Assembly: GCF_014696355.1 (NCBI RefSeq)
Contig: NZ_JACJQA010000037.1
Span: 1 to 48,898 of the forward strand
Direction: 5' to 3'
Length of the DNA stretch: 48,898 nucleotides
From: Pseudanabaena sp. FACHB-1998
GTDB taxonomy: Bacteria > Cyanobacteriota > Cyanobacteriia > Pseudanabaenales > Pseudanabaenaceae
Shown: positions 1 through 48,898 of the stretch, piece after piece
Layout of the letters: every line of letters begins with the position of its first letter
Position numbering within the stretch: position 1 is the stretch's first letter
Made by a program: the position numbers and the translations under genes
Notes under the pieces: generated by a model
What the model was told of the DNA's origin: nothing
What the model saw: only the letters and a program-made list of their open reading frames with translations
Database searches by the model: none

Positions 1-100
1 AATTTGGTAAAAAATTTTGGTCTTCGTTATCCACAGGCGTATCGTCAGAATCGGGTAATTCGTCACTGGTGGGCAGATGTTTGAGATCGATTTGTAGCAT
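1..100 (-). CDS. Uma2-family endonuclease, partial (N-terminus only)
   Basis: Reading on the minus strand from an ATG at 98-100 gives 33 residues that run off the window edge, starting MLQIDLKHLPTSDELPDSDD and continuing with TPVDNEDQNFLPN. A start followed by SDELPxSDDTPVDNExQ is typical of one subgroup of cyanobacterial Uma2 (DUF820) proteins, which have a PD-(D/E)XK nuclease fold and usually about 190-250 residues. The catalytic part lies outside the window, so activity cannot be judged. It is the first of three Uma2 genes within 5.4 kb. The family call rests on the N-terminal motif alone. Confidence 0.65.
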   Translation of the reverse strand, partial: MLQIDLKHLPTSDELPDSDDTPVDNEDQNFLPN

Positions 101-152
101 TAGCTAACCCCAATTGTGTCCTAGCTATCTAGTGGGTATTATAGGCGATCGC

Positions 153-464
153 TTATTGCCAACTAGTGATGATATCTTCTTTTTTGATACCAGCTTCGAT
201 GAGTGTATTAACCAATCCTTCTTCAAAGTTGTCTTCTTCGATGATGACTTGGCGATCGCTATTCTCTTTTTCGATAAGTCGCGCATGAAATAGAACAAAG
301 TCCATCCATTTTTGTTTGTCAAAACCTGTGGCAAGAACAACGAATTGACCAGATTCAAGATCGCAAACTGGATAAAGCCTGATTGCTTGTAGTCTTGGTT
401 GATGAACAGTAGCGTCATAGACTACATTTTTGAGGATTTGTGAATAGTCTAGCAATTTAGACAT
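153..464 (-). CDS. XisI-like protein (fdxN element excision controlling factor family)
   Basis: This 103-residue protein has the size and layout of the cyanobacterial XisI family (usually ~110 residues). It has an N-terminal helix (MSKLLDYSQILKNVV), a middle beta region around FVVLATGF, and a C-terminal EEGLVNTLIEAGIKKEDII segment that resembles the TEEGIAxxLxxAGIPKEDIVL end of XisI. In Anabaena XisI acts with XisH in control of fdxN element excision, but most family members sit in gene-flux regions with no such element. No xisH is visible here. The start (462-464) overlaps the end of the PIN gene by 8 bp and follows a strong GGAGAGAG ribosome site, so the two are probably co-translated. Identity to true XisI is weak and the role is unknown. 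Confidence 0.55.
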   Translation of the reverse strand: MSKLLDYSQILKNVVYDATVHQPRLQAIRLYPVCDLESGQFVVLATGFDKQKWMDFVLFHARLIEKENSDRQVIIEEDNFEEGLVNTLIEAGIKKEDIITSWQ

Positions 465-882
465 TTCTCTCTCCTTGAAATAAGATCAGAAAACCTTCTT
501 GGGTAAAGTGCTTATCGTGGGTCAAAATCTCTGTGATTTTGAGACGATCCATGATAATCATTGACATACAATCAGTAAGGCTATAGCCCTTGTCAAGACG
601 ATTGGCATAAAGATCTAGTCCTTCAATAAAGACTTCTCTGGTATGGGTTATGACTTGAATATTTTTGTTTCTGAGAATCTCTCTAGTTCTTTGAGAAACT
701 CCTAAGCGCATTTCTGAACCAAATTGGGCGTAGTAGTTGAGCAATTCATTGAGTACTGCGTCAGAAGTTACGAGTTTTACTCCTTTTAGTTGCTGACTGA
801 AGTTGACAACTTGCTGATGCCATTGATCGCGCTGATTACATAATGCAATCCAGTAAAAAGTATCGACAAAAATTTGTTTCAT
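457..882 (-). CDS. PIN-domain ribonuclease toxin (VapC-like)
   Basis: A 141-residue single-domain PIN protein of normal family length. The acidic residues expected to hold the catalytic metal are visible: an early Asp in IFVDTFYW (about residue 7), a Glu in AVLNELLNYY (about 46), an Asp in SLTDCMSMI (about 104) and an Asp in THDKHF near the end. VapC-like toxins are RNases that cut tRNA, rRNA or mRNA and are neutralised by the product of the gene just upstream. Here the upstream gene (885-1277) ends 2 bp before this start and looks like an antitoxin, so the pair reads as a type II toxin-antitoxin module. The XisI-like gene follows in the same transcript. Confidence 0.8.
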   Translation of the reverse strand: MKQIFVDTFYWIALCNQRDQWHQQVVNFSQQLKGVKLVTSDAVLNELLNYYAQFGSEMRLGVSQRTREILRNKNIQVITHTREVFIEGLDLYANRLDKGYSLTDCMSMIIMDRLKITEILTHDKHFTQEGFLILFQGERNV

Positions 883-884
883 AT

Positions 885-1277
885 TTATATCGATCGCTTG
901 GGTGAACCGTACAAATAATGATCGTGATTAGCGGCTCCATCGGTGGGTAAGCGATCAAGAATCTCTGGAGAGAGAGATTGAGCAAAAATTGTAAAACTTT
1001 CCCAAATAGGAATTTCTGTATCTATTTCTTGGGTTGATGAGTTAACTTGTGATGCTAACAAATCTTGATTCTTAGAGATTGATAGTAAATTAAGTAACTC
1101 TTGGGCTGTTGTATCAAGGATACGGGCAAGGGTAAATATAGACACTTGGGGCTGATTGTCTAAGGTAATGATGCCGCTAGGCTGTTCATTTTGTAGCCAT
1201 GCTAGAAAATGATCTGGGGTTGTGCCTAATACTTCGGCTGAGGTTTGTAAATCAAGGGTTAGTTTTGTCATAGCCAT
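885..1277 (-). CDS. Putative antitoxin of the PIN toxin
   Basis: A 130-residue protein placed directly upstream of the PIN gene, as expected for a VapB-type antitoxin. The N-terminal ~65 residues hold two helix-turn-helix-like segments (TSAEVLGTTPDHFLAWL and SIFTLARILDTTAQELLNLL), each resembling the first helices of an XRE or MerR fold and likely to bind DNA. The last 20 residues, LPTDGAANHDHYLYGSPKRS, match a C-terminal tail I associate with cyanobacterial proteins paired with PIN toxins, and may be the toxin-binding arm. A second ATG lies two codons in (1269-1271). The antitoxin role is inferred from position and tail; the exact family was not identified. Confidence 0.6.
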   Translation of the reverse strand: MAMTKLTLDLQTSAEVLGTTPDHFLAWLQNEQPSGIITLDNQPQVSIFTLARILDTTAQELLNLLSISKNQDLLASQVNSSTQEIDTEIPIWESFTIFAQSLSPEILDRLPTDGAANHDHYLYGSPKRSI

Positions 1278-1294
1278 TGTGTATATGCCAATAA

Positions 1295-2932
1295 TTAAGT
1301 ATCAAACAATTCTGGTTGTGAGACAACTACGCTTTCTTTTTCGGCGCGTTTGAAGGTGATGTCGCCGAGGCTGAGATCGAGATATTGAGGTTTTTTAGCT
1401 CCTGAAAGTAGGTCTTCAATGGTGAAAATTTGGACGCGGGGATAGTCTTTGCCGTTGGCGGCGCGATAAAATCCTGCTTTAGTTGCTTCAGTGATCATGG
1501 CTTTGGTGGGTTCGGCTAGGGTGACAAAAAATCCAAGATCGGCTTTGTTGGTAGACATTGTACCGATGAGATCGCGCACCATTGATACACTCACATTATC
1601 GCCGCCTTTGACTGAGACGATGATTTTACGTTTAATGTCGCGTTTGTTTTCGTCAAGGTCTGAGATATAGCGCAAACCGTCAATGCCGCCATCTGCACCT
1701 TTCTTTTTGCCTTGATAGGGTGGTACTTTGACGAGGGAACAAGCCCACCACTGAAATTGATATTTGTCGCGTTTGGCGAGGTTTTGGGCGCTGGCAAAGT
1801 CTTTGGGTGTGCCGAATACTTCAAATTCTATTTGTGGGAATGCAGATATGAGGCGGATTTCGATGAGGGAAATGGCGAGATGGGTAATGTCAATGCCAAT
1901 CCAGTTACGGTTTAGTTTTTGGGCGGCATGAAGGGCTGTGCCACATCCACAAAAAGGATCGAGAACGATATCGCCTTCGTTAGAACTTGCTTGGAGAATT
2001 CTTTCTAGAAGTGCTAGAGGTTTTTGAGTTGGATAGCCTAATCGTTCTGAGGATAGGTTATGAAGAGGACGTAGATCACCCCATATATCTTGCAACGGAA
2101 TCCCTGCTAAATCATCTGGATACTGTTTTAATCTGGGCATACCATCTTTTTTCTTAGGAAAATGGATTCTACCTTGTGCTACAAATTCGTCAAGAGTTGA
2201 TGGTACATAAGCCCAATGACGACCTTTAGCCGTAACATCAATGCCTCTCCAAGTCTTACCGCTTTCACCCGCACTTACACCTGCGCCAGTTAGATCCATT
2301 CTTTTATAACGTTTCCCATTCTCATCAACGGAATCAAAAAATGTATTGATATATTCCTCTGTAAATCCTGTGTACTGTTGATTCCACAGAAATTTAGAAG
2401 ACTTTGAGTAGAATAGAATTATGTCATGAACGCAACCATAACGCTTTGCGCTACTATGAGCGCTTGTTCGTTTCCAAGTAATTTCATTACGATAATTTTG
2501 AATCCCAAAAATAGAATCAAGGATAATTTTCAAATAATGGCTTGCTGTTGGATCGCAGTGTAAATAGAGACTTCCTGTAGGTTTGAGAACACGATGAAGC
2601 TCGACTAAACGAATTGCCATCATCACCAAATAAGCCGACAGATCGTTATGCCCTAAACGCCGCACCAACAAATCTAATAACTCCGCCAAATCCCCATTCA
2701 CCTCATACAAAGCTTGCAAAGTTCGCGCCGACTCATCGCTCCAATGCCAAGTATCTTCAAACGCTGTAATCTGAGCTTGTGGTGGCGCATCCCCCGACTT
2801 ACGACCGCCAAAAATCACATTATAATCAGCATTCGAGTTGAACGGTGGATCGAGATAAACCAAATCAACGCTTTCTGAGTTAATGCTCTCCCGCAAAACC
2901 TGCAAATTATCCCCAAAATATAAGCGCTTCAT
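1295..2932 (-). CDS. Beta-class DNA (adenine-N6) methyltransferase fused to a Mrr-like restriction nuclease domain
   Basis: A 545-residue restriction-modification fusion. Motif IV (DPPF) lies near residue 28 and the SAM-binding motif I (LDPFCGCGTAL) near residue 330, so the order is IV-target recognition-I, the beta class typical of type III and some type II adenine methyltransferases. After ~residue 390 comes a PD-(D/E)XK domain of the Mrr type: KKGADGGIDG supplies the Asp and IIVSVKGG the Lys, with Ser where Glu or Gln is usual. One polypeptide could therefore both modify and cut. An ATG at 2930-2932 is preferred to the TTG one codon upstream. Its ends are nearly identical at DNA level to the gene at 5370-6611, but the region between motifs IV and I differs, implying a different target sequence. 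Confidence 0.87.
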   Translation of the reverse strand: MKRLYFGDNLQVLRESINSESVDLVYLDPPFNSNADYNVIFGGRKSGDAPPQAQITAFEDTWHWSDESARTLQALYEVNGDLAELLDLLVRRLGHNDLSAYLVMMAIRLVELHRVLKPTGSLYLHCDPTASHYLKIILDSIFGIQNYRNEITWKRTSAHSSAKRYGCVHDIILFYSKSSKFLWNQQYTGFTEEYINTFFDSVDENGKRYKRMDLTGAGVSAGESGKTWRGIDVTAKGRHWAYVPSTLDEFVAQGRIHFPKKKDGMPRLKQYPDDLAGIPLQDIWGDLRPLHNLSSERLGYPTQKPLALLERILQASSNEGDIVLDPFCGCGTALHAAQKLNRNWIGIDITHLAISLIEIRLISAFPQIEFEVFGTPKDFASAQNLAKRDKYQFQWWACSLVKVPPYQGKKKGADGGIDGLRYISDLDENKRDIKRKIIVSVKGGDNVSVSMVRDLIGTMSTNKADLGFFVTLAEPTKAMITEATKAGFYRAANGKDYPRVQIFTIEDLLSGAKKPQYLDLSLGDITFKRAEKESVVVSQPELFDT

Positions 2933-2940
2933 CAAATTCT

Positions 2941-2971
2941 AGTTAATTCTCATTTTTTATGACTATAACTT
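2941..2971 (-). promoter_or_regulatory. Conserved leader shared with the second methyltransferase
   Basis: The DNA just upstream of this methyltransferase (2941-2971) and of its paralogue (6616-6647) is nearly the same: an AGTTA-AGTCAT-AAAATGAGAATTA block in minus-strand reading, with a few changes and one indel. The duplication therefore included the expression signals, so both genes probably share control. No certain -35/-10 pair can be assigned by eye. Confidence 0.45.
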
Positions 2972-3112
2972 GAAAATACTCAAAAATAAAAGTAAATGAC
3001 AAGAATATTTATTGATTCTAATTGAGGATTTTAGCTATTCATCAGATCACAACTTTGCTAATAAATCTACCAAACAAGTAAAATAAGAACATCACGAAAA
3101 ATGTAGGTTTTT

Positions 3113-3733
3113 ATGGCATACAGTGACTTCACCTTTAGCAAAGTCAGAGAAGCTTTTCAGCTAACCATTGACGAAAAGACAAATCTTTTTGCAAATATAG
3201 CTAAAGTTACTCCTTCCCAAATCTTGACGACACTGCTTCAAGAAAATCTATCTTTTGCGATCGCAGTTGGCACTGAGAAAGCGCGATCAGAATTTATTAT
3301 TGCTCAGGTTTTAAGTGAAGTTCGCCGCCAACTAAACTATAAGATTTCATTGTTTTCTGGCTCAGAGTTTACGGTTGATCGCGATCGCGGATTGACAGGA
3401 TTTTGCGATTTTTTGTTGAGTAGTTCTGAAGAACAATTGGAAATCACGGCTCCTGTAGTGATTATTATTGAGGCAAAGCGAGAAGATATTTTTGGTGGTG
3501 TCGGTCAATGTATTGCGGCGATGGTGGCGGCTCAAATCTTTAACGAACAGCACCATAATCAAATTCCAATTATTTATGGGGTCGTTACTAGTGGCACGAA
3601 TTGGCGGTTTATTAAGCTAGAAAAAAATTTAGTCCAGATTGATGCGATCGAATACTACATTAGTGAAGTGGATAAGATTTTAGGAATATTATTAGAACCA
3701 TTGCGATCGGTTTCTCAGCTTGTAAGTGTTTAA
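3113..3733 (+). CDS. Conserved hypothetical protein with a possible PD-(D/E)XK nuclease core
   Basis: A 206-residue soluble protein. The N-terminal third is helical. The centre has GLTGFCDFLL followed ~20 residues on by VVIIIEAKREDIFGGVGQC; an Asp, then E-x-K at the end of a hydrophobic strand, is the usual shape of a PD-(D/E)XK nuclease core (as in Holliday-junction resolvases and many restriction enzymes). The GQC/AAMVAAQIF helix after the strand fits the conserved helix of that fold. Proteins of this sort are frequent in cyanobacterial genomes without known function. It stands alone on the plus strand between two minus-strand defence genes and is preceded by 180 bp of AT-rich DNA. The nuclease idea is inferred from motif spacing only. 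Confidence 0.55.
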   Translation: MAYSDFTFSKVREAFQLTIDEKTNLFANIAKVTPSQILTTLLQENLSFAIAVGTEKARSEFIIAQVLSEVRRQLNYKISLFSGSEFTVDRDRGLTGFCDFLLSSSEEQLEITAPVVIIIEAKREDIFGGVGQCIAAMVAAQIFNEQHHNQIPIIYGVVTSGTNWRFIKLEKNLVQIDAIEYYISEVDKILGILLEPLRSVSQLVSV

Positions 3734-3756
3734 ATGTCTGTAAGCAGTAATTTTAG

Positions 3757-4338
3757 CTAAAAACTAACATCTTCATAAAGATCTGTAAATTTCCCTTTAA
3801 AGTTGATGCTTGTCAATTGAAAATCCTCTATTTCTCCAGAATATGTCTCTAAAAACCATCGTCCCCCTTCTTTCCGAAAACAATCAAGGCGTTGACGTTT
3901 GGTGTTGACTAGGACATATTCCTCTAGAGTTTCTATTTGTTGATAATCAGCAAATTTATCACCGCGATCAAAACCTTCAGTAGACTTTGATAGAACTTCA
4001 ATAATTAGTTTTGGGAACTGTTTGTAGATTTGAGTTTGGATATCTCTAGGATCGCAAGTTACTATTAAATCAGGATAATAGAACCGTCTTAGATTTTCGA
4101 TCTTGGCTTTCATGTCAGAGAAATAAACGCGACAGCCTCTTCCTCTCAAATGGTTACGAATGAGAGTAAAAGCATTTCCTGTAATCGTAACGTGAGCATC
4201 AGTTGCACCTGCCATTGCCTGAGAACCATGTAACTCATACACATATCCATCGATATATTCATGTTTAACATCGCTTTGCTCCTCCATTGCGAGATATTCG
4301 TCTGGAGTTATGTAATCAAATTTTGGTGTGGCGATCAT
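3757..4338 (-). CDS. Uma2-family (DUF820) endonuclease
   Basis: A full-length 193-residue Uma2 protein. Family hallmarks are all present: the N-terminal YITPDEYLAMEEQSDVKHEY segment ending in an acidic patch, GYVYELHGS with a nearby AMAGATDAHVTI helix, the YYPDLIVTCD strand carrying the catalytic Asp, and PKLIIEVLSKSTEGFDRGDK with the second acidic residue and Lys. The fold is PD-(D/E)XK and activity on DNA is assumed, although few members have been tested. These proteins are highly amplified in cyanobacteria and often cluster in unstable regions, as here. It is convergent with the gene at 3113-3733, with 23 bp between stops. Confidence 0.85.
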   Translation of the reverse strand: MIATPKFDYITPDEYLAMEEQSDVKHEYIDGYVYELHGSQAMAGATDAHVTITGNAFTLIRNHLRGRGCRVYFSDMKAKIENLRRFYYPDLIVTCDPRDIQTQIYKQFPKLIIEVLSKSTEGFDRGDKFADYQQIETLEEYVLVNTKRQRLDCFRKEGGRWFLETYSGEIEDFQLTSINFKGKFTDLYEDVSF

Positions 4339-4383
4339 ATTCGTTAGTTATAGCTTTTGGTTAGTTATCTGAAAATAATTAAA

Positions 4384-4476
4384 TTAGGGGGGCATAGTGC
4401 GATCGCCATATAGTTCTTGTAACTCTTGCTTGAGTTCGTTGAGTATTGGCTTAATGTTAGTTAGGGTAATAGTCAT
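4384..4476 (-). pseudogene. Remnant of an MNT-type nucleotidyltransferase (N-terminus only)
   Basis: A 30-codon reading frame starts at 4474-4476 and ends TAA at 4384. It begins MTITLTNIKPILNELKQELQ and continues with ELYGDR. That is the usual beginning of small MNT/KNTase-fold nucleotidyltransferases, which then continue with a G-S-x-A-R-G motif. Here the frame ends just after GDR in TMPP, so the catalytic motif is missing. Such proteins are normally ~100 residues and act as antitoxins (MntA-type) of HEPN RNases. It overlaps the end of the type IIG remnant by 4 bp, showing that two unrelated broken genes have been joined. Confidence 0.5.
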
Positions 4477-4685
4477 GAGAGATGTCCAACTCCTAAAACC
4501 ACCTGTCCAATCCAAAAATCTGGCGCACCGCAAGCAATCCACTTCGGTTTATTCACCGCCAAAATGTCCTTACCAAAAGACTCAAGCAATCTCTTCAACG
4601 CAGGACGATAGGTATGCTCTATTGCAATTCCCTTTTGATAAATCTGCGTCACATCTTGTAAATAAGCTTGAATTTGATTGGTCAT
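4473..4685 (-). pseudogene. N-terminal fragment of a type IIG-like restriction enzyme/N6 methylase
   Basis: A 70-residue frame beginning MTNQIQAYLQDVTQIYQKG and continuing through EHTYRPALKRLLESFG to IACGAPDFWIG. The EHTYRPALKxLLE...GAPDF pattern is the start of large (~1000-residue) type IIG/Eco57I-like restriction-modification proteins; GAPDF carries the nuclease Asp and should be followed by an E-x-K strand. Here the sequence leaves the family pattern right after PDF and stops, so nuclease, methylase and specificity parts are all lost. It is best treated as a decayed relic in the island. Confidence 0.6.
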
Positions 4686-4837
4686 TATTTTTAGAGATTG
4701 GCTAATTTTAGGATAGCAGATAAAATCCTGATGCTTTTAGCTCTAATATCTTTCTAGTCTGGCAAATCCTTTCGTGAATAGGATTAGGACTAATGTTAGA
4801 ATCACCATCATGGTCAATTTTTAGGAGGCGATCGCAT

Positions 4838-5410
4838 ATGGCTTTAGCAGCTACTAAGCGATACACCGCATCAGAATATTTAGCTCTAGAGGACAAAGCA
4901 GAATTTAAGAGTGAATTTATTAACGGAGAAATTATCTCGATGGCAGGAGCTTCCGCAAATCACAATAAAATTGCCTTAAATTTGTGTCGGTTATTACCTC
5001 TAGCAATTGGCGATCAAATCTATGAGATATTCATGAGCGATATACGGCTATGGATTCCTGCATATAATCGTTATACTTATCCAGATGTGATGGTTGTCGC
5101 AGAGGAACCAGTTTTTGTTGACCAAAGACAAATGGAAGTTACTAATCCCTGTTTAATTGTGGAGATTTTATCTAGTTCTACCCAAGCCTATGATCATGAT
5201 AGTAAATTCCGTCAATATCGCTCTATTCCTAGTTTTCAAGAATATATTTTGGTTTATCAAAATGGCTATGAAGTTGATCACTATGTGAAGGAATCAGAGG
5301 ATAGATGGGTCTTGACAACCCATCAGGGAGAAGCATCTGTGATTAAGTTGGTATCTATCCAGTTAGAAATTAGGCTAATAGATTTGTATAAGCATGTGAA
5401 GTTTGATTGA
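4838..5410 (+). CDS. Uma2-family (DUF820) endonuclease
   Basis: A 190-residue Uma2 protein beginning at an ATG 9 bp after a strong AGGAGG ribosome site (4823-4828); the longer frame from 4793 lacks such a site. Recognisable parts are YTASEYLALEDKAEFKSEF, the NGEIISMAGASANHNKIAL segment, the YTYPDVMVVAEEP strand with the catalytic Asp and NPCLIVEILSSSTQAYDHDS with the second acidic residue. The 3' end overlaps the convergent methyltransferase gene (5370-6611) by 41 bp. That is where the methyltransferase lost its C-terminal domain, so arrival of this gene may have caused the truncation. Confidence 0.85.
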   Translation: MALAATKRYTASEYLALEDKAEFKSEFINGEIISMAGASANHNKIALNLCRLLPLAIGDQIYEIFMSDIRLWIPAYNRYTYPDVMVVAEEPVFVDQRQMEVTNPCLIVEILSSSTQAYDHDSKFRQYRSIPSFQEYILVYQNGYEVDHYVKESEDRWVLTTHQGEASVIKLVSIQLEIRLIDLYKHVKFD

Positions 5411-6611
5411 TCAATGATTTTACGCTTGATGGTGTGCCGAATACTTCAAATTCTATTTGAGGAAATGCGGAGATGAGGCGGATTTCGATAAGGGAAATGG
5501 CGAGATTAGTAATGTCAATGCCAATCCAGTTACGGTTTAGTTTTTGGGCAGCATGAAGGGCTGTGCCGCATCCACAAAATGGATCGAGAACGATATCGCC
5601 TTCGTTAGAACTTGCTTGAATAATTCTTTCTAAAAGTGCTAAAGGTTTTTGGGTGGGATATCCTAAACGTTCAGTATCAGTCGCTCTTAGTGGACTAATA
5701 TCAGTCCAATTATCTCCTAGTACAGAACCTTTCTGTTCATCAAGATAGCGTTTTAGCATGATCCTTCCTGAAGGACTTTTAGGATATAAAAGTTTCCCTT
5801 CGTTATCTAGCTTTTCCATTGTTTTAAAAGAATATCGCCATCCTTTGAGAGGATATGGATAACCCTTATAGTCATACATCAAGTTTGGTCTGGGATTAGG
5901 GCTAGTCATATCCCCAGTATTAAATCTCCTTGCTCCTTCTGGAATCAACTGAAACTCAATCTCTTCTTTAGTCATTTTACGAGTAGTTCCATCAGGGAGA
6001 TCAAGATATAAATACCAATCTTTTAATATTCTTGCCGAATGCTCGGTATATTGAGTGTTAAAAGTAACTTTTTGCGACTTGACGTAGAACAGAATATGGT
6101 CACTGATTGCTGAATATTGATGCTTTGCGTCATTATGGGTGTCACTTCTTTTCCAAGTTATATGACTACGATAATTAACTTCGCCAAAAATAGAATCTAA
6201 AATAATTTTCAAATAATGGCTTGCTGTTGGATCGCAATGTAAATATAGACTGCCTGTAGGTTTGAGAACCCGATGAAGCTCGACTAGACGAATTGCCATC
6301 ATTACCAAATAAGCCGATAGATCGTTATGCCTCAAATGCCGCACCAACAAATCCAATAACTCCGCCAAATCCCCATTCACATCATGCAAAGCTTGCAAAG
6401 TTCTTGCTGACTGATCGCTCCAATACCATCTATCCTCAAAAGCCTTAATCTGTAACTGTGGTGAAGCATCCCCCAACTTGCACCCATCCAAAATTACGTT
6501 ATAGTCCGCATTCGAGTTAAAGGGAGGATCAAGATAAACCAAATCAATGCTTTCCGAATTAATGCTCTCCCGCAAAACCTGTAAATTATCTCCAAAATAT
6601 AGACGATTCAT
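5370..6611 (-). CDS. Beta-class DNA (adenine-N6) methyltransferase, nuclease domain lost
   Basis: A 413-residue paralogue of the fusion at 1295-2932. Motif IV (DPPF, near residue 28) and motif I (LDPFCGCGTAL) are intact, so methylation should still work. The ~180 residues between them differ almost completely from the paralogue, while the flanks are nearly identical in DNA, which points to swapping of the target-recognition region. Shared sequence stops abruptly at FEVFGTP; the paralogue goes on into a Mrr-like nuclease but here an unrelated tail SSVKSLINQTSHAYTNLLA ends the protein. The stop lies inside the convergent Uma2 gene. It may now be a solitary methyltransferase, protecting a second site or acting epigenetically. 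Confidence 0.85.
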   Translation of the reverse strand: MNRLYFGDNLQVLRESINSESIDLVYLDPPFNSNADYNVILDGCKLGDASPQLQIKAFEDRWYWSDQSARTLQALHDVNGDLAELLDLLVRHLRHNDLSAYLVMMAIRLVELHRVLKPTGSLYLHCDPTASHYLKIILDSIFGEVNYRSHITWKRSDTHNDAKHQYSAISDHILFYVKSQKVTFNTQYTEHSARILKDWYLYLDLPDGTTRKMTKEEIEFQLIPEGARRFNTGDMTSPNPRPNLMYDYKGYPYPLKGWRYSFKTMEKLDNEGKLLYPKSPSGRIMLKRYLDEQKGSVLGDNWTDISPLRATDTERLGYPTQKPLALLERIIQASSNEGDIVLDPFCGCGTALHAAQKLNRNWIGIDITNLAISLIEIRLISAFPQIEFEVFGTPSSVKSLINQTSHAYTNLLA

Positions 6612-6703
6612 TTCTAATTAATTCTCATTTTTATATGACTGTAACTCGATAGATGTAGCGCGGGGTTAGCCCGCACCACCTCTATCTGAAACCCAGCAAA
6701 TAC

Positions 6704-8251
6704 CTAAATCAAATCACCTAATAAACTCGATACTTCCCCTTGCATATTAGTGCGATTATCGTCGTAGAGCATTAGGGTATCTAGCTTTTTATGACGCGAG
6801 AGCTTTTGTACTTTGCGAACATTGCCATTAGTAGCATCAAGGGCAGCCGTGATCGCAGAGTGGCGAATACGGTGGGGAGACATTTTTTTAGTAATTCCTG
6901 AGTCTCGCGCCAGTTGATCGACAATTTGGTAAATTGCCGTACCAGTCAGTCTGTGTCCGTGATTGACAGGATCGAGAGAGTGGAATAAAGGTCGATCGCT
7001 ATTTTTTGTCTTAAATTGAGATAGCCAGTCTTGAATTGCGTTAGCTGTTCCTGTACTAAGACTGATGAGACTCTTTTGAGAACCACGTCCTTTGCCTAAG
7101 ATTTGCAGCGATCGCCCTTCATGGTCAAAATCACCAATATTCGCGCTAACCACTTCATTCCGACGCAGGGCATTGTCCCACAGTAGTCTCAAAATTGCGA
7201 AATCACGTTTTCCTTTGGGGGTATCACGGTTAATATGCAACAACATGGTGCGGATACCATCGGGCTTAATCCCTGTCGTATCGCGATAGGTTTGGACAGT
7301 CTCAGTTTGGACATCATCAAGATTCCAATTACATTTGCCTAGTTTGGCGGCGAAATTGACTAAGGATTTGAGAGCTGATAGACGACGGTTAATTGTGGAT
7401 TCTTTTAAGCCTTGCGTAATCAGATCTGATTTGTAACGCAGAGCGATCGCGATCGCCTCAAAACGATTTAACTGCAAAAATTGGGCTATGACTGCTTCTG
7501 TAGGTTTCTGTCCATAGGCAGCAATGAAAAAGTAACGTAAATCCTTCTCATAGGCGCGTCTAGTGTTGAGACTCCGTTTGTCTGCGAGGAGAGCAGTGAG
7601 AATGTCTGGATTAAAAGCTGTCAGCGCGTAGGGAACTGCATTAGAAATAGTATTTATTTGAGTCTCATTAGTATCTAAATAAGTCTCATTTTGATTCTCA
7701 GGTTCTAAATTAGATACAATACTAAGTCTCGATTGAGTCTTATTAGTCGCAACTATGGTCTTGTCGAGTGTCTCATCCTCTTGAATTAAGGCATGATTTA
7801 AAACATACTTTTCTTGCCTAAATCGCAACTGTTCTGGCGCGATCGCTTCAGTAATACCTGCATTAGTCGCCGCCTGTTTGACAATGCCATAGATTGCCGT
7901 TCCCGTTAGTCTATGTCCGTACTTAGCGCGATCTAGAGATATAAATAGCGGCGTTGGCGTATCCTCATCCTCACTCGGAAGATGCGTTAAATTGAGCCAG
8001 TCTTGTAATGCGGTGGCTGTGTCTAAACTGAGACTAATAATTTCCTTTTGGTTTAATTGCCCTTGCCGCTTATAGCGTTGATCAACCCGTAGCGATCGCC
8101 CCTCCCAATCGACATCAGTGATATTAATCGCGGCAACCTGTTGTCGCTTGAGAGAATTCTCCATGAGTAATAGCAAAATTGCATAATCACGCTGACCAGC
8201 CAATGTATCGCGATCGCAACCTGAGAGAATGCGCTGTGCTATATCATTCAT
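6704..8251 (-). CDS. Tyrosine recombinase with duplicated catalytic domain, N-terminal copy degenerate
   Basis: A 515-residue integrase-like protein. Residues ~205-315 form the SAM-like core-binding domain (SLNTRRAYEKDLRYFF) and ~325-515 a complete catalytic domain: Arg in NALRRNEV, Lys in GKGRGSQK, HRIR near 460-463, SRHKK near 487 and the Tyr nucleophile in LMLYDDNR near 496. Unusually, residues 1-150 are a second copy of the catalytic domain (QRDYAILLLLMEN, SLKRQQVAAIN, KYGHRLTGTAIYGIV) that matches the C-terminal copy segment by segment but breaks off at the HxxR box and has no Tyr. The N-terminal half could pair as an inactive subunit or bind DNA. It is 4.9 kb from the nearer end of the integrated element at 13.1-25.3 kb and could act on it, though nothing proves this. 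Confidence 0.85.
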   Translation of the reverse strand: MNDIAQRILSGCDRDTLAGQRDYAILLLLMENSLKRQQVAAINITDVDWEGRSLRVDQRYKRQGQLNQKEIISLSLDTATALQDWLNLTHLPSEDEDTPTPLFISLDRAKYGHRLTGTAIYGIVKQAATNAGITEAIAPEQLRFRQEKYVLNHALIQEDETLDKTIVATNKTQSRLSIVSNLEPENQNETYLDTNETQINTISNAVPYALTAFNPDILTALLADKRSLNTRRAYEKDLRYFFIAAYGQKPTEAVIAQFLQLNRFEAIAIALRYKSDLITQGLKESTINRRLSALKSLVNFAAKLGKCNWNLDDVQTETVQTYRDTTGIKPDGIRTMLLHINRDTPKGKRDFAILRLLWDNALRRNEVVSANIGDFDHEGRSLQILGKGRGSQKSLISLSTGTANAIQDWLSQFKTKNSDRPLFHSLDPVNHGHRLTGTAIYQIVDQLARDSGITKKMSPHRIRHSAITAALDATNGNVRKVQKLSRHKKLDTLMLYDDNRTNMQGEVSSLLGDLI

Positions 8252-8365
8252 TGATATTAGTCATTGAGAATTATGCTTTATTGCTAAACACCGCTAAGTA
8301 CATGACGTATTTAAGCATTGTTCTATTTTCATCTGCAATTCATTAGCAATCATATCAAAAAGCTT

Positions 8366-9040
8366 ATGTCGCGCATTATTCCCTATCAGCCCGTTTTACT
8401 TCGTTTATTGCATAGTGCGATCGCTCTATTAGTATTCGGCTCATTGATTACAGGCTTTATGGTTTATGACCGATACGACAAGCGATTGGGAACGCTTAAT
8501 TTACCAATTATCCCTAATACCCAAGGTATTCATGGCACGATCGCTTTAACCTTTCTCTTACTACTACCCATTTTCGCGATCTATTGCTTTCATATAGGCG
8601 ATCGTCGTTTAATCCAAAAAGAATCACTCAAGCAATTGCAAGAAGTAGGGAAGCCGATCTGGTGGATATCATTACAACGATTTGCGAATAGCTTGCTCCT
8701 GCTAGGTTCAACTTTTGCAGTGATCACAGGACGCATGATGCAAGAAGAATGGTTACCTAGTAAAGAGTTTGACCATGCTTGGTATAGCGGACATCTAATT
8801 GCATGGTTATTAATGATTGTTAGTATCGCAATTCATCTATTAATGAGTGCCAAAGTTGGCGGTTTACCTCTTTTGCTCTCAATTTATAACTGGAAAATAC
8901 GCCCAGAGGATATGCCAAAATTTTGGCTCCGAGGCTTCAAAATTAAGCCCTCCACCACATTTCTTTTTATTTTTGAAGTATTAGTTATTGGTGGCATTGC
9001 GATCGCCTTTTTACTACCAGCAGTATTTCCAGCATCATAA
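8366..9040 (+). CDS. Cytochrome b561-like (Ni-hydrogenase cytochrome b family) membrane protein
   Basis: A 224-residue protein with four strongly hydrophobic segments in the pattern of the cytochrome b561/hydrogenase b-type family. The His residues that usually bind two haems are in place: LLRLLHSAIALL in helix 1, GIHGTIALTFLLL in helix 2 and WYSGHLIAWLLMIVSIAIH in helix 4. Members carry electrons across the membrane between quinones and various partners. The ATG at 8366 (MSRIIPYQP) is preferred to an earlier in-frame start at 8318, which would add a poor hydrophilic leader. No partner oxidoreductase gene is adjacent, so the donor and acceptor are unknown. A large hairpin follows the stop. 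Confidence 0.78.
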   Translation: MSRIIPYQPVLLRLLHSAIALLVFGSLITGFMVYDRYDKRLGTLNLPIIPNTQGIHGTIALTFLLLLPIFAIYCFHIGDRRLIQKESLKQLQEVGKPIWWISLQRFANSLLLLGSTFAVITGRMMQEEWLPSKEFDHAWYSGHLIAWLLMIVSIAIHLLMSAKVGGLPLLLSIYNWKIRPEDMPKFWLRGFKIKPSTTFLFIFEVLVIGGIAIAFLLPAVFPAS

Positions 9041-9046
9041 AAACCA

Positions 9047-9089
9047 AAATTTTTTAAAAACGTTGCAAAGCAACGTTTTTAAAAAATTT
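9047..9089. terminator. Perfect 20-bp palindrome with AAA loop
   Basis: Two 20-bp arms (AAATTTTTTAAAAACGTTGC and its exact complement) enclose AAA. It lies 7 bp after the cytochrome stop and ahead of the next gene on the same strand. The stem tip reads GCAAAGC. It could terminate transcription, but the A/T runs lie inside the stem rather than after it. It belongs to the family of long palindromes described in the findings. Confidence 0.6.
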
Positions 9090-9155
9090 CTTGTAATTCT
9101 GGGTTAAGCGCAAAGCGCTGTAAAATGCCCTTAGGTACTCTCCCTGTATAGAAAC

Positions 9156-9710
9156 ATGAGAAAAAAAGACTTCACTTTAAGGGACGATCATGGTTGGAAG
9201 TCGGAAGAAGGTTACAAAATATTTGTTGCCGATCGCGGTGCAGTGCGGTTTGATTTCCCGAAAGACTGGATCGTGAAATTTAAAGAAAAGTCCGTTAGCT
9301 TCCATGACTTTGAGCCAACCGATGACACTGGCGCATTAGAAATGTCCTTTAGTCGCTTACCCCCTAACGATTGGAGTACATTTCCCCTCAAAAAGACTCT
9401 TCAGCAAATTCTGGATGATGACGATCGCCAAATTACCCATAAAAGTAAGGTCACTAGCGCCAACCGTGACGGCATGAGGTTAGTCTGGTCAGATATTCAA
9501 TATATTGATGCGACCGAAAAAAGACCTGCCACCTCTCGTATTTTGGTCGGTATTGGCGGGAATGTGCAAGTCCTCTTTACCTTTGACTATTGGACTGAAG
9601 GCGAAGAGACGATGCGCGAAGTCTGGGAAACCATGTTGCGATCGCTTAAGCTAGGCTTATTTATTCCAGATCCCACCAGAGGGCATGTTGTCAATCCCAG
9701 TCTCAACTAA
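9156..9710 (+). CDS. Conserved hypothetical protein, PsbP/DcrB-like fold possible
   Basis: A 184-residue soluble protein with no signal peptide, membrane segment or catalytic motif that I recognise. The order of strands (VRFDFPKDWIVKF, SVSFHDFEP, ALEMSFSRLP) followed by a helix (LKKTLQQILDDDD) and further strands ending in VQVLFTFDYW and a helix (TMREVWETMLRSLKLG) recalls the PsbP/DcrB type of alpha-beta sandwich, in which a FPxxW element begins the domain. That resemblance is weak. It stands alone between palindromes; neighbours give no hint of function. Confidence 0.6.
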   Translation: MRKKDFTLRDDHGWKSEEGYKIFVADRGAVRFDFPKDWIVKFKEKSVSFHDFEPTDDTGALEMSFSRLPPNDWSTFPLKKTLQQILDDDDRQITHKSKVTSANRDGMRLVWSDIQYIDATEKRPATSRILVGIGGNVQVLFTFDYWTEGEETMREVWETMLRSLKLGLFIPDPTRGHVVNPSLN

Positions 9711-9744
9711 AAACTGTCCGCTTATAAAAGTTATAAATGTTGTC

Positions 9745-9807
9745 ATTCAAAACCCAAGAAACAAGTGGCGGCGCGAAGCGCCGCCACTTGTTTCTTGGGT
9801 TTTGAAT
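9745..9807. repeat. Perfect 30-bp-arm palindrome, GAA loop
   Basis: A 63-bp perfect inverted repeat with arms beginning ATTCAAAACCCAAGAAACAA and a core GCGGCGCGAAGCGCCGC. It lies 35 bp after the hypothetical gene. With the shorter palindrome at 9935-9977 it accounts for most of the 355-bp gene-free stretch 9711-10065, in which I see no gene. The tip GCGAAGC is an exceptionally stable mini-hairpin in single-stranded DNA. Confidence 0.9.
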
Positions 9808-9934
9808 AGTTTCACAAACTATTTAGGATTGCTATAGTTTAATGGTGTCTTGTTAACTGACAAAAAATGATTTAGGATAAACGCCTCAAAGAGTCTTATA
9901 GCAATAGCCAGTTATGTTGAGCCCAATTCATAAT

Positions 9935-9977
9935 CCCAAATAGAGTTGCGACACAAAGCGTCGCCACTCTATTTGGG
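9935..9977. repeat. Imperfect palindrome of the GAGTTGCG type
   Basis: Arms CCCAAATAGAGT and ACTCTATTTGGG are exact complements, followed inward by TGCGAC/GTCGCC with one mismatch and an ACAAAGC loop. The same TAGAGTTGCG core recurs at 46441-46468 and, in altered form, at 30364-30412, so this is a dispersed family rather than a one-off terminator. AT-rich DNA before the ParA gene (9980-10065) may hold its promoter. Confidence 0.75.
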
Positions 9978-10065
9978 GTTCTAATTCTTAACTAATTCAG
10001 CTATAGATATGCCTTAAAGTCATATTTATCAATATTTAATCAATATTTAATTGGGTATTTAAACC

Positions 10066-11028
10066 ATGGGCAAAGTAATTGCAACGGTCAACATGAAAGG
10101 TGGAGTCGGCAAAACCACCTTAACCGTAAATATTGCGACCTGTTTGGCAAAAATCCACCGCAAAAAAGTCCTAGTCGTAGATTTAGATACCCAAATTAGC
10201 GCCACCCTTAGCATGATCTCCCCTGCGGAGTTCGCAAAATGTCGCAAAGAAAACCGCACTCTTCGCCATCTAGTCAGTCAGGCAATTACCCGTTACGGAG
10301 TCCAAGTCGAAGATCCCGAAGAAAAGGTATATCAAGTCAAAGATATTGTCATTCCCCACGTATGCAAAGTACAGGGCTTAGATCTATTAGTCGGTGATAT
10401 TGACCTATATGATGAATTCCTCGTCTCAGAGATGCTCTACAATCGTTCTCTCCTCTACGAAGAGAAGCAAACCTTTCAACAGACTTGGAGTAAATTTGAG
10501 CAAGGCCTAATTAGAGGCATTCTCGCACCTGCAATGAAAAACTACGACTACATCATTCTAGATTGCGCCCCCGGATATAATCTCATCACTCGCAGCAGTA
10601 TTATCACCAGCGATTTTTACCTCATGCCTGCTCGCCCCGAACCCCTCTCTGTGGTGGGTATTCAGCTCTTAGAAAGACGCATTGATAAACTGCGTGAAGT
10701 ATATCGCGAAGATAACACCATTAACATTCAACTTCTTGGCATTGTCTTTAGTATGTCCGCAGGTTTTACCCTCAGTCGCTACTACCAAAAAGTAATGGAT
10801 CGGGTTAGTTCTGACTTTAGTGCAGCCCAGATTTTTAAAACTAAAATCCCCAATGATGTAAATATAGCCAAAGCCGTAGACGCGTTTATCCCTGTATCCA
10901 TCTCTAATCCCAATTCGGGCGGAGCTAAGGCTTTTGCCGAATTAACAGTAGAACTTCTCAAGAAATTAGAAGTTTCTCTAGGCAAAAAAGAACAAACCTC
11001 AAGATTGAGTTTAGTTGACTTGGAATAA
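10066..11028 (+). CDS. ParA/MinD-family ATPase (orphan)
   Basis: A 320-residue P-loop ATPase of the ParA/MinD/Soj type. The deviant Walker A KGGVGKTT lies at residues 11-18, VVDLDTQIS follows as the Walker A' region (an Asp-Gln pair as in ParA), and YDYIILDCAPG is Walker B. The length is about 60 residues above a typical Soj because of an insertion around residues 65-150 with no obvious motif. Such ATPases position plasmids, chromosomes or protein complexes by cycling on the nucleoid or membrane. No parB-like gene or parS-like iterons are adjacent, so an orphan positioning role is as likely as DNA partition. The C-terminal codons form one of two 20-bp direct repeats flanking the next gene. 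Confidence 0.85.
   Translation: MGKVIATVNMKGGVGKTTLTVNIATCLAKIHRKKVLVVDLDTQISATLSMISPAEFAKCRKENRTLRHLVSQAITRYGVQVEDPEEKVYQVKDIVIPHVCKVQGLDLLVGDIDLYDEFLVSEMLYNRSLLYEEKQTFQQTWSKFEQGLIRGILAPAMKNYDYIILDCAPGYNLITRSSIITSDFYLMPARPEPLSVVGIQLLERRIDKLREVYREDNTINIQLLGIVFSMSAGFTLSRYYQKVMDRVSSDFSAAQIFKTKIPNDVNIAKAVDAFIPVSISNPNSGGAKAFAELTVELLKKLEVSLGKKEQTSRLSLVDLE
11007..11026 (+). repeat. 20-bp direct repeat, left copy
   Basis: GAGTTTAGTTGACTTGGAAT, encoding the SLVDLE end of the ParA-like protein, recurs with two transitions at 12060-12079, where it encodes SLVDLE at the N-terminus of the methyltransferase. The copies lie 1053 bp apart and enclose the GT-D-like gene. Confidence 0.75.
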
Positions 11029-11095
11029 AGAATATAGCGACGGGAAGTGGCGGCGCAACTCTATAAAATGGATTTTGGTAATAAATCAAATCACT

Positions 11096-12055
11096 ATGTT
11101 TTTCTTAAAGCTTGCCAGAAAAGTTTATAGCTACCCTCTATCTATCTTTAAAAAGAATAGTTCATCAAGACTAAAGTGTGACTTTTCTGGTCAAGCGGCT
11201 AGCAATCTCATTAAAGCAAAGCTCCTTGATAATCAGCCTTGTATGATTTGCCGCTTTGGGAGCAACGAACTAGATACAACTATTCGTCATCTCAATATCT
11301 TAAGAAAATCCAAATTTCCCTTAGAAAAGTCAATTAATTATGTACTGGATAAATCTGGAGCCTTCTGGTGGGATGACAGCATTAAAACCAGAATGCGGAA
11401 TGTTGCGGGCTTTTTCCCTGTAACGGAGACATCTCTTGAATCTTTTGCGAAGAGGACGATTGAAGATATAGGAAATATTGATGTATTAGGTTCTTGGGTA
11501 AAGATGGAATCTGAGGTTAGCTATTTATTTAAGGATATAGTCATAGTTAGATTAGAAGATTTAGAGCCTTACTATCATCAAGATCCTTGGACTGTTGCCC
11601 TTGAAGATAAAGTTGTTCTAGTAATTCATCCCTTTGCCGAGAGCATTCGGCAACAATATCAGAAACGCTCTCTCCTATTTAAAGATGAGAGGATCTTACC
11701 TAAGTTTGACTTAAAAACCTTTCCATCAATTCAAACTAGTGGAGGAAATAATGAAGGATTTACAACATGGTTTGAAGCTCTTGATTGGATGAGCGAAAAA
11801 ATTACAGAGATAGAATTTGATATAGCTATTATCGGTGCAGGAGCCTATGGATTTTCTTTGGCTTCGCATATTAAGAATCTAGGCAAAAAGTCAATTCATT
11901 TAGGAGGCGCAACTCAAATCTTATTTGGCATTAAAGGCAAGCGATGGGATGATCGACCATTTTTTCAAGGTTTATACAATCAGCATTGGTCTAGACCTTT
12001 ATCTTCAGAAATTCCAAATAATCATCAGACTGTTGAGGGAGGATGTTATTGGTAA
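11096..12055 (+). CDS. GT-D-fold-like protein, putative cell-surface glycan gene
   Basis: A 319-residue protein counted from the ATG at 11096. The longer frame begins with TTG inside the ParA gene, and its first 27 codons look like non-coding repeat. Key segments are MICRFGSNELDTTIRHL near residue 60 and DIAIIGAGAYGFSLASHIK with KKSIHLGGATQILFGIKGKRW near the C-terminus. The pattern of an early FG-x-x-E and a late GAGxxG...D/HxG resembles the GT-D (DUF1792) glycosyltransferase fold and proteins I associate with polysaccharide clusters; the transferase role is inferred. It overlaps the following methyltransferase by 13 bp, and imperfect direct repeats bracket it, suggesting it was inserted between the ParA and methyltransferase genes. 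Confidence 0.5.
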   Translation: MFFLKLARKVYSYPLSIFKKNSSSRLKCDFSGQAASNLIKAKLLDNQPCMICRFGSNELDTTIRHLNILRKSKFPLEKSINYVLDKSGAFWWDDSIKTRMRNVAGFFPVTETSLESFAKRTIEDIGNIDVLGSWVKMESEVSYLFKDIVIVRLEDLEPYYHQDPWTVALEDKVVLVIHPFAESIRQQYQKRSLLFKDERILPKFDLKTFPSIQTSGGNNEGFTTWFEALDWMSEKITEIEFDIAIIGAGAYGFSLASHIKNLGKKSIHLGGATQILFGIKGKRWDDRPFFQGLYNQHWSRPLSSEIPNNHQTVEGGCYW

Positions 12056-12816
12056 AATGGAGTTTAGTTGATTTAGAATCACTCAAAATGAATACAGTCC
12101 AAGAGCATTACAATAATCAACTTGCGGCTATTTATGGTTGGATGGCAGGAAGTTCAGAAATAGCAATTAAGCAGAATTATGATTTGCTTTGTCAGCTTGG
12201 AGTCGATGCACAACCCAAAGATTTAGCAATTGATTTGGGGGCAGGGCTAGGGTTTCAATCAATTCCACTCGCAGAAATGGGGTTTACCGTTGTCGCTGTA
12301 GATTTTTGTGCAGATTTGCTGGCGGAATGGCGCGATCGCGCCGAGAAATTAGCTATCCGTATAGTGGAAGATAATATTTTAAATTTCTCCAAACATATTG
12401 AGTCTAAAGCAGCGCTTGTTGTCTGCATGGGTGATACTATTACACATCTAGAATCATTTGATGCGGTTCGAGCCTTAATTGCAAATATAGAGAATGTTTT
12501 AACAGCTAATGGAAAGTTGATATTGACTTTTCGTGATTATGTTTCACTAGAACTAACAGGTAAACAACGTTTTATTCCTGTCAAATCGGACGATTCAAGA
12601 ATTTTGACTTGTTTCCTAGAATATCATCCAGATATTGTAGAGGTTCACGATCTTCTGTACATTAAGGATGGCGATCGGTGGCTAATGCATAGTAGTTCCT
12701 ACCCAAAACTAAGACTCGATGCCAATTGGTTGTGTAGTGAGATAAAAGAATTGGGATTTCAAGTTGTTTGTAATCAAATAATCAATGGAATGATTTGTAT
12801 TGTTGCTCAAAAATAA
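12043..12816 (+). CDS. Class I SAM-dependent methyltransferase
   Basis: A 257-residue Rossmann-fold methyltransferase. Motif I is AIDLGAGLGFQSIPLAEMG (about residue 66), the end of the second strand gives VVAVDFCADLL with the ribose-binding Asp, and VVCMGDTITHLESFDAV is the motif IV region. The substrate cannot be told; the small C-terminal sheet (WLCSEIKELGFQVVCNQI) suits a small-molecule or natural-product enzyme. The start at 12043 has a GAGGGAGG ribosome site; an ATG at 12088 (MNTVQEHYNNQL) fits the usual family start better, and the 15 extra residues contain the second copy of the 20-bp repeat. Translational overlap with the GT-D-like gene suggests they work together, perhaps on a surface glycan. 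Confidence 0.82.
   Translation: MLLVKWSLVDLESLKMNTVQEHYNNQLAAIYGWMAGSSEIAIKQNYDLLCQLGVDAQPKDLAIDLGAGLGFQSIPLAEMGFTVVAVDFCADLLAEWRDRAEKLAIRIVEDNILNFSKHIESKAALVVCMGDTITHLESFDAVRALIANIENVLTANGKLILTFRDYVSLELTGKQRFIPVKSDDSRILTCFLEYHPDIVEVHDLLYIKDGDRWLMHSSSYPKLRLDANWLCSEIKELGFQVVCNQIINGMICIVAQK
12060..12079 (+). repeat. 20-bp direct repeat, right copy
   Basis: GAGTTTAGTTGATTTAGAAT, 18 of 20 positions identical to 11007-11026. Together they flank the GT-D-like gene. Confidence 0.75.
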
Positions 12817-12837
12817 AAAAACAGATAATTTATCAAT

Positions 12838-13005
12838 ATGTCAGAAAAATTAGAAGGCGATCGTCCTGCTCTAAAAATAACTAAACCTTGTCATCATTGT
12901 GAAGGCAAAGGCTATATATCAATTCGCGATTGCTCTGGCGAAATTCAACGCGAAGAAAATTGTTCATTTTGCTGTGGCTTAGGCAAAATCGAGATAGAGA
13001 TTTGA
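12838..13005 (+). CDS. 55-residue double CxxCxGxG zinc-finger protein (DnaJ-type)
   Basis: A short gene starting ATG at 12838, 22 bp after the methyltransferase. It has two zinc knuckles, CHHCEGKG and CSFCCGLG, spaced 23 residues apart, which is the DnaJ cysteine-rich repeat also seen in small chaperone-like and anti-TRAP-like proteins. Four Cys should bind one zinc ion. No J domain is present. Such mini-proteins are common in cyanobacteria and their role is unknown. It may be co-transcribed with the upstream genes; a strong hairpin terminator follows 54 bp later. Confidence 0.7.
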   Translation: MSEKLEGDRPALKITKPCHHCEGKGYISIRDCSGEIQREENCSFCCGLGKIEIEI

Positions 13006-13058
13006 CTTTATAGTCTGTAATTTGTCCCGCCTCATCAAAATCCGTAACCAAAACAAGA

Positions 13059-13108
13059 CCAATAAAAAAGCAAAGGCATTGCTGGCAATGCCTTTGCTTT
13101 TTTATTGG
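13059..13108. terminator. Strong hairpin terminator
   Basis: Perfect 23-bp arms (beginning CCAATAAAAAAGCAAAGGCA) enclose CTGG. The A and T runs make it work in both directions. It ends the ParA/GT-D/methyltransferase/zinc-finger group and separates it from the integrated element that begins 40 bp on. Confidence 0.85.
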
Positions 13109-13119
13109 TGCAACTACAA

Positions 13120-13213
13120 GCTTATGAATTTAACAAGCTTACGTAAATAACCATTATCGCAAGCAGATGGTGTCACAGGCTTACGATATTCAGGGTTTCA
13201 CAAATTCGTAAGC
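13120..13213. other. Left attachment region with five 12-bp repeats
   Basis: Five near-identical 12-mers of consensus GCTTACGWWWTT occur at 13120 and 13137 (direct), 13153 (inverted), 13179 (direct) and 13202 (inverted). The pair at 13137 and 13153 forms a 28-bp site made of 11-bp arms around the hexamer TAACCA, the shape of a tyrosine-recombinase core site. The perfect repeat shared with the right end starts exactly at that hexamer. The last three 12-mers recur at the right end; the first two do not. Confidence 0.65.
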
Positions 13214-13215
13214 AT
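13148..13215 (+). repeat. 68-bp direct repeat, left end of the integrated element (attL-like)
   Basis: This stretch is identical over 68 bp to 25267-25334. Beyond it, homology continues at roughly 75% for ~30 bp into the 3' end of the gene at 13215-13574. Two exact long copies 12.1 kb apart, enclosing replication and structural-like genes, are best read as attachment sites. Confidence 0.9.
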
Positions 13216-13574
13216 CATCGGTCTGGGTCGAGTCCGAGTATCTGGTCTAGGCTTACTTCCCTTGCCATAGACTTTGGTGATTGCTGTGGATAAACCACGT
13301 AAGTATCTTTATCTAAGCGTTTCAGGATTCGACACTTTGTAGGACTGATTGATCCTTCAAAAATTACGATCACTTTTTCCCGTGGTTGATATTGAAAATG
13401 AGTGATAAATTTTGGTTTTTCGGGTTCCAGTAATGGCGGTTTTTCGTCAGCTTGCGTAAATGTTTTGGGCGGCGCATCGCGCCAATCAAGCTTATCAATT
13501 TCTGAAGCGGTTGACAGCAAGGCATCAGAGAGATTTTTAAATAAAATTGCTGCTATTTTCGTAAGCTCACTCAT
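13215..13574 (-). CDS. Hypothetical element protein (last gene of the replication operon)
   Basis: A 119-residue protein of no recognised family. The first ~30 residues are helical (LTKIAAILFKNLSDALLSTA), a Pro/acid-rich linker follows, and the C-terminal half (QYQPREKVIVIFEGSISPTK, CRILKRLDKDTYVVYPQ) reads like a small SH3/KOW-type barrel, similar in style to the KOW-like end of the primase-helicase upstream. Its start overlaps the primase stop by one base, so they are translationally coupled. The stop codon lies on the last base of the 68-bp repeat; the right-hand repeat carries a diverged trace of the same C-terminus (KILALEPD versus QILGLDPD). Confidence 0.6.
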   Translation of the reverse strand: MSELTKIAAILFKNLSDALLSTASEIDKLDWRDAPPKTFTQADEKPPLLEPEKPKFITHFQYQPREKVIVIFEGSISPTKCRILKRLDKDTYVVYPQQSPKSMAREVSLDQILGLDPDR

Positions 13575-15859
13575 TAGAAGAACTCCAGATGGTTGACGGG
13601 GATTGTTTGAGGCATACCAAACTGATCACTGGAGACAACCGCATTAACAATTTTTGCTTTACCTTTGCCTACTTCAGTAACTTTATCGACAGTGCCGATC
13701 TTGCCTGACAATCCACCTGCTTTAATGCGGACGCGATCGCCAACTTTTAGCTGTTTTGATTTAACAGATCGGGGTTTGTTGAATTGTGTTGAATTGCTTG
13801 TTGAATTCGGAATTGGTTGCTGTGTAAGCGTTTGCGCCTCCAATTCAACAGATTGAGGCATAGGCATATTTTCGGCTGTGACATCAACAGTTTTTAGTAC
13901 CTGTGTATCTGTAGAAAAAATATTTTTATCTTTTGTTGAATTGGGGGCTGCATCGCTTGCGGAATTTGGATTTGGTGAATTCAACAAAGAATTGAACTGT
14001 TGAATATGTTGAATTGCGCGTATGTAGACAGCATTTTGCCGAGTGCCTTGCTTGGTAAGCATTCCACGCTGTACGAGACGGGTAACAACGGTGTATGCAG
14101 ACTTGGCGGGTATGCTCGTATTTTCTGAGACTTGTTGAATTGATGCTGATCCAACCTTGTCGAAAAATGCTAATGCTTGTGCCTCTTGGCTTTCAGAACA
14201 ATTTGGTGTCCAATTCGATAGGCATTTCCAACTTAGGGTATTAGCATCGAGGACAACTAATAAGTCCTGTTTGCCGTAGCTGCCGTTTTCGGCAATCAAT
14301 CGCCATTCATTGCGGCGGGTTTCGGTGTTCGCAACTTCAGCGAGGACGATCGCACCGCGAGACTCAGAACGAATTACGCCCGATCCGCGCATCGTGTCGA
14401 ATACATCAACCTCAGAAAGTGATTGCACATTGAGTTTTTTGGTGTGATGCACAAGGATCACCGCCATGTTTAGGCGCTTCGCGGCTTGTTTTAATGGCTT
14501 AAGTAGATTGGCTACTTTGCTAGAGTTTTCATCGGTGTCATCAGAGCGGACGCTGGTTAATGTGTCGATCACCAGTAATTTGGGCTTGATATCTTCGCAG
14601 ACCTCTAGCAATTTATCCCACTCACTAAGGTTAAATTCGGTGAGCCAATGGACTGGGATATTTGGATCCCATCCTTGAGCTAATACCCGTTCTTTCAGTT
14701 TGCTGTCCCCATCTTCACAGTTGACGTAAATCACATCCCCTTGCTGTGTCGGTCTCCCTAGAAATTCTTTGCCACTGGCTACTGATTCGACTAAGCCAAG
14801 TGAGAGTAGTGACTTACCAGCTCGTGGTGGTGCGGCGATAATTTGTAATTCATTACTGGTGATCAGGTCATGTACTAGAAATTCAACAAAGTCGGGCGCA
14901 CGGTCAAGTAATTCTTGGGTGGTGATTAGGCGATCTCGTACGTCATTTTTGGGTTTATTCGGGGCGATCGCGGTTTTGGTAGCTTCGATAAAGTCCTCAA
15001 ACTTGTAACCACTTGCGATCGCGTCGCTTGAGTCATACCCTTCTTTTGGTTGTTGTGGGTGGGGAACGGTACAAATTTTGGTGCGATCGCCTATGGTTTG
15101 GGCAATCTTTTGGGAGCCTTCATCCCCTGCTTTATCAAGGTCGTAGAAAATATAAATTTCTTTATATCGTTCTAGCGGTGATAAATCGTCTGGGATATTG
15201 CCCTCTCCAGTGGTATTGGTGCAAATGTCAAAGGGTTGATTTTCGGTGATGGCAATCTCTGCCAAGGTCATGGCATCCCAATCGCCCGCAACGATAAATA
15301 ATTTCTCGTTGCCATCTTGTTTGGTGAAATGAAATCGGCTTTGCAGGTTGGTATCTTGGCTCCACTTTTGCAGTTTTTCGGGGCGATCTGCTAGCCAAGG
15401 TGCAACACGGTATTTGCACATATATACCCCTTCAGAAATTTGATAGGGGATGGCAATACACCAATGCTTTTCGTAGGTTTTACCGTTGCGTACCCGTCTT
15501 TCTGCTACCCCTAGTTGGTATCGATTTGCCATGTCTGCGGTGAAGCCGCGCTCTTTTAGGTAGTTGATGGCGTGCTTGCTTCTGTTGATCAGGTCGTGGC
15601 GATATTGATCGATTTGTTCCTGAGTGTGGGTCACGGTTTTTGGTTGCTTTGCCAATGCTGTGGGAATAATGCGATCGCTTGTTTGCTCTTTGGGATGTCC
15701 AAGCGCTTCTCTGATTTGGTCGGTGGTACAGCCCCTATGGCATTTGTATGCACCGCTTTTTAGAAGGACTAGGTTAAAGTCGTGTTTGCCATCGGCTAGG
15801 CAGTTTGGGCACTGAGCGCGGTTTCGGTTGAAGGCAACGTGTTCTTGAATGTTAAACAT
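13574..15859 (-). CDS. Primase-helicase fusion (zinc finger, TOPRIM, RepA-like RecA ATPase)
   Basis: A 761-residue replication protein. Residues ~15-45 are a primase zinc finger (CPNCLADGKHDF...KCHRGC). Residues ~195-275 are a TOPRIM domain: LFIVAGDWDAMTLAEIA has the acidic strand, with Gly-Asp where Glu-Gly is usual, and IYIFYDLDKAGDEG gives the D-x-D. Residues ~320-540 are a RecA-like AAA_25/RepA helicase with Walker A APPRAGKS and Walker B LLVIDTLTSV. A winged-helix segment (QQVSENTSIPAKSAYTVVTR) and a C-terminal KOW-like domain (VGDRVRIKAGGLSGKIGTVD) follow. This is the sort of protein that replicates small phages, satellites and plasmids, and it is the best evidence that the element replicates autonomously when excised. 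Confidence 0.88.
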   Translation of the reverse strand: MFNIQEHVAFNRNRAQCPNCLADGKHDFNLVLLKSGAYKCHRGCTTDQIREALGHPKEQTSDRIIPTALAKQPKTVTHTQEQIDQYRHDLINRSKHAINYLKERGFTADMANRYQLGVAERRVRNGKTYEKHWCIAIPYQISEGVYMCKYRVAPWLADRPEKLQKWSQDTNLQSRFHFTKQDGNEKLFIVAGDWDAMTLAEIAITENQPFDICTNTTGEGNIPDDLSPLERYKEIYIFYDLDKAGDEGSQKIAQTIGDRTKICTVPHPQQPKEGYDSSDAIASGYKFEDFIEATKTAIAPNKPKNDVRDRLITTQELLDRAPDFVEFLVHDLITSNELQIIAAPPRAGKSLLSLGLVESVASGKEFLGRPTQQGDVIYVNCEDGDSKLKERVLAQGWDPNIPVHWLTEFNLSEWDKLLEVCEDIKPKLLVIDTLTSVRSDDTDENSSKVANLLKPLKQAAKRLNMAVILVHHTKKLNVQSLSEVDVFDTMRGSGVIRSESRGAIVLAEVANTETRRNEWRLIAENGSYGKQDLLVVLDANTLSWKCLSNWTPNCSESQEAQALAFFDKVGSASIQQVSENTSIPAKSAYTVVTRLVQRGMLTKQGTRQNAVYIRAIQHIQQFNSLLNSPNPNSASDAAPNSTKDKNIFSTDTQVLKTVDVTAENMPMPQSVELEAQTLTQQPIPNSTSNSTQFNKPRSVKSKQLKVGDRVRIKAGGLSGKIGTVDKVTEVGKGKAKIVNAVVSSDQFGMPQTIPVNHLEFF

Positions 15860-15883
15860 GGGTTTTTCTCACAAAAAAAAAGT

Positions 15884-15921
15884 GGCGATCGCAACTTCAC
15901 TGGGTAAAGTTGCGATCGCGT
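15884..15921. repeat. HIP1-tipped hairpin repeat, copy 1
   Basis: GGCGATCGCAACTTCACTGG and the following 18 bp form a hairpin with a 13-bp stem (GCGATCGCAACTT/AAGTTGCGATCGC). A second copy with one change lies at 16344-16381. Each sits just downstream of a small gene and upstream of the next in the replication operon, so they may attenuate or process the transcript. Confidence 0.8.
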
Positions 15922-15924
15922 AGG

Positions 15925-16326
15925 TTAGTAGCTTGGATGGAAAAATTGCAATGTCCCCTGACACCGCATGAAAGGCAGGATTTTAGGCTTTTCGATAACA
16001 AACCCAAACTTTCCAGTAAACCAAGGTGATTCAGATTCGGTCACACAAGCTGTAATTGTTGCCGTGCCTATGATTCCGCCAAATTCAAATTCATCTCTAG
16101 CAGGTAATTTAATTTCGGGCAGAATTAGGTTTGCATCACGGTTTACGCGCTCAACAAAATCCCTGCACTCGTGATATTCCCTGACTAGCATTTTTTTGCT
16201 TGCATGGATGAAAAACTCACCTCTATAGGTGGTACTCCATGATCGGTTTTCAATATCTTTGTAACCATTTGCAATTAGCCACGCCCAAGGCTGTCGAATT
16301 GATAAAGCTTGTTTGTAAGTTTCCAT
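15925..16326 (-). CDS. ASCH-domain protein
   Basis: A 133-residue protein with the ASCH signature: the start QALSIRQPWAWLIANGYKDI followed by ENRSW...YRGEFFIHASK, and a central GGIIGTATITACV strand. The ASCH fold is a PUA-like beta barrel that binds RNA or modified bases; cyanobacterial and phage members are small, stand-alone proteins. The conserved Trp, the Glu-Asn-Arg (ENR) turn and HASK are intact, so it should be functional. In phage-like elements ASCH proteins often lie near replication genes. Two hairpins of the same sequence flank it. Confidence 0.82.
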   Translation of the reverse strand: METYKQALSIRQPWAWLIANGYKDIENRSWSTTYRGEFFIHASKKMLVREYHECRDFVERVNRDANLILPEIKLPARDEFEFGGIIGTATITACVTESESPWFTGKFGFVIEKPKILPFMRCQGTLQFFHPSY

Positions 16327-16343
16327 AGTTTTAAAATTAGTTA

Positions 16344-16381
16344 GGCGATCGCCACTTCACTGGGTAAAGTTGCGATCGCGT
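16344..16381. repeat. HIP1-tipped hairpin repeat, copy 2
   Basis: Matches 15884-15921 with one base changed in the stem (GCCACTT against GCAACTT). It lies between the ASCH gene and the coiled-coil gene. Confidence 0.8.
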
Positions 16382-16387
16382 GATTGG

Positions 16388-16732
16388 TTAAAAGTCGTCT
16401 TCGTAGTTGAAAAATTCGCCACGGTCAAAGGTGGGGATTTTTTCTAGTATTTCTAGGCAAAGTCTGAGGTTCTCTTTCTTTTGCCAGTGGCTAGATTGGC
16501 TGTCTTTAATTGATGTGAGAATCATGGTTACAGCCTTAATCTCTTGTTTGACCTCGGTTTTCATTTCAGAGATGCGTTGCCTTGCTTTATTTCTCAGAGC
16601 AACCATTTCGCCAGATTGTCGAATGGTTGTGTCAAGCAAACTATTGGCTTGACCCTCTAGAGTTTTCACTCTTTCTTTCAGTTGGTTGATTTCTGTTTGC
16701 TTCTCATAGGCAAACTCCGCTATATCGCTCAT
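16388..16732 (-). CDS. Coiled-coil hypothetical protein
   Basis: A 114-residue, mostly helical, charged protein. Heptad-like spacing of Leu/Val/Ile runs from residue ~10 (EKQTEINQLKERVKTLEGQA) to ~75, so it probably dimerises as a coiled coil. The end is acidic and aromatic (GEFFNYEDDF), a pattern seen in single-stranded DNA-binding protein tails, though nothing else supports that. Its start overlaps the stop of the gene upstream (ATGA). No family recognised. Confidence 0.6.
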   Translation of the reverse strand: MSDIAEFAYEKQTEINQLKERVKTLEGQANSLLDTTIRQSGEMVALRNKARQRISEMKTEVKQEIKAVTMILTSIKDSQSSHWQKKENLRLCLEILEKIPTFDRGEFFNYEDDF

Positions 16733-16980
16733 GCTGCAATCTCCAGATCGGCTTGTTCATAGCGATGGATGAAGGCGATCGCTTTTTCCCAGCAGGGGCG
16801 ATCAAGTTTGCCACTGCCAATTTCTCTGATGATGTCGGCTTCAAGGGCGATGGCGCATAGCGCCGCATCTTTGATCGCCTCTACTCTTGCAAATTCTTTT
16901 GGATCGGCAATGCCTTGGGTGAGTTGATGGCACGCGACTCGGTAGTAGCTTAGGTGGTAGTCGATTGTCATTGAGTCCAT
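16729..16980 (-). CDS. Hypothetical small helical protein
   Basis: An 83-residue protein with several predicted helices (YHLSYYRVACHQLTQGI, ARVEAIKDAALCAIALEAD, WEKAIAFIHRYEQAD) and no motif I know. It shares a stop/start with both neighbours (4 bp overlap downstream, 1 bp upstream), so it is part of a tightly coupled operon of small element genes. Confidence 0.55.
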   Translation of the reverse strand: MDSMTIDYHLSYYRVACHQLTQGIADPKEFARVEAIKDAALCAIALEADIIREIGSGKLDRPCWEKAIAFIHRYEQADLEIAA

Positions 16981-17255
16981 TAGTTTGCTTGCTCCATGAG
17001 TTTTTGTTCAATACGATCGCAAAGTCCACGAATTGCTCCAAGCTTCCCTAGGTCGGATTGCCCTAGCAAGTCGTGGGTAGATTCCTTGGTTTGAGGTGCG
17101 ATGCCTATTACTTCGTCGTTCTCTAGGTAATGGGTATTGTTTAGATCGAATGTCAGGTCGTTGAGTAGGTCGGTTAGTTCGTGCAGTTGCAGGTTGTCGA
17201 TCGCTATCTCTGTGCTGATGTCTAAATTCAATCCGTAGTAGCCAAATGGTTTCAT
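16980..17255 (-). CDS. Hypothetical element protein
   Basis: A 91-residue acidic protein beginning MKPFGYYGLNLDIST, then a Leu-rich helix (LHELTDLLNDLTFDLNN) and a C-terminal helix (GAIRGLCDRIEQKLMEQ). No recognised family. It follows the 56-residue gene by 5 bp and is coupled to the next gene. Confidence 0.55.
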   Translation of the reverse strand: MKPFGYYGLNLDISTEIAIDNLQLHELTDLLNDLTFDLNNTHYLENDEVIGIAPQTKESTHDLLGQSDLGKLGAIRGLCDRIEQKLMEQAN

Positions 17256-17260
17256 GCTGT

Positions 17261-17431
17261 TTATCCTTCGATATGTGTGTAATCGATCAAAGTCTTGATT
17301 GCTTGTTCAATATGCTCTTGAGCCTCATCTGAAGGGCATTCTTTAGAGATTTTCCCTAGAGCCTCGATCTGCTGCCAGATCCTCTGTCTTTCTGTTTCCC
17401 TTGCTAACTGCTTTTTAGTTTGTCGTGGCAT
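17261..17431 (-). CDS. 56-residue hypothetical helical protein
   Basis: A short frame from ATG at 17429-17431 to TAA at 17261. The sequence is MPRQTKKQLARETERQRIWQ, then a helix with EALGKISKECPSDEAQEHIE and a C-terminal helix. The basic start and amphipathic helices are protein-like and spacing to the next start is 5 bp, as expected inside an operon. No family recognised. Confidence 0.5.
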   Translation of the reverse strand: MPRQTKKQLARETERQRIWQQIEALGKISKECPSDEAQEHIEQAIKTLIDYTHIEG

Positions 17432-17501
17432 AATTGATTAATGATCCGTGTGCATGATGAGTGGTGAATAGCCTTCATTGATTAAGAAGGCGAATAGTGG
17501 T

Positions 17502-17747
17502 TTATCCCTCAATGGTGGTGTGTTTGATGCGGGTGAAGTAGCCTTTCAGTTGCAGGCAGAAAATCTCAAGTGCTAATGCTCGTCGAAATTTCCTTTGGTC
17601 TGGCTCGGTGAAATGCCCTGTGCAGGTGCAATCGTCGGAGCAGTAGGTGTATCGATATCCGTATCCGTTGCGGCTTACCCAGATGAGTGCGGTAGGATAG
17701 TGCTTACCGATTTCGGGCTTGATCCGTTCGGTGGTTTGCATGGTCAT
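17502..17747 (-). CDS. Small Cys-containing hypothetical protein
   Basis: An 81-residue protein; an ATG two codons in is an alternative start. Its centre, NGYGYRYTYCSDDCTCTGHF, carries three Cys and one His close together and could bind zinc. The N-terminal IGKHYPTALIWVSRNG and C-terminal LQLKGYFTRI look like strands of a small beta domain. It is the first gene after the RHH gene in the leftward operon. Confidence 0.5.
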   Translation of the reverse strand: MTMQTTERIKPEIGKHYPTALIWVSRNGYGYRYTYCSDDCTCTGHFTEPDQRKFRRALALEIFCLQLKGYFTRIKHTTIEG

Positions 17748-17771
17748 CTCCTTTGATGATTGGTTTGCAAA

Positions 17772-17827
17772 AAAAAAGAAGAGATCGGTTTATTAGTTCG
17801 CGGCTAATAATCGATCTCTTCTTTTTT
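17772..17827. terminator. Two-part bidirectional hairpin at the end of the RHH gene
   Basis: Outer arms AAAAAAGAAGAGATCG/CGATCTCTTCTTTTTT pair exactly, and inner arms TTATTAG/CTAATAA pair around TTCGCGG. The outer right arm encodes the last residues of the RHH protein (KKEEIDY), so gene end and terminator are fused. It should limit read-through from the repressor region into the replication operon. Confidence 0.7.
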
Positions 17828-17989
17828 GGTGAGTTTTTCGATGAAATGTCGGTTATTGATGCAATGGAGGATCATCGCCTCTGCGGTTTCGCTTAGGCTC
17901 TTGCCATGTTCGGCGCAAAAAATACGGAGTTTTTTGTCGGTGGATGGCTCTAGGTAGAAAGTTGTCTTTGCTTTGTCGGTGGCAAGCAT
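17804..17989 (-). CDS. Ribbon-helix-helix DNA-binding protein
   Basis: A 61-residue protein. KAKTTFYLEPSTDKKLRIFC gives the basic strand and first helix and HGKSLSETAEAMILHCIN the second helix, a usual CopG/Arc/ParG arrangement. It is divergent from the XRE repressor across a 114-bp region with an inverted-repeat operator, so the two probably form the element's control switch. RHH proteins in this position repress their own operon, count plasmid copies or serve as antitoxins; which applies is not clear. A promoter-like TTGACA with TTAAAC 17 bp downstream faces this gene (minus strand, within 18030-18057). Confidence 0.7.
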   Translation of the reverse strand: MLATDKAKTTFYLEPSTDKKLRIFCAEHGKSLSETAEAMILHCINNRHFIEKLTKKEEIDY

Positions 17990-18042
17990 GAAAAGTTAAC
18001 CTTTCAAAATGACGTTTACACCTTTCAGTTTAAGCACCTATA

Positions 18043-18098
18043 TGTCTACTTGTCAACATATCGTATAGTTGACTAATCTACATATTGACAAGTAGACA
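18043..18098. promoter_or_regulatory. Divergent promoter/operator with 14-bp inverted repeat
   Basis: TGTCTACTTGTCAA at 18043-18056 is the exact inverse complement of TTGACAAGTAGACA at 18085-18098. A half-similar TAGTTGACTAATCTAC lies between. The repeats cover the only space between the RHH and XRE starts and contain -35-like TTGACA/TTGACT hexamers, so a repressor bound here would shut both directions. The right arm ends 5 bp before the XRE ATG. Confidence 0.8.
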
Positions 18099-18103
18099 GT
18101 GAT

Positions 18104-18445
18104 ATGAGAAGTAAAGAAAAACTAGCTGAGTTAATTAGGCATCTTAGAGGCGATCAAAGTCAAAGAGCCTTTGCTAAAACACTTGGAGTGTCTTTTGCTT
18201 CTGTGCAGTCATGGGAAAATGGCGATGCAATGCCATCAACAGAGAATTTGTCTATTATTGCCAGTAAGTCAGGGTATACACTTCAAGGCTTGATCGCATT
18301 CCTTGAGGATAAACCCATCCCCAAAAACGCAAGTATTGACGAAATTGTTATGCAAATAAAGTCTCTGCCCTTAAAGCAATTGGCTTTGGTGGAGAGGGCT
18401 GTAGGTGATAGATTAATGGCGATCGCGGAGAGTGCAGGGCGTTAG
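18104..18445 (+). CDS. XRE-family (cI/Cro-like) transcriptional repressor
   Basis: A 113-residue protein with a textbook HTH_3 domain at residues ~8-62: LAELIRHLRGDQSQRAFAKT, GVSFASVQSWENG as the recognition helix and PSTENLSIIASKSGYTLQGL. The C-terminal 45 residues (IDEIVMQIKSLPLKQLALVE) are a helical pair likely to dimerise. It lacks the LexA-like protease domain of the long cI repressors, so derepression would need another trigger. Position and divergent operator make it the probable maintenance repressor of the element. Confidence 0.85.
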   Translation: MRSKEKLAELIRHLRGDQSQRAFAKTLGVSFASVQSWENGDAMPSTENLSIIASKSGYTLQGLIAFLEDKPIPKNASIDEIVMQIKSLPLKQLALVERAVGDRLMAIAESAGR

Positions 18446-18448
18446 CAA

Positions 18449-18865
18449 GTGACAAAGCAGCAAAAGATAGGGGCAACAATCGTATTAGGGTTGCTGATTC
18501 TTGGGATAGTTTTTCGCTTCTATAATCCCATCGCCGCCCTAATCTTCCTGCTGGTGCTGATTGCGGCTGTCTGTGCAGAGATTCTTGAAAAGCCTACACC
18601 GTCAACACATGAAGGTATCAACCGTAAATACTCGCCTCGTAAATCTCTTGAGCAAAGGCAAGCAGAATATGATCGCGACTTGGCTAACAGGATGAAGTCT
18701 AGGGGTATGGCTCCGACCACGCCACAAAATTCTAAATATGCAGCCAAATACAAAAAGCTTGTGGCGATGCTTGCAGGCGATCGCGTGACGGCAGATAGAT
18801 TAATAGCTACGTTCGGTATAGACAAAGCCATCTCAGACTTAGAGCGAGATAGACGGGCTAACTAA
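18449..18865 (+). CDS. Hypothetical membrane protein next to the repressor
   Basis: A 138-residue protein starting at GTG, 3 bp after the repressor stop. Residues ~8-45 hold two hydrophobic helices with a short turn (GATIVLGLLILGIVFRFY, AALIFLLVLIAAVCAEIL); the rest is basic and soluble, with a C-terminal helical domain (KKLVAMLAGDRVTADRLIAT). A small membrane protein co-expressed with the repressor in an integrated element is often a superinfection-exclusion or anti-phage gene. That is a contextual guess; no family was recognised. Confidence 0.6.
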   Translation: MTKQQKIGATIVLGLLILGIVFRFYNPIAALIFLLVLIAAVCAEILEKPTPSTHEGINRKYSPRKSLEQRQAEYDRDLANRMKSRGMAPTTPQNSKYAAKYKKLVAMLAGDRVTADRLIATFGIDKAISDLERDRRAN

Positions 18866-18867
18866 TA

Positions 18868-18896
18868 AAGGCGATCGCCAAATTAGCGATCGCCTT
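18868..18896. terminator. HIP1 hairpin terminator
   Basis: AAGGCGATCGC/GCGATCGCCTT around CAAATTA, followed by TCTTTG. It ends the repressor-membrane protein pair and lies between convergent genes. The stem is built from two HIP1 octamers. Confidence 0.75.
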
Positions 18897-18903
18897 CTTT
18901 GTG

Positions 18904-19134
18904 TTATTGCTGTACCCCTAATATCATTGTCTTGAGATCGGCAGGCTTGCAGTTTGGGCAAAAACAGCTAATCTGGCGTGTTTTCTTATCTACAATCCCC
19001 ACGTACCAATCACTGCAATATCTTATTCTGCGAGTGTCTGTGTGAGCAAAAAACACGATCCTGCTGTTTCCCGTGGGGTTTGGCATCACTGCATCGCATT
19101 CATCGCAGGTAACTGTAATTGAGTATTTAATCAT
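18904..19134 (-). CDS. Small zinc-ribbon-like protein
   Basis: A 76-residue protein with CDEC at residues ~10-13 and CFCPNC at ~57-62, the paired Cys knuckles of a zinc ribbon (CxxC...CxxC). Between them are strands SRIVFFAHTDTRRIRYC and WYVGIVDKKTRQIS. Such proteins bind nucleic acid or act as small adaptors; the function here is unknown. Hairpins built from HIP1 stand on both sides, so it may be a single-gene transcription unit at the end of the late operon. Confidence 0.6.
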   Translation of the reverse strand: MIKYSITVTCDECDAVMPNPTGNSRIVFFAHTDTRRIRYCSDWYVGIVDKKTRQISCFCPNCKPADLKTMILGVQQ

Positions 19135-19148
19135 CCCAAAATTATAAG

Positions 19149-19175
19149 AGGCGATCGCTAAATTAGCGATCGCCT
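19149..19175. terminator. HIP1 hairpin
   Basis: Perfect arms AGGCGATCGCTA/TAGCGATCGCCT around AAT, between the late operon's last gene and the zinc-ribbon gene. It probably ends the late operon transcript. Confidence 0.7.
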
Positions 19176-19191
19176 TTATTGTTTGGTGTGG

Positions 19192-19434
19192 TTAATTGAA
19201 CCCAGTATCAGGATCGGTAGAGCGTCTTCGCCGTAAATCCTTAATATCTTGCCTTAGCTCGCAAGATTCTTTCTCTATAATTTCAAGCTTGGTTTTCAAG
19301 ACCTCATGCTTACCGATTAACTCGATATGCCCTAAACGCTGATTATTCTCAATGCGATTTATGGTAGTGGTCGTTTTAACCAGTGCGCTAACCAGAGCGA
19401 TCGCCACTCCTATCTCTAAAACTAACGGTGGCAT
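19192..19434 (-). CDS. Single-pass membrane protein with coiled coil
   Basis: An 80-residue protein: an N-terminal membrane segment (PPLVLEIGVAIALVSALVKT) followed by a charged helix with heptad Leu/Ile (IGKHEVLKTKLEIIEKESCE, LRQDIKDLRRRR). The size and layout recall phage holins or Rz-like spanin parts, but nothing is specific. Its start directly abuts the stop of the upstream gene (TAAATG). Confidence 0.55.
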   Translation of the reverse strand: MPPLVLEIGVAIALVSALVKTTTTINRIENNQRLGHIELIGKHEVLKTKLEIIEKESCELRQDIKDLRRRRSTDPDTGFN

Positions 19435-19785
19435 TTATGCACCCCCTATATATCCATCGACCTGTAAAGACAACTCATTAAACCAAACAGGAGGCTTAAA
19501 CTTTAGACGGTAAGCACCTATCCAATCAGGCACTTGAATTATTTTCGCCTTATTAACATCACAAAACACGCGATCGCCAATCAAATCGGGCGCAATAGCT
19601 TCGTCAGTCAAGAAATTAAGATAACCGCCAAGAGTCCAACTAGCCTTCGCCTCAGAATTCTCAGCGATTATACGCAAGAAACGGTAACTCAGGCTTTGAT
19701 TAACAACCAGTGGCGGTATATCGCCACTGGTTGTTAACTGATAAACCGTTATCCAATTTGCATCATTGGCAAAATCGACAGCCAT
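19435..19785 (-). CDS. Unrecognised late-operon protein (116 aa)
   Basis: A beta-rich protein with many aromatic residues (NDANWITVYQLTTSGDIPPL, SYRFLRIIAENSEAKASWTL, VWFNELSLQVDGYIGGA), consistent with a small structural or adhesion domain. No family known to me. Joined to both neighbours by TAAATG stop-start junctions, so its amount is probably matched to theirs. Confidence 0.55.
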   Translation of the reverse strand: MAVDFANDANWITVYQLTTSGDIPPLVVNQSLSYRFLRIIAENSEAKASWTLGGYLNFLTDEAIAPDLIGDRVFCDVNKAKIIQVPDWIGAYRLKFKPPVWFNELSLQVDGYIGGA

Positions 19786-20160
19786 TTAAACTACGTTGAT
19801 AATTTTCCAAGTAGCAGTCGTAGCACCACGCCCAAGATTTAGATTCTTAGTAGTGGTAGTAGCAGAAGCATCAATAGTATCCGCCAAATCCTTGCGGACC
19901 AGCATCTCTACCGATCGGGTTTTCTTAGCAATGCCAGTCCCCTTTTCTACCTTGAATTGTTTGGCTTGAACCAAACCACTGGCGATCGCATATCGCTTAT
20001 TGATTGGGATTTCGGGCTTATTGCCAGTATTGGTGAGAGTACCGCCAACTAAAGTCAGAGTATCGGAATCATAAAGATCCTCATCTAATTGCAATGCAAG
20101 ATAAACATTTGCGGTTGCAGCATCACCAAAAAGCACTTTTCTTTTTTGATTGTTAGCCAT
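19786..20160 (-). CDS. Late-operon protein A, possible structural subunit (124 aa)
   Basis: A Thr/Ala-rich beta protein with no signal peptide. The block DEDLYDSDTLTLVGG early and GIAKKTRSVEMLVRKDLAD late, then a C-terminal TWKIINVV, correspond in order to DRDIYDGDIAPALG, TVTKSRRVPLLCDLEN and TWEVQNVTFG in the next gene upstream, so the two seem to be tandem paralogues. Small paired beta proteins at this place suit coat, decoration or tube subunits of a particle. That is inference. Confidence 0.6.
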   Translation of the reverse strand: MANNQKRKVLFGDAATANVYLALQLDEDLYDSDTLTLVGGTLTNTGNKPEIPINKRYAIASGLVQAKQFKVEKGTGIAKKTRSVEMLVRKDLADTIDASATTTTKNLNLGRGATTATWKIINVV

Positions 20161-20217
20161 TTTTTATTATTTCCTAGAATTACCAGTAGATTTCAGATGC
20201 TAAGCAGGGCTTAGCTT

Positions 20218-20598
20218 TTAGCTACCAAATGTAACGTTTTGCACTTCCCAAGTTAGGTTCTGATCGCCTAACTTGACCGTTTTACCGCGAAGACTTACAG
20301 CAACCCGTCCAACGTTTTCAAGGTCACAGAGCAAAGGTACACGTCGAGATTTGGTTACAGTCTCCCCACCTTCGGAAACATCGCGAGTAACTTGGGCAAA
20401 GACTCTTACAACCCTTGCAGTTTGCAGAATATCTCTTTGATTTCTAAACTTGCGAACCTCGGCATTATCAGGGGGTTGAGTTTTAGTAAACCCAAGGGCG
20501 GGCGCAATGTCACCATCGTAAATATCGCGATCTACCTGTACCTGCCCCCAAGCATTAGTACCAACTTTTACAAAATACGGATCTCGTTTTGCCGTCAT
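20218..20598 (-). CDS. Late-operon protein B, paralogue of protein A (126 aa)
   Basis: Starts at an ATG 8 bp after AGGAG; a TTG 21 bp upstream is less likely. The protein is beta-rich and basic. Shared order of motifs with protein A: a DRDIYDGD box, a T-x-K-x-R-x-V-x-x-L strand and a closing W-E-V-x-N-V strand. Overall identity is low, so the duplication is old. Genes A and B are separated by 57 bp. Confidence 0.6.
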   Translation of the reverse strand: MTAKRDPYFVKVGTNAWGQVQVDRDIYDGDIAPALGFTKTQPPDNAEVRKFRNQRDILQTARVVRVFAQVTRDVSEGGETVTKSRRVPLLCDLENVGRVAVSLRGKTVKLGDQNLTWEVQNVTFGS

Positions 20599-20717
20599 AG
20601 CAGTTTCTCCTATCGACAAAATAAAGCTAGCACACCCAAACCTCTTACAGTGTCTATATCTTAGTGATTAGGTGTACAACGTAGAACTTAAGTTCTCTGC
20701 ATTTATTATCGATTTGC

Positions 20718-21518
20718 CTAATAAACCAAAGTGCCACCCTTAACCAAGATGATCGGACGGGCCGGATAACACTTGTAATCAGCATGGGTAAAGAACATTC
20801 TCACGGATTCCCCGAATTCAGGCAGATTGACCAACTTAGAGACAACTCGCGTTTTTCTTTTTGGCAGACTAGTCACGGTAGCTCCTACCCTAGGCTCACT
20901 AATTTTTAAATCCCGTGGGTCAAACTCATCGCGATCGCTAAAGATGCCCATCATCGCCTTTATCAAATTTTCGGCATCAGGGATATCTCGACAGCTAACC
21001 TTAAATTCATAACCAAGTTTTCTGTTGAAATAACTTGCCCTGCGATACCCAGTTCTATACCTGTATATAGGAGTACCAAAGGCGTTTTTTATATCCGTAG
21101 CGATCGAGCGAAGCGCCGCGACTGATTCAGGTATTTTTGTCTCACGAACTCTCATAGATACCTGCATAGTTCGCGCCCTAGTTTTTGTCTCTTCAGACGC
21201 GGAGGATTGATACTCTTGCCTGAAATAACAAGTTATTTGAGGAAGGTAAGTAAGAGAGTAATTGTAAGTAGAAACAGGAACGGAAAAGTATAAATTATTA
21301 GTTCCATTTGCTTCCTCGCAATACTTCTTAAAGAACTCCATAGCCCTTAGTTGATAAATGGAACTATCGTTATCTTCCAATATCAAAAGCCTCTTGGTGC
21401 TTGCCCTTGGAGATTCTGAAGTATCTCCATCGGGAATATCTTTAAAGTAATCCCTAACCTGTTGATTATGCATTAATCGAATTGCATTGTCTAACGCTTC
21501 GGTTCTCTCTTTCGACAT
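20718..21518 (-). CDS. Unrecognised late-operon protein (266 aa)
   Basis: A soluble 266-residue protein. The N-terminal ~60 residues are helical and acidic, the centre is Tyr-rich beta (NNLYFSVPVSTYNYSLTYLP), and helices and strands follow (VAALRSIATDIKNAFG, YEFKVSCRDIPDAENLIKAM). No catalytic motif was seen. Its start overlaps the stop of the 608-residue gene by one base, so the two are co-translated. Confidence 0.55.
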   Translation of the reverse strand: MSKERTEALDNAIRLMHNQQVRDYFKDIPDGDTSESPRASTKRLLILEDNDSSIYQLRAMEFFKKYCEEANGTNNLYFSVPVSTYNYSLTYLPQITCYFRQEYQSSASEETKTRARTMQVSMRVRETKIPESVAALRSIATDIKNAFGTPIYRYRTGYRRASYFNRKLGYEFKVSCRDIPDAENLIKAMMGIFSDRDEFDPRDLKISEPRVGATVTSLPKRKTRVVSKLVNLPEFGESVRMFFTHADYKCYPARPIILVKGGTLVY

Positions 21519-23344
21519 TATGAGGTTTCCTCTTCAGGTGCAGGTGTAAGAATAATAGGCGTAATTCCAGTGGGAAGAGAAGCTTTTATTTCCGCCCTTG
21601 CCTGTTCATCAGCATTGTTAAAAGCGGAAGCCTGATCCCTAAGTTGTTTCTGATCCTCTCTCAATTGCTTGTAATCCTCCTTAACCGAAACTGCACTGCT
21701 AGTAATGCTTGACAGATTGCTAGAGATATTCTCAGCACCCTCCAAAGTATCATTCAATCTTTCAAATCTATTTACTCTTCTAGCCCTAATCGTTTCATCC
21801 ATAGCAGGGTAATTATTTTCGGAGACGACACCATCTTCTCTTAATCCATTACCTATTTTTGATACATTTTCCATTCCATATTCAACAGCACTCGCCAAAG
21901 GGTCAATCATAGATTGAGTGGTATTAACCACAGCCATAGAGGAATGATAAATCGTGCTAGCCTTCTGCCATTGCAAAGCCAACTGTACATACCTATCAGC
22001 ACCGATAAGTTGAATGATTAAACCTCTTATATTATTTCCAATCCAAGAAGTAAAACCGATGTCATTTCCTTCGGCATCTTTCAACTTCTGACCTGACAAA
22101 TTGACAGAATTATCTACCACAGTTCCCAATGTTTCTGCAACATCGCGAGACAGCATAGCCGCATTATGGATAACTGCAATATTGGTCATAAAAGAGAGGG
22201 AACTATGCACAAATTGATTGTTGTAGATTCTGGAAATAAACTTAAATGAGTTGTCTGCAACATCTTTTAGTAGATCTAGAGTTGATGCAGTAGCAGCAAC
22301 TTTGCTTGCAACATTATCGACTTTCCCATTAATAGGATCTTTAATCCTATCTTCTACACCTTTCGTACAGCTAGGAGAATTTAAAGCATCACAAGCGCCA
22401 TTCTTGGAATTATTTCTTTGAGCCTCTGGCGTAGTATTTAGATTTATAGCCGCGCTTATAGCTCCTATGCGAACAAGCTCTTGAATAATAGAAGAATTAT
22501 CTCTTTTTAAGTCGTCTAAAAGCTTCTTTTGCTCTTCCTCCCTCTTCTTTTGCTCTTCTTTTGATTTCTCTGGTGGAGACTGCTTCTTTTGCTCTTCCTC
22601 AGTCTTGAAGGGAATAGGAGACTTTAAAGCCGAAGCACCTTTAGAAGGGTTTCCAGTAGGCCCAGACTCGAGCCGCCCTCCTTTGTCTAGGATCGGCGCA
22701 CCTAAATCCTTATTTTTGGATTTTCTATTATCCAAATCTTTTATTGGATTGGTAGCAAATGGTGATAGAGGTGTGCTTGGATTAGCTAGCCCTTGAGAGA
22801 ATAAAGGCTCTGCTCCTAGGGCTAATCCGCTATTACCTTTAGCCACTTGATTATCAGGGAAAGCCCTATTTCCGTTCAACTCCCTAAGATACACGCTTCT
22901 TATGTATCCATAGCCAAAAGCGCCAATATTAAATTTTGAATAATCCCCCTGCTCGTTCCCTACTTCAAATTGATTATCTCCTACAACCCCCAAAGTGGTA
23001 ATCCTACCCAAAAGCGAAGTTAGGGATCGGGCTTCTGACCAGTTGACTTTATCCGTAGACACTTCACCAGCAACGCTGTAGCTTTGATTTGCTTTTGATC
23101 CATAGAAATTATCTTGGCTCGGCGCTTCTGGTGAAGATCTATTCCCTGTATTCTTCGATAGCAGATCATCTCGCCATTTCTTTGCGCCCAACTCGCCTAT
23201 TAAATCTACAGCCCCTATTATCAAAGCCAATCCGCTTAAGCCTTTTAGTAAAGAGCCGCTATTAGGGATGTTTATGGGAGAGTATGGCGGACGAGTAAAA
23301 GGTACTGCGTTACTCAAAGCCGAAACTGGGGTGGCTACTAACAT
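21518..23344 (-). CDS. Large unrecognised late-operon protein (608 aa)
   Basis: Starts at ATG 23342-23344 rather than a TTG three codons upstream. Order of parts: a hydrophobic N-terminal helix (LLKGLSGLALIIGAVDLIGE), a Gly/Ser/Asn-rich region, a highly charged Lys/Glu/Gln repeat (EEQKK four times, residues ~250-285), a helical stretch with several mildly hydrophobic helices (~290-480) and a C-terminal coiled coil (SVKEDYKQLREDQKQLRDQA) ending in a Pro/acid tail. A long modular protein with coiled coils and membrane-active helices would suit a tape-measure, penetration or pilot protein, but no family match is evident. Confidence 0.55.
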   Translation of the reverse strand: MLVATPVSALSNAVPFTRPPYSPINIPNSGSLLKGLSGLALIIGAVDLIGELGAKKWRDDLLSKNTGNRSSPEAPSQDNFYGSKANQSYSVAGEVSTDKVNWSEARSLTSLLGRITTLGVVGDNQFEVGNEQGDYSKFNIGAFGYGYIRSVYLRELNGNRAFPDNQVAKGNSGLALGAEPLFSQGLANPSTPLSPFATNPIKDLDNRKSKNKDLGAPILDKGGRLESGPTGNPSKGASALKSPIPFKTEEEQKKQSPPEKSKEEQKKREEEQKKLLDDLKRDNSSIIQELVRIGAISAAINLNTTPEAQRNNSKNGACDALNSPSCTKGVEDRIKDPINGKVDNVASKVAATASTLDLLKDVADNSFKFISRIYNNQFVHSSLSFMTNIAVIHNAAMLSRDVAETLGTVVDNSVNLSGQKLKDAEGNDIGFTSWIGNNIRGLIIQLIGADRYVQLALQWQKASTIYHSSMAVVNTTQSMIDPLASAVEYGMENVSKIGNGLREDGVVSENNYPAMDETIRARRVNRFERLNDTLEGAENISSNLSSITSSAVSVKEDYKQLREDQKQLRDQASAFNNADEQARAEIKASLPTGITPIILTPAPEEETS

Positions 23345-23359
23345 ATATCTCAAAAAGAA

Positions 23360-24799
23360 TTAAATTACTGAAATTTCACCAATGGAACCAGATCTACCAA
23401 AAATCTTTAGCTCATTCACGGAGACATCACTTGCTGCATTAGTAAATTGAAACAACCATTTACTAGAAGAGTTAGTTGGCTCTGGTGATAAACCAACTCG
23501 CGCGGCATCAGGTATATTGCCGTTGTATACAAGATTATTGGTGTCGATCGAATCCCCCCTAAATATGCGAAGGTTATTCGGAAAATTGTAGGGCCCATTA
23601 AATTGCCCTAGCCAAGCCTGAAAAGCCGATAATATGATTGAGGTAGGAAAGCTGCATATAATTCCTAATCCTTGAGAAGGATTTAGCCCCGAGGCCGCAA
23701 CCCCTGCATTCAAATTTCCATCATTTATAAAAGAAAAATTATAGCCAGCGCTATAGCTGTATTGTGCCAAGGTTGATGGGGAATAAGATTTTTCACTAGG
23801 AGAAAGCTCAACAATACCTAGAGACATCCAATTGTTTACACTCCTGTACTTTGATAAATTTACCCATAGATTAGACCCAGCATATATCAATTCAATACAG
23901 GCATAATTCTTGAGAATTATGCCTGAATCTGTACTCCCAGAAGTAGTTTGGCTTGCATTATTTAAGATTGATTGAGAATTGCTTCCATGATTTATTCTGA
24001 AGGAATTAAAACCTCCATTTGATAGCTTGATTACTTCACCTATAGAGGGATTATCAGGCAAATTGCAGATTAGATTATTTACAGTAGATAAGTAGCTTTT
24101 ACCTGATTCTAATACTTGATTTGAGCTCAAAGTAATAAAAGCTAGGGAATTGCTGGAGGGATTAATAGGGCTAGATTCTAGGGTATTTACTCTATTTCTT
24201 AATGAGGTGATCTCTTCACCTTCCAACACATTAGAATCCGACAAAGCATTTAAAGCTACCTGTAAGCCTGATACCTCACTAATAGAGTGATTATGGCTAT
24301 CAGGCGTAAAGCTTGAAGGCTTACCAGTTAGGGTTTGCCACGAAGGAATAGAAATTAAATCTAATTCGGATTGAATAGAATTTAATCTGCTATTTTGACT
24401 ACCGTAACTAGCCTCTAAATTGCTTACACGATTAGGTAACCCAGTAATTGCCTGTGGAATAGGTAAAGCATTAGGAGAATCGATCAAACTACTAATAGAG
24501 GAATACTTAAGCTTAAGTGTATAATCTTGGTATAATTCTAATACTGGTATAAACCGAATTTTATCTACTGAACTGATAGGAAGAGAGATTATAGAGCGTT
24601 GGAAATCTAATCTGTAAGCATGAGAAATACCTTGATCCGAATAGATATAAATAATACCTAATACAAGATTGGTGCGATCAAGCAAAGTCCCGTAATCGAT
24701 GTTGACAAATAGTGTATTTGCATTAAAAGGGATATCTATATCTATAGCCCCTTCAGAAATTGAATGATTATCTGAATACAATTCAGTAAAAATATTCAT
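23360..24799 (-). CDS. Tail-fibre-like protein (479 aa)
   Basis: Starts at ATG 24797-24799 with a GAGGGG site upstream. Residues ~155-205 contain WQTLTGKPSSFTPDSHNHSI followed by SEVSGLQVALNALSD. The L-x-x-K-P...HxH-x-I-x-x-V-x-G-L-Q-x-x-L-D pattern is typical of phage tail fibres and other trimeric adhesins. The N-terminal third is beta-rich and could attach to a particle; the C-terminal ~200 residues (SYSAGYNFSFINDGNLNAGV, ELKIFGRSG) look like a binding head. Host recognition is the likely job. It is the only product of this operon that resembles a known virion component. Confidence 0.65.
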   Translation of the reverse strand: MNIFTELYSDNHSISEGAIDIDIPFNANTLFVNIDYGTLLDRTNLVLGIIYIYSDQGISHAYRLDFQRSIISLPISSVDKIRFIPVLELYQDYTLKLKYSSISSLIDSPNALPIPQAITGLPNRVSNLEASYGSQNSRLNSIQSELDLISIPSWQTLTGKPSSFTPDSHNHSISEVSGLQVALNALSDSNVLEGEEITSLRNRVNTLESSPINPSSNSLAFITLSSNQVLESGKSYLSTVNNLICNLPDNPSIGEVIKLSNGGFNSFRINHGSNSQSILNNASQTTSGSTDSGIILKNYACIELIYAGSNLWVNLSKYRSVNNWMSLGIVELSPSEKSYSPSTLAQYSYSAGYNFSFINDGNLNAGVAASGLNPSQGLGIICSFPTSIILSAFQAWLGQFNGPYNFPNNLRIFRGDSIDTNNLVYNGNIPDAARVGLSPEPTNSSSKWLFQFTNAASDVSVNELKIFGRSGSIGEISVI

Positions 24800-24817
24800 G
24801 AGATGCAACCCCTCAGA

Positions 24818-25123
24818 TTAATCCAAAAAGCTAGGTGGTACAGCCAAATTGCTGATCAAGCCGACACGCTTCCATGCAGGCAGGGCAGATCCATCGGATA
24901 TGCCCGCTTTCTTCTGGATAACTGCAAAAGCTTGATAACGCTCTATTTGATTGTAATCCTCACCAAACCCGATACTAGCTACCTTTCTGGGCTGCGCCCC
25001 CTGCTGAGCTATGTAAGTCTCTGTGGAGGTTTCTCCCAGTAAACTAGCGCAATAGGTGATCATCTCCTCCACGGTTACGATCGCTCTATCACCTGTAGGC
25101 AATTGGCTAAAGGGGAATAGCAT
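24818..25123 (-). CDS. First gene of the late operon, unrecognised (101 aa)
   Basis: A 101-residue protein with a hydrophobic start (MLFPFSQLPTGDRAIVTVEE) and helices (MITYCASLLGETSTETYIAQ, YQAFAVIQKKAGIS). No known family. Its ATG is the last triplet of a 17-bp inverted repeat holding the ribosome site (see next entry), so translation is probably regulated. The next gene follows after 18 bp. Confidence 0.55.
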   Translation of the reverse strand: MLFPFSQLPTGDRAIVTVEEMITYCASLLGETSTETYIAQQGAQPRKVASIGFGEDYNQIERYQAFAVIQKKAGISDGSALPAWKRVGLISNLAVPPSFLD

Positions 25124-25172
25124 AAATAAGTCCTATAACAATATTGTTTGTCTCATTATAGGACTTATTTAT
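25122..25172 (-). promoter_or_regulatory. Late-operon promoter and fold-back leader
   Basis: On the minus strand ATAAATAAGTCCTATAA is followed, 17 bases later, by its exact complement TTATAGGACTTATTTAT, whose end merges with the ATG. The second arm holds the ribosome site (AGGA). A TATAAT hexamer straddles the end of the first arm. A transcript started by that hexamer would begin after the first arm and leave the ribosome site free, while a transcript arriving from outside would fold and mask it. The repeat may also be a protein operator. Confidence 0.65.
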
Positions 25173-25266
25173 ACATATCAGTACGCCAATAAAAAGGCGG
25201 ATTTTAGGCGTAACAGCGCGAAATCAGCAGTTATCAGAAGCATTTATGCTTAAATGCGTCGAGATG

Positions 25267-25334
25267 TAACCATTATCGCAAGCAGATGGTGTCACAGGCT
25301 TACGATATTCAGGGTTTCACAAATTCGTAAGCAT
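25267..25334 (+). repeat. 68-bp direct repeat, right end of the integrated element (attR-like)
   Basis: Identical to 13148-13215. Three of the 12-bp GCTTACG-type repeats are here (25272 inverted, 25298 direct, 25321 inverted); the two outer ones of the left end are absent. About 30 bp of weaker similarity follows. The gene-free stretch 25124-25640 holds the late promoter, this repeat and ~300 bp of AT-rich DNA with doubled AGCTGATTTTTGA and several ACTAGT-like words. Confidence 0.9.
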
Positions 25335-25544
25335 AATATGTCTGGCTCGAGTGCAAGTATCTTGGTTGGTTGTTGTCAATGTCATAGCTGATTTTTGATT
25401 AGTTTGCTAGCTGATTTTTGACCAGTGAATTAAACATGAATCACACTAGTGGTAAGGTCAACTAGTCAGAAATAATAAAGTAAGCTAGTGGTATTAGCTA
25501 TGAAAGAAAATCTAGAATCGCTGACCTTGTTATTAAATGGATTG

Positions 25545-25582
25545 ATTGACGATGCAACAGTGATCACCGATGCATCGTCAAT
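25545..25582. repeat. 12-bp inverted repeat upstream of the Nif11 gene
   Basis: ATTGACGATGCA and TGCATCGTCAAT are exact complements separated by 14 bp, about 60 bp ahead of the Nif11 start. It could be an operator or an RNA hairpin. A 31-codon frame (25500-25595) runs across it but has no supporting feature. Confidence 0.5.
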
Positions 25583-25640
25583 ATTTAAGAGATAACTAGA
25601 CCAAAGAAGAAAGGCGATCAATAAATTAGGAATTTAAAAT

Positions 25641-25856
25641 ATGGCTTTTGAGCAAATTGAAGCATTTTTAAAGAAAATGCAGTCTGAACCTGAACTTAAA
25701 AACGAAGTACTAGCAGCATCAACCGCAGATGATGTTGCGCGAATAGCCCTAAAGCTTGGTTTTGAATTTTCAGGTGATGAATTATTGAGAATGTCAGGCA
25801 AAAAAGTTGGCAAGATTACTGTTAGAAAAACTGATATTCCCGGAGAGTACAACTAA
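25641..25856 (+). CDS. Nif11-family leader-like protein
   Basis: A 71-residue protein with the Nif11 pattern: MAFEQIEAFLKKMQSEPELK at the start, then VLAASTADDVARIALKLG and FEFSGDELL, ending KTDIPGEYN. Nif11-type domains serve as leader peptides of several cyanobacterial RiPPs (nitrile-hydratase/Nif11 families), but many stand alone. Here no Gly-Gly cut site or Cys/Ser/Thr-rich core follows the helix, and no lanthipeptide synthetase, ABC peptidase or other maturase is near, so it is probably a stand-alone form. It lies immediately outside the integrated element, with its own terminator. Confidence 0.8.
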   Translation: MAFEQIEAFLKKMQSEPELKNEVLAASTADDVARIALKLGFEFSGDELLRMSGKKVGKITVRKTDIPGEYN

Positions 25857-25860
25857 ACCA

Positions 25861-25903
25861 AAGAAGAAAGGCGATCGCTAGTTTAGCGATCGCCTTTCTT
25901 CTT
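25861..25903. terminator. Terminator of the Nif11 gene
   Basis: Exact 20-bp arms (AAGAAGAAAGGCGATCGCTA and complement) around GTT, starting 4 bp after the stop. It again includes HIP1. Confidence 0.8.
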
Positions 25904-25960
25904 ATTTGCCAGACAGTTTCTACCCAATCGATAAGCTCGGCATGACGCTCAATATCTAAG

Positions 25961-26006
25961 AAATATTTAGAAGGGAAATTGACATTAATTTCTCTTCTAA
26001 ATATTT
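25961..26006. repeat. 20-bp-arm inverted repeat upstream of the multicopper oxidase
   Basis: AAATATTTAGAAGGGAAATT pairs with AATTTCTCTTCTAAATATTT with one mismatch, loop GACATT. The 343-bp gap 25857-26200 holds this, the Nif11 terminator and an AT-rich stretch likely to contain the oxidase promoter. Whether it is a metal-regulator site cannot be told. Confidence 0.55.
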
Positions 26007-26200
26007 AATCTAACCATGATTTAAATAAGTCTAGTATTGGGTCTAATATCTAGTCTTGAATTCTTAAAATAAGGCTTATAATAAATTGTTAAATTCTGGT
26101 TTTAGAGTTTTTATTCGGATGGCGCGATCGCTTTATGGAAAATATTCAAAGTTAAGTGAAATTTGTTAAGGTAAATAGGAACTATTTGCAAGTAGTGTTA

Positions 26201-27205
26201 ATGGATCGGCAACGTAGAAAAATATTAGAGCTGGGGCTTGGTGGCATTGGTTTAATTGGTGGGGCGATCGCTTGTAGTCCAATCGGTTCAAATCGCAACA
26301 ACGAGAATAATCAGCCTACGCCTAAAAAGGTTGTGATTCCGCCAATGTCGCTCAGTGAGGCGGCTCAGACCAGAATTAAAACCAGTGGACTCGATCCGAT
26401 CGCCGCGTTACGAGAGTTTGATTATGGCAAAGTTAGTCAAGAAAATGGGCGTACAGTACGCGAATTTGAACTAACGGCAAGAAGTAAAACAGTTAAATTA
26501 AATGCTTCGACGGACTTTATTACTTGGAACGTGAATGATCGCGTCCCAGGTCCCACCTTAAGGGCGACAGAAGGCGATCGCATTAGGATTGCTTTTGCTA
26601 ATCGGGGGGGACATGCCCACTCGTTGCATTTTCACGGTGAACACGCTTCAGCGATGGATGGAGTCACTCCGATTCGTAATGGTGCAGCCACGATTTATGA
26701 ATTTGATGCTCTGCCCTACGGTGTGCATTTATATCATTGTCATGTCGCACCTGTGGCACGACATATTGGTAAGGGACTGTACGGAATGTTCATTATTGAT
26801 CCGCCAACGCCACGACCTCCTGCGGATGAAATGGTGCTAATCATGGGCGGCTATGACATTGATGGGGATGGACGCAATGAAATGTATGCTTTTAATGGTT
26901 TGCCGCATTTCTATATGCAGCAACCGATCGCAGTACAGCAAAATCAGTTATTGCGTTTATATGTCCTTAATATGATTGAGTTTGACCCTGTGGCGACCTT
27001 TCATGTCCATGCCAATATGTTTCAGGTTTATCGCACAGGGCGGGGTATGACTCCCACAGAGGAGACAGATGTAATCACGATGGGGACAGCGGAGAGGCAT
27101 ATTTTAGAGTTGCAATATCGCTTTACGGGCAAATATATGTTTCATCCGCACCAAGATGCGATCGCCGAAGCAGGCTGTATGGGCTTATTTGATGTCGTCG
27201 CATAG
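26201..27205 (+). CDS. Two-domain multicopper oxidase (probable ferroxidase), exported
   Basis: A 334-residue oxidase; the ATG at 26201 is used rather than a GTG at 26156. The N-terminus QRRKILELGLGGIGLIGGAI has a twin-arginine-like pair plus a hydrophobic stretch, and AIAC could be a lipobox, so it is probably exported. Copper ligands are clear: HSLHFHG, HLYHCH, HVHAN and MFHPHQDAIAEAGCMG, supplying the trinuclear and type 1 sites. Such enzymes oxidise substrates with reduction of oxygen to water. Linkage to FTR1 two genes on suggests that it oxidises Fe(II) for uptake, as Fet3 does for yeast Ftr1. Confidence 0.85.
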   Translation: MDRQRRKILELGLGGIGLIGGAIACSPIGSNRNNENNQPTPKKVVIPPMSLSEAAQTRIKTSGLDPIAALREFDYGKVSQENGRTVREFELTARSKTVKLNASTDFITWNVNDRVPGPTLRATEGDRIRIAFANRGGHAHSLHFHGEHASAMDGVTPIRNGAATIYEFDALPYGVHLYHCHVAPVARHIGKGLYGMFIIDPPTPRPPADEMVLIMGGYDIDGDGRNEMYAFNGLPHFYMQQPIAVQQNQLLRLYVLNMIEFDPVATFHVHANMFQVYRTGRGMTPTEETDVITMGTAERHILELQYRFTGKYMFHPHQDAIAEAGCMGLFDVVA

Positions 27206-27245
27206 TGTTGTAAATGTTTTGCCTGTAGGCAAAACATTTACAACA
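27206..27245. repeat. Perfect 18-bp-arm palindrome after the oxidase gene
   Basis: TGTTGTAAATGTTTTGCC and its complement around TGTA, starting right after the stop codon. It could slow transcription or protect the 3' end of the oxidase mRNA ahead of the lipoprotein gene. Confidence 0.8.
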
Positions 27246-27353
27246 AATATTTATTGAGAATTACTTGCAAGATTATGTTCTAATAGAATTAAATTAGTTA
27301 TTGAAAATAACTTGCATTACTTACAATCTATTATTTATTTTTTATTCACTTTC

Positions 27354-28457
27354 ATGCCCGCAATTATCTCTTTCCTCAACCAAATACTTAAAAATCCTCT
27401 CCAAAATCTAGCCAAAAGCAAAACATTCTTGATGCTTTTTACTCTTTCCTTGGTTAGCGCGATCGCGATCTCTGCTTGCAATAACACCCCATCACAAAGC
27501 ACTAGCCCTAATTCTCCTGTCAGCAGTGCGACCATTTCTAAGACTGAGTCTACAAGTGAGTCTCAGAAGGACGGCATGAACGGAATGAGTGGTCATTCTA
27601 AGAACAAAATTAATATCAACGAAGCGATCTTGTCAGAGCTAGATAAGGTGGAAGGTAAGTTAGGAATTGCAGGATTATCTAACAAGATTCAGGCGGCGCG
27701 TCCCTATACCAAGGTGGAAGACTTAGTTACAAAGAAGGTAGTCACGGCGGATCAGTTTGCTCAAATCAAAGAGATGGTTAGCACGGAAACTGTGGTGCTA
27801 ACGGGTGAAGCCAGAGATGTTGACTATTTGACTAAACTTGGTTTGATGAAAGGTCACATGATTGTTGCGAAGGAATTACTGGACGCTCAGAAACCTGATC
27901 AAGCGCTTCCCCATATCGAGCATCCTGTCGAAGAAATTTATGCGGATGTGGAAGGTCAACTCAAAGACCGCAAGGTCAAGGAATTTAAACAGTCTTTGAT
28001 GGATTTGCAGCAGTTGGTCAAGTCCAAGCCCAATGATCCTAGTATTGCCGCTAAATATAATGACGCAATGGCGAGTATCGATGGCGCGATCGCTGCCATT
28101 CCCGAAACCCAACGTCAATCACCGAAGTTTGCCTTGCAAGTGATTAATACGATTCTCGATACGGCGGGTACAGAATATCGGGCGGCGATCGCCAATGACA
28201 AGATCAAAGAAATCATCGAGTATCAAGATTCGCGAGGTTTCACCATTTATGTAGAGCAGTTGTACAAGAGCATCGCACCCGCGATGGAAAAGGAACATCC
28301 CGATGTTCATAAACAATTTACGGCAAGTTTAGAAAAACTCAAGTCGGCATATCCCACGGCGATCGCCCCCGAAAAACCAGTGTTGTCCGTTGCGGCGATG
28401 GCTGAATTAATTAAGGGCAACGAGCAAGCCGCTGCCAAAGTTTACGCAAAATCGTAG
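27354..28457 (+). CDS. Exported lipoprotein with helix-hairpin-helix domain, iron-uptake locus
   Basis: A 367-residue protein; the ATG at 27354 is preferred to a TTG at 27312. A hydrophobic segment ends in the lipobox AIAISAC, so it is likely lipid-anchored. After a Ser/Thr linker comes a ComEA-type HHH motif (NINEAILSELDKVEGKLGIA, ARPYTKVEDLV), then ~230 residues of helices. The helical part has the position and character of the EfeO/imelysin partner of iron permeases, though the GxHxxE signature of imelysins is not seen. The place between a multicopper oxidase and FTR1 makes an iron-binding or complex-bridging role likely. Confidence 0.6.
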   Translation: MPAIISFLNQILKNPLQNLAKSKTFLMLFTLSLVSAIAISACNNTPSQSTSPNSPVSSATISKTESTSESQKDGMNGMSGHSKNKININEAILSELDKVEGKLGIAGLSNKIQAARPYTKVEDLVTKKVVTADQFAQIKEMVSTETVVLTGEARDVDYLTKLGLMKGHMIVAKELLDAQKPDQALPHIEHPVEEIYADVEGQLKDRKVKEFKQSLMDLQQLVKSKPNDPSIAAKYNDAMASIDGAIAAIPETQRQSPKFALQVINTILDTAGTEYRAAIANDKIKEIIEYQDSRGFTIYVEQLYKSIAPAMEKEHPDVHKQFTASLEKLKSAYPTAIAPEKPVLSVAAMAELIKGNEQAAAKVYAKS

Positions 28458-28650
28458 ATCCCCCCCATCCCCCCTTAAAAAGGCATTAACATACTTGATG
28501 CACCCCTCATCCCCCAACCCCTCATCCCGCAGGAGAATGGGAGAAATATTAAATTTCTTGTTCCCCTCTCCTGCGGGAGAGGGGTGAGGGCTTAGCGCTT
28601 TGGTGTGTCAAGTATATGAACGCCCTTTTTAAGGGGGATTGAGGGGGATC
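28457..28650. repeat. ~194-bp fold-back (MITE-like) element
   Basis: Ends beginning GATCCCCCC and ending GGGGGATC pair over ~50 bp with few mismatches (CCCCCTTAAAAAGG against CCTTTTTAAGGGGG, TACTTGA against TCAAGTA). Inside, a second hairpin pairs CCCGCAGGAG with CTCCTGCGGG. It fills the gap between the lipoprotein and FTR1 genes and begins at the lipoprotein stop codon. It has no coding capacity. It may reduce FTR1 expression from the upstream promoter or provide a new one. Confidence 0.8.
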
Positions 28651-28711
28651 ATAAGAATCTAACAACGTAGATTTTCCCTTCCAAAATTAGAAAACTTGAT
28701 CTCAAAACTTT

Positions 28712-29626
28712 ATGGACATCAGTTTAACTCTCCCAACTTTTGTAATTACCCTGCGCGAAGGTGTTGAAGCGGCATTGGTAATTGGCATCGTCATGGCATA
28801 TCTCAAACGTGCAAAGCGATCGCATTTGAATAAATGGGTATTTGCAGGGATTGGGACGGGACTCGTAATTAGTGCGATCGTGGGGCTTCTCTTTAATTGG
28901 TTTATGCAAACTGTCGGTACAAGCAACCCTGAACTATCGGCAGTATTTGAGCCATTACTCGAAGGTTTATTTAGTATGGCGGCGATCGCCATGCTGACAT
29001 GGATGTTGATCTGGATGACTAAACAAAGTCGCGCCATGAAGGGGGAAATCGAAGGTTCTTTAAATAATGTGTTGGGTAAAGGCAAAAAAACAGGGTTAGG
29101 AATTTTTGGACTAATCTTATTTGCGATTTTGCGCGAGGGTTTTGAAGTCGTTTTATTTATTTCCGCAAAATTTCAAGAAGGTTTAATGCCAGCCATCGGC
29201 GCTATTAGTGGCATTGGTGCAGCGACTGTAATTGCGATCGCCCTATTCAAATTTGGCATCCAAATTAATATCCGCGCCTTCTTCAAAATTATGGGCTTCA
29301 TGCTCCTATCGATTGTCTCTGGGCTAGTAATTTCGGCACTCGGACATTTCGATACAGCTTTACGGATTCTTTCACAGAGCGATCGCAAATCTGAGTCCAT
29401 CTGCTTCTTTTATGAGCATTTTGCCCGCGAGCATTCCTGCGTCCTCGGCAATATGGTTTGGAACACCAGCAAAGTATTACCCGCCGAAAAATTTCCGGGG
29501 GTAATTTTTAGTTCGCTATTTGGCTATACCGACAAGCTGTATTTAGTACAGGCGATCGCCTACGTTGCCTTTTTTGCGATCGTTGGCACGATCTATTACC
29601 GCAGTTTAGGCAAACGCCTAGCGTAA
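28712..29626 (+). CDS. High-affinity iron permease, FTR1/EfeU family
   Basis: A 304-residue membrane protein with about seven helices. Both family signatures are present: REGVEAALVIGIV in helix 1 and REGFEVVLFI in the fourth helix, with the REGxE acids that bind ferric iron during transport. FTR1 normally works with a ferroxidase, and a multicopper oxidase lies 1.5 kb upstream on the same strand. The C-terminal loop carries an unusual Cys pair (ESICFFYEHFAREHSCVLG) on the predicted outside. Ends with a strong terminator. Confidence 0.9.
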   Translation: MDISLTLPTFVITLREGVEAALVIGIVMAYLKRAKRSHLNKWVFAGIGTGLVISAIVGLLFNWFMQTVGTSNPELSAVFEPLLEGLFSMAAIAMLTWMLIWMTKQSRAMKGEIEGSLNNVLGKGKKTGLGIFGLILFAILREGFEVVLFISAKFQEGLMPAIGAISGIGAATVIAIALFKFGIQINIRAFFKIMGFMLLSIVSGLVISALGHFDTALRILSQSDRKSESICFFYEHFAREHSCVLGNMVWNTSKVLPAEKFPGVIFSSLFGYTDKLYLVQAIAYVAFFAIVGTIYYRSLGKRLA

Positions 29627-29660
29627 AAAAGGGTTCGTGCAAAGCACGAACCCTTTTTTT
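29625..29660 (+). terminator. Rho-independent terminator of the FTR1 gene
   Basis: AAAAAAGGGTTCGTGC, loop AAA, GCACGAACCC then eight T. The stem begins in the stop codon. The tip is again GCAAAGC. Confidence 0.9.
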
Positions 29661-29745
29661 TAGGTTAAATTTTAACTGTTGCTTCTCAAGACTCACAAAA
29701 ACTATGATGAAATCTAAATGAACTTTAATTTGTGAGCAAGTTTTT

Positions 29746-30075
29746 ATGACTACTATCCGTAAAGTAACAGGCGATCCTAATGAATTCTGGAGTGAACTAG
29801 GTTGGAGCGATCTGACTAGTGCCGAACAAGAACTCTGGACACAACTAGGCTGGAATGAAGAAAATTGGGATGATGAACTAGATTTTCCTGAATGGGATGA
29901 CTTATCTAGTGAAGACCAAAAACTTTGGGGAGTATTAGGTTGGACACAATCTAGATGGGAAGGCGAAGATGACATTCCTGAATCAGCAGAAAAATCTTGG
30001 GAAGAGCTAACCAGTGAAGAACAAGCTGCGGCAACTGACCTTGGTTATACCCAAGATAAATGGGATAACGAATAA
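29746..30075 (+). CDS. Acidic W/LGW tandem-repeat protein
   Basis: A 109-residue, very acidic protein made of four imperfect ~22-residue repeats. Examples are WSDLTSAEQELWTQLGWNEE, WDDLSSEDQKLWGVLGWTQS and WEELTSEEQAAATDLGYTQD. Each has W-x-x-L-(T/S)-x-x-(E/D)-Q, then LGW or LGY, then a closing W. Similar repeats occur singly in cyanobacterial and algal proteins of unknown role and probably form helix pairs packed by the Trp residues. It stands alone with its own hairpin. Function unknown; protein binding is the reasonable guess. Confidence 0.7.
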   Translation: MTTIRKVTGDPNEFWSELGWSDLTSAEQELWTQLGWNEENWDDELDFPEWDDLSSEDQKLWGVLGWTQSRWEGEDDIPESAEKSWEELTSEEQAAATDLGYTQDKWDNE

Positions 30076-30080
30076 AAATT

Positions 30081-30103
30081 GTGTCGTGGCGAAGCCACGA
30101 CAC
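30081..30103. terminator. GAA-loop palindrome after the repeat protein
   Basis: GTGTCGTGGC/GCCACGACAC around GAA, giving the tip GCGAAGC. No T run follows, so it belongs with the palindrome family as much as with terminators. Confidence 0.7.
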
Positions 30104-30221
30104 AGATAGCTTGAAGCCTTACTAAATAAGGCTTTAAGTCTATTTAGCTAGATAATTTTATAAATTATCAAAATTCTGATGTTAAAGTTACGCATTTCGG
30201 GTTAGAATAGCAAAGCCTTTC

Positions 30222-30304
30222 GGGGGTGTGGCGGAATGGTAGACGCTACGGACTTAAAATCCGTTGACCGCAAGGTCGTAAGGGTTCAAGTCCCTTCACC
30301 CCCA
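30222..30304 (+). tRNA. tRNA-Leu (anticodon UAA), no intron
   Basis: An 83-nt tRNA. The acceptor stem GGGGGTG pairs with CACCCCC, discriminator A at 30304. The anticodon arm ACGGA-CTTAAAA-TCCGT gives anticodon TAA. A long variable arm (TTGACCGCAAGGTCG region) marks class II leucine, and GGTTCAAGTCC is the T loop. CCA is not encoded. In many cyanobacteria and in plastids a group I intron splits this very anticodon loop; here the loop is uninterrupted. Confidence 0.96.
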
Positions 30305-30314
30305 TTTTCAAATC

Positions 30315-30353
30315 AATTAGGGAAAAGTGTTTTACGCTCTTCCCTAATTTTTT
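30315..30353 (+). terminator. Terminator after tRNA-Leu
   Basis: AATTAGGGA and TCCCTAATT pair, with a T run after. It lies 11 bp past the tRNA end. Confidence 0.75.
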
Positions 30354-30363
30354 GATCGTATTC

Positions 30364-30412
30364 AATCCTAAAGAGAGTTCTGCCCCTTTGCGGCGCAACT
30401 CTCTTTAGGATT
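30364..30412. repeat. Palindrome with 16-bp arms, degraded core
   Basis: AATCCTAAAGAGAGTT and AACTCTCTTTAGGATT are exact complements; the 17-bp centre (CTGCCCCTTTGCGGCGC) no longer pairs well. In reverse the centre reads GCGCCGCAAAGGGGC, resembling the GCGACACAAAGCGTC core at 9935-9977. Arms thus stay matched while cores vary. Confidence 0.8.
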
Positions 30413-30437
30413 AACAATTCACAATCTGAGAACACTT

Positions 30438-30788
30438 ATGTCTATCCAAGTCTATGGAATCCCTAATTGTGGCACTTGCAAAAAAGCGATCGCATGGTTA
30501 GAGGCGCAGGGTATTGCCCATGAATTTATTAATACTAAAGACTATCCCCCTGCCAGAAGCGCGATCGCCGAATGGGTAAACTCTTTAGGCGAAAGAGCCA
30601 TGCGAAATACTTCAGGGCAATCCTACCGAGCGCTCGGCACTGAAAAAGACACATGGTCACATATTCAATGGATTGAAGCCTATGCCAAGGATACAATGTT
30701 GCTCAAACGTCCTCTATTTGTCAAAGATGGCAAAGCGATCGCGATCGGATTTAGAAATCCAGAAGAACTCAAACAAAAATTAATCTAA
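30438..30788 (+). CDS. ArsC/Spx-family thioredoxin-fold protein
   Basis: A 116-residue single-domain protein of standard family length. YGIPNCGTCKKAIAWLEAQG holds the redox-active CxxC right after strand 1; family members use the first Cys as nucleophile. RPLFVKDGKAIAIGF is the conserved cis-Pro region after helix 3. The family includes glutaredoxin-dependent arsenate reductase-like proteins and the Spx/MgsR regulators; without arsenic genes nearby the Spx/MgsR-like label (stress response, redox sensing) is at least as likely. It is monocistronic, between palindromes. Confidence 0.85.
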   Translation: MSIQVYGIPNCGTCKKAIAWLEAQGIAHEFINTKDYPPARSAIAEWVNSLGERAMRNTSGQSYRALGTEKDTWSHIQWIEAYAKDTMLLKRPLFVKDGKAIAIGFRNPEELKQKLI

Positions 30789-30808
30789 GCTTTGCGGTCA
30801 AACTTAAA

Positions 30809-30859
30809 CAAGATATTTTTTTTAAATGTGGCTTCGCCACATTTAAAAAAAATATCTTG
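30809..30859. repeat. Perfect 24-bp-arm palindrome
   Basis: CAAGATATTTTTTTTAAATG continuing to GGC, loop TTC, then the exact complement. On the opposite strand the tip reads GCGAAGC. It separates the ArsC/Spx gene from the small basic gene. Confidence 0.9.
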
Positions 30860-30946
30860 TTGGAATTTATTTTTTCATTCCATAGAATGATAGAAAAAAC
30901 TAAGAAAGTTAGCGTATATTAACTTAGCAATAAGAGGTACATAAAT

Positions 30947-31258
30947 ATGAACCAAAGACTAAAGCGATGGGAATCTCCCCGCAGTGAAGGTAGAAATAAT
31001 AAAGGAAAGGGTGGTTCTGCCCGACAACGCCAAAAGAAAAAGCAATTTCAAATGCTTCGTAAAAAACTAAAAGGAGATGCTGCTAGCAGCATCTCCTTTT
31101 TTTTAATTCCCAAAAGTGTGGTCATACTTTTAGGAATTGGTACAACTGGGGGGATTATTAATAATTTGCCACAGAAACTTGTTGAGCAAAGTCAGCATCA
31201 CCGACCTCATGAAAATCAGTCTCACCAAAAATGGCATTTTCAAACTTATAGTGCTTAA
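30947..31258 (+). CDS. Small basic protein whose frame runs through a terminator
   Basis: The frame codes for 103 residues, but only the first ~42 look real: MNQRLKRWESPRSEGRNNKG and on through KGKGGSARQRQKKKQ, very basic and Arg/Lys/Gln-rich, suited to RNA or ribosome binding. From residue 43 on the codons are those of a strong hairpin terminator (31069-31104) and then of DNA antisense to the VOC gene. A +1 shift at the AAAAAAC run (31061-31067) would give TAA at once, just before the hairpin. Either a one-base error or real slippage may be involved. Confidence 0.4.
   Translation: MNQRLKRWESPRSEGRNNKGKGGSARQRQKKKQFQMLRKKLKGDAASSISFFLIPKSVVILLGIGTTGGIINNLPQKLVEQSQHHRPHENQSHQKWHFQTYSA
31069..31104 (+). 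terminator. Strong terminator inside the small basic frame
   Basis: AAAAGGAGATGCTGCT and its exact complement AGCAGCATCTCCTTTT, then four more T. A standard rho-independent terminator for the 30947 gene. Confidence 0.88.
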
Positions 31259-31619
31259 ACTCCAAAATATTTCCTGAGTGATCTGATAAAAAAAAAGTTC
31301 GATGCTCTAAAGGAGTATCAACAAAGCGAACTTTAGGTTTTTGATAAAACTTGAGACGCTTATCATGGACTTTCTCTAATAAAGCCATCCAGTTATTTTC
31401 CGAATAAAAAACTAATCCGAAATGTCGTGGATAAATACCACGTTGAGCTTCACTGGATTCATGAGCAACGTGCGCGACCAACTGGTGTCCATACAAACTC
31501 ATGATCAGCGAATCACTAGACTCGCGACCTGCTAGACAACCCAATCCATCAATATAAAAAGCTTTAGTGCTTGCAATATCTTTGACTGGAAATGCGAGAT
31601 GAAAGAGGATCTTGGTCAT
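31158..31619 (-). CDS. VOC-superfamily (glyoxalase/dioxygenase-like) protein
   Basis: A 153-residue protein of the vicinal oxygen chelate fold with two beta-alpha-beta-beta-beta units. ILFHLAFPVKDIASTKAFYI starts the first unit with a metal His, RHFGLVF begins the second with another His, and FFLSDHSGNILEFKHYKFE holds the usual D-P/H-x-G-N-x-(L/I)-E end whose Glu binds metal. Members open rings or add oxygen, isomerise or bind antibiotics; the substrate is not deducible. It overlaps purF by 4 bp and is probably expressed with it, but a link to purine synthesis is not known. Confidence 0.85.
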   Translation of the reverse strand: MTKILFHLAFPVKDIASTKAFYIDGLGCLAGRESSDSLIMSLYGHQLVAHVAHESSEAQRGIYPRHFGLVFYSENNWMALLEKVHDKRLKFYQKPKVRFVDTPLEHRTFFLSDHSGNILEFKHYKFENAIFGETDFHEVGDADFAQQVSVANY

Positions 31620-33184
31620 GGTGCAGTATTTTCTAGCATAAGTTTGGTGCGCTTGAGCTTATCAGGAACGTCAATCGGATATTTTCCTGTAAAGCAAGCT
31701 GTGCAAAAATGCGTGGTATCGACTTGCGTCGCCTTTAACATTGCGTCGTGACTCAGATAAGCAAGAGTATCCACCTCGATCTGCTTGGCGATCGCCTCAA
31801 CAGAATTATGCGAAGCAATTAAATGATCTTGCGAATCTGTATCAATACCATAGAAACAAGGGTGAGTTACAGGTGGAGAAGAAATACGCATATGTACCTC
31901 CGTGGCACCAGCCTCACGCAATGCCCTTACTATTTTACGACTCGTGGTTCCTCTTACGATCGAATCATCAATGACAATTACCCGTTTATTTTTTAAAACA
32001 TCGCGCAATGTATTGAGCTTCATCCGAATGCCTGACTCACGCATCGCTTGAGTTGGCTGAATAAAAGTCCGACCGACATAGCGGTTTTTAATTAGCCCTT
32101 CTGCGTAAGGAATTCCTGATTCGCGAGAAAATCCGATCGCCGCAGGAATCCCCGAATCAGGCACACCAATCACAATATCGGCATCAACTAAACTTTCTTT
32201 AGCGAGTAGCGCACCAATTCTCATTCTGTAGGTATAAAGACTCTCTTCATGCATGACACTATCAGGTCGTGCAAAGTAGATCATCTCGAAAACACAGAGC
32301 TTAGGTTTGGATTCTTCCCATTGCAAAGATTGAATCCCGTTTTCCATCGTGATGATCACTAGTTCCCCGGGAAGCACTTCGCGCACATACTCTGCGCCAA
32401 TAATATCTAAGCCACAGGTTTCCGAAGACAAGACATAGGAACCATCGGCAGTTTTGCCAATAACTAAGGGACGCACACCATAGGCATCTCGCGCCCCAGC
32501 GATCGCATTAGGCATCGCCATAACGAGGCTAAAAGCGCCATAACTGCGCCTGAGAGCCACCACAATTGCTTCTTGCCAATCCTTGCCTTCTTCTACAGCT
32601 TCCCCTACCGCAAACGCAATCCCTTCGGAATCCGTGGTGGATTCGAGGGCGTGACCTTGGGCTGATAGCTCTGCGCGTAACTCTGTAGCATTTACCAAGT
32701 TACCATTGTGAGCGAGAGAGAAGTCCCCCAGCCTTGTATTCACGACAATGGGCTGAGCATTACACACTTTGCTAGAACCAGTTGTGGAATAACGATTATG
32801 CCCGATCGCCAAAGCCCCCTTCATTTCCGAAAGAATCGTCTCATTGAAGATTTGAGCAACCAACCCCATTGCTTTATGTGTATGGGTATTACCGCGATCG
32901 TCATATACAGTAATACCAGCCGATTCTTGTCCTCGGTGCTGCAAAGCATAGAGTCCAAAATAAACTAGCTTCGCAACATCCCCATTTGTTGCGAGAACTC
33001 CAAAAACACCACAGGCTTCTTGTGGCTTATCAGTCTCAATATCATTATTAGCATCTAGATCGTGAAGATCCTCTGGATTTAGAAATTTGGTAGGCATCTC
33101 ATCAGCAGAAACAGAATGGTCAGAATAGTCTGGCAGCATAGAGTTATACGCGGTACTTAAGTTGGGTAGAAGAGAAAAGCCCAT
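31616..33184 (-). CDS. purF: Amidophosphoribosyltransferase (glutamine PRPP amidotransferase)
   Basis: A 522-residue enzyme for the first step of purine synthesis: PRPP plus glutamine gives phosphoribosylamine. EACGVFGVLA near residue 57 has the nucleophile Cys of the class II glutaminase domain, exposed after cleavage of the propeptide. LQHRGQESAGI and GHNRYSTTGSS are further glutaminase motifs. The PRPP site is VIVIDDSIVRGTTSRKIVRA near residue 385. Two later ATGs shorten the propeptide (33139 and 33097). The 308-bp gap 33185-33492 upstream holds AT-rich DNA, a small ACAACAAAAA/TTTTTGTTGT hairpin (33244-33269) and divergent promoters of purF and glpX, but no gene. Confidence 0.96.
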   Translation of the reverse strand: MGFSLLPNLSTAYNSMLPDYSDHSVSADEMPTKFLNPEDLHDLDANNDIETDKPQEACGVFGVLATNGDVAKLVYFGLYALQHRGQESAGITVYDDRGNTHTHKAMGLVAQIFNETILSEMKGALAIGHNRYSTTGSSKVCNAQPIVVNTRLGDFSLAHNGNLVNATELRAELSAQGHALESTTDSEGIAFAVGEAVEEGKDWQEAIVVALRRSYGAFSLVMAMPNAIAGARDAYGVRPLVIGKTADGSYVLSSETCGLDIIGAEYVREVLPGELVIITMENGIQSLQWEESKPKLCVFEMIYFARPDSVMHEESLYTYRMRIGALLAKESLVDADIVIGVPDSGIPAAIGFSRESGIPYAEGLIKNRYVGRTFIQPTQAMRESGIRMKLNTLRDVLKNKRVIVIDDSIVRGTTSRKIVRALREAGATEVHMRISSPPVTHPCFYGIDTDSQDHLIASHNSVEAIAKQIEVDTLAYLSHDAMLKATQVDTTHFCTACFTGKYPIDVPDKLKRTKLMLENTAP

Positions 33185-33492
33185 TCTTAGATCGTACCAG
33201 CGTTAAGCATTTCTTAACCAAAATCGGCATATCAAAAGTCAGGACAACAAAAAAGGCGATTTTTGTTGTAATATTTTCATCTTTTAAATCTTATAAAAAC
33301 TTATAAAAACTTAATACCTGTCATTTAGTCTTTCTTATGGGTTACGTGTCAGTCTGACCTGTAAACTTAATTACGAGGTTGTGTAGTAAAGCACAACTAG
33401 ACTTAACTTTGTTTTCTGATTCTAGATAATTTCTGGAACATAACAAAAGCTTAATAGTTGCAAAATTTAGATAAATACAGGAATTCCTACGC

Positions 33493-34536
33493 ATGGATAA
33501 TACAATCAGCCTTGAGATTATTGAGGTCGTTGAACAGGCTGCGATCGCATCTTCTAAGTTTATGGGCTTGGGTAAAAAAGATGAGGCTGACGAAGCAGCA
33601 GTTGAAGCAATGCGCGAACGCATGAATAAGATTCATATGCGTGGACGAATTGTTATTGGTGAAGGCGAACGTGACGAAGCTCCCATGTTATACATCGGCG
33701 AAGAAGTTGGGATTTGCTCCCAGCCCAATGCTGCTGAATTCTGCACCATCGAAGAATTACAAGAAATTGACATCGCTGTTGACCCTTGCGAAGGCACAAA
33801 CCTTGTTGCTTACGGTCAAAATGGCTCGATGGCAGTTCTTGCCATTTCTGAGCGTGGCGGTTTGTTCCAAGCTCCCGACTTTTATATGGACAAGCTAGCT
33901 GCACCTCCTGCGGCAAAGGGTCATGTAGATATCCGCAAAACACCTACCGAAAACCTGAAAATTTTGTCCGAATGTCTTGATCGGGCGATCGAAGAATTAG
34001 TCGTAGTGGTTATGGATCGTCCTCGTCACAAAGGCTTGATTTCTGAAATCCGTGCTGCTGGCGCTCGTGTACGTTTGATCAGTGATGGTGACGTATCTGC
34101 GGCGATTTGCTGTGGTTTCGCTGGTACAAACATCCATGCGCTTATGGGTATCGGTGCTGCTCCTGAAGGTGTTATCTCCGCAGCCGCTATGCGTTGCTTA
34201 GGTGGTCACTTCCAAGGTCGTCTAGTTTATGACCCTGCTGAAGTCAATACCCCTGAAAGCGAAAAGTGGACACGGGAAGGTAATATTTTACGCCTAAAAG
34301 AAATGGGAATTACCGATCCTGATAAGGTCTACGATGCTAATGAATTGGCTTGTGGTAAGGACGTATTGTTTGCTGGCTGTGGTATTACCCCCGGAACCTT
34401 GATGGAAGGTGTTCGTTTCTTTGGTGGTGGTTGCCGTACTCAGTCTTTGGTTATTTCGACTCAATCAAAGACTGCTCGTTTCATTGATACTATCCACTTG
34501 ACCAGCGACAAGCCTAAGACCATTAATCTTCGCTAA
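33493..34536 (+). CDS. glpX: Class II fructose-1,6-/sedoheptulose-1,7-bisphosphatase
   Basis: A 347-residue GlpX-type phosphatase, the main cyanobacterial F/SBPase of the Calvin cycle, acting in the cytoplasm on both sugar bisphosphates. Metal and substrate motifs are intact: [28 protein letters not shown] and [18 protein letters not shown]. The start [17 protein letters not shown] is the usual one. Cyanobacterial members are redox- and AMP-regulated; the Cys at AAICCGF and CGITPG could be involved, which is inference. Monocistronic with a clear terminator at 34567-34608. Confidence 0.96.
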
Positions 34537-34566
34537 TCATAAAAATTCGTTGTTAACGAACTTTTG

Positions 34567-34608
34567 GCAATAAAAAAGAAGGGGCTTAAGCTCCTTCTTT
34601 TTTATTGC
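34567..34608 (+). terminator. glpX terminator
   Basis: GCAATAAAAAAGAAGG and its near-exact complement enclose a GGCTTAAGCTCC-type tip, with T runs on both strands. Confidence 0.85.
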
Positions 34609-34908
34609 TTGAATTATGCTAGGAATCTATTAGTTGGAACAGCGATCGCCTCTTTAATCTCTGTGAAAGTAGATATCTTATAGTTCTCTAAGCAAATTGT
34701 CATATTCGCCCTTAATTCTTAGATGGGAAGGGAGTAAGCGACACCGAGTGTAGGGTGTATTGAATTTCAAAAAAGCTAAGAGAGTAGCCAAGTTTGAGTC
34801 AATAGGTTGAAGCCACCGATAAAATTTGAACCTACACTTAAAGTAGTGGTTTTTAGGATTCCATATTATTTCTATCATTTCGACTAAATAAATCAGGAAA
34901 TTTTAAGT
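34609..34908. other. Gap between glpX and the ABC genes
   Basis: About 300 bp without a convincing gene. One HIP1 octamer occurs near 34641. A 66-codon minus frame (34678-34878) has a basic, Leu-rich product with no recognised family and no ribosome site; it is probably chance or a decayed gene. AT-rich DNA before 34909 is the likely promoter of the permease. Confidence 0.5.
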
Positions 34909-36135
34909 ATGGATACTTGGGAAAGCTTACGCATGGCAGGGAAAACCCTTGCGGCTAATCGACTGCGTAGCACTTTAACAATGTTAGGTATCATCATTGG
35001 CAATGCCTCCGTAATTTTGATGGTAGGCGTTGGACAAGGCGCTCAGAAATATGCTTCGCAGCAATTTCAGGCGTTGGGGACGGATGTGATTTTTGTAATT
35101 ACGGGAACTGATAATGCGCGGCGGAATGTAATCGCGCCGCCCAATCGGCTTGTCCTTGCCGATGCCGAAGCGATCGCCACTCAAGTACCTACCGTCCGCA
35201 GTGTGGCTGCCCAAATTAATGGCTCAGAACTAGCGATCGCAGGAAATAACACCAAACGCGCCACCCTAATTGGGACAACCGATAATTATGTAAAGGTACG
35301 GACTGCGGAGGTTGGATCAGGACGTTTTTTCAATGCAGAAGATATTAAGCGCAACTCAAGAGTTGTGACTTTAGGTTCGGCAATTAGCAGAGATTTATTT
35401 CCACAGGGTAATGCCCTTGGACAGTCAGTCAGAATACGCGGTACTAGCTACGAAGTAATTGGCATCATGTCAGAAAAAGGGGCTTTTCTGGGGACTAACC
35501 AAGATGACACCATATTTCTGCCGATTACCACGATGACGAGTCGCCTCACAGGTAAAACCTCTCCCTATGGCGTTGCCATTGCGGTGATAAATGTATCCGC
35601 AACCAGTAACGATAATGTGAGCGCCGCCCAATTCCAAATTGCGAATCTATTAAGATTGCGTCACCGTACTTCTGATATCAATGCTGATGATACATTTACC
35701 ATTCGTACCCAACAGGACGCTTTAGAAATTGTGGGTAACATCACAGGTGCACTGACGATCATGCTAGCCGCGATCGCAGGAATATCACTCCTAGTCGGTG
35801 GCATCGGCATTATGAACATCATGCTGGTATCCGTCACCGAACGCACCAGCGAAATCGGACTGCGTAAAGCGATCGGCGCATCCCCTAGCGACATTCTCAC
35901 CCAGTTCACCATCGAGGCAGTGATTCTGTCCTTACTTGGTGGAGCGATCGGCACTGCGATCGGGATTGGTGGCATCCTTTTAATCGCCGCAGTTTCACCC
36001 CTCCAAGCAGGTGTATCCATTAGCGCCATCTGTCTAGCCGTCGGTGTTTCGGGGGGCATCGGTCTATTTTTCGGTATTTTCCCCGCTCGCCAAGCCGCCC
36101 GACTTGATCCAATTGTGGCTCTTAGAAGCATTTAA
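34909..36135 (+). CDS. MacB/FtsX-type ABC transporter permease
   Basis: A 408-residue permease with the MacB layout: helix 1 near residues 20-45 (STLTMLGIIIGNASVILMVG), a ~220-residue periplasmic MacB_PCD domain, then three helices near 275-400 (TIMLAAIAGISLLVGGIGIM, EAVILSLLGGAIGTAIGIGG). The motif ERTSEIGLRKAIGAS between helices 2 and 3 is the coupling loop that contacts the ATPase. These mechanotransmission transporters export lipids, peptides or drugs, often with a membrane-fusion partner and an outer-membrane factor; neither is nearby. It pairs with the ATPase 90 bp downstream. Confidence 0.9.
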   Translation: MDTWESLRMAGKTLAANRLRSTLTMLGIIIGNASVILMVGVGQGAQKYASQQFQALGTDVIFVITGTDNARRNVIAPPNRLVLADAEAIATQVPTVRSVAAQINGSELAIAGNNTKRATLIGTTDNYVKVRTAEVGSGRFFNAEDIKRNSRVVTLGSAISRDLFPQGNALGQSVRIRGTSYEVIGIMSEKGAFLGTNQDDTIFLPITTMTSRLTGKTSPYGVAIAVINVSATSNDNVSAAQFQIANLLRLRHRTSDINADDTFTIRTQQDALEIVGNITGALTIMLAAIAGISLLVGGIGIMNIMLVSVTERTSEIGLRKAIGASPSDILTQFTIEAVILSLLGGAIGTAIGIGGILLIAAVSPLQAGVSISAICLAVGVSGGIGLFFGIFPARQAARLDPIVALRSI

Positions 36136-36224
36136 TCAAGGAAAGGCTAAAAGAAAAATTTTTCCCTTTTTGCAATTACAAAAAAACAATCACCAAAAGC
36201 CAATCGCTAACCGCTAATACTCCC

Positions 36225-36980
36225 ATGCTAACTACCAATCTAATCTCCTCCCCACCTGAAATAACTGACTCAAGACGCGAGATTGTGCGACTTAGTGAAG
36301 TTTGTAAATATTATGGACAAGATGACACCTTAGTAAAAGCCTTAGATGATGTTAGCTTTGTGATTAAGCAAGGGGAATATTGCGCGATTATGGGAGCTTC
36401 AGGTTCAGGCAAATCCACCTGCATGAATATCATCGGTTGCCTCGACAGCACCACCTCTGGTCAATATTTTCTCGATGAAGAAGATGTCTCAGGCATGGAA
36501 GAGAAGGATCTCGCTAGGGTTCGCAATCTCAAAATTGGCTTTGTGTTTCAGCAATATCACTTGCTGCCCCAACTCTCGGCGTTAGAGAACGTGATGTTAC
36601 CCATGGCTTATGCCAATGTGCGCCCCAAAGAACAAAAGGAACGCGCTTCGGCAGCACTCGAACGGGTAGCTATGGGACATCGCCTTAATAATCGTCCCAA
36701 TCAAATGTCAGGCGGTCAACAACAACGAGTCGCGATCGCCAGAGCGATCGTCAATAATCCCGTAATGTTACTAGCCGATGAGCCAACGGGAGCGCTCGAT
36801 TCCCATACGACCGCTGAAGTGATGGAGTTATTTGGTGAACTGAATAACAGTGGTATTACTGTCGTGATGGTCACGCATGAGTCAGATGTGGCACGTAATA
36901 CTCAACGGATTATTTGGTTTCGGGATGGCCAAGTCATTAATGCACACCTTTCTCCTGATGACTTAGGACATGTAATTTAG
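36225..36980 (+). CDS. ABC transporter ATPase, MacB/LolD type
   Basis: A 251-residue ATPase. Walker A GASGSGKST (about 55-63), Q-loop FVFQQYHLLPQLSALENVM, signature MSGGQQQRVAIARAI, Walker B VMLLADEPTGALDS and the H-loop VTHE are all in order. The first ~22 residues are extra to the family. It energises the permease encoded just upstream. The gene order permease-ATPase is the reverse of the common fused MacB arrangement. Confidence 0.93.
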   Translation: MLTTNLISSPPEITDSRREIVRLSEVCKYYGQDDTLVKALDDVSFVIKQGEYCAIMGASGSGKSTCMNIIGCLDSTTSGQYFLDEEDVSGMEEKDLARVRNLKIGFVFQQYHLLPQLSALENVMLPMAYANVRPKEQKERASAALERVAMGHRLNNRPNQMSGGQQQRVAIARAIVNNPVMLLADEPTGALDSHTTAEVMELFGELNNSGITVVMVTHESDVARNTQRIIWFRDGQVINAHLSPDDLGHVI

Positions 36981-37154
36981 AAACAGAAATTTATAGCACT
37001 TTGCGCTCAAACGAACACCGCCGACACTTGCGTCGGGGATGCTCATTATGTACATCTGTTGCCAAAATGCAATCATTTCTTAGCAATGTTGATATGATTG
37101 GTCTAAGCTATTTAGCTGGGTCAAAAACGCCTAAACCAGTGGAGATCAATCAAA

Positions 37155-37592
37155 ATGGATATCGTAGCGGTAACATCTCTTATTAGTTCTTGCTTACCTT
37201 CCTTATTAAAGCTAGGAGATAAGGCTGCTGAGATTGCTGGTAGCAAAATTGGGGAGGATGCTTGGGCAACAGCAAAGAAAATTTGGGAAAAGCTACGTCC
37301 GAAGGTGGAAGAAAAAAAAGTAATCGCAAATGCAGTGGAGGCAGTGGTTGAGAGTCCAGAGGATGAGGATTGTAAGGAGTTCTTTCAGAAAAAATTACAA
37401 AAACTAATTGAGGAGAATCAGGATTTAACCGAAGCGATCGCCAAAATCCTCCAAGAAAGCGCCCCTTTGCCAGCTAGTGTCCAAATCAATCAGACGGTTA
37501 CGAATAACCAAGGTCAAGTAATAGGACAAATGACAGGTGGCAAAGCGATCGGGCGAATTGATGGCAATATTCAGGGTGGGGTGAATTTGTAG
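37155..37592 (+). CDS. Putative amyloid-signalling effector (Bell-like helical domain plus C-terminal motif)
   Basis: A 145-residue protein. Residues 2-22 form a hydrophobic helix (DIVAVTSLISSCLPSLLKLG), followed by an all-helical region (KIGEDAWATAKKIWEKLRPK, EFFQKKLQKLIEENQDLTE) to about 100. Residues 111-145 switch to a Gly/Gln/Asn-rich beta-type tail with QGQVIGQMTGG and then GRIDGNIQGG. The same motif opens the STAND NTPase gene 41 bp downstream. In bacterial amyloid signalling, a receptor's N-terminal motif templates the like motif of an effector with a membrane-active helical (Bell) domain; order, size and composition fit. I infer a pore-forming cell-death effector. There is no catalytic motif. 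Confidence 0.6.
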   Translation: MDIVAVTSLISSCLPSLLKLGDKAAEIAGSKIGEDAWATAKKIWEKLRPKVEEKKVIANAVEAVVESPEDEDCKEFFQKKLQKLIEENQDLTEAIAKILQESAPLPASVQINQTVTNNQGQVIGQMTGGKAIGRIDGNIQGGVNL

Positions 37593-37633
37593 GGGTAATT
37601 GGTGATTAGTAATTAGGGATTGGTAAGGGCTTT

Positions 37634-39997
37634 ATGACAAATTCTTCGGACTCGGAATATCAACGCAAAAATCTTCCCTCAACTGAGATTGAGCAGAAGG
37701 TAATGGAAAATCAGGGACAGGCGATCGGTCAGATGACTGGTGGTTTGGCGGTGGGGCATGTGGGTCATCTGACGGTCTATGTATCTAATAGTCCCAACGA
37801 TCTTGCACCCCCTAAAAGTGTTACTTCAAGTTCTCTAGGTGCAAATCCTTATCAGGGTTTGAAGGCTTTTCGAGAACATGATTGGCATCGTTTTTTTGGG
37901 CGTAATGACGATATTAAGCGGCTTTATCTGAAGTTTCGAGAATTACACGATCGCCCCAATGCTGTTCGGGTATTGCCAATTTATGGTCCTTCAGGCTCAG
38001 GAAAGTCTTCGTTAGCAAGAGCGGGTTTAATTCGGGCTTTGGGTAAATACTCCTTACCAGGCAAGGATCGCGGTCGAGTTGTATCCCTCACTCCTGGTGC
38101 CAGACCTCTGGAGGCTTTGGCTACGGTATTGGCGAGGATTGCCACGAATGATAACTCGCCTGCGGAAAAAGTCGAAGAGTTTGAGAGGGTGCTAAAAAGA
38201 CAGAATGATCATCAAAAGTTTGATGGGTTGCGTCGTATTGCTAATGTATTTCCTGATATTAACTTTTCGCCGCTAATCATTTTGGTGGATCAATTTGAAG
38301 AGATCTATACTTATCAAAAAGGTAATTCTGGCGATTTTGAGCGTCAAGCGTTTATAGGGAATTTGTTGTGTGCAGCGAGCGATCTGCCTCAAAATGTATC
38401 GGTAATTTTGACTCTTCGCAGTGATTTTTTGGGTAAGACTCAGCAAGATCCTGAACTAAATAAGCTTTTTGCTTCGCAGGGCGTATTAGTGCCGATTATG
38501 CAGCCTTCTCAATTGGCGATCGCGATTACTGAACCAGCAAAACGTGCGGGATATGAAATAGATAAAGCAACGGTGAATTTGCTAATCAAAGACTCTCAGG
38601 GACAAGAAGGGACTTTACCACTTTTACAATTTGCTCTAACTCAGATTTGGGAAGGATTATTGCAGGAGCCTCAAGTAACACCTGCGGAAACTTTAGAAAA
38701 AATTGGTGGTGTGGGTGGTGCTTTAGCAAATGAAGCCAAGCGTTTGTATGAATCATTAACTTCCGAACAACAACAAATAGCGCGATCAGCTTTTCTGTCA
38801 ATGGTGCAGCTAAATGACGACAATAAGGCAACTCGCCGCCGCGCCACAATTTCGGAACTAGTGAAAGACGCTAGTAAGAAACACTTAGTTCGAGAAGTGA
38901 TTGATTGCTTTGCGAAACCGGGGGTGTGGATTTTAGTGACTTCTTCTAGTAAGGAGGAAGTGGAAATGGTAGAGATTGCCCATGAAGCTTTAATCAACAA
39001 TTGGGAAGAGTTACGAGCTTGGTTAGATAAAAACAGTTTGCTAAAACTTCAACGGGATGAAATTCATAAAGCAGCAGTAAAGTGGAAAAGTATAGAGAGG
39101 TCTAAATCGAAAGATTATTTGCTTCAGGGGCGGGTTCTTCGAGACGCATTAGAATTTCAAAAATCTCTAAAAGATAATCCTGATATTTTTCTATCGAATA
39201 CAGCTAAGGAGTTTTTACAAGCATCTATTCAGAAACAGAGAAATAATATTTTTAAAGCGATTGGAATATTTCTCATATTCCCAGCAATAATTACAATTGC
39301 AGCTATACCTAGCATTTTAAGACTTATTGAAAATGTACAGGTTGATAGAGCTAAAAAAATTGCCTTTGCAGATGATTGTGATCCAAGTCCTAACACTAGA
39401 GAAGCACTTGAATACTTGATAAAAAAAGGTTATAAATTAGAACTTGCTGGGATAAGACTATGTAACGAAAATATACCTAATATCGATCTTTCTGGAAGCG
39501 ATCTTTCTGGAAGCGACCTGCGAAATGCAAATTTAGGTGGTGCAAATTTAAAAAAAACATTCTTGATAAATGCCAAACTTCAAGGCGCAAAATTGATGGA
39601 GTCAGACTTATCGGGAGCTTTTTTGAGAAAAGCACAAATGCAAGAATCTCAACTACAGCTTACGGTTCTTAAAGGTGCTAATCTTCCTAGTGCTAATCTT
39701 CAAAAGGCTAGGCTAGAAGAGGCAGACTTATCTGGTGCAGATCTATCCGATGCAGACTTGTCTGGTGCAACGTTATCTAACACAGATCTATCTGGTTCAA
39801 ATTTGTCTGGGACAAAGTTTTCAAATGCTATCCTAATCAATACAGTAATTATAGATAGCAAAGGTATTTCCATTCAACAACTTAATAAGGCTAGAAAAAT
39901 TTGTGGTACAAAACTTTCTAGCCAATTTTTAGTCAAATACTCTAAAGAAGTTGCCGCGCTAAGAAAAATTCAAGTTAAGTGTGATAGCAAGAAGTGA
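37634..39997 (+). CDS. STAND NTPase with N-terminal amyloid-like motif and C-terminal pentapeptide repeats
   Basis: A 787-residue NLR-like protein. Residues 26-43 carry NQGQAIGQMTGG, matching the tail of the preceding protein. An nSTAND1 ATPase follows: PYQGLKAFREHDWHRFFGR leads into Walker A GPSGSGKS (118-125), and ILVDQFEEI (about 215) is Walker B. A winged-helix and helical part run to ~535. A membrane-like segment (IFLIFPAIITIAAIPSIL) sits near 545-565. From ~620 to 745 come pentapeptide repeats of A(D/N)LSG type, giving a right-handed beta-helix sensor. Such receptors oligomerise after ligand binding; here the result would be to seed the effector's motif. Confidence 0.85.
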   Translation: MTNSSDSEYQRKNLPSTEIEQKVMENQGQAIGQMTGGLAVGHVGHLTVYVSNSPNDLAPPKSVTSSSLGANPYQGLKAFREHDWHRFFGRNDDIKRLYLKFRELHDRPNAVRVLPIYGPSGSGKSSLARAGLIRALGKYSLPGKDRGRVVSLTPGARPLEALATVLARIATNDNSPAEKVEEFERVLKRQNDHQKFDGLRRIANVFPDINFSPLIILVDQFEEIYTYQKGNSGDFERQAFIGNLLCAASDLPQNVSVILTLRSDFLGKTQQDPELNKLFASQGVLVPIMQPSQLAIAITEPAKRAGYEIDKATVNLLIKDSQGQEGTLPLLQFALTQIWEGLLQEPQVTPAETLEKIGGVGGALANEAKRLYESLTSEQQQIARSAFLSMVQLNDDNKATRRRATISELVKDASKKHLVREVIDCFAKPGVWILVTSSSKEEVEMVEIAHEALINNWEELRAWLDKNSLLKLQRDEIHKAAVKWKSIERSKSKDYLLQGRVLRDALEFQKSLKDNPDIFLSNTAKEFLQASIQKQRNNIFKAIGIFLIFPAIITIAAIPSILRLIENVQVDRAKKIAFADDCDPSPNTREALEYLIKKGYKLELAGIRLCNENIPNIDLSGSDLSGSDLRNANLGGANLKKTFLINAKLQGAKLMESDLSGAFLRKAQMQESQLQLTVLKGANLPSANLQKARLEEADLSGADLSDADLSGATLSNTDLSGSNLSGTKFSNAILINTVIIDSKGISIQQLNKARKICGTKLSSQFLVKYSKEVAALRKIQVKCDSKK

Positions 39998-40004
39998 TAT
40001 AAAT

Positions 40005-42164
40005 TCAACTCCAACAATCTTCTCCTCTTCTTTTGGTATATGTTGTATTGCCATCACAAGTTGCAGTATTGCCCTGAACATCACAGGCTTTCCACCCATC
40101 ATTGCAAGTTTTAATTGTCTGCTTATCAAAAAAGTTTGAAACAGTTCGACCGCCACTCGAATCAAGACCTCTAATTTTAGAACTACAAGCAGATAGTGCA
40201 TCTGAAGCTAACTTTCTGATGTCCTTTTTACTCACTGCTGTAAGCATTAAAGCGCTAGTGAATACCTGAATTGCCGCTTCCTGATCTCTACCAAGATTAA
40301 ACAGAGTCTGAGCAGCAGCTATATGAGTTTCGTTGATTTTGCTTGAGTCTACTTTACCATTATCATCAAAGCATCCTACTATTTCGCCCCCATCAGCTGT
40401 TTTGTCTCCATACAAAAGTTGACGGTAAGAGTAAGAAACCTTAGCAACTACAGAACGCTCTACAAAGTCATCTTCAGTGACAACCAAATCAATCTCATCT
40501 TCAATTCCAAGATCTTTAAGCTTATTTTGCAAAGTTTTTTCAATTTCCCAAAGAACTAAATCGAGCTTTTTCTTGAGTTTAGGGAATTCAGAAGCCATAG
40601 GTTTACTTACTTTTTTGGGTAAAGAACTTGGAGAAGTTGTCGAGAAATTTTGGCTAGATGGTGATGCACAGTCATCGCAACAGGCATCACTAGTCAAAGC
40701 CTTAGCAGCATTTACTGCAAGATTAGCATCAGCTAAGCCGAAGCCTGTTGCAAGATCAAAACCCTTAGTAGCAGAAGCACCACTACTAGAAGGATTGCTA
40801 GATCCATCAACCGCATCACGGGCTGTGTCTTCCAAAATTTTCTTCGCCTGAGCGGGAGTTAACTTCGGATTAACTTGCTTCATCAAAGCGCAAATACCAG
40901 CCAATTGAGGAGCCGCCGCCGAAGTGCCACTAAAAGCAGCCCAACCATCCCTCTCCTCAGTACCATCTCTTGCGAGAGCCATCCCGCGATCAGCTTCGCA
41001 ACCTGGCGGTACTGGCAACATGATATAGCTACCATGAGGTAATTGTCCAACTAAACCGCAAACATCAGGAACTTGACGGTTTGGATAGATGCGACTGACA
41101 AAGCTACTGGCATAACTACTCGCCTCAATCTTGCCTTTCAAAGAACCATTAAGATGAATAAAAGCCCCACCCGCCGCAGTCACCTCTGGGTGCTGTCCGG
41201 GAAAACCCCATTGACCATTGCCAGCCGAAAAGATCACAATAATGCCGCGTCGAATTGCCTCAGATACGGTTGCTGCAAGGACACGATTATAGGGAGAAAT
41301 TTCTCCCTTGCGCTCATCCGAACCCCAACTACAGGAAATAATGTCAGGCTGCAAGGCGATCGCCTCTCGCAACGCCCCAATGGAATTAACATTTTTACCT
41401 TTACCACCTAGAGCCACATCCGCCTTAACCATCGTTAACTTGATCTCAGGGGCGATCGCCAATAAATTCGCTGACTCCCCCGTGCCATGCCCGCTTAAAT
41501 CCACCTCACGATCGCTAGAACCACTAGCAAGACGAACTTGGACATTGTATTTGTGCTTGGCAAAATAGGGATGGGGATACCATCCACTATCCACCATTAC
41601 TACATGAATACCCTTACCCCTTATCCCCTGCTGATGCGCTAGATGAGCATTTACACCCTGTGCCACACCATCGGGTACGGATAAATACTCACTGTCATAA
41701 ATAGTCAGCGGTGGTGCAGATGTAGGTTGATTTGACTGAAAATAGTAGACAGGCTCATTAATCGCCACTCCAACTAAAAACTGATGCCATGAAGTCTTAG
41801 AGACATCAATTTCTCCAAAGGGTTTACTATCAACAGCATTAATAAATGTGGCTGTGGAGTTCTTGCCATCCCCTTTAATTACAGACCGCTCAACCGCCTC
41901 TAATTTGGTCTGAAATTCTCGCTCAAATGTCTCTGTATTACCAGAGATCGTGATCGCCATTTTGCCAAAATCTACTATCTCAAACCCAGCCTCTAAAAGC
42001 TTTTGGGCTACTAATTTTATCCCCCCTTCTACTACATGAAAGTCGGAGACGTTCTTACTGTTGATAAATACAGAATGGCTTAATAATGAGTCGCCATTTT
42101 CAGGACGAACCACCGCTTGGGCATAGATTGTCTGTGATGATTCGGGGCGATTTGACTGGCTCAT
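40005..42164 (-). CDS. Subtilisin-like (S8) serine protease, cytosolic, with Cys-rich C-terminus
   Basis: A 719-residue protease without signal peptide. The catalytic triad is clear: Asp in HVVMVDSGWY (~190), His in SGHGTGE (~227), oxyanion Asn in FSAGNGQ (~300) and Ser in FSGTSAAAPQ (~412). Residues 1-150 look like an inhibitory prodomain. After the catalytic part are DACCDDCASPSS, a Ser/Pro linker, a coiled/helical domain and a Cys-rich tail (six Cys in the last 60 residues). Its 3' end is 7 bp from that of the STAND gene, convergent. Proteases are known effectors of STAND systems, but opposite strands make co-expression doubtful; maturation of secreted or RiPP peptides is another possibility. 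Confidence 0.87.
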   Translation of the reverse strand: MSQSNRPESSQTIYAQAVVRPENGDSLLSHSVFINSKNVSDFHVVEGGIKLVAQKLLEAGFEIVDFGKMAITISGNTETFEREFQTKLEAVERSVIKGDGKNSTATFINAVDSKPFGEIDVSKTSWHQFLVGVAINEPVYYFQSNQPTSAPPLTIYDSEYLSVPDGVAQGVNAHLAHQQGIRGKGIHVVMVDSGWYPHPYFAKHKYNVQVRLASGSSDREVDLSGHGTGESANLLAIAPEIKLTMVKADVALGGKGKNVNSIGALREAIALQPDIISCSWGSDERKGEISPYNRVLAATVSEAIRRGIIVIFSAGNGQWGFPGQHPEVTAAGGAFIHLNGSLKGKIEASSYASSFVSRIYPNRQVPDVCGLVGQLPHGSYIMLPVPPGCEADRGMALARDGTEERDGWAAFSGTSAAAPQLAGICALMKQVNPKLTPAQAKKILEDTARDAVDGSSNPSSSGASATKGFDLATGFGLADANLAVNAAKALTSDACCDDCASPSSQNFSTTSPSSLPKKVSKPMASEFPKLKKKLDLVLWEIEKTLQNKLKDLGIEDEIDLVVTEDDFVERSVVAKVSYSYRQLLYGDKTADGGEIVGCFDDNGKVDSSKINETHIAAAQTLFNLGRDQEAAIQVFTSALMLTAVSKKDIRKLASDALSACSSKIRGLDSSGGRTVSNFFDKQTIKTCNDGWKACDVQGNTATCDGNTTYTKRRGEDCWS

Positions 42165-42192
42165 TAAAAAAAACTAAAAAGTATTTGGCGTT

Positions 42193-42786
42193 TTAAGACT
42201 TTTCTTCAAAGTCGGGAGCGTAGGCTTGGAGTAAATTGGTAAGCTGAGAAAGCACCGAATCTTTATTAATTGTGCCAAAGGTAGAGCGATCGGGGAAAAA
42301 TTCGGGGCGATCAAGGTTACGGTCGATCGCTTCTTTGACTTGTTGGGCGATTAAGTGTTGAAGATCGGCGAGCGCTCTTTCTCTTTGATAGTTTGCTCCT
42401 TGCTCAGTAGTTGCATACAAAGGTGGTAAGCGATTGAGTGCGTAGGCAGCAATATCCCCCAAATCCAAAACTTTATTACTAGTAGCTTCGATCTCGGCGA
42501 CCCTTGCCACAGCTTCACTAAGTACCAACTCTTCCATCACATTAATAAACTGCTTGCGCGGAACGGCAACGACCTCTCCCGTTAGCAAAGCACCCATTAA
42601 GCGATCGAGAGCCATATACTCCTCGACCGAAAGTTCAAAGGCACTGTCACAAATCCGCCCCACTTCGGCTTCCATGGCTGGAGTCAGATAGCCATCTTGC
42701 AAAGCTTGCTCGACAATTGACTCAATGCTGGTTTTTTCTAGCTTTTCCACTGTTATCTCTTTAATAACGCAACAATAACGCAACAC
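42193..42786 (-). CDS. comFB: ComFB-family protein
   Basis: A 197-residue protein with a ComFB domain at about 75-165: KQFINVMEELVLSEAVARVA, then DIAAYALNRLPPLYATTEQG, in which ALNRLPPxY is the family hallmark. The usual CxxC zinc knuckles of Bacillus ComFB are absent (EIEATSNKVLDLGD there), as in cyanobacterial forms, which are reported to bind cyclic di-nucleotides and affect competence and motility. The first ~65 residues are an extra helical part. A GTG at 42750 with AAAGAGAT upstream is a possible alternative start. It overlaps the GH57 stop by one base. Confidence 0.8.
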   Translation of the reverse strand: MLRYCCVIKEITVEKLEKTSIESIVEQALQDGYLTPAMEAEVGRICDSAFELSVEEYMALDRLMGALLTGEVVAVPRKQFINVMEELVLSEAVARVAEIEATSNKVLDLGDIAAYALNRLPPLYATTEQGANYQRERALADLQHLIAQQVKEAIDRNLDRPEFFPDRSTFGTINKDSVLSQLTNLLQAYAPDFEEKS

Positions 42787-45005
42787 TAGGGTACTTCAAT
42801 GGGAATAATCGTATACTCTGGCAGAGAAATTTGAAAATGCTCTTTTTGACTAAGCATAATCACTAGTCTTGCCACAGATTGCGGCTTAACTGCTAAATCG
42901 CTCCAAGGTATGGCAATTTCTAAACATTGCTCTAAACCTATTTTCGTATGAGTTGCTATGGTTTCCCACTGTAATTTTTCTATAGATTCTTGAAGCTGGA
43001 CTGACTTATCGGCAAAATTGATCGTTAGGTGATGGCGAAACAAATAATTTAGCGGTGATACGTCAGGCATATCAAGAAGCCTAACTGGACTGTTGGAATT
43101 AATCCGTTGAGGATAAAACCACAACAAATGCAGCTTACTTTGGGCGATGCTCTCTAGACTACTAAATTCTAGTCGCAAGTAGCAATAAAAATGATCGTAA
43201 CCATACCATAGACGCTTGACAGGTGCATTTTGGTGCATTGCACCTCTAGCACCACTAATCTCAATTTTACCAGATCCTTGCCAATCCTCATTGTCAAACC
43301 TACCGTTGATCAAGGGCTGAATTAATTTGGTGGGGCGATCGCTTGTTGAAACATCATGGGGTTCAAGGGGATAGAGCAAGGCATGGGGAACTGGCTCATT
43401 GAGGGCGCGATAGACCACCTGTAAGTGTTCGCGAAATAGGCGATCAAACATGGCATCGTCATTGGAGCTATGCCCCTCACCAAACCACCAAAACCAATCA
43501 GAGCCTTCAGCCGCCATGATGCTTTCCCATACTTCGGGATTATTCTCAGGGGTTGCTTCGGGATGCTGTGCTAAAACTTGCCGAGCTTCGGCTAGTAACT
43601 CCCAAGCACGGTTTTTGACAGGATCACCAATCCATGTGGTGAAGCTGGAATCAATCCAAGAGCCGCTATGTAATTGGTGGGGGGGGATTTTTTCGGTGGG
43701 GGGGAATTTGTCTAGATATTCGGAGGCGGTGACGAGTTTAAGGTTGGGGTTTTGCGATAGGTTTTCGTAGAGCGTTTGCAAGAATGGATTGCCATCTTGG
43801 GGATAAAATTCCCAACAGTTTTCGCCATCAAGGGCGATGGTCACTAGCCAAGGCTGACCTTCGGGATGGGCGGCTAAGTATTCATTTTGTTGTCTTTGAA
43901 TACTCATGAGTCGATCGCAGAGGTCATCACTGGCGGCTTGGGGGAGTAGTGCGCCATAGCTAAAGCCAATCAGATCCGAGAGGAGGCGATCGCGAAAAAT
44001 AATTGCTAAGTCACCATGTACCGTTTCAAGGCGATAGGGCTGATAAAGCAAATGGGGCGCATTGATCGATCCGCGTTCATCACGTCGGAAATAATGACCC
44101 AGACTCCAACCCAACACACCTTCGTCGGAACATAGCCAAGAAAATCCCTGTTTAGCAACTTGGGGCAAAATTGCAGGGCTAACGGACTGCTCCGAGGGCC
44201 ATAGCCCCTTCGGTTCGCCGCCAAAATGTTGGCGATAAACCTCTTTTGCTTTTTCCAAATGCAAAGCAATATCAGGCTCATGCCGAAACCGAGTATTGGG
44301 CAGATACATTTGTGGGACGGCAATGCGACCCGCTTGCGTATCGGCTAAGAGGGGCAAGATCGGATGAGTGTAGGGAGTAGTGGTAATTTCTAGTTGCCCG
44401 CTTTTCTGCATTTGGCGATGTTGGGGCAAAATACGCGCAATAATTTCCCGTTGTTTACTATAAATTCTTTGGCGATCGGCAAGGGTAAATTCTTTGCCGC
44501 GCTCAAACCATTCGGCAATTTCGGGATCGGTTTCGCGAAAGAGGGGATCGATCCATGTGAGGTTATGCCATGCCAACAGATCGCTAAAGTCAGGCGCAAG
44601 CCAATGATTCACACACCAATCAAGACCATAGGCTTGACGCTGGGCGAGTAAATCCGCATAGCGAGGATACGGCTCAATCATGGTCTGATGATTGGCATCG
44701 AAGAAATGTTCGACAATAAACTGCTTTTGCGATCGCGTTAGACTGTCAACTGGTGTTAGAGTAAGCGCCAAGTAGGGATCAAACGCCTTACCCTCAACAT
44801 AGTCCTGCAACTGGAGGATCAATGATGGCACAAGGTTAATCGTTTGATGTAGCTTGGGATATCTTGACAACATCAAAGCCAAGTCTAAATAATCTTTTAC
44901 GCCATGCAGCCTCACCCAAGGCAAATGATATTTGCCCGCGATCGCACTTTTGTAGAGAGGTTGATGTTGGTGCCAGATAAAAGCGACATGCAGAGGAAAA
45001 GACAT
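42786..45005 (-). CDS. Glycoside hydrolase family 57 protein
   Basis: A 739-residue enzyme from the ATG at 45003-45005 (MSFPLHVAFIWHQHQPLY); an upstream in-frame start would add 26 residues without family similarity. GH57 motifs in order: HQHQP near residue 12, GLWPSEQ (motif 2), WLCSDEGVLGWS with the nucleophile Glu, and IALDGENCWEFY with the acid/base Asp. The ~280-residue C-terminal part (from ~TKLIQPLINGRF) is beta-rich, probably carbohydrate-binding. GH57 enzymes act on alpha-glucans such as glycogen (amylopullulanase, 4-alpha-glucanotransferase, branching); the reaction here is not determined. It starts 3 bp from the divergent DUF192 gene. Confidence 0.9.
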   Translation of the reverse strand: MSFPLHVAFIWHQHQPLYKSAIAGKYHLPWVRLHGVKDYLDLALMLSRYPKLHQTINLVPSLILQLQDYVEGKAFDPYLALTLTPVDSLTRSQKQFIVEHFFDANHQTMIEPYPRYADLLAQRQAYGLDWCVNHWLAPDFSDLLAWHNLTWIDPLFRETDPEIAEWFERGKEFTLADRQRIYSKQREIIARILPQHRQMQKSGQLEITTTPYTHPILPLLADTQAGRIAVPQMYLPNTRFRHEPDIALHLEKAKEVYRQHFGGEPKGLWPSEQSVSPAILPQVAKQGFSWLCSDEGVLGWSLGHYFRRDERGSINAPHLLYQPYRLETVHGDLAIIFRDRLLSDLIGFSYGALLPQAASDDLCDRLMSIQRQQNEYLAAHPEGQPWLVTIALDGENCWEFYPQDGNPFLQTLYENLSQNPNLKLVTASEYLDKFPPTEKIPPHQLHSGSWIDSSFTTWIGDPVKNRAWELLAEARQVLAQHPEATPENNPEVWESIMAAEGSDWFWWFGEGHSSNDDAMFDRLFREHLQVVYRALNEPVPHALLYPLEPHDVSTSDRPTKLIQPLINGRFDNEDWQGSGKIEISGARGAMHQNAPVKRLWYGYDHFYCYLRLEFSSLESIAQSKLHLLWFYPQRINSNSPVRLLDMPDVSPLNYLFRHHLTINFADKSVQLQESIEKLQWETIATHTKIGLEQCLEIAIPWSDLAVKPQSVARLVIMLSQKEHFQISLPEYTIIPIEVP

Positions 45006-45008
45006 AGG

Positions 45009-45653
45009 ATGACTGGCAATATGACTGGCGATACTTCTAGAAATTGTGACACACCTGTTCGTAGTTCGATCCAAATACTGCAAATATTTTGTATAAAGCT
45101 ATGTACTGTTAGTTTGAGTTTGTGTTTAATGGGCTGCACATCCCCCACCACAGCCAATAGTGACAAACCTACGGCAAATCCATCGATCCCCAATATTTCT
45201 AACCCCACACCCCCAATCCAACTGCAAACTAAACCAAAACCCCTTGAAGATCTAGCGCAGTATTTGCCAATTACTGCTACCGCCGCGATCGCTGGTCGTG
45301 AAATTCAGCTAGAGGTTGCTAACACCCCTAAGCAACAGGAACAGGGCTTAATGTTTCGTCCCCCCCTAGCTGACGATCGCGGCATGTTATTTCCCTTTAC
45401 GCCTGCGCGTCCTGTTGCCTTTTGGATGAAAAATACACCCTCGCCGCTCGATATTATTTTCCTGTTAGAGGGTGAAGTAAAGGCGATCGCGCGTAACGCC
45501 ACAATGTGTAAAACCGACCCCTGTCCGATTTATCCCGCCGATGGGGTAATTGCCGATCATGTCATTGAGGTGCGAGCAGGACTAACCACCGAGTTAGGTT
45601 TAAAAGAAGGCGATCAAATTACCCTCAAATTCTTGTTGCCAAAAAATCAATGA
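45009..45653 (+). CDS. DUF192 lipoprotein
   Basis: A 214-residue protein counted from ATG 45009 (a second ATG is at 45021; earlier in-frame starts lie inside the divergent GH57 gene). A hydrophobic stretch ends in the lipobox LCLMGCTS, so it is lipid-anchored after export. A Pro/Thr-rich linker of ~50 residues follows, then the DUF192 domain: VANTPKQQEQGLMFRPPLAD, MLFPFTPARPVAFWMKNT and LDIIFLLEGEVKAI. DUF192 is a small beta fold of unknown function, found exported in archaea, bacteria and cyanobacteria; MFR and FWMKNT are its conserved motifs. Two Cys in MCKTDPCPIYP may form a disulfide. Confidence 0.88.
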   Translation: MTGNMTGDTSRNCDTPVRSSIQILQIFCIKLCTVSLSLCLMGCTSPTTANSDKPTANPSIPNISNPTPPIQLQTKPKPLEDLAQYLPITATAAIAGREIQLEVANTPKQQEQGLMFRPPLADDRGMLFPFTPARPVAFWMKNTPSPLDIIFLLEGEVKAIARNATMCKTDPCPIYPADGVIADHVIEVRAGLTTELGLKEGDQITLKFLLPKNQ

Positions 45654-45721
45654 CGACTATAATTCTAGAGTCCAAAATCATAAAACGATGACTTAGTATC
45701 TTTTGCTTAATTACTATAGCG

Positions 45722-45782
45722 ATCGTCAATGATTTGAGGGAGTGCGCCCCTTTGGAACCCACTCTCTCAAATCATTGACGAT
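45722..45782. repeat. Palindrome with ~23-bp arms
   Basis: ATCGTCAATGATTTGAGGGA pairs with its complement at the far end with one mismatch around a non-pairing GCGCCCCTTTGGAACC centre. It is of the same build as 30364-30412 (matched outer arms, CCCCTTT core) and lies between the DUF192 and FtsL-like genes. Confidence 0.8.
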
Positions 45783-45900
45783 TTCTGTAAATCTTAATTA
45801 AAAAAGAAATTCCAAAATGTTCAAAAAACACTTGGTATTATCTGCGCGAAAGTGATACAAGTAGCAGTGGTGAGTCTTGAGTGAAAGAAGAGTAAAAAAG

Positions 45901-46401
45901 ATGACAGCTAGCAGAGCGAGAATGCCTGAACCACAAAGATCCCCTCAGCCCCTAGATCGCAACGGAAAACGCCTGCAAGCGAATCGTCAGCCTGTCAAGA
46001 ATAAAAATGTAAAGCGGCTGCCGCGAACTGACTCTTTCCCGCTACCAGCTTGGCTAAAGTTATTGATGTCGGCACAAAAGATGTCGATCGCCATGACTGT
46101 GTTGCTAACCATCTCCGTATTTGTGATCTATGGTTGGACTGTTTACGCTCAAGAGCAGTGGAATCAACAATATAAAAAGCTCGAACAACTCAAGCGCCAA
46201 GAAAGGCAATTAACCACTGCTGAAGGTTCTTTTGATAATGATATGTTGCGGTCTGTTCAGAAAAAGCCTGGGGAATTAGTGCGTGAGCGTCCCGAACAGT
46301 CGATTTTTTTACAAGCAGCACCACTTCGTCCCAAACGTGAAGTTCCTGCAACTGTCTCGGAGCTTCCCAAAACCAAACAAAATGAAAGTCTAGGATATTA
46401 A
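45901..46401 (+). CDS. FtsL-like bitopic membrane protein
   Basis: A 166-residue protein from ATG 45901, which follows an AGAAGAG site; a TTG 24 bp upstream is possible. A basic, Pro-rich cytoplasmic part of ~57 residues is followed by one membrane helix (MSIAMTVLLTISVFVIYGWT), then a short coiled coil (QQYKKLEQLKRQERQLTTAE) and a Pro-rich outside tail with FLQAAPLRPKRE. This arrangement and size are those of FtsL/DivIC-type division proteins, as seen in cyanobacteria, whose sequences diverge strongly. Divisome function is inference from topology. Confidence 0.55.
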   Translation: MTASRARMPEPQRSPQPLDRNGKRLQANRQPVKNKNVKRLPRTDSFPLPAWLKLLMSAQKMSIAMTVLLTISVFVIYGWTVYAQEQWNQQYKKLEQLKRQERQLTTAEGSFDNDMLRSVQKKPGELVRERPEQSIFLQAAPLRPKREVPATVSELPKTKQNESLGY

Positions 46402-46433
46402 AAAAAGAGGTGGCTGAGCCACCTCTTTTTTAA
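46399..46433. terminator. Bidirectional terminator between FtsL-like gene and glmS
   Basis: AAAAAAGAGGTGGC, loop TGA, GCCACCTCTTTTTT. The A and T runs serve both strands. It starts inside the FtsL-like stop codon. Confidence 0.88.
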
Positions 46434-46440
46434 TTTCCCA

Positions 46441-46468
46441 TAGAGTTGCGGCGTGCGCCGCAACTCTA
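46441..46468. repeat. 28-bp palindrome of the GAGTTGCG family
   Basis: TAGAGTTGCGGCG and CGCCGCAACTCTA pair perfectly around TG, followed by a run of T. The TAGAGTTGCG arm is the same as in 9935-9977. It lies 12 bp beyond the glmS stop. Confidence 0.85.
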
Positions 46469-46479
46469 TTTTTTTTGCC

Positions 46480-48363
46480 CTATTCAACAGTTACAGATTT
46501 GGCAAGATTGCGCGGTTGATCAACATCTAAGCCACGATGAGCGGCTACATGGTAGGACAGCAATTGCAAGGGAATCACTGTAAGAATTGGTGAGAAAATC
46601 TCATCAACCACAGGAATCGGCAAAATGTGATCAAACACCTCATGCGCCGCAGGATCATCTAAGGGCGCAACCCCAATTAGTTTGGCATCCCTAGCTTTTG
46701 CCTCTTGAGAATTGGAGAGAACTTTCTCGTATACAGCCCCCGGAGTAGCGATCGCTACCACAGGCACATCTTCATCTAACAAGGCGATCGGTCCATGCTT
46801 CATTTCGCCTGCGGGATAGCCCTCCGCGTGGATGTAGCTAATTTCCTTGAGTTTGAGCGCACCTTCAAGGGCGATCGGAAAATTAATGCCCCGACCGAGG
46901 AAAATAAAATCCTTTGTATGGGTAAATTGACGAGAAAGATCCTCAATGTAACGTTCTTGACTTTCCAGAATCCGTTCCATATAGGCAGGTAATTGGCGCA
47001 ATCCTTCAATTAATTCTTGAGATTTTGCCTCACTGATTTTGCCTGTGATCATCCCAAAATCTATCGCTAGCAAATAGAACATTAGCAATTGAGCCACAAA
47101 AGTCTTAGTCGCCGCCACGCCGATTTCAATGCCCGCTTGGGTATCGATGACCGCATCCGCAATTCGTCCAATGGAGCTTTCGGTGCGGTTAGTAATTCCC
47201 AGACAGCGATCGCCTCTAGATTTAGCAAGCTCTAGAGCCGCTAGGGTATCCGCCGTTTCTCCTGATTGGGTTACGCCAATTACAAGGGTGTTTTTTAAAG
47301 AAGGAGGGGGCGAATAGCGATATTCTGAGGCATATTGAACGCTTGTAGGAATACCTGCAATCTGCTCTAATAAATACTTCCCGATCAGCGAAGCGTGCCA
47401 ACTAGTTCCACAGGCAATGATTTCCACCCGTTCAATAGAATTAATAAAATCCTTCGGTAATCTCAATTGAATGTGATTTGCTTCGCTAATATAGCTGGCT
47501 AGCCCTGCTCGAAATACCCCCGGTTGCTCATAGATTTCCTTGAGCATATAGTGTTTGAAGCCTTGCTTCTCCACCATGGTCGGGTTCCAATTTAAAGTCT
47601 GCGGCGCACGACGGAGGCGATCGCCTTTGGCATTAAATACCTGTACCGATTCCCTAGTTAGCCGCGCAATTTCCCCATTTTCTAGAGGAATGACGGTGCG
47701 GGTATAGGCAACTAAGGCTGGAGTATCCGATGCACAGAAATTTTCGTCTTTGCCGATGCCAATCACCAGTGGCGCTTGTTGACGTACCACAATTAATTCG
47801 TCGGGATAATCGGCATGGATAACCGCGATCGCATAGGCTCCTTGTAATTTTGCCACAGTCAAACGGACAGCTTCAAATAAGACCGAAGGCGAATTAGCAG
47901 GAATGACATTCCCAAGGTTTTCTAGTTGTGAGAGAAATTCCGCGATCATGTGGGGAATTACTTCGGTATCTGTTTCGCTGACAAAAATATGTCCCAATTC
48001 TTTTAAGTCAGTTCGCAAAAGGTGATAGTTCTCGACAATGCCATTTTGTACCACCGCAAGATTGCCCATCGTATTGGTATGGGGATGGGCATTATGCTCT
48101 TCGGGCTTGCCATGAGTCGCCCATCGAGTGTGACCTATACCAATGGGTGCTTCGGGAGCCGTATCGGCGTTTAGTTTTTCTTCGAGTTGGATCAGCTTGC
48201 CTTTGGCTCTGACCCGATGCAAGCTGCGATTGGCAGGATCATCAAAAAAGGGAATTGTTGCCACGCCTGCGGAGTCATAGCCGCGATATTCTAGCTTGCG
48301 TAGCCCTGAGATTAAAACTTCATTAGCCGAGCGATGTCCGATGTAGCCAACAATTCCACACAT
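46480..48363 (-). CDS. glmS: Glutamine-fructose-6-phosphate aminotransferase (isomerising)
   Basis: A 627-residue enzyme that makes glucosamine-6-phosphate for peptidoglycan and lipopolysaccharide. The start MCGIVGYIGHRSANEVLISG places the nucleophile Cys at position 2 of a class II glutaminase domain, with LRKLEYRGYDSAGVA following. Two SIS isomerase domains occupy the C-terminal ~350 residues (CGTSWHASLIGKYLLEQ, GVTQSGETADTLAALELAKS), and the protein ends in the usual DQPRNLAKSVTVE. Length and motifs are normal. No glmS ribozyme-like leader can be recognised in the 225 bp upstream. Confidence 0.97.
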   Translation of the reverse strand: MCGIVGYIGHRSANEVLISGLRKLEYRGYDSAGVATIPFFDDPANRSLHRVRAKGKLIQLEEKLNADTAPEAPIGIGHTRWATHGKPEEHNAHPHTNTMGNLAVVQNGIVENYHLLRTDLKELGHIFVSETDTEVIPHMIAEFLSQLENLGNVIPANSPSVLFEAVRLTVAKLQGAYAIAVIHADYPDELIVVRQQAPLVIGIGKDENFCASDTPALVAYTRTVIPLENGEIARLTRESVQVFNAKGDRLRRAPQTLNWNPTMVEKQGFKHYMLKEIYEQPGVFRAGLASYISEANHIQLRLPKDFINSIERVEIIACGTSWHASLIGKYLLEQIAGIPTSVQYASEYRYSPPPSLKNTLVIGVTQSGETADTLAALELAKSRGDRCLGITNRTESSIGRIADAVIDTQAGIEIGVAATKTFVAQLLMFYLLAIDFGMITGKISEAKSQELIEGLRQLPAYMERILESQERYIEDLSRQFTHTKDFIFLGRGINFPIALEGALKLKEISYIHAEGYPAGEMKHGPIALLDEDVPVVAIATPGAVYEKVLSNSQEAKARDAKLIGVAPLDDPAAHEVFDHILPIPVVDEIFSPILTVIPLQLLSYHVAAHRGLDVDQPRNLAKSVTVE

Positions 48364-48588
48364 AATGTCAATTTGAAGTAGATACGATTACAATTTTGTA
48401 CGCCTAGCGCAGAAAATTATGATCGTATTTAACCATGTGAGGTTCCTGCTATAGCGGTTTTCATTTTGTCTGGGGCAAAATGAAGGCTTGAAACTCTTAG
48501 CGATCGCCCAAAAAAATTGTCTCTAAAAGAATCGCCTATGATTCTTCATGTTCAACAAACTTAAAAATAATTCTCAATAATACAAACT

Positions 48589-48795
48589 TCATGCGAAAAT
48601 TTCCTCCATGAGTTGTGCTGGTGTGACGGGTTTGCATTCACCTAGTGCAAATTCTTGTTGAGATTCTTGTAAGTCTTGAATTAGTTCGGCTCTGCATCTG
48701 TCGCGTAGTCGGTTTTGCAAAATCCGAATCAAGTCTTCTTGATCTTCTAATTGAAGGCGATCGGCTGCTTCTAAGATTTTAGTAACTGATGTTAC
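48589..48795 (-). pseudogene. Antitoxin-like small gene lacking a start
   Basis: Reading leftward from about 48795, the frame gives VTSVTKILEAADRLQLEDQE, then DLIRILQNRLRDRCRAELIQ, and ends PAQLMEEIFA with TGA at 48589-48591. This is the pattern of short cyanobacterial antitoxins paired with RelE/ParE-type toxins. No ATG, GTG or TTG is in frame before an upstream TAG, so the normal start is missing. A frame whose ATG overlaps the stop (ATGA), where a toxin should start, ends after 18 codons. Toxin and antitoxin are thus both broken. Confidence 0.5.
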
Positions 48796-48898
48796 GTGGA
48801 AGGAATAGCCAGTTTTTGGAGTTGAGAGAAACTAGCCCTAATAGCATTGAAGTAGAGTTTAGACTTGAGAGCAAAGTGATTGAGTTTAGTTTTGATCC
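48792..48898 (-). CDS. C-terminal end of a probable transposase, partial
   Basis: One minus-strand frame entering from the window edge reads IKTKLNHFALKSKLYFNAIR, then ASFSQLQKLAIPST and a TAA at 48792-48794. The Lys/Leu/aromatic-rich helix fits the last part of IS transposases common in cyanobacteria, but the family cannot be fixed from 34 residues. It ends just where the neighbouring antitoxin-like gene has lost its start, as expected if an insertion sequence landed there. Confidence 0.3.
   Translation of the reverse strand, partial: IKTKLNHFALKSKLYFNAIRASFSQLQKLAIPST

Follow-up and report, generated by a model that had tools for sequence, protein, structure and literature searches.

A putative ferroxidase-coupled iron importer with an FTR1-linked helix-hairpin-helix lipoprotein in cyanobacteria

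A conserved gene trio in a Pseudanabaena-like genome encodes, in order, a two-domain multicopper oxidase, a lipoprotein joining a helix-hairpin-helix (HHH) module to a helical domain, and an FTR1 permease. We read this locus as a putative ferroxidase-coupled iron importer composed of oxidase, lipoprotein carrier and permease, with a probability of about two in three. In the proposed mechanism, the exported oxidase would oxidize Fe(II) in the periplasm, the membrane-anchored lipoprotein would hold Fe(III) through an invariant set of His, Glu, Asp and Tyr residues in its helical domain, the degenerate HHH may dock the lipoprotein to the permease, and FTR1 would carry the iron inward via two RExxE motifs. 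The trio lies in a window of 48,898 nucleotides, the whole stretch of DNA analysed. An earlier note had reported a short oxidase, an HHH-helical lipoprotein, FTR1 and a 194-bp fold-back element, and all of these exist where they were placed. Its proposal of a ferroxidase-permease system gains support from the conserved gene order and from an oxidase with a complete ligand set, the oxidase activity itself being predicted from sequence; the label 'yeast-like' holds as an analogy only, the oxidase being a two-domain type-C protein close to 3GDC and not a three-domain Fet3. The delivery of iron to bacterial FTR1 permeases is an unsettled question, and the pattern of linkage and fusion described here names a specific adaptor module and a specific oxidase. 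It offers an importer of three parts that can be put to the test in the cyanobacteria, a group of ecological importance.

The conserved gene trio and its oxidase

The oxidase-lipoprotein-FTR1 order recurs in several cyanobacterial families, which makes the trio more than a chance association. The conservation sample comprised 194 genomes and 45 lipoproteins with both HHH and helical domains; FTR1 lies within 1 kb downstream in 44 of the 45, the remaining one meeting a contig end, and an oxidase lies within 3 kb upstream in 42. The three genes therefore form a conserved module. Related lipoproteins that lack the HHH (n = 17) keep the oxidase in 15 cases, have FTR1 within 1 kb in none and stand beside other neighbour genes, so the role of the oxidase-lipoprotein pair may not be iron import alone. 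PKHD-type genes, recognized by domain matches, adjoin these HHH-less forms; we take them to resemble PiuC, an iron-uptake factor. In five f32 loci a ferritin-family gene separates the lipoprotein gene from FTR1, two ferritin genes lie near locus L133, and a ferritin gene is the upstream neighbour in eight of 61 FTR1 loci chosen outside the cluster. Ferritin thus accompanies FTR1 generally and says little about the oxidase.

The oxidase gene (26201..27205, + strand; ATG at 26201, stop at 27205) encodes 334 amino acids with a twin-arginine-type N-terminus, MDRQRRKILELGLGG. Pfam matches are Cu-oxidase_3 (2.7e-21) and Cu-oxidase_2 (4.5e-24), and the nearest solved structure is 3GDC (1.1e-89); the three cupredoxin domains of Fet3 were not found by Pfam in this 334-residue protein, which has two Cu-oxidase domains. 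With ligand roles assigned from motifs, the T1 ligands H140, C180 and H188 lie in domain 1 and the trinuclear ligands are H143, H145, H179, H181, H268, H270, H315 and H317; all 11 are identical in 63 of 63 aligned rows, the window included. Domain 2 carries HPH, not HCH. The type-C two-domain oxidase is defined by a T1 Cys/His in domain 1 only and eight trinuclear-site His (PMC13151041), and by its sequence the window protein is assigned to this type, with the T1 copper in domain 1.

Directly before the oxidase start codon lies a conserved leader (26172..26195, + strand), TAAATAGGAACTATTTGCAAGTAG, a candidate operator, promoter or 5' UTR. Allowing for variants, it can be aligned in all 13 of the genus loci that were compared, even where the sequence further upstream has diverged. 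With up to three mismatches allowed it is a single copy in the genome, and the idea of a shared operator of a regulon was rejected. In a set of loci examined for gene order, a Nif11 peptide was seen upstream in L051 only and was left out of the module.

The lipoprotein, its HHH module and FTR1

The lipoprotein gene (+ strand, stop at 28457) may start at 27354, as in relatives (27354..28457, 367 residues), or at an in-frame ATG at 27432 (341 residues), and comprises a signal, a lipobox-like ISAC read from the sequence, a linker, the HHH and the helical domain. Its structural model has a mean pLDDT of 84.6, residues 6-56 falling below 50, and profile searches of solved structures with the whole protein found no relative (best E 0.43). 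The ComEA/PsbU-like HHH module (27597..27785, + strand) is at the HHH_3 threshold, scoring 26.5 bits in the longer reading and 27.2 in the shorter against a cut-off of 27; HHH_3 is matched by 26 of 28 aligned members at E<=0.1. The modelled module aligns with 2duy (Z 9.1, rmsd 2.5, 63 residues) and with PsbU by Foldseek (probability 0.90-0.95, E 1.6-2.3), and is predicted to have a ComEA-type HHH fold. The suggestion that the lipoprotein joins such an HHH to a helical domain is thus borne out by the HHH_3 match and the structure prediction.

The permease gene (28712..29626, + strand) encodes 304 amino acids that match PF03239 over 2-282 of 284 positions (4.3e-50; 171 bits against a cut-off of 25.3) and contain two RExxE motifs, REGVE15 and REGFE141. 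TIGR00145 also matches (1.3e-62), below that model's cut-off. Profile, motifs and tree place the protein in the FTR1 iron permease family (OFeT), which imports iron through RExxE motifs.

The HHH is a companion of FTR1, in fused and in separate form. Stand-alone FTR1-type HHH lipoproteins adjoin FTR1 in 12 of 12 examined loci, where FTR1 belongs to another lineage; the HHH is placed before FTR1 and once after it (L165). None of the 61 FTR1 loci chosen outside the cluster, the second FTR1 of the window genome among them, has an HHH neighbour. In a quick, unrooted FTR1 tree with long-branch warnings, HHH partners go with at least two FTR1 lineages, and the cluster holding the operon FTR1s also includes five that have no HHH. 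On the lipoprotein tree, HHH and FTR1 change together two to four times, too few for a test. Because of this gene linkage, we infer that the HHH may be a permease-docking module. The wider proposal, that an exported degenerate HHH would serve cyanobacteria as a dedicated FTR1 docking adaptor across at least two FTR1 lineages, its fusion coupling a copper ferroxidase to the permease, is a tentative one, standing close to an even chance.

The helical domain (27801..28454, + strand) is a candidate EfeO/M75-like iron-binding domain. Its model shows ten helices (mean pLDDT 97), probably arranged in two bundles, and a 54-row alignment leaves M139, H142, H161, H164, E168, Y170, R180, E248, Y249, E263, Y264 and D266 invariant. 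EfeM/EfeO occupy Foldseek ranks 1-3 at probability 0.85, with weak E-values of 0.22-0.45, TMq 0.42-0.46 and rmsd 9.8-11.2, and the whole lipoprotein model aligns with EfeO (VIA; Z 7.3, rmsd 2.4, 100 residues). The best 50 VIA rows for the helical-domain model include no EfeO, which is not read as absence. The M75 profile showed no match for the window lipoprotein; four of the 28 members matched it at E<=0.1, the best of them (0.0018) still falling short of the curated cut-off. The lipoprotein profile matched none of 20 M75-locus proteins. When the helical alignment (76 rows) was compared by hhalign with six full-length EfeO-type rows from cyanobacteria, P was 0.0028 (probability 11%); ten imelysin-type rows gave 0.041, and the two sets combined 0.0021. 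With the six EfeO-type rows cut to their domain region, P was 0.081 and 10 of 200 column shuffles scored as high; for the first-bundle part the values were 0.048 and 4 of 200. The hhalign result was taken as not significant, and M75 homology thus gains no significant support from sequence. Profile matches of the domain to solved structures were mainly to designed helical repeats (best 1.8e-7) and were taken as compositional. As a lead, the EfeM acidic helix was aligned by hand and by eye with the HxxHPxEE of the lipoprotein family.

The lipoprotein-FTR1 spacer holds a nested fold-back repeat of 194 bp (28457..28650, unstranded), with outer arms at 28457-28483 and 28624-28650 (27 nt, 89% complementary) and, nested at about element positions 48-147, an inner repeat. 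Both features of MITE/fold-back elements, terminal arms in inverted orientation and copies dispersed in the genome, are seen; 56 pieces match, counting the element itself, and most of them are partial. The spacers of relatives hold other hairpins and differ too much for an empty site or target-site duplication to be called. The element is a nested repeat of an ordinary kind lying within the spacer; its description as 'invading' agrees with the dispersal of repeat pieces but not with the other hairpins of relatives, and no gene is broken.

Alternative readings

The HHH_3 match and ComEA-related fold would suit an HHH that binds DNA, the lipoprotein catching environmental DNA or DNA-bound metal. 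However, a motif search found no G-h-G DNA-binding hairpin in the window HHH, and G-[ILMV]-G occurs in none of 12 stand-alone FTR1-linked HHH proteins and in two of 44 fused lipoproteins, there in the linker only, against 10 of 11 unlinked HHH proteins. PF00633 is likewise absent among the 25 of 26 families listed for 28 lipoprotein members and from all four FTR1-linked stand-alone proteins scanned, and present in both unlinked ones scanned. PsbU, moreover, is an exported HHH-fold protein and is not known as a DNA receptor. With the hairpin absent and the HHH tied to FTR1 genes, the DNA capture raised by the earlier note was rejected, and DNA binding is considered very improbable; the reading as an FTR1 companion explains why an HHH is exported with no appeal to DNA. 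It is unlikely, though to be taken seriously, that the linkage reflects shared cluster ancestry only, without physical docking, a reading compatible with iron uptake. The coupled changes are few, a joint duplication of HHH and FTR1 is conceivable, and the FTR1 tree is unrooted; yet the HHH is encoded both on its own and within a fusion, on either side of FTR1 and with different FTR1 lineages, and is lacking in just those loci where FTR1 does not come next.

A role of the oxidase on copper or organic substrates (copper tolerance or phenol oxidation), with FTR1 a mere neighbour, is judged improbable. It would agree with the laccases among two-domain oxidases (PMC13151041), with the best NCBIfam names (nitrite reductase, copper resistance; all far below cut-off) and with the 15 of 17 HHH-less loci having the oxidase without FTR1 within 1 kb, but not with the adjacency of FTR1 in 44 and of the oxidase in 42 of the 45 HHH-type loci. 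Even less probable is iron detoxification or storage, in which oxidase and lipoprotein would rid the periplasm of Fe(II) when iron is in excess, with ferritin storing it. The ferritin genes of the f32 clusters and L133 and the oxidase-lipoprotein pairs without FTR1 nearby fit this reading, whereas the import function of the FTR1 family and the presumably PiuC-like PKHD genes speak for uptake.

Comparison with known systems

If the importer and adaptor readings are correct, the locus would represent an Ftr1 accessory subunit not described before and an importer of hybrid Fet3/EfeO type. The adaptor would come in two forms, one a small lipoprotein of its own, the other part of a fusion with an EfeO-like iron carrier. 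Newly seen are the HHH-less forms without FTR1 within 1 kb, the stand-alone HHH beside another FTR1 lineage and the EfeO/EfeM-like fold matches. Neither an HHH protein with FTR1 nor the oxidase-lipoprotein-FTR1 set in cyanobacteria was found described in the accessible portion of open-licence PMC full texts, which is weak evidence of novelty.

Like yeast Fet3p-Ftr1p, the locus pairs a multicopper oxidase with an FTR1 permease, and the T1 axial position, Leu in Fet3p, is also Leu (L193). Unlike it, the oxidase is two-domain type-C instead of three-domain, and the set includes one more protein, made of an HHH and a helical domain. EfeUOB, EfeUOB-M and FepABC likewise combine a permease of the FTR1 family (EfeU) with a helical protein that is exported, and the helical domain finds its best fold matches in EfeM/EfeO. 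However, the lipoprotein has an HHH where EfeO has a cupredoxin domain of its own (PMC3143127), a copper oxidase is used, and the sequence relation to M75 is not significant. In the genome, which is 99.93% complete, nothing matches Dyp_perox_N (PF04261), the sole EfeB family searched, at E<=0.001, and M75 has no match either; the genome thus lacks the EfeO and EfeB known from that system, and EfeUOB membership was rejected. FtrABCD, P19-cFtr1 and FetMP also join FTR1 to periplasmic partners, which differ from the two-domain oxidase and HHH lipoprotein found here. PMC9174327 names these three systems, and PMC11221513 lists the Synechocystis cFTR1 slr0964 among the targets of IutR1, an iron regulator. 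The protein slr0964 shares the FTR1 family with the window permease; the contrast drawn here is with the 61 FTR1 loci chosen outside the cluster, which have no HHH neighbour. PsbU and ComEA share the HHH fold and export with the lipoprotein, whose partner genes are different, and 10 of 11 unlinked HHH proteins keep the G-h-G motif that the window HHH lacks. The module is best read as a putative hybrid of Fet3-Ftr1 and EfeUO for ferroxidase-coupled iron uptake.

The gene trio, its oxidase and its flanks

The trio lies on the forward strand of the window, which is contig C31 in a genome of 4.78 Mb, and consists of an oxidase gene (26201–27205), a lipoprotein gene (27354–28457, with an alternative start at 27432, from whose ATG lipoprotein residues are numbered) and an FTR1 gene (28712–29626). 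It is real and conserved. The nearest relatives of the lipoprotein that carry a name belong to Pseudanabaena and a Phormidium tenue. In a set made up of the window's own genome and 57 relatives, 26 of the 58 contain some match to the lipoprotein; profile matches, counting HHH-only and weak ones, occur in 73 of 194 genomes of a class-wide sample including this one.

The oxidase comprises two cupredoxin domains (Pfam) preceded by an N-terminal twin-arginine motif, and its closest solved structures are 3GDC (1.1e-89) and 7RAB (9.6e-75). Residues H140, H143, H145, H179, C180, H181, H188, H268, H270, H315 and H317 are invariant among 63 aligned rows, window included. By motif, a full T1 site and eight histidines for a trinuclear site are predicted, the T1 site lying in domain 1, and domain 2, with HPH at the corresponding place, appears to lack a second one. 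L193, five residues after H188, occupies the position of the axial Met in copper nitrite reductases; in Fet3p the axial residue is a non-binding Leu. The oxidase is a putative ferroxidase. Its predicted layout, with T1 in domain 1, eight trinuclear histidines and no T1 in domain 2, is type C in the scheme quoted in PMC13151041.

A leader block (26172–26195, forward strand), identified by alignment of genus loci just 5′ of the oxidase ATG, is single-copy in the genome and could be aligned across all 13 genus loci compared, even where sequence further upstream is unrelated; many of these loci, though not all, carry AAATAG-GAA-CTATTT within it. Upstream, a Nif11-type leader peptide ORF (25641–25856, forward) lies between inverted repeats, and among the loci compared only L051 (genome G002) has an identical copy upstream of the oxidase. 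Downstream of FTR1, an acidic Trp-rich ORF of 109 amino acids with LGW-type repeats (29746–30075, forward) gave no significant family in a Pfam search and is kept in several Pseudanabaena loci (e.g. L035–L038, L044, L049, L053). The invading fold-back element proposed in the earlier note, with 27-nt arms around an inner repeat, did prove to be interspersed, with 56 pieces in the genome (itself counted; mostly the inner part or one arm only). The lipoprotein–FTR1 spacer of the nine relatives compared contains other hairpins or almost nothing. The spacer is thus variable, and the element in it is an ordinary, common interspersed repeat, with no function implied.

Linkage of the HHH module to FTR1

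Neighbourhoods of full and HHH-less lipoproteins were retrieved and each was scored by BLAST with the window proteins. After removal of duplicate named copies and of fragments L136 and L141, 62 lipoprotein rows were obtained, 45 with HHH and 17 without; at L137 (G166) only a remnant lies near FTR1 and no row was scored. FTR1 follows within 1 kb in 44/45 lipoproteins with HHH, the exception being L115, where the contig ends after another 760 bp that contain a ferritin gene, and in 0/17 without HHH (L121 has FTR1 at 2 kb). A same-strand oxidase gene precedes the lipoprotein by no more than 3 kb in 42/45 and 15/17, respectively; in L094, L096 and L116 an oxidase is present elsewhere in the genome. 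The lipoprotein tree requires four changes for HHH, at least two on supported branches, and four for FTR1; independent pairs agree between the two characters, yet are too few for a test.

HHH of this sequence type also occurs in small stand-alone lipoproteins, which have FTR1 beside them in 12/12 examined (L028–L032, L165, L171–L176; a weak match in G032 is left out), with FTR1 preceding HHH in L165. A class-wide search with this HHH (A2) returned 54 places at E ≤ 1.3e-23 (45 fused and nine stand-alone genes; next match 2.4e-15), and FTR1 adjoins 53 of them, the remaining one being undecided. FTR1 was absent from the retrieved stretch of all 11 weaker HHH matches inspected (L163, L164, L166–L170, L177–L180), and the stretches of L181 and L182 contained neither HHH nor FTR1. 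The phylum sample added eight fused matches, which are outside the FTR1 counts. As a control, HHH at E ≤ 0.1 was found in 0/61 FTR1 loci picked as lying outside the cluster, chosen among the matches listed rather than drawn at random. In a quick, unrooted FTR1 tree, which carries long-branch warnings, the 42 operon-labelled rows (L137 with its remnant included) need three changes and fall within a supported cluster of 47 together with five HHH-less FTR1s; a distinct group contains 11 of the 12 pair-type FTR1s, with L165 apart. The FTR1s of L183 and L184, approximately 29% identical to that of the window, sit on a very long branch and were possibly acquired from another phylum.

A ferritin-like gene is a second recurrent FTR1 neighbour. 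The 144-residue gene of L098 has a ferritin domain (Pfam, 1.6e-19), and other copies in the family f32 are 87–90% identical. It lies between lipoprotein and FTR1 in f32 loci L098, L100, L102, L111 and L114, is next after the lipoprotein in L115 and L046, and by sequence is directly upstream of FTR1 in 8 of the 61 control loci (L186, L203, L204, L209, L214, L215, L217, L225), where neither HHH nor oxidase is alongside. Since ferritin also precedes these FTR1s, it marks FTR1, not the oxidase, as iron-related.

After HHH-less lipoproteins come other genes: PKHD-type 2OG-Fe(II) oxygenase homologues within 202 bp in 5/17 (L123, L124, L125, L127, L133) and SLH-OprB porin homologues within 174 bp in 3/17 (L132, L134, L135), as well as in L048, outside the sample (domains assigned in L124, L133, L134 and L135, otherwise by homology). 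Porin homologues also lie 1.6–1.8 kb upstream on the opposite strand in three HHH-type loci. In L134 (6612–8207) and L135 (6611–8215), whose two genomes are among the smaller ones and belong to a single family, the porin gene follows that of the lipoprotein within 10 bp, an adjacency that may point to passage across the outer membrane.

The HHH module and DNA binding

The AlphaFold model of the lipoprotein (mean pLDDT 84.6) shows a compact HHH and a helical domain, preceded by a linker of low confidence. The HHH superposes on ComEA-related 2duy (Z 9.1, rmsd 2.5, 63 residues), and Foldseek matches it to PsbU with probability 0.90–0.95, but with E of 1.6–2.3. At E ≤ 0.1, 15/28 lipoprotein members touch NCBIfam PsbU and 6/28 comE; both scores of the window protein are far under the cut-offs. 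The suggestion that this module might catch DNA is not supported. The G-[ILMV]-G motif occurs in 0/12 stand-alone FTR1-linked proteins and 2/44 fused ones, both only in the linker, versus 10/11 unlinked HHH proteins; the window lipoprotein, the 45th fused member, lacks it by sequence. Two unlinked proteins scanned matched PF12836 (3e-16 and 5e-15) and PF00633; four stand-alone FTR1-linked proteins scanned matched PF12836 at 28–30 bits, with no PF00633 at E ≤ 0.01. The FTR1-linked HHH thus appears not to be a typical DNA binder.

Comparison with known iron-uptake systems

The helical domain, modelled alone (mean pLDDT 97, pTM 0.93), has invariant residues M139, H142, H161, H164, E168, Y170, R180, E248, Y249, E263, Y264 and D266 (54 aligned rows, zero exceptions); according to PMC9174327, the proposed metal sites of EfeM lie on conserved acidic and HxxE residues. 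Among 350,542 chains searched, Foldseek ranked EfeM and two EfeO chains 1–3 (probability 0.85, weak E of 0.22–0.45, TMq 0.42–0.46, rmsd 9.8–11.2) and EfeO-like Algp7 fifth and eighth. Because these E values are weak, VIA-align of the model gives generic bundles and profile comparison with M75 is not significant, the modelled domain is called EfeO-like rather than M75. Many HHH-less lipoproteins have (GGE)n or His-rich stretches at the place of HHH, and (GGE)n leaders are similar in several cyanobacterial M75 proteins and HHH-less lipoproteins (L123–L135, L147–L151); might they serve metal binding or sorting?

The window genome has no match to M75 or Dyp_perox_N. Cyanobacterial FTR1 (cFTR1) is mentioned in the literature consulted (PMC11221513, PMC7676907, PMC3475125, PMC9174327, PMC3143127, PMC13151041, PMC8756737, PMC4777378, PMC9747964), and no description of the oxidase–HHH lipoprotein–FTR1 set was found among the open-licence PMC papers searched. 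Ferroxidase–permease iron uptake, as the earlier note had it, remains the best reading: the trio would be an FTR1 importer coupled to a ferroxidase, with an EfeO-like protein as carrier. What is new in it is the HHH linked to FTR1.
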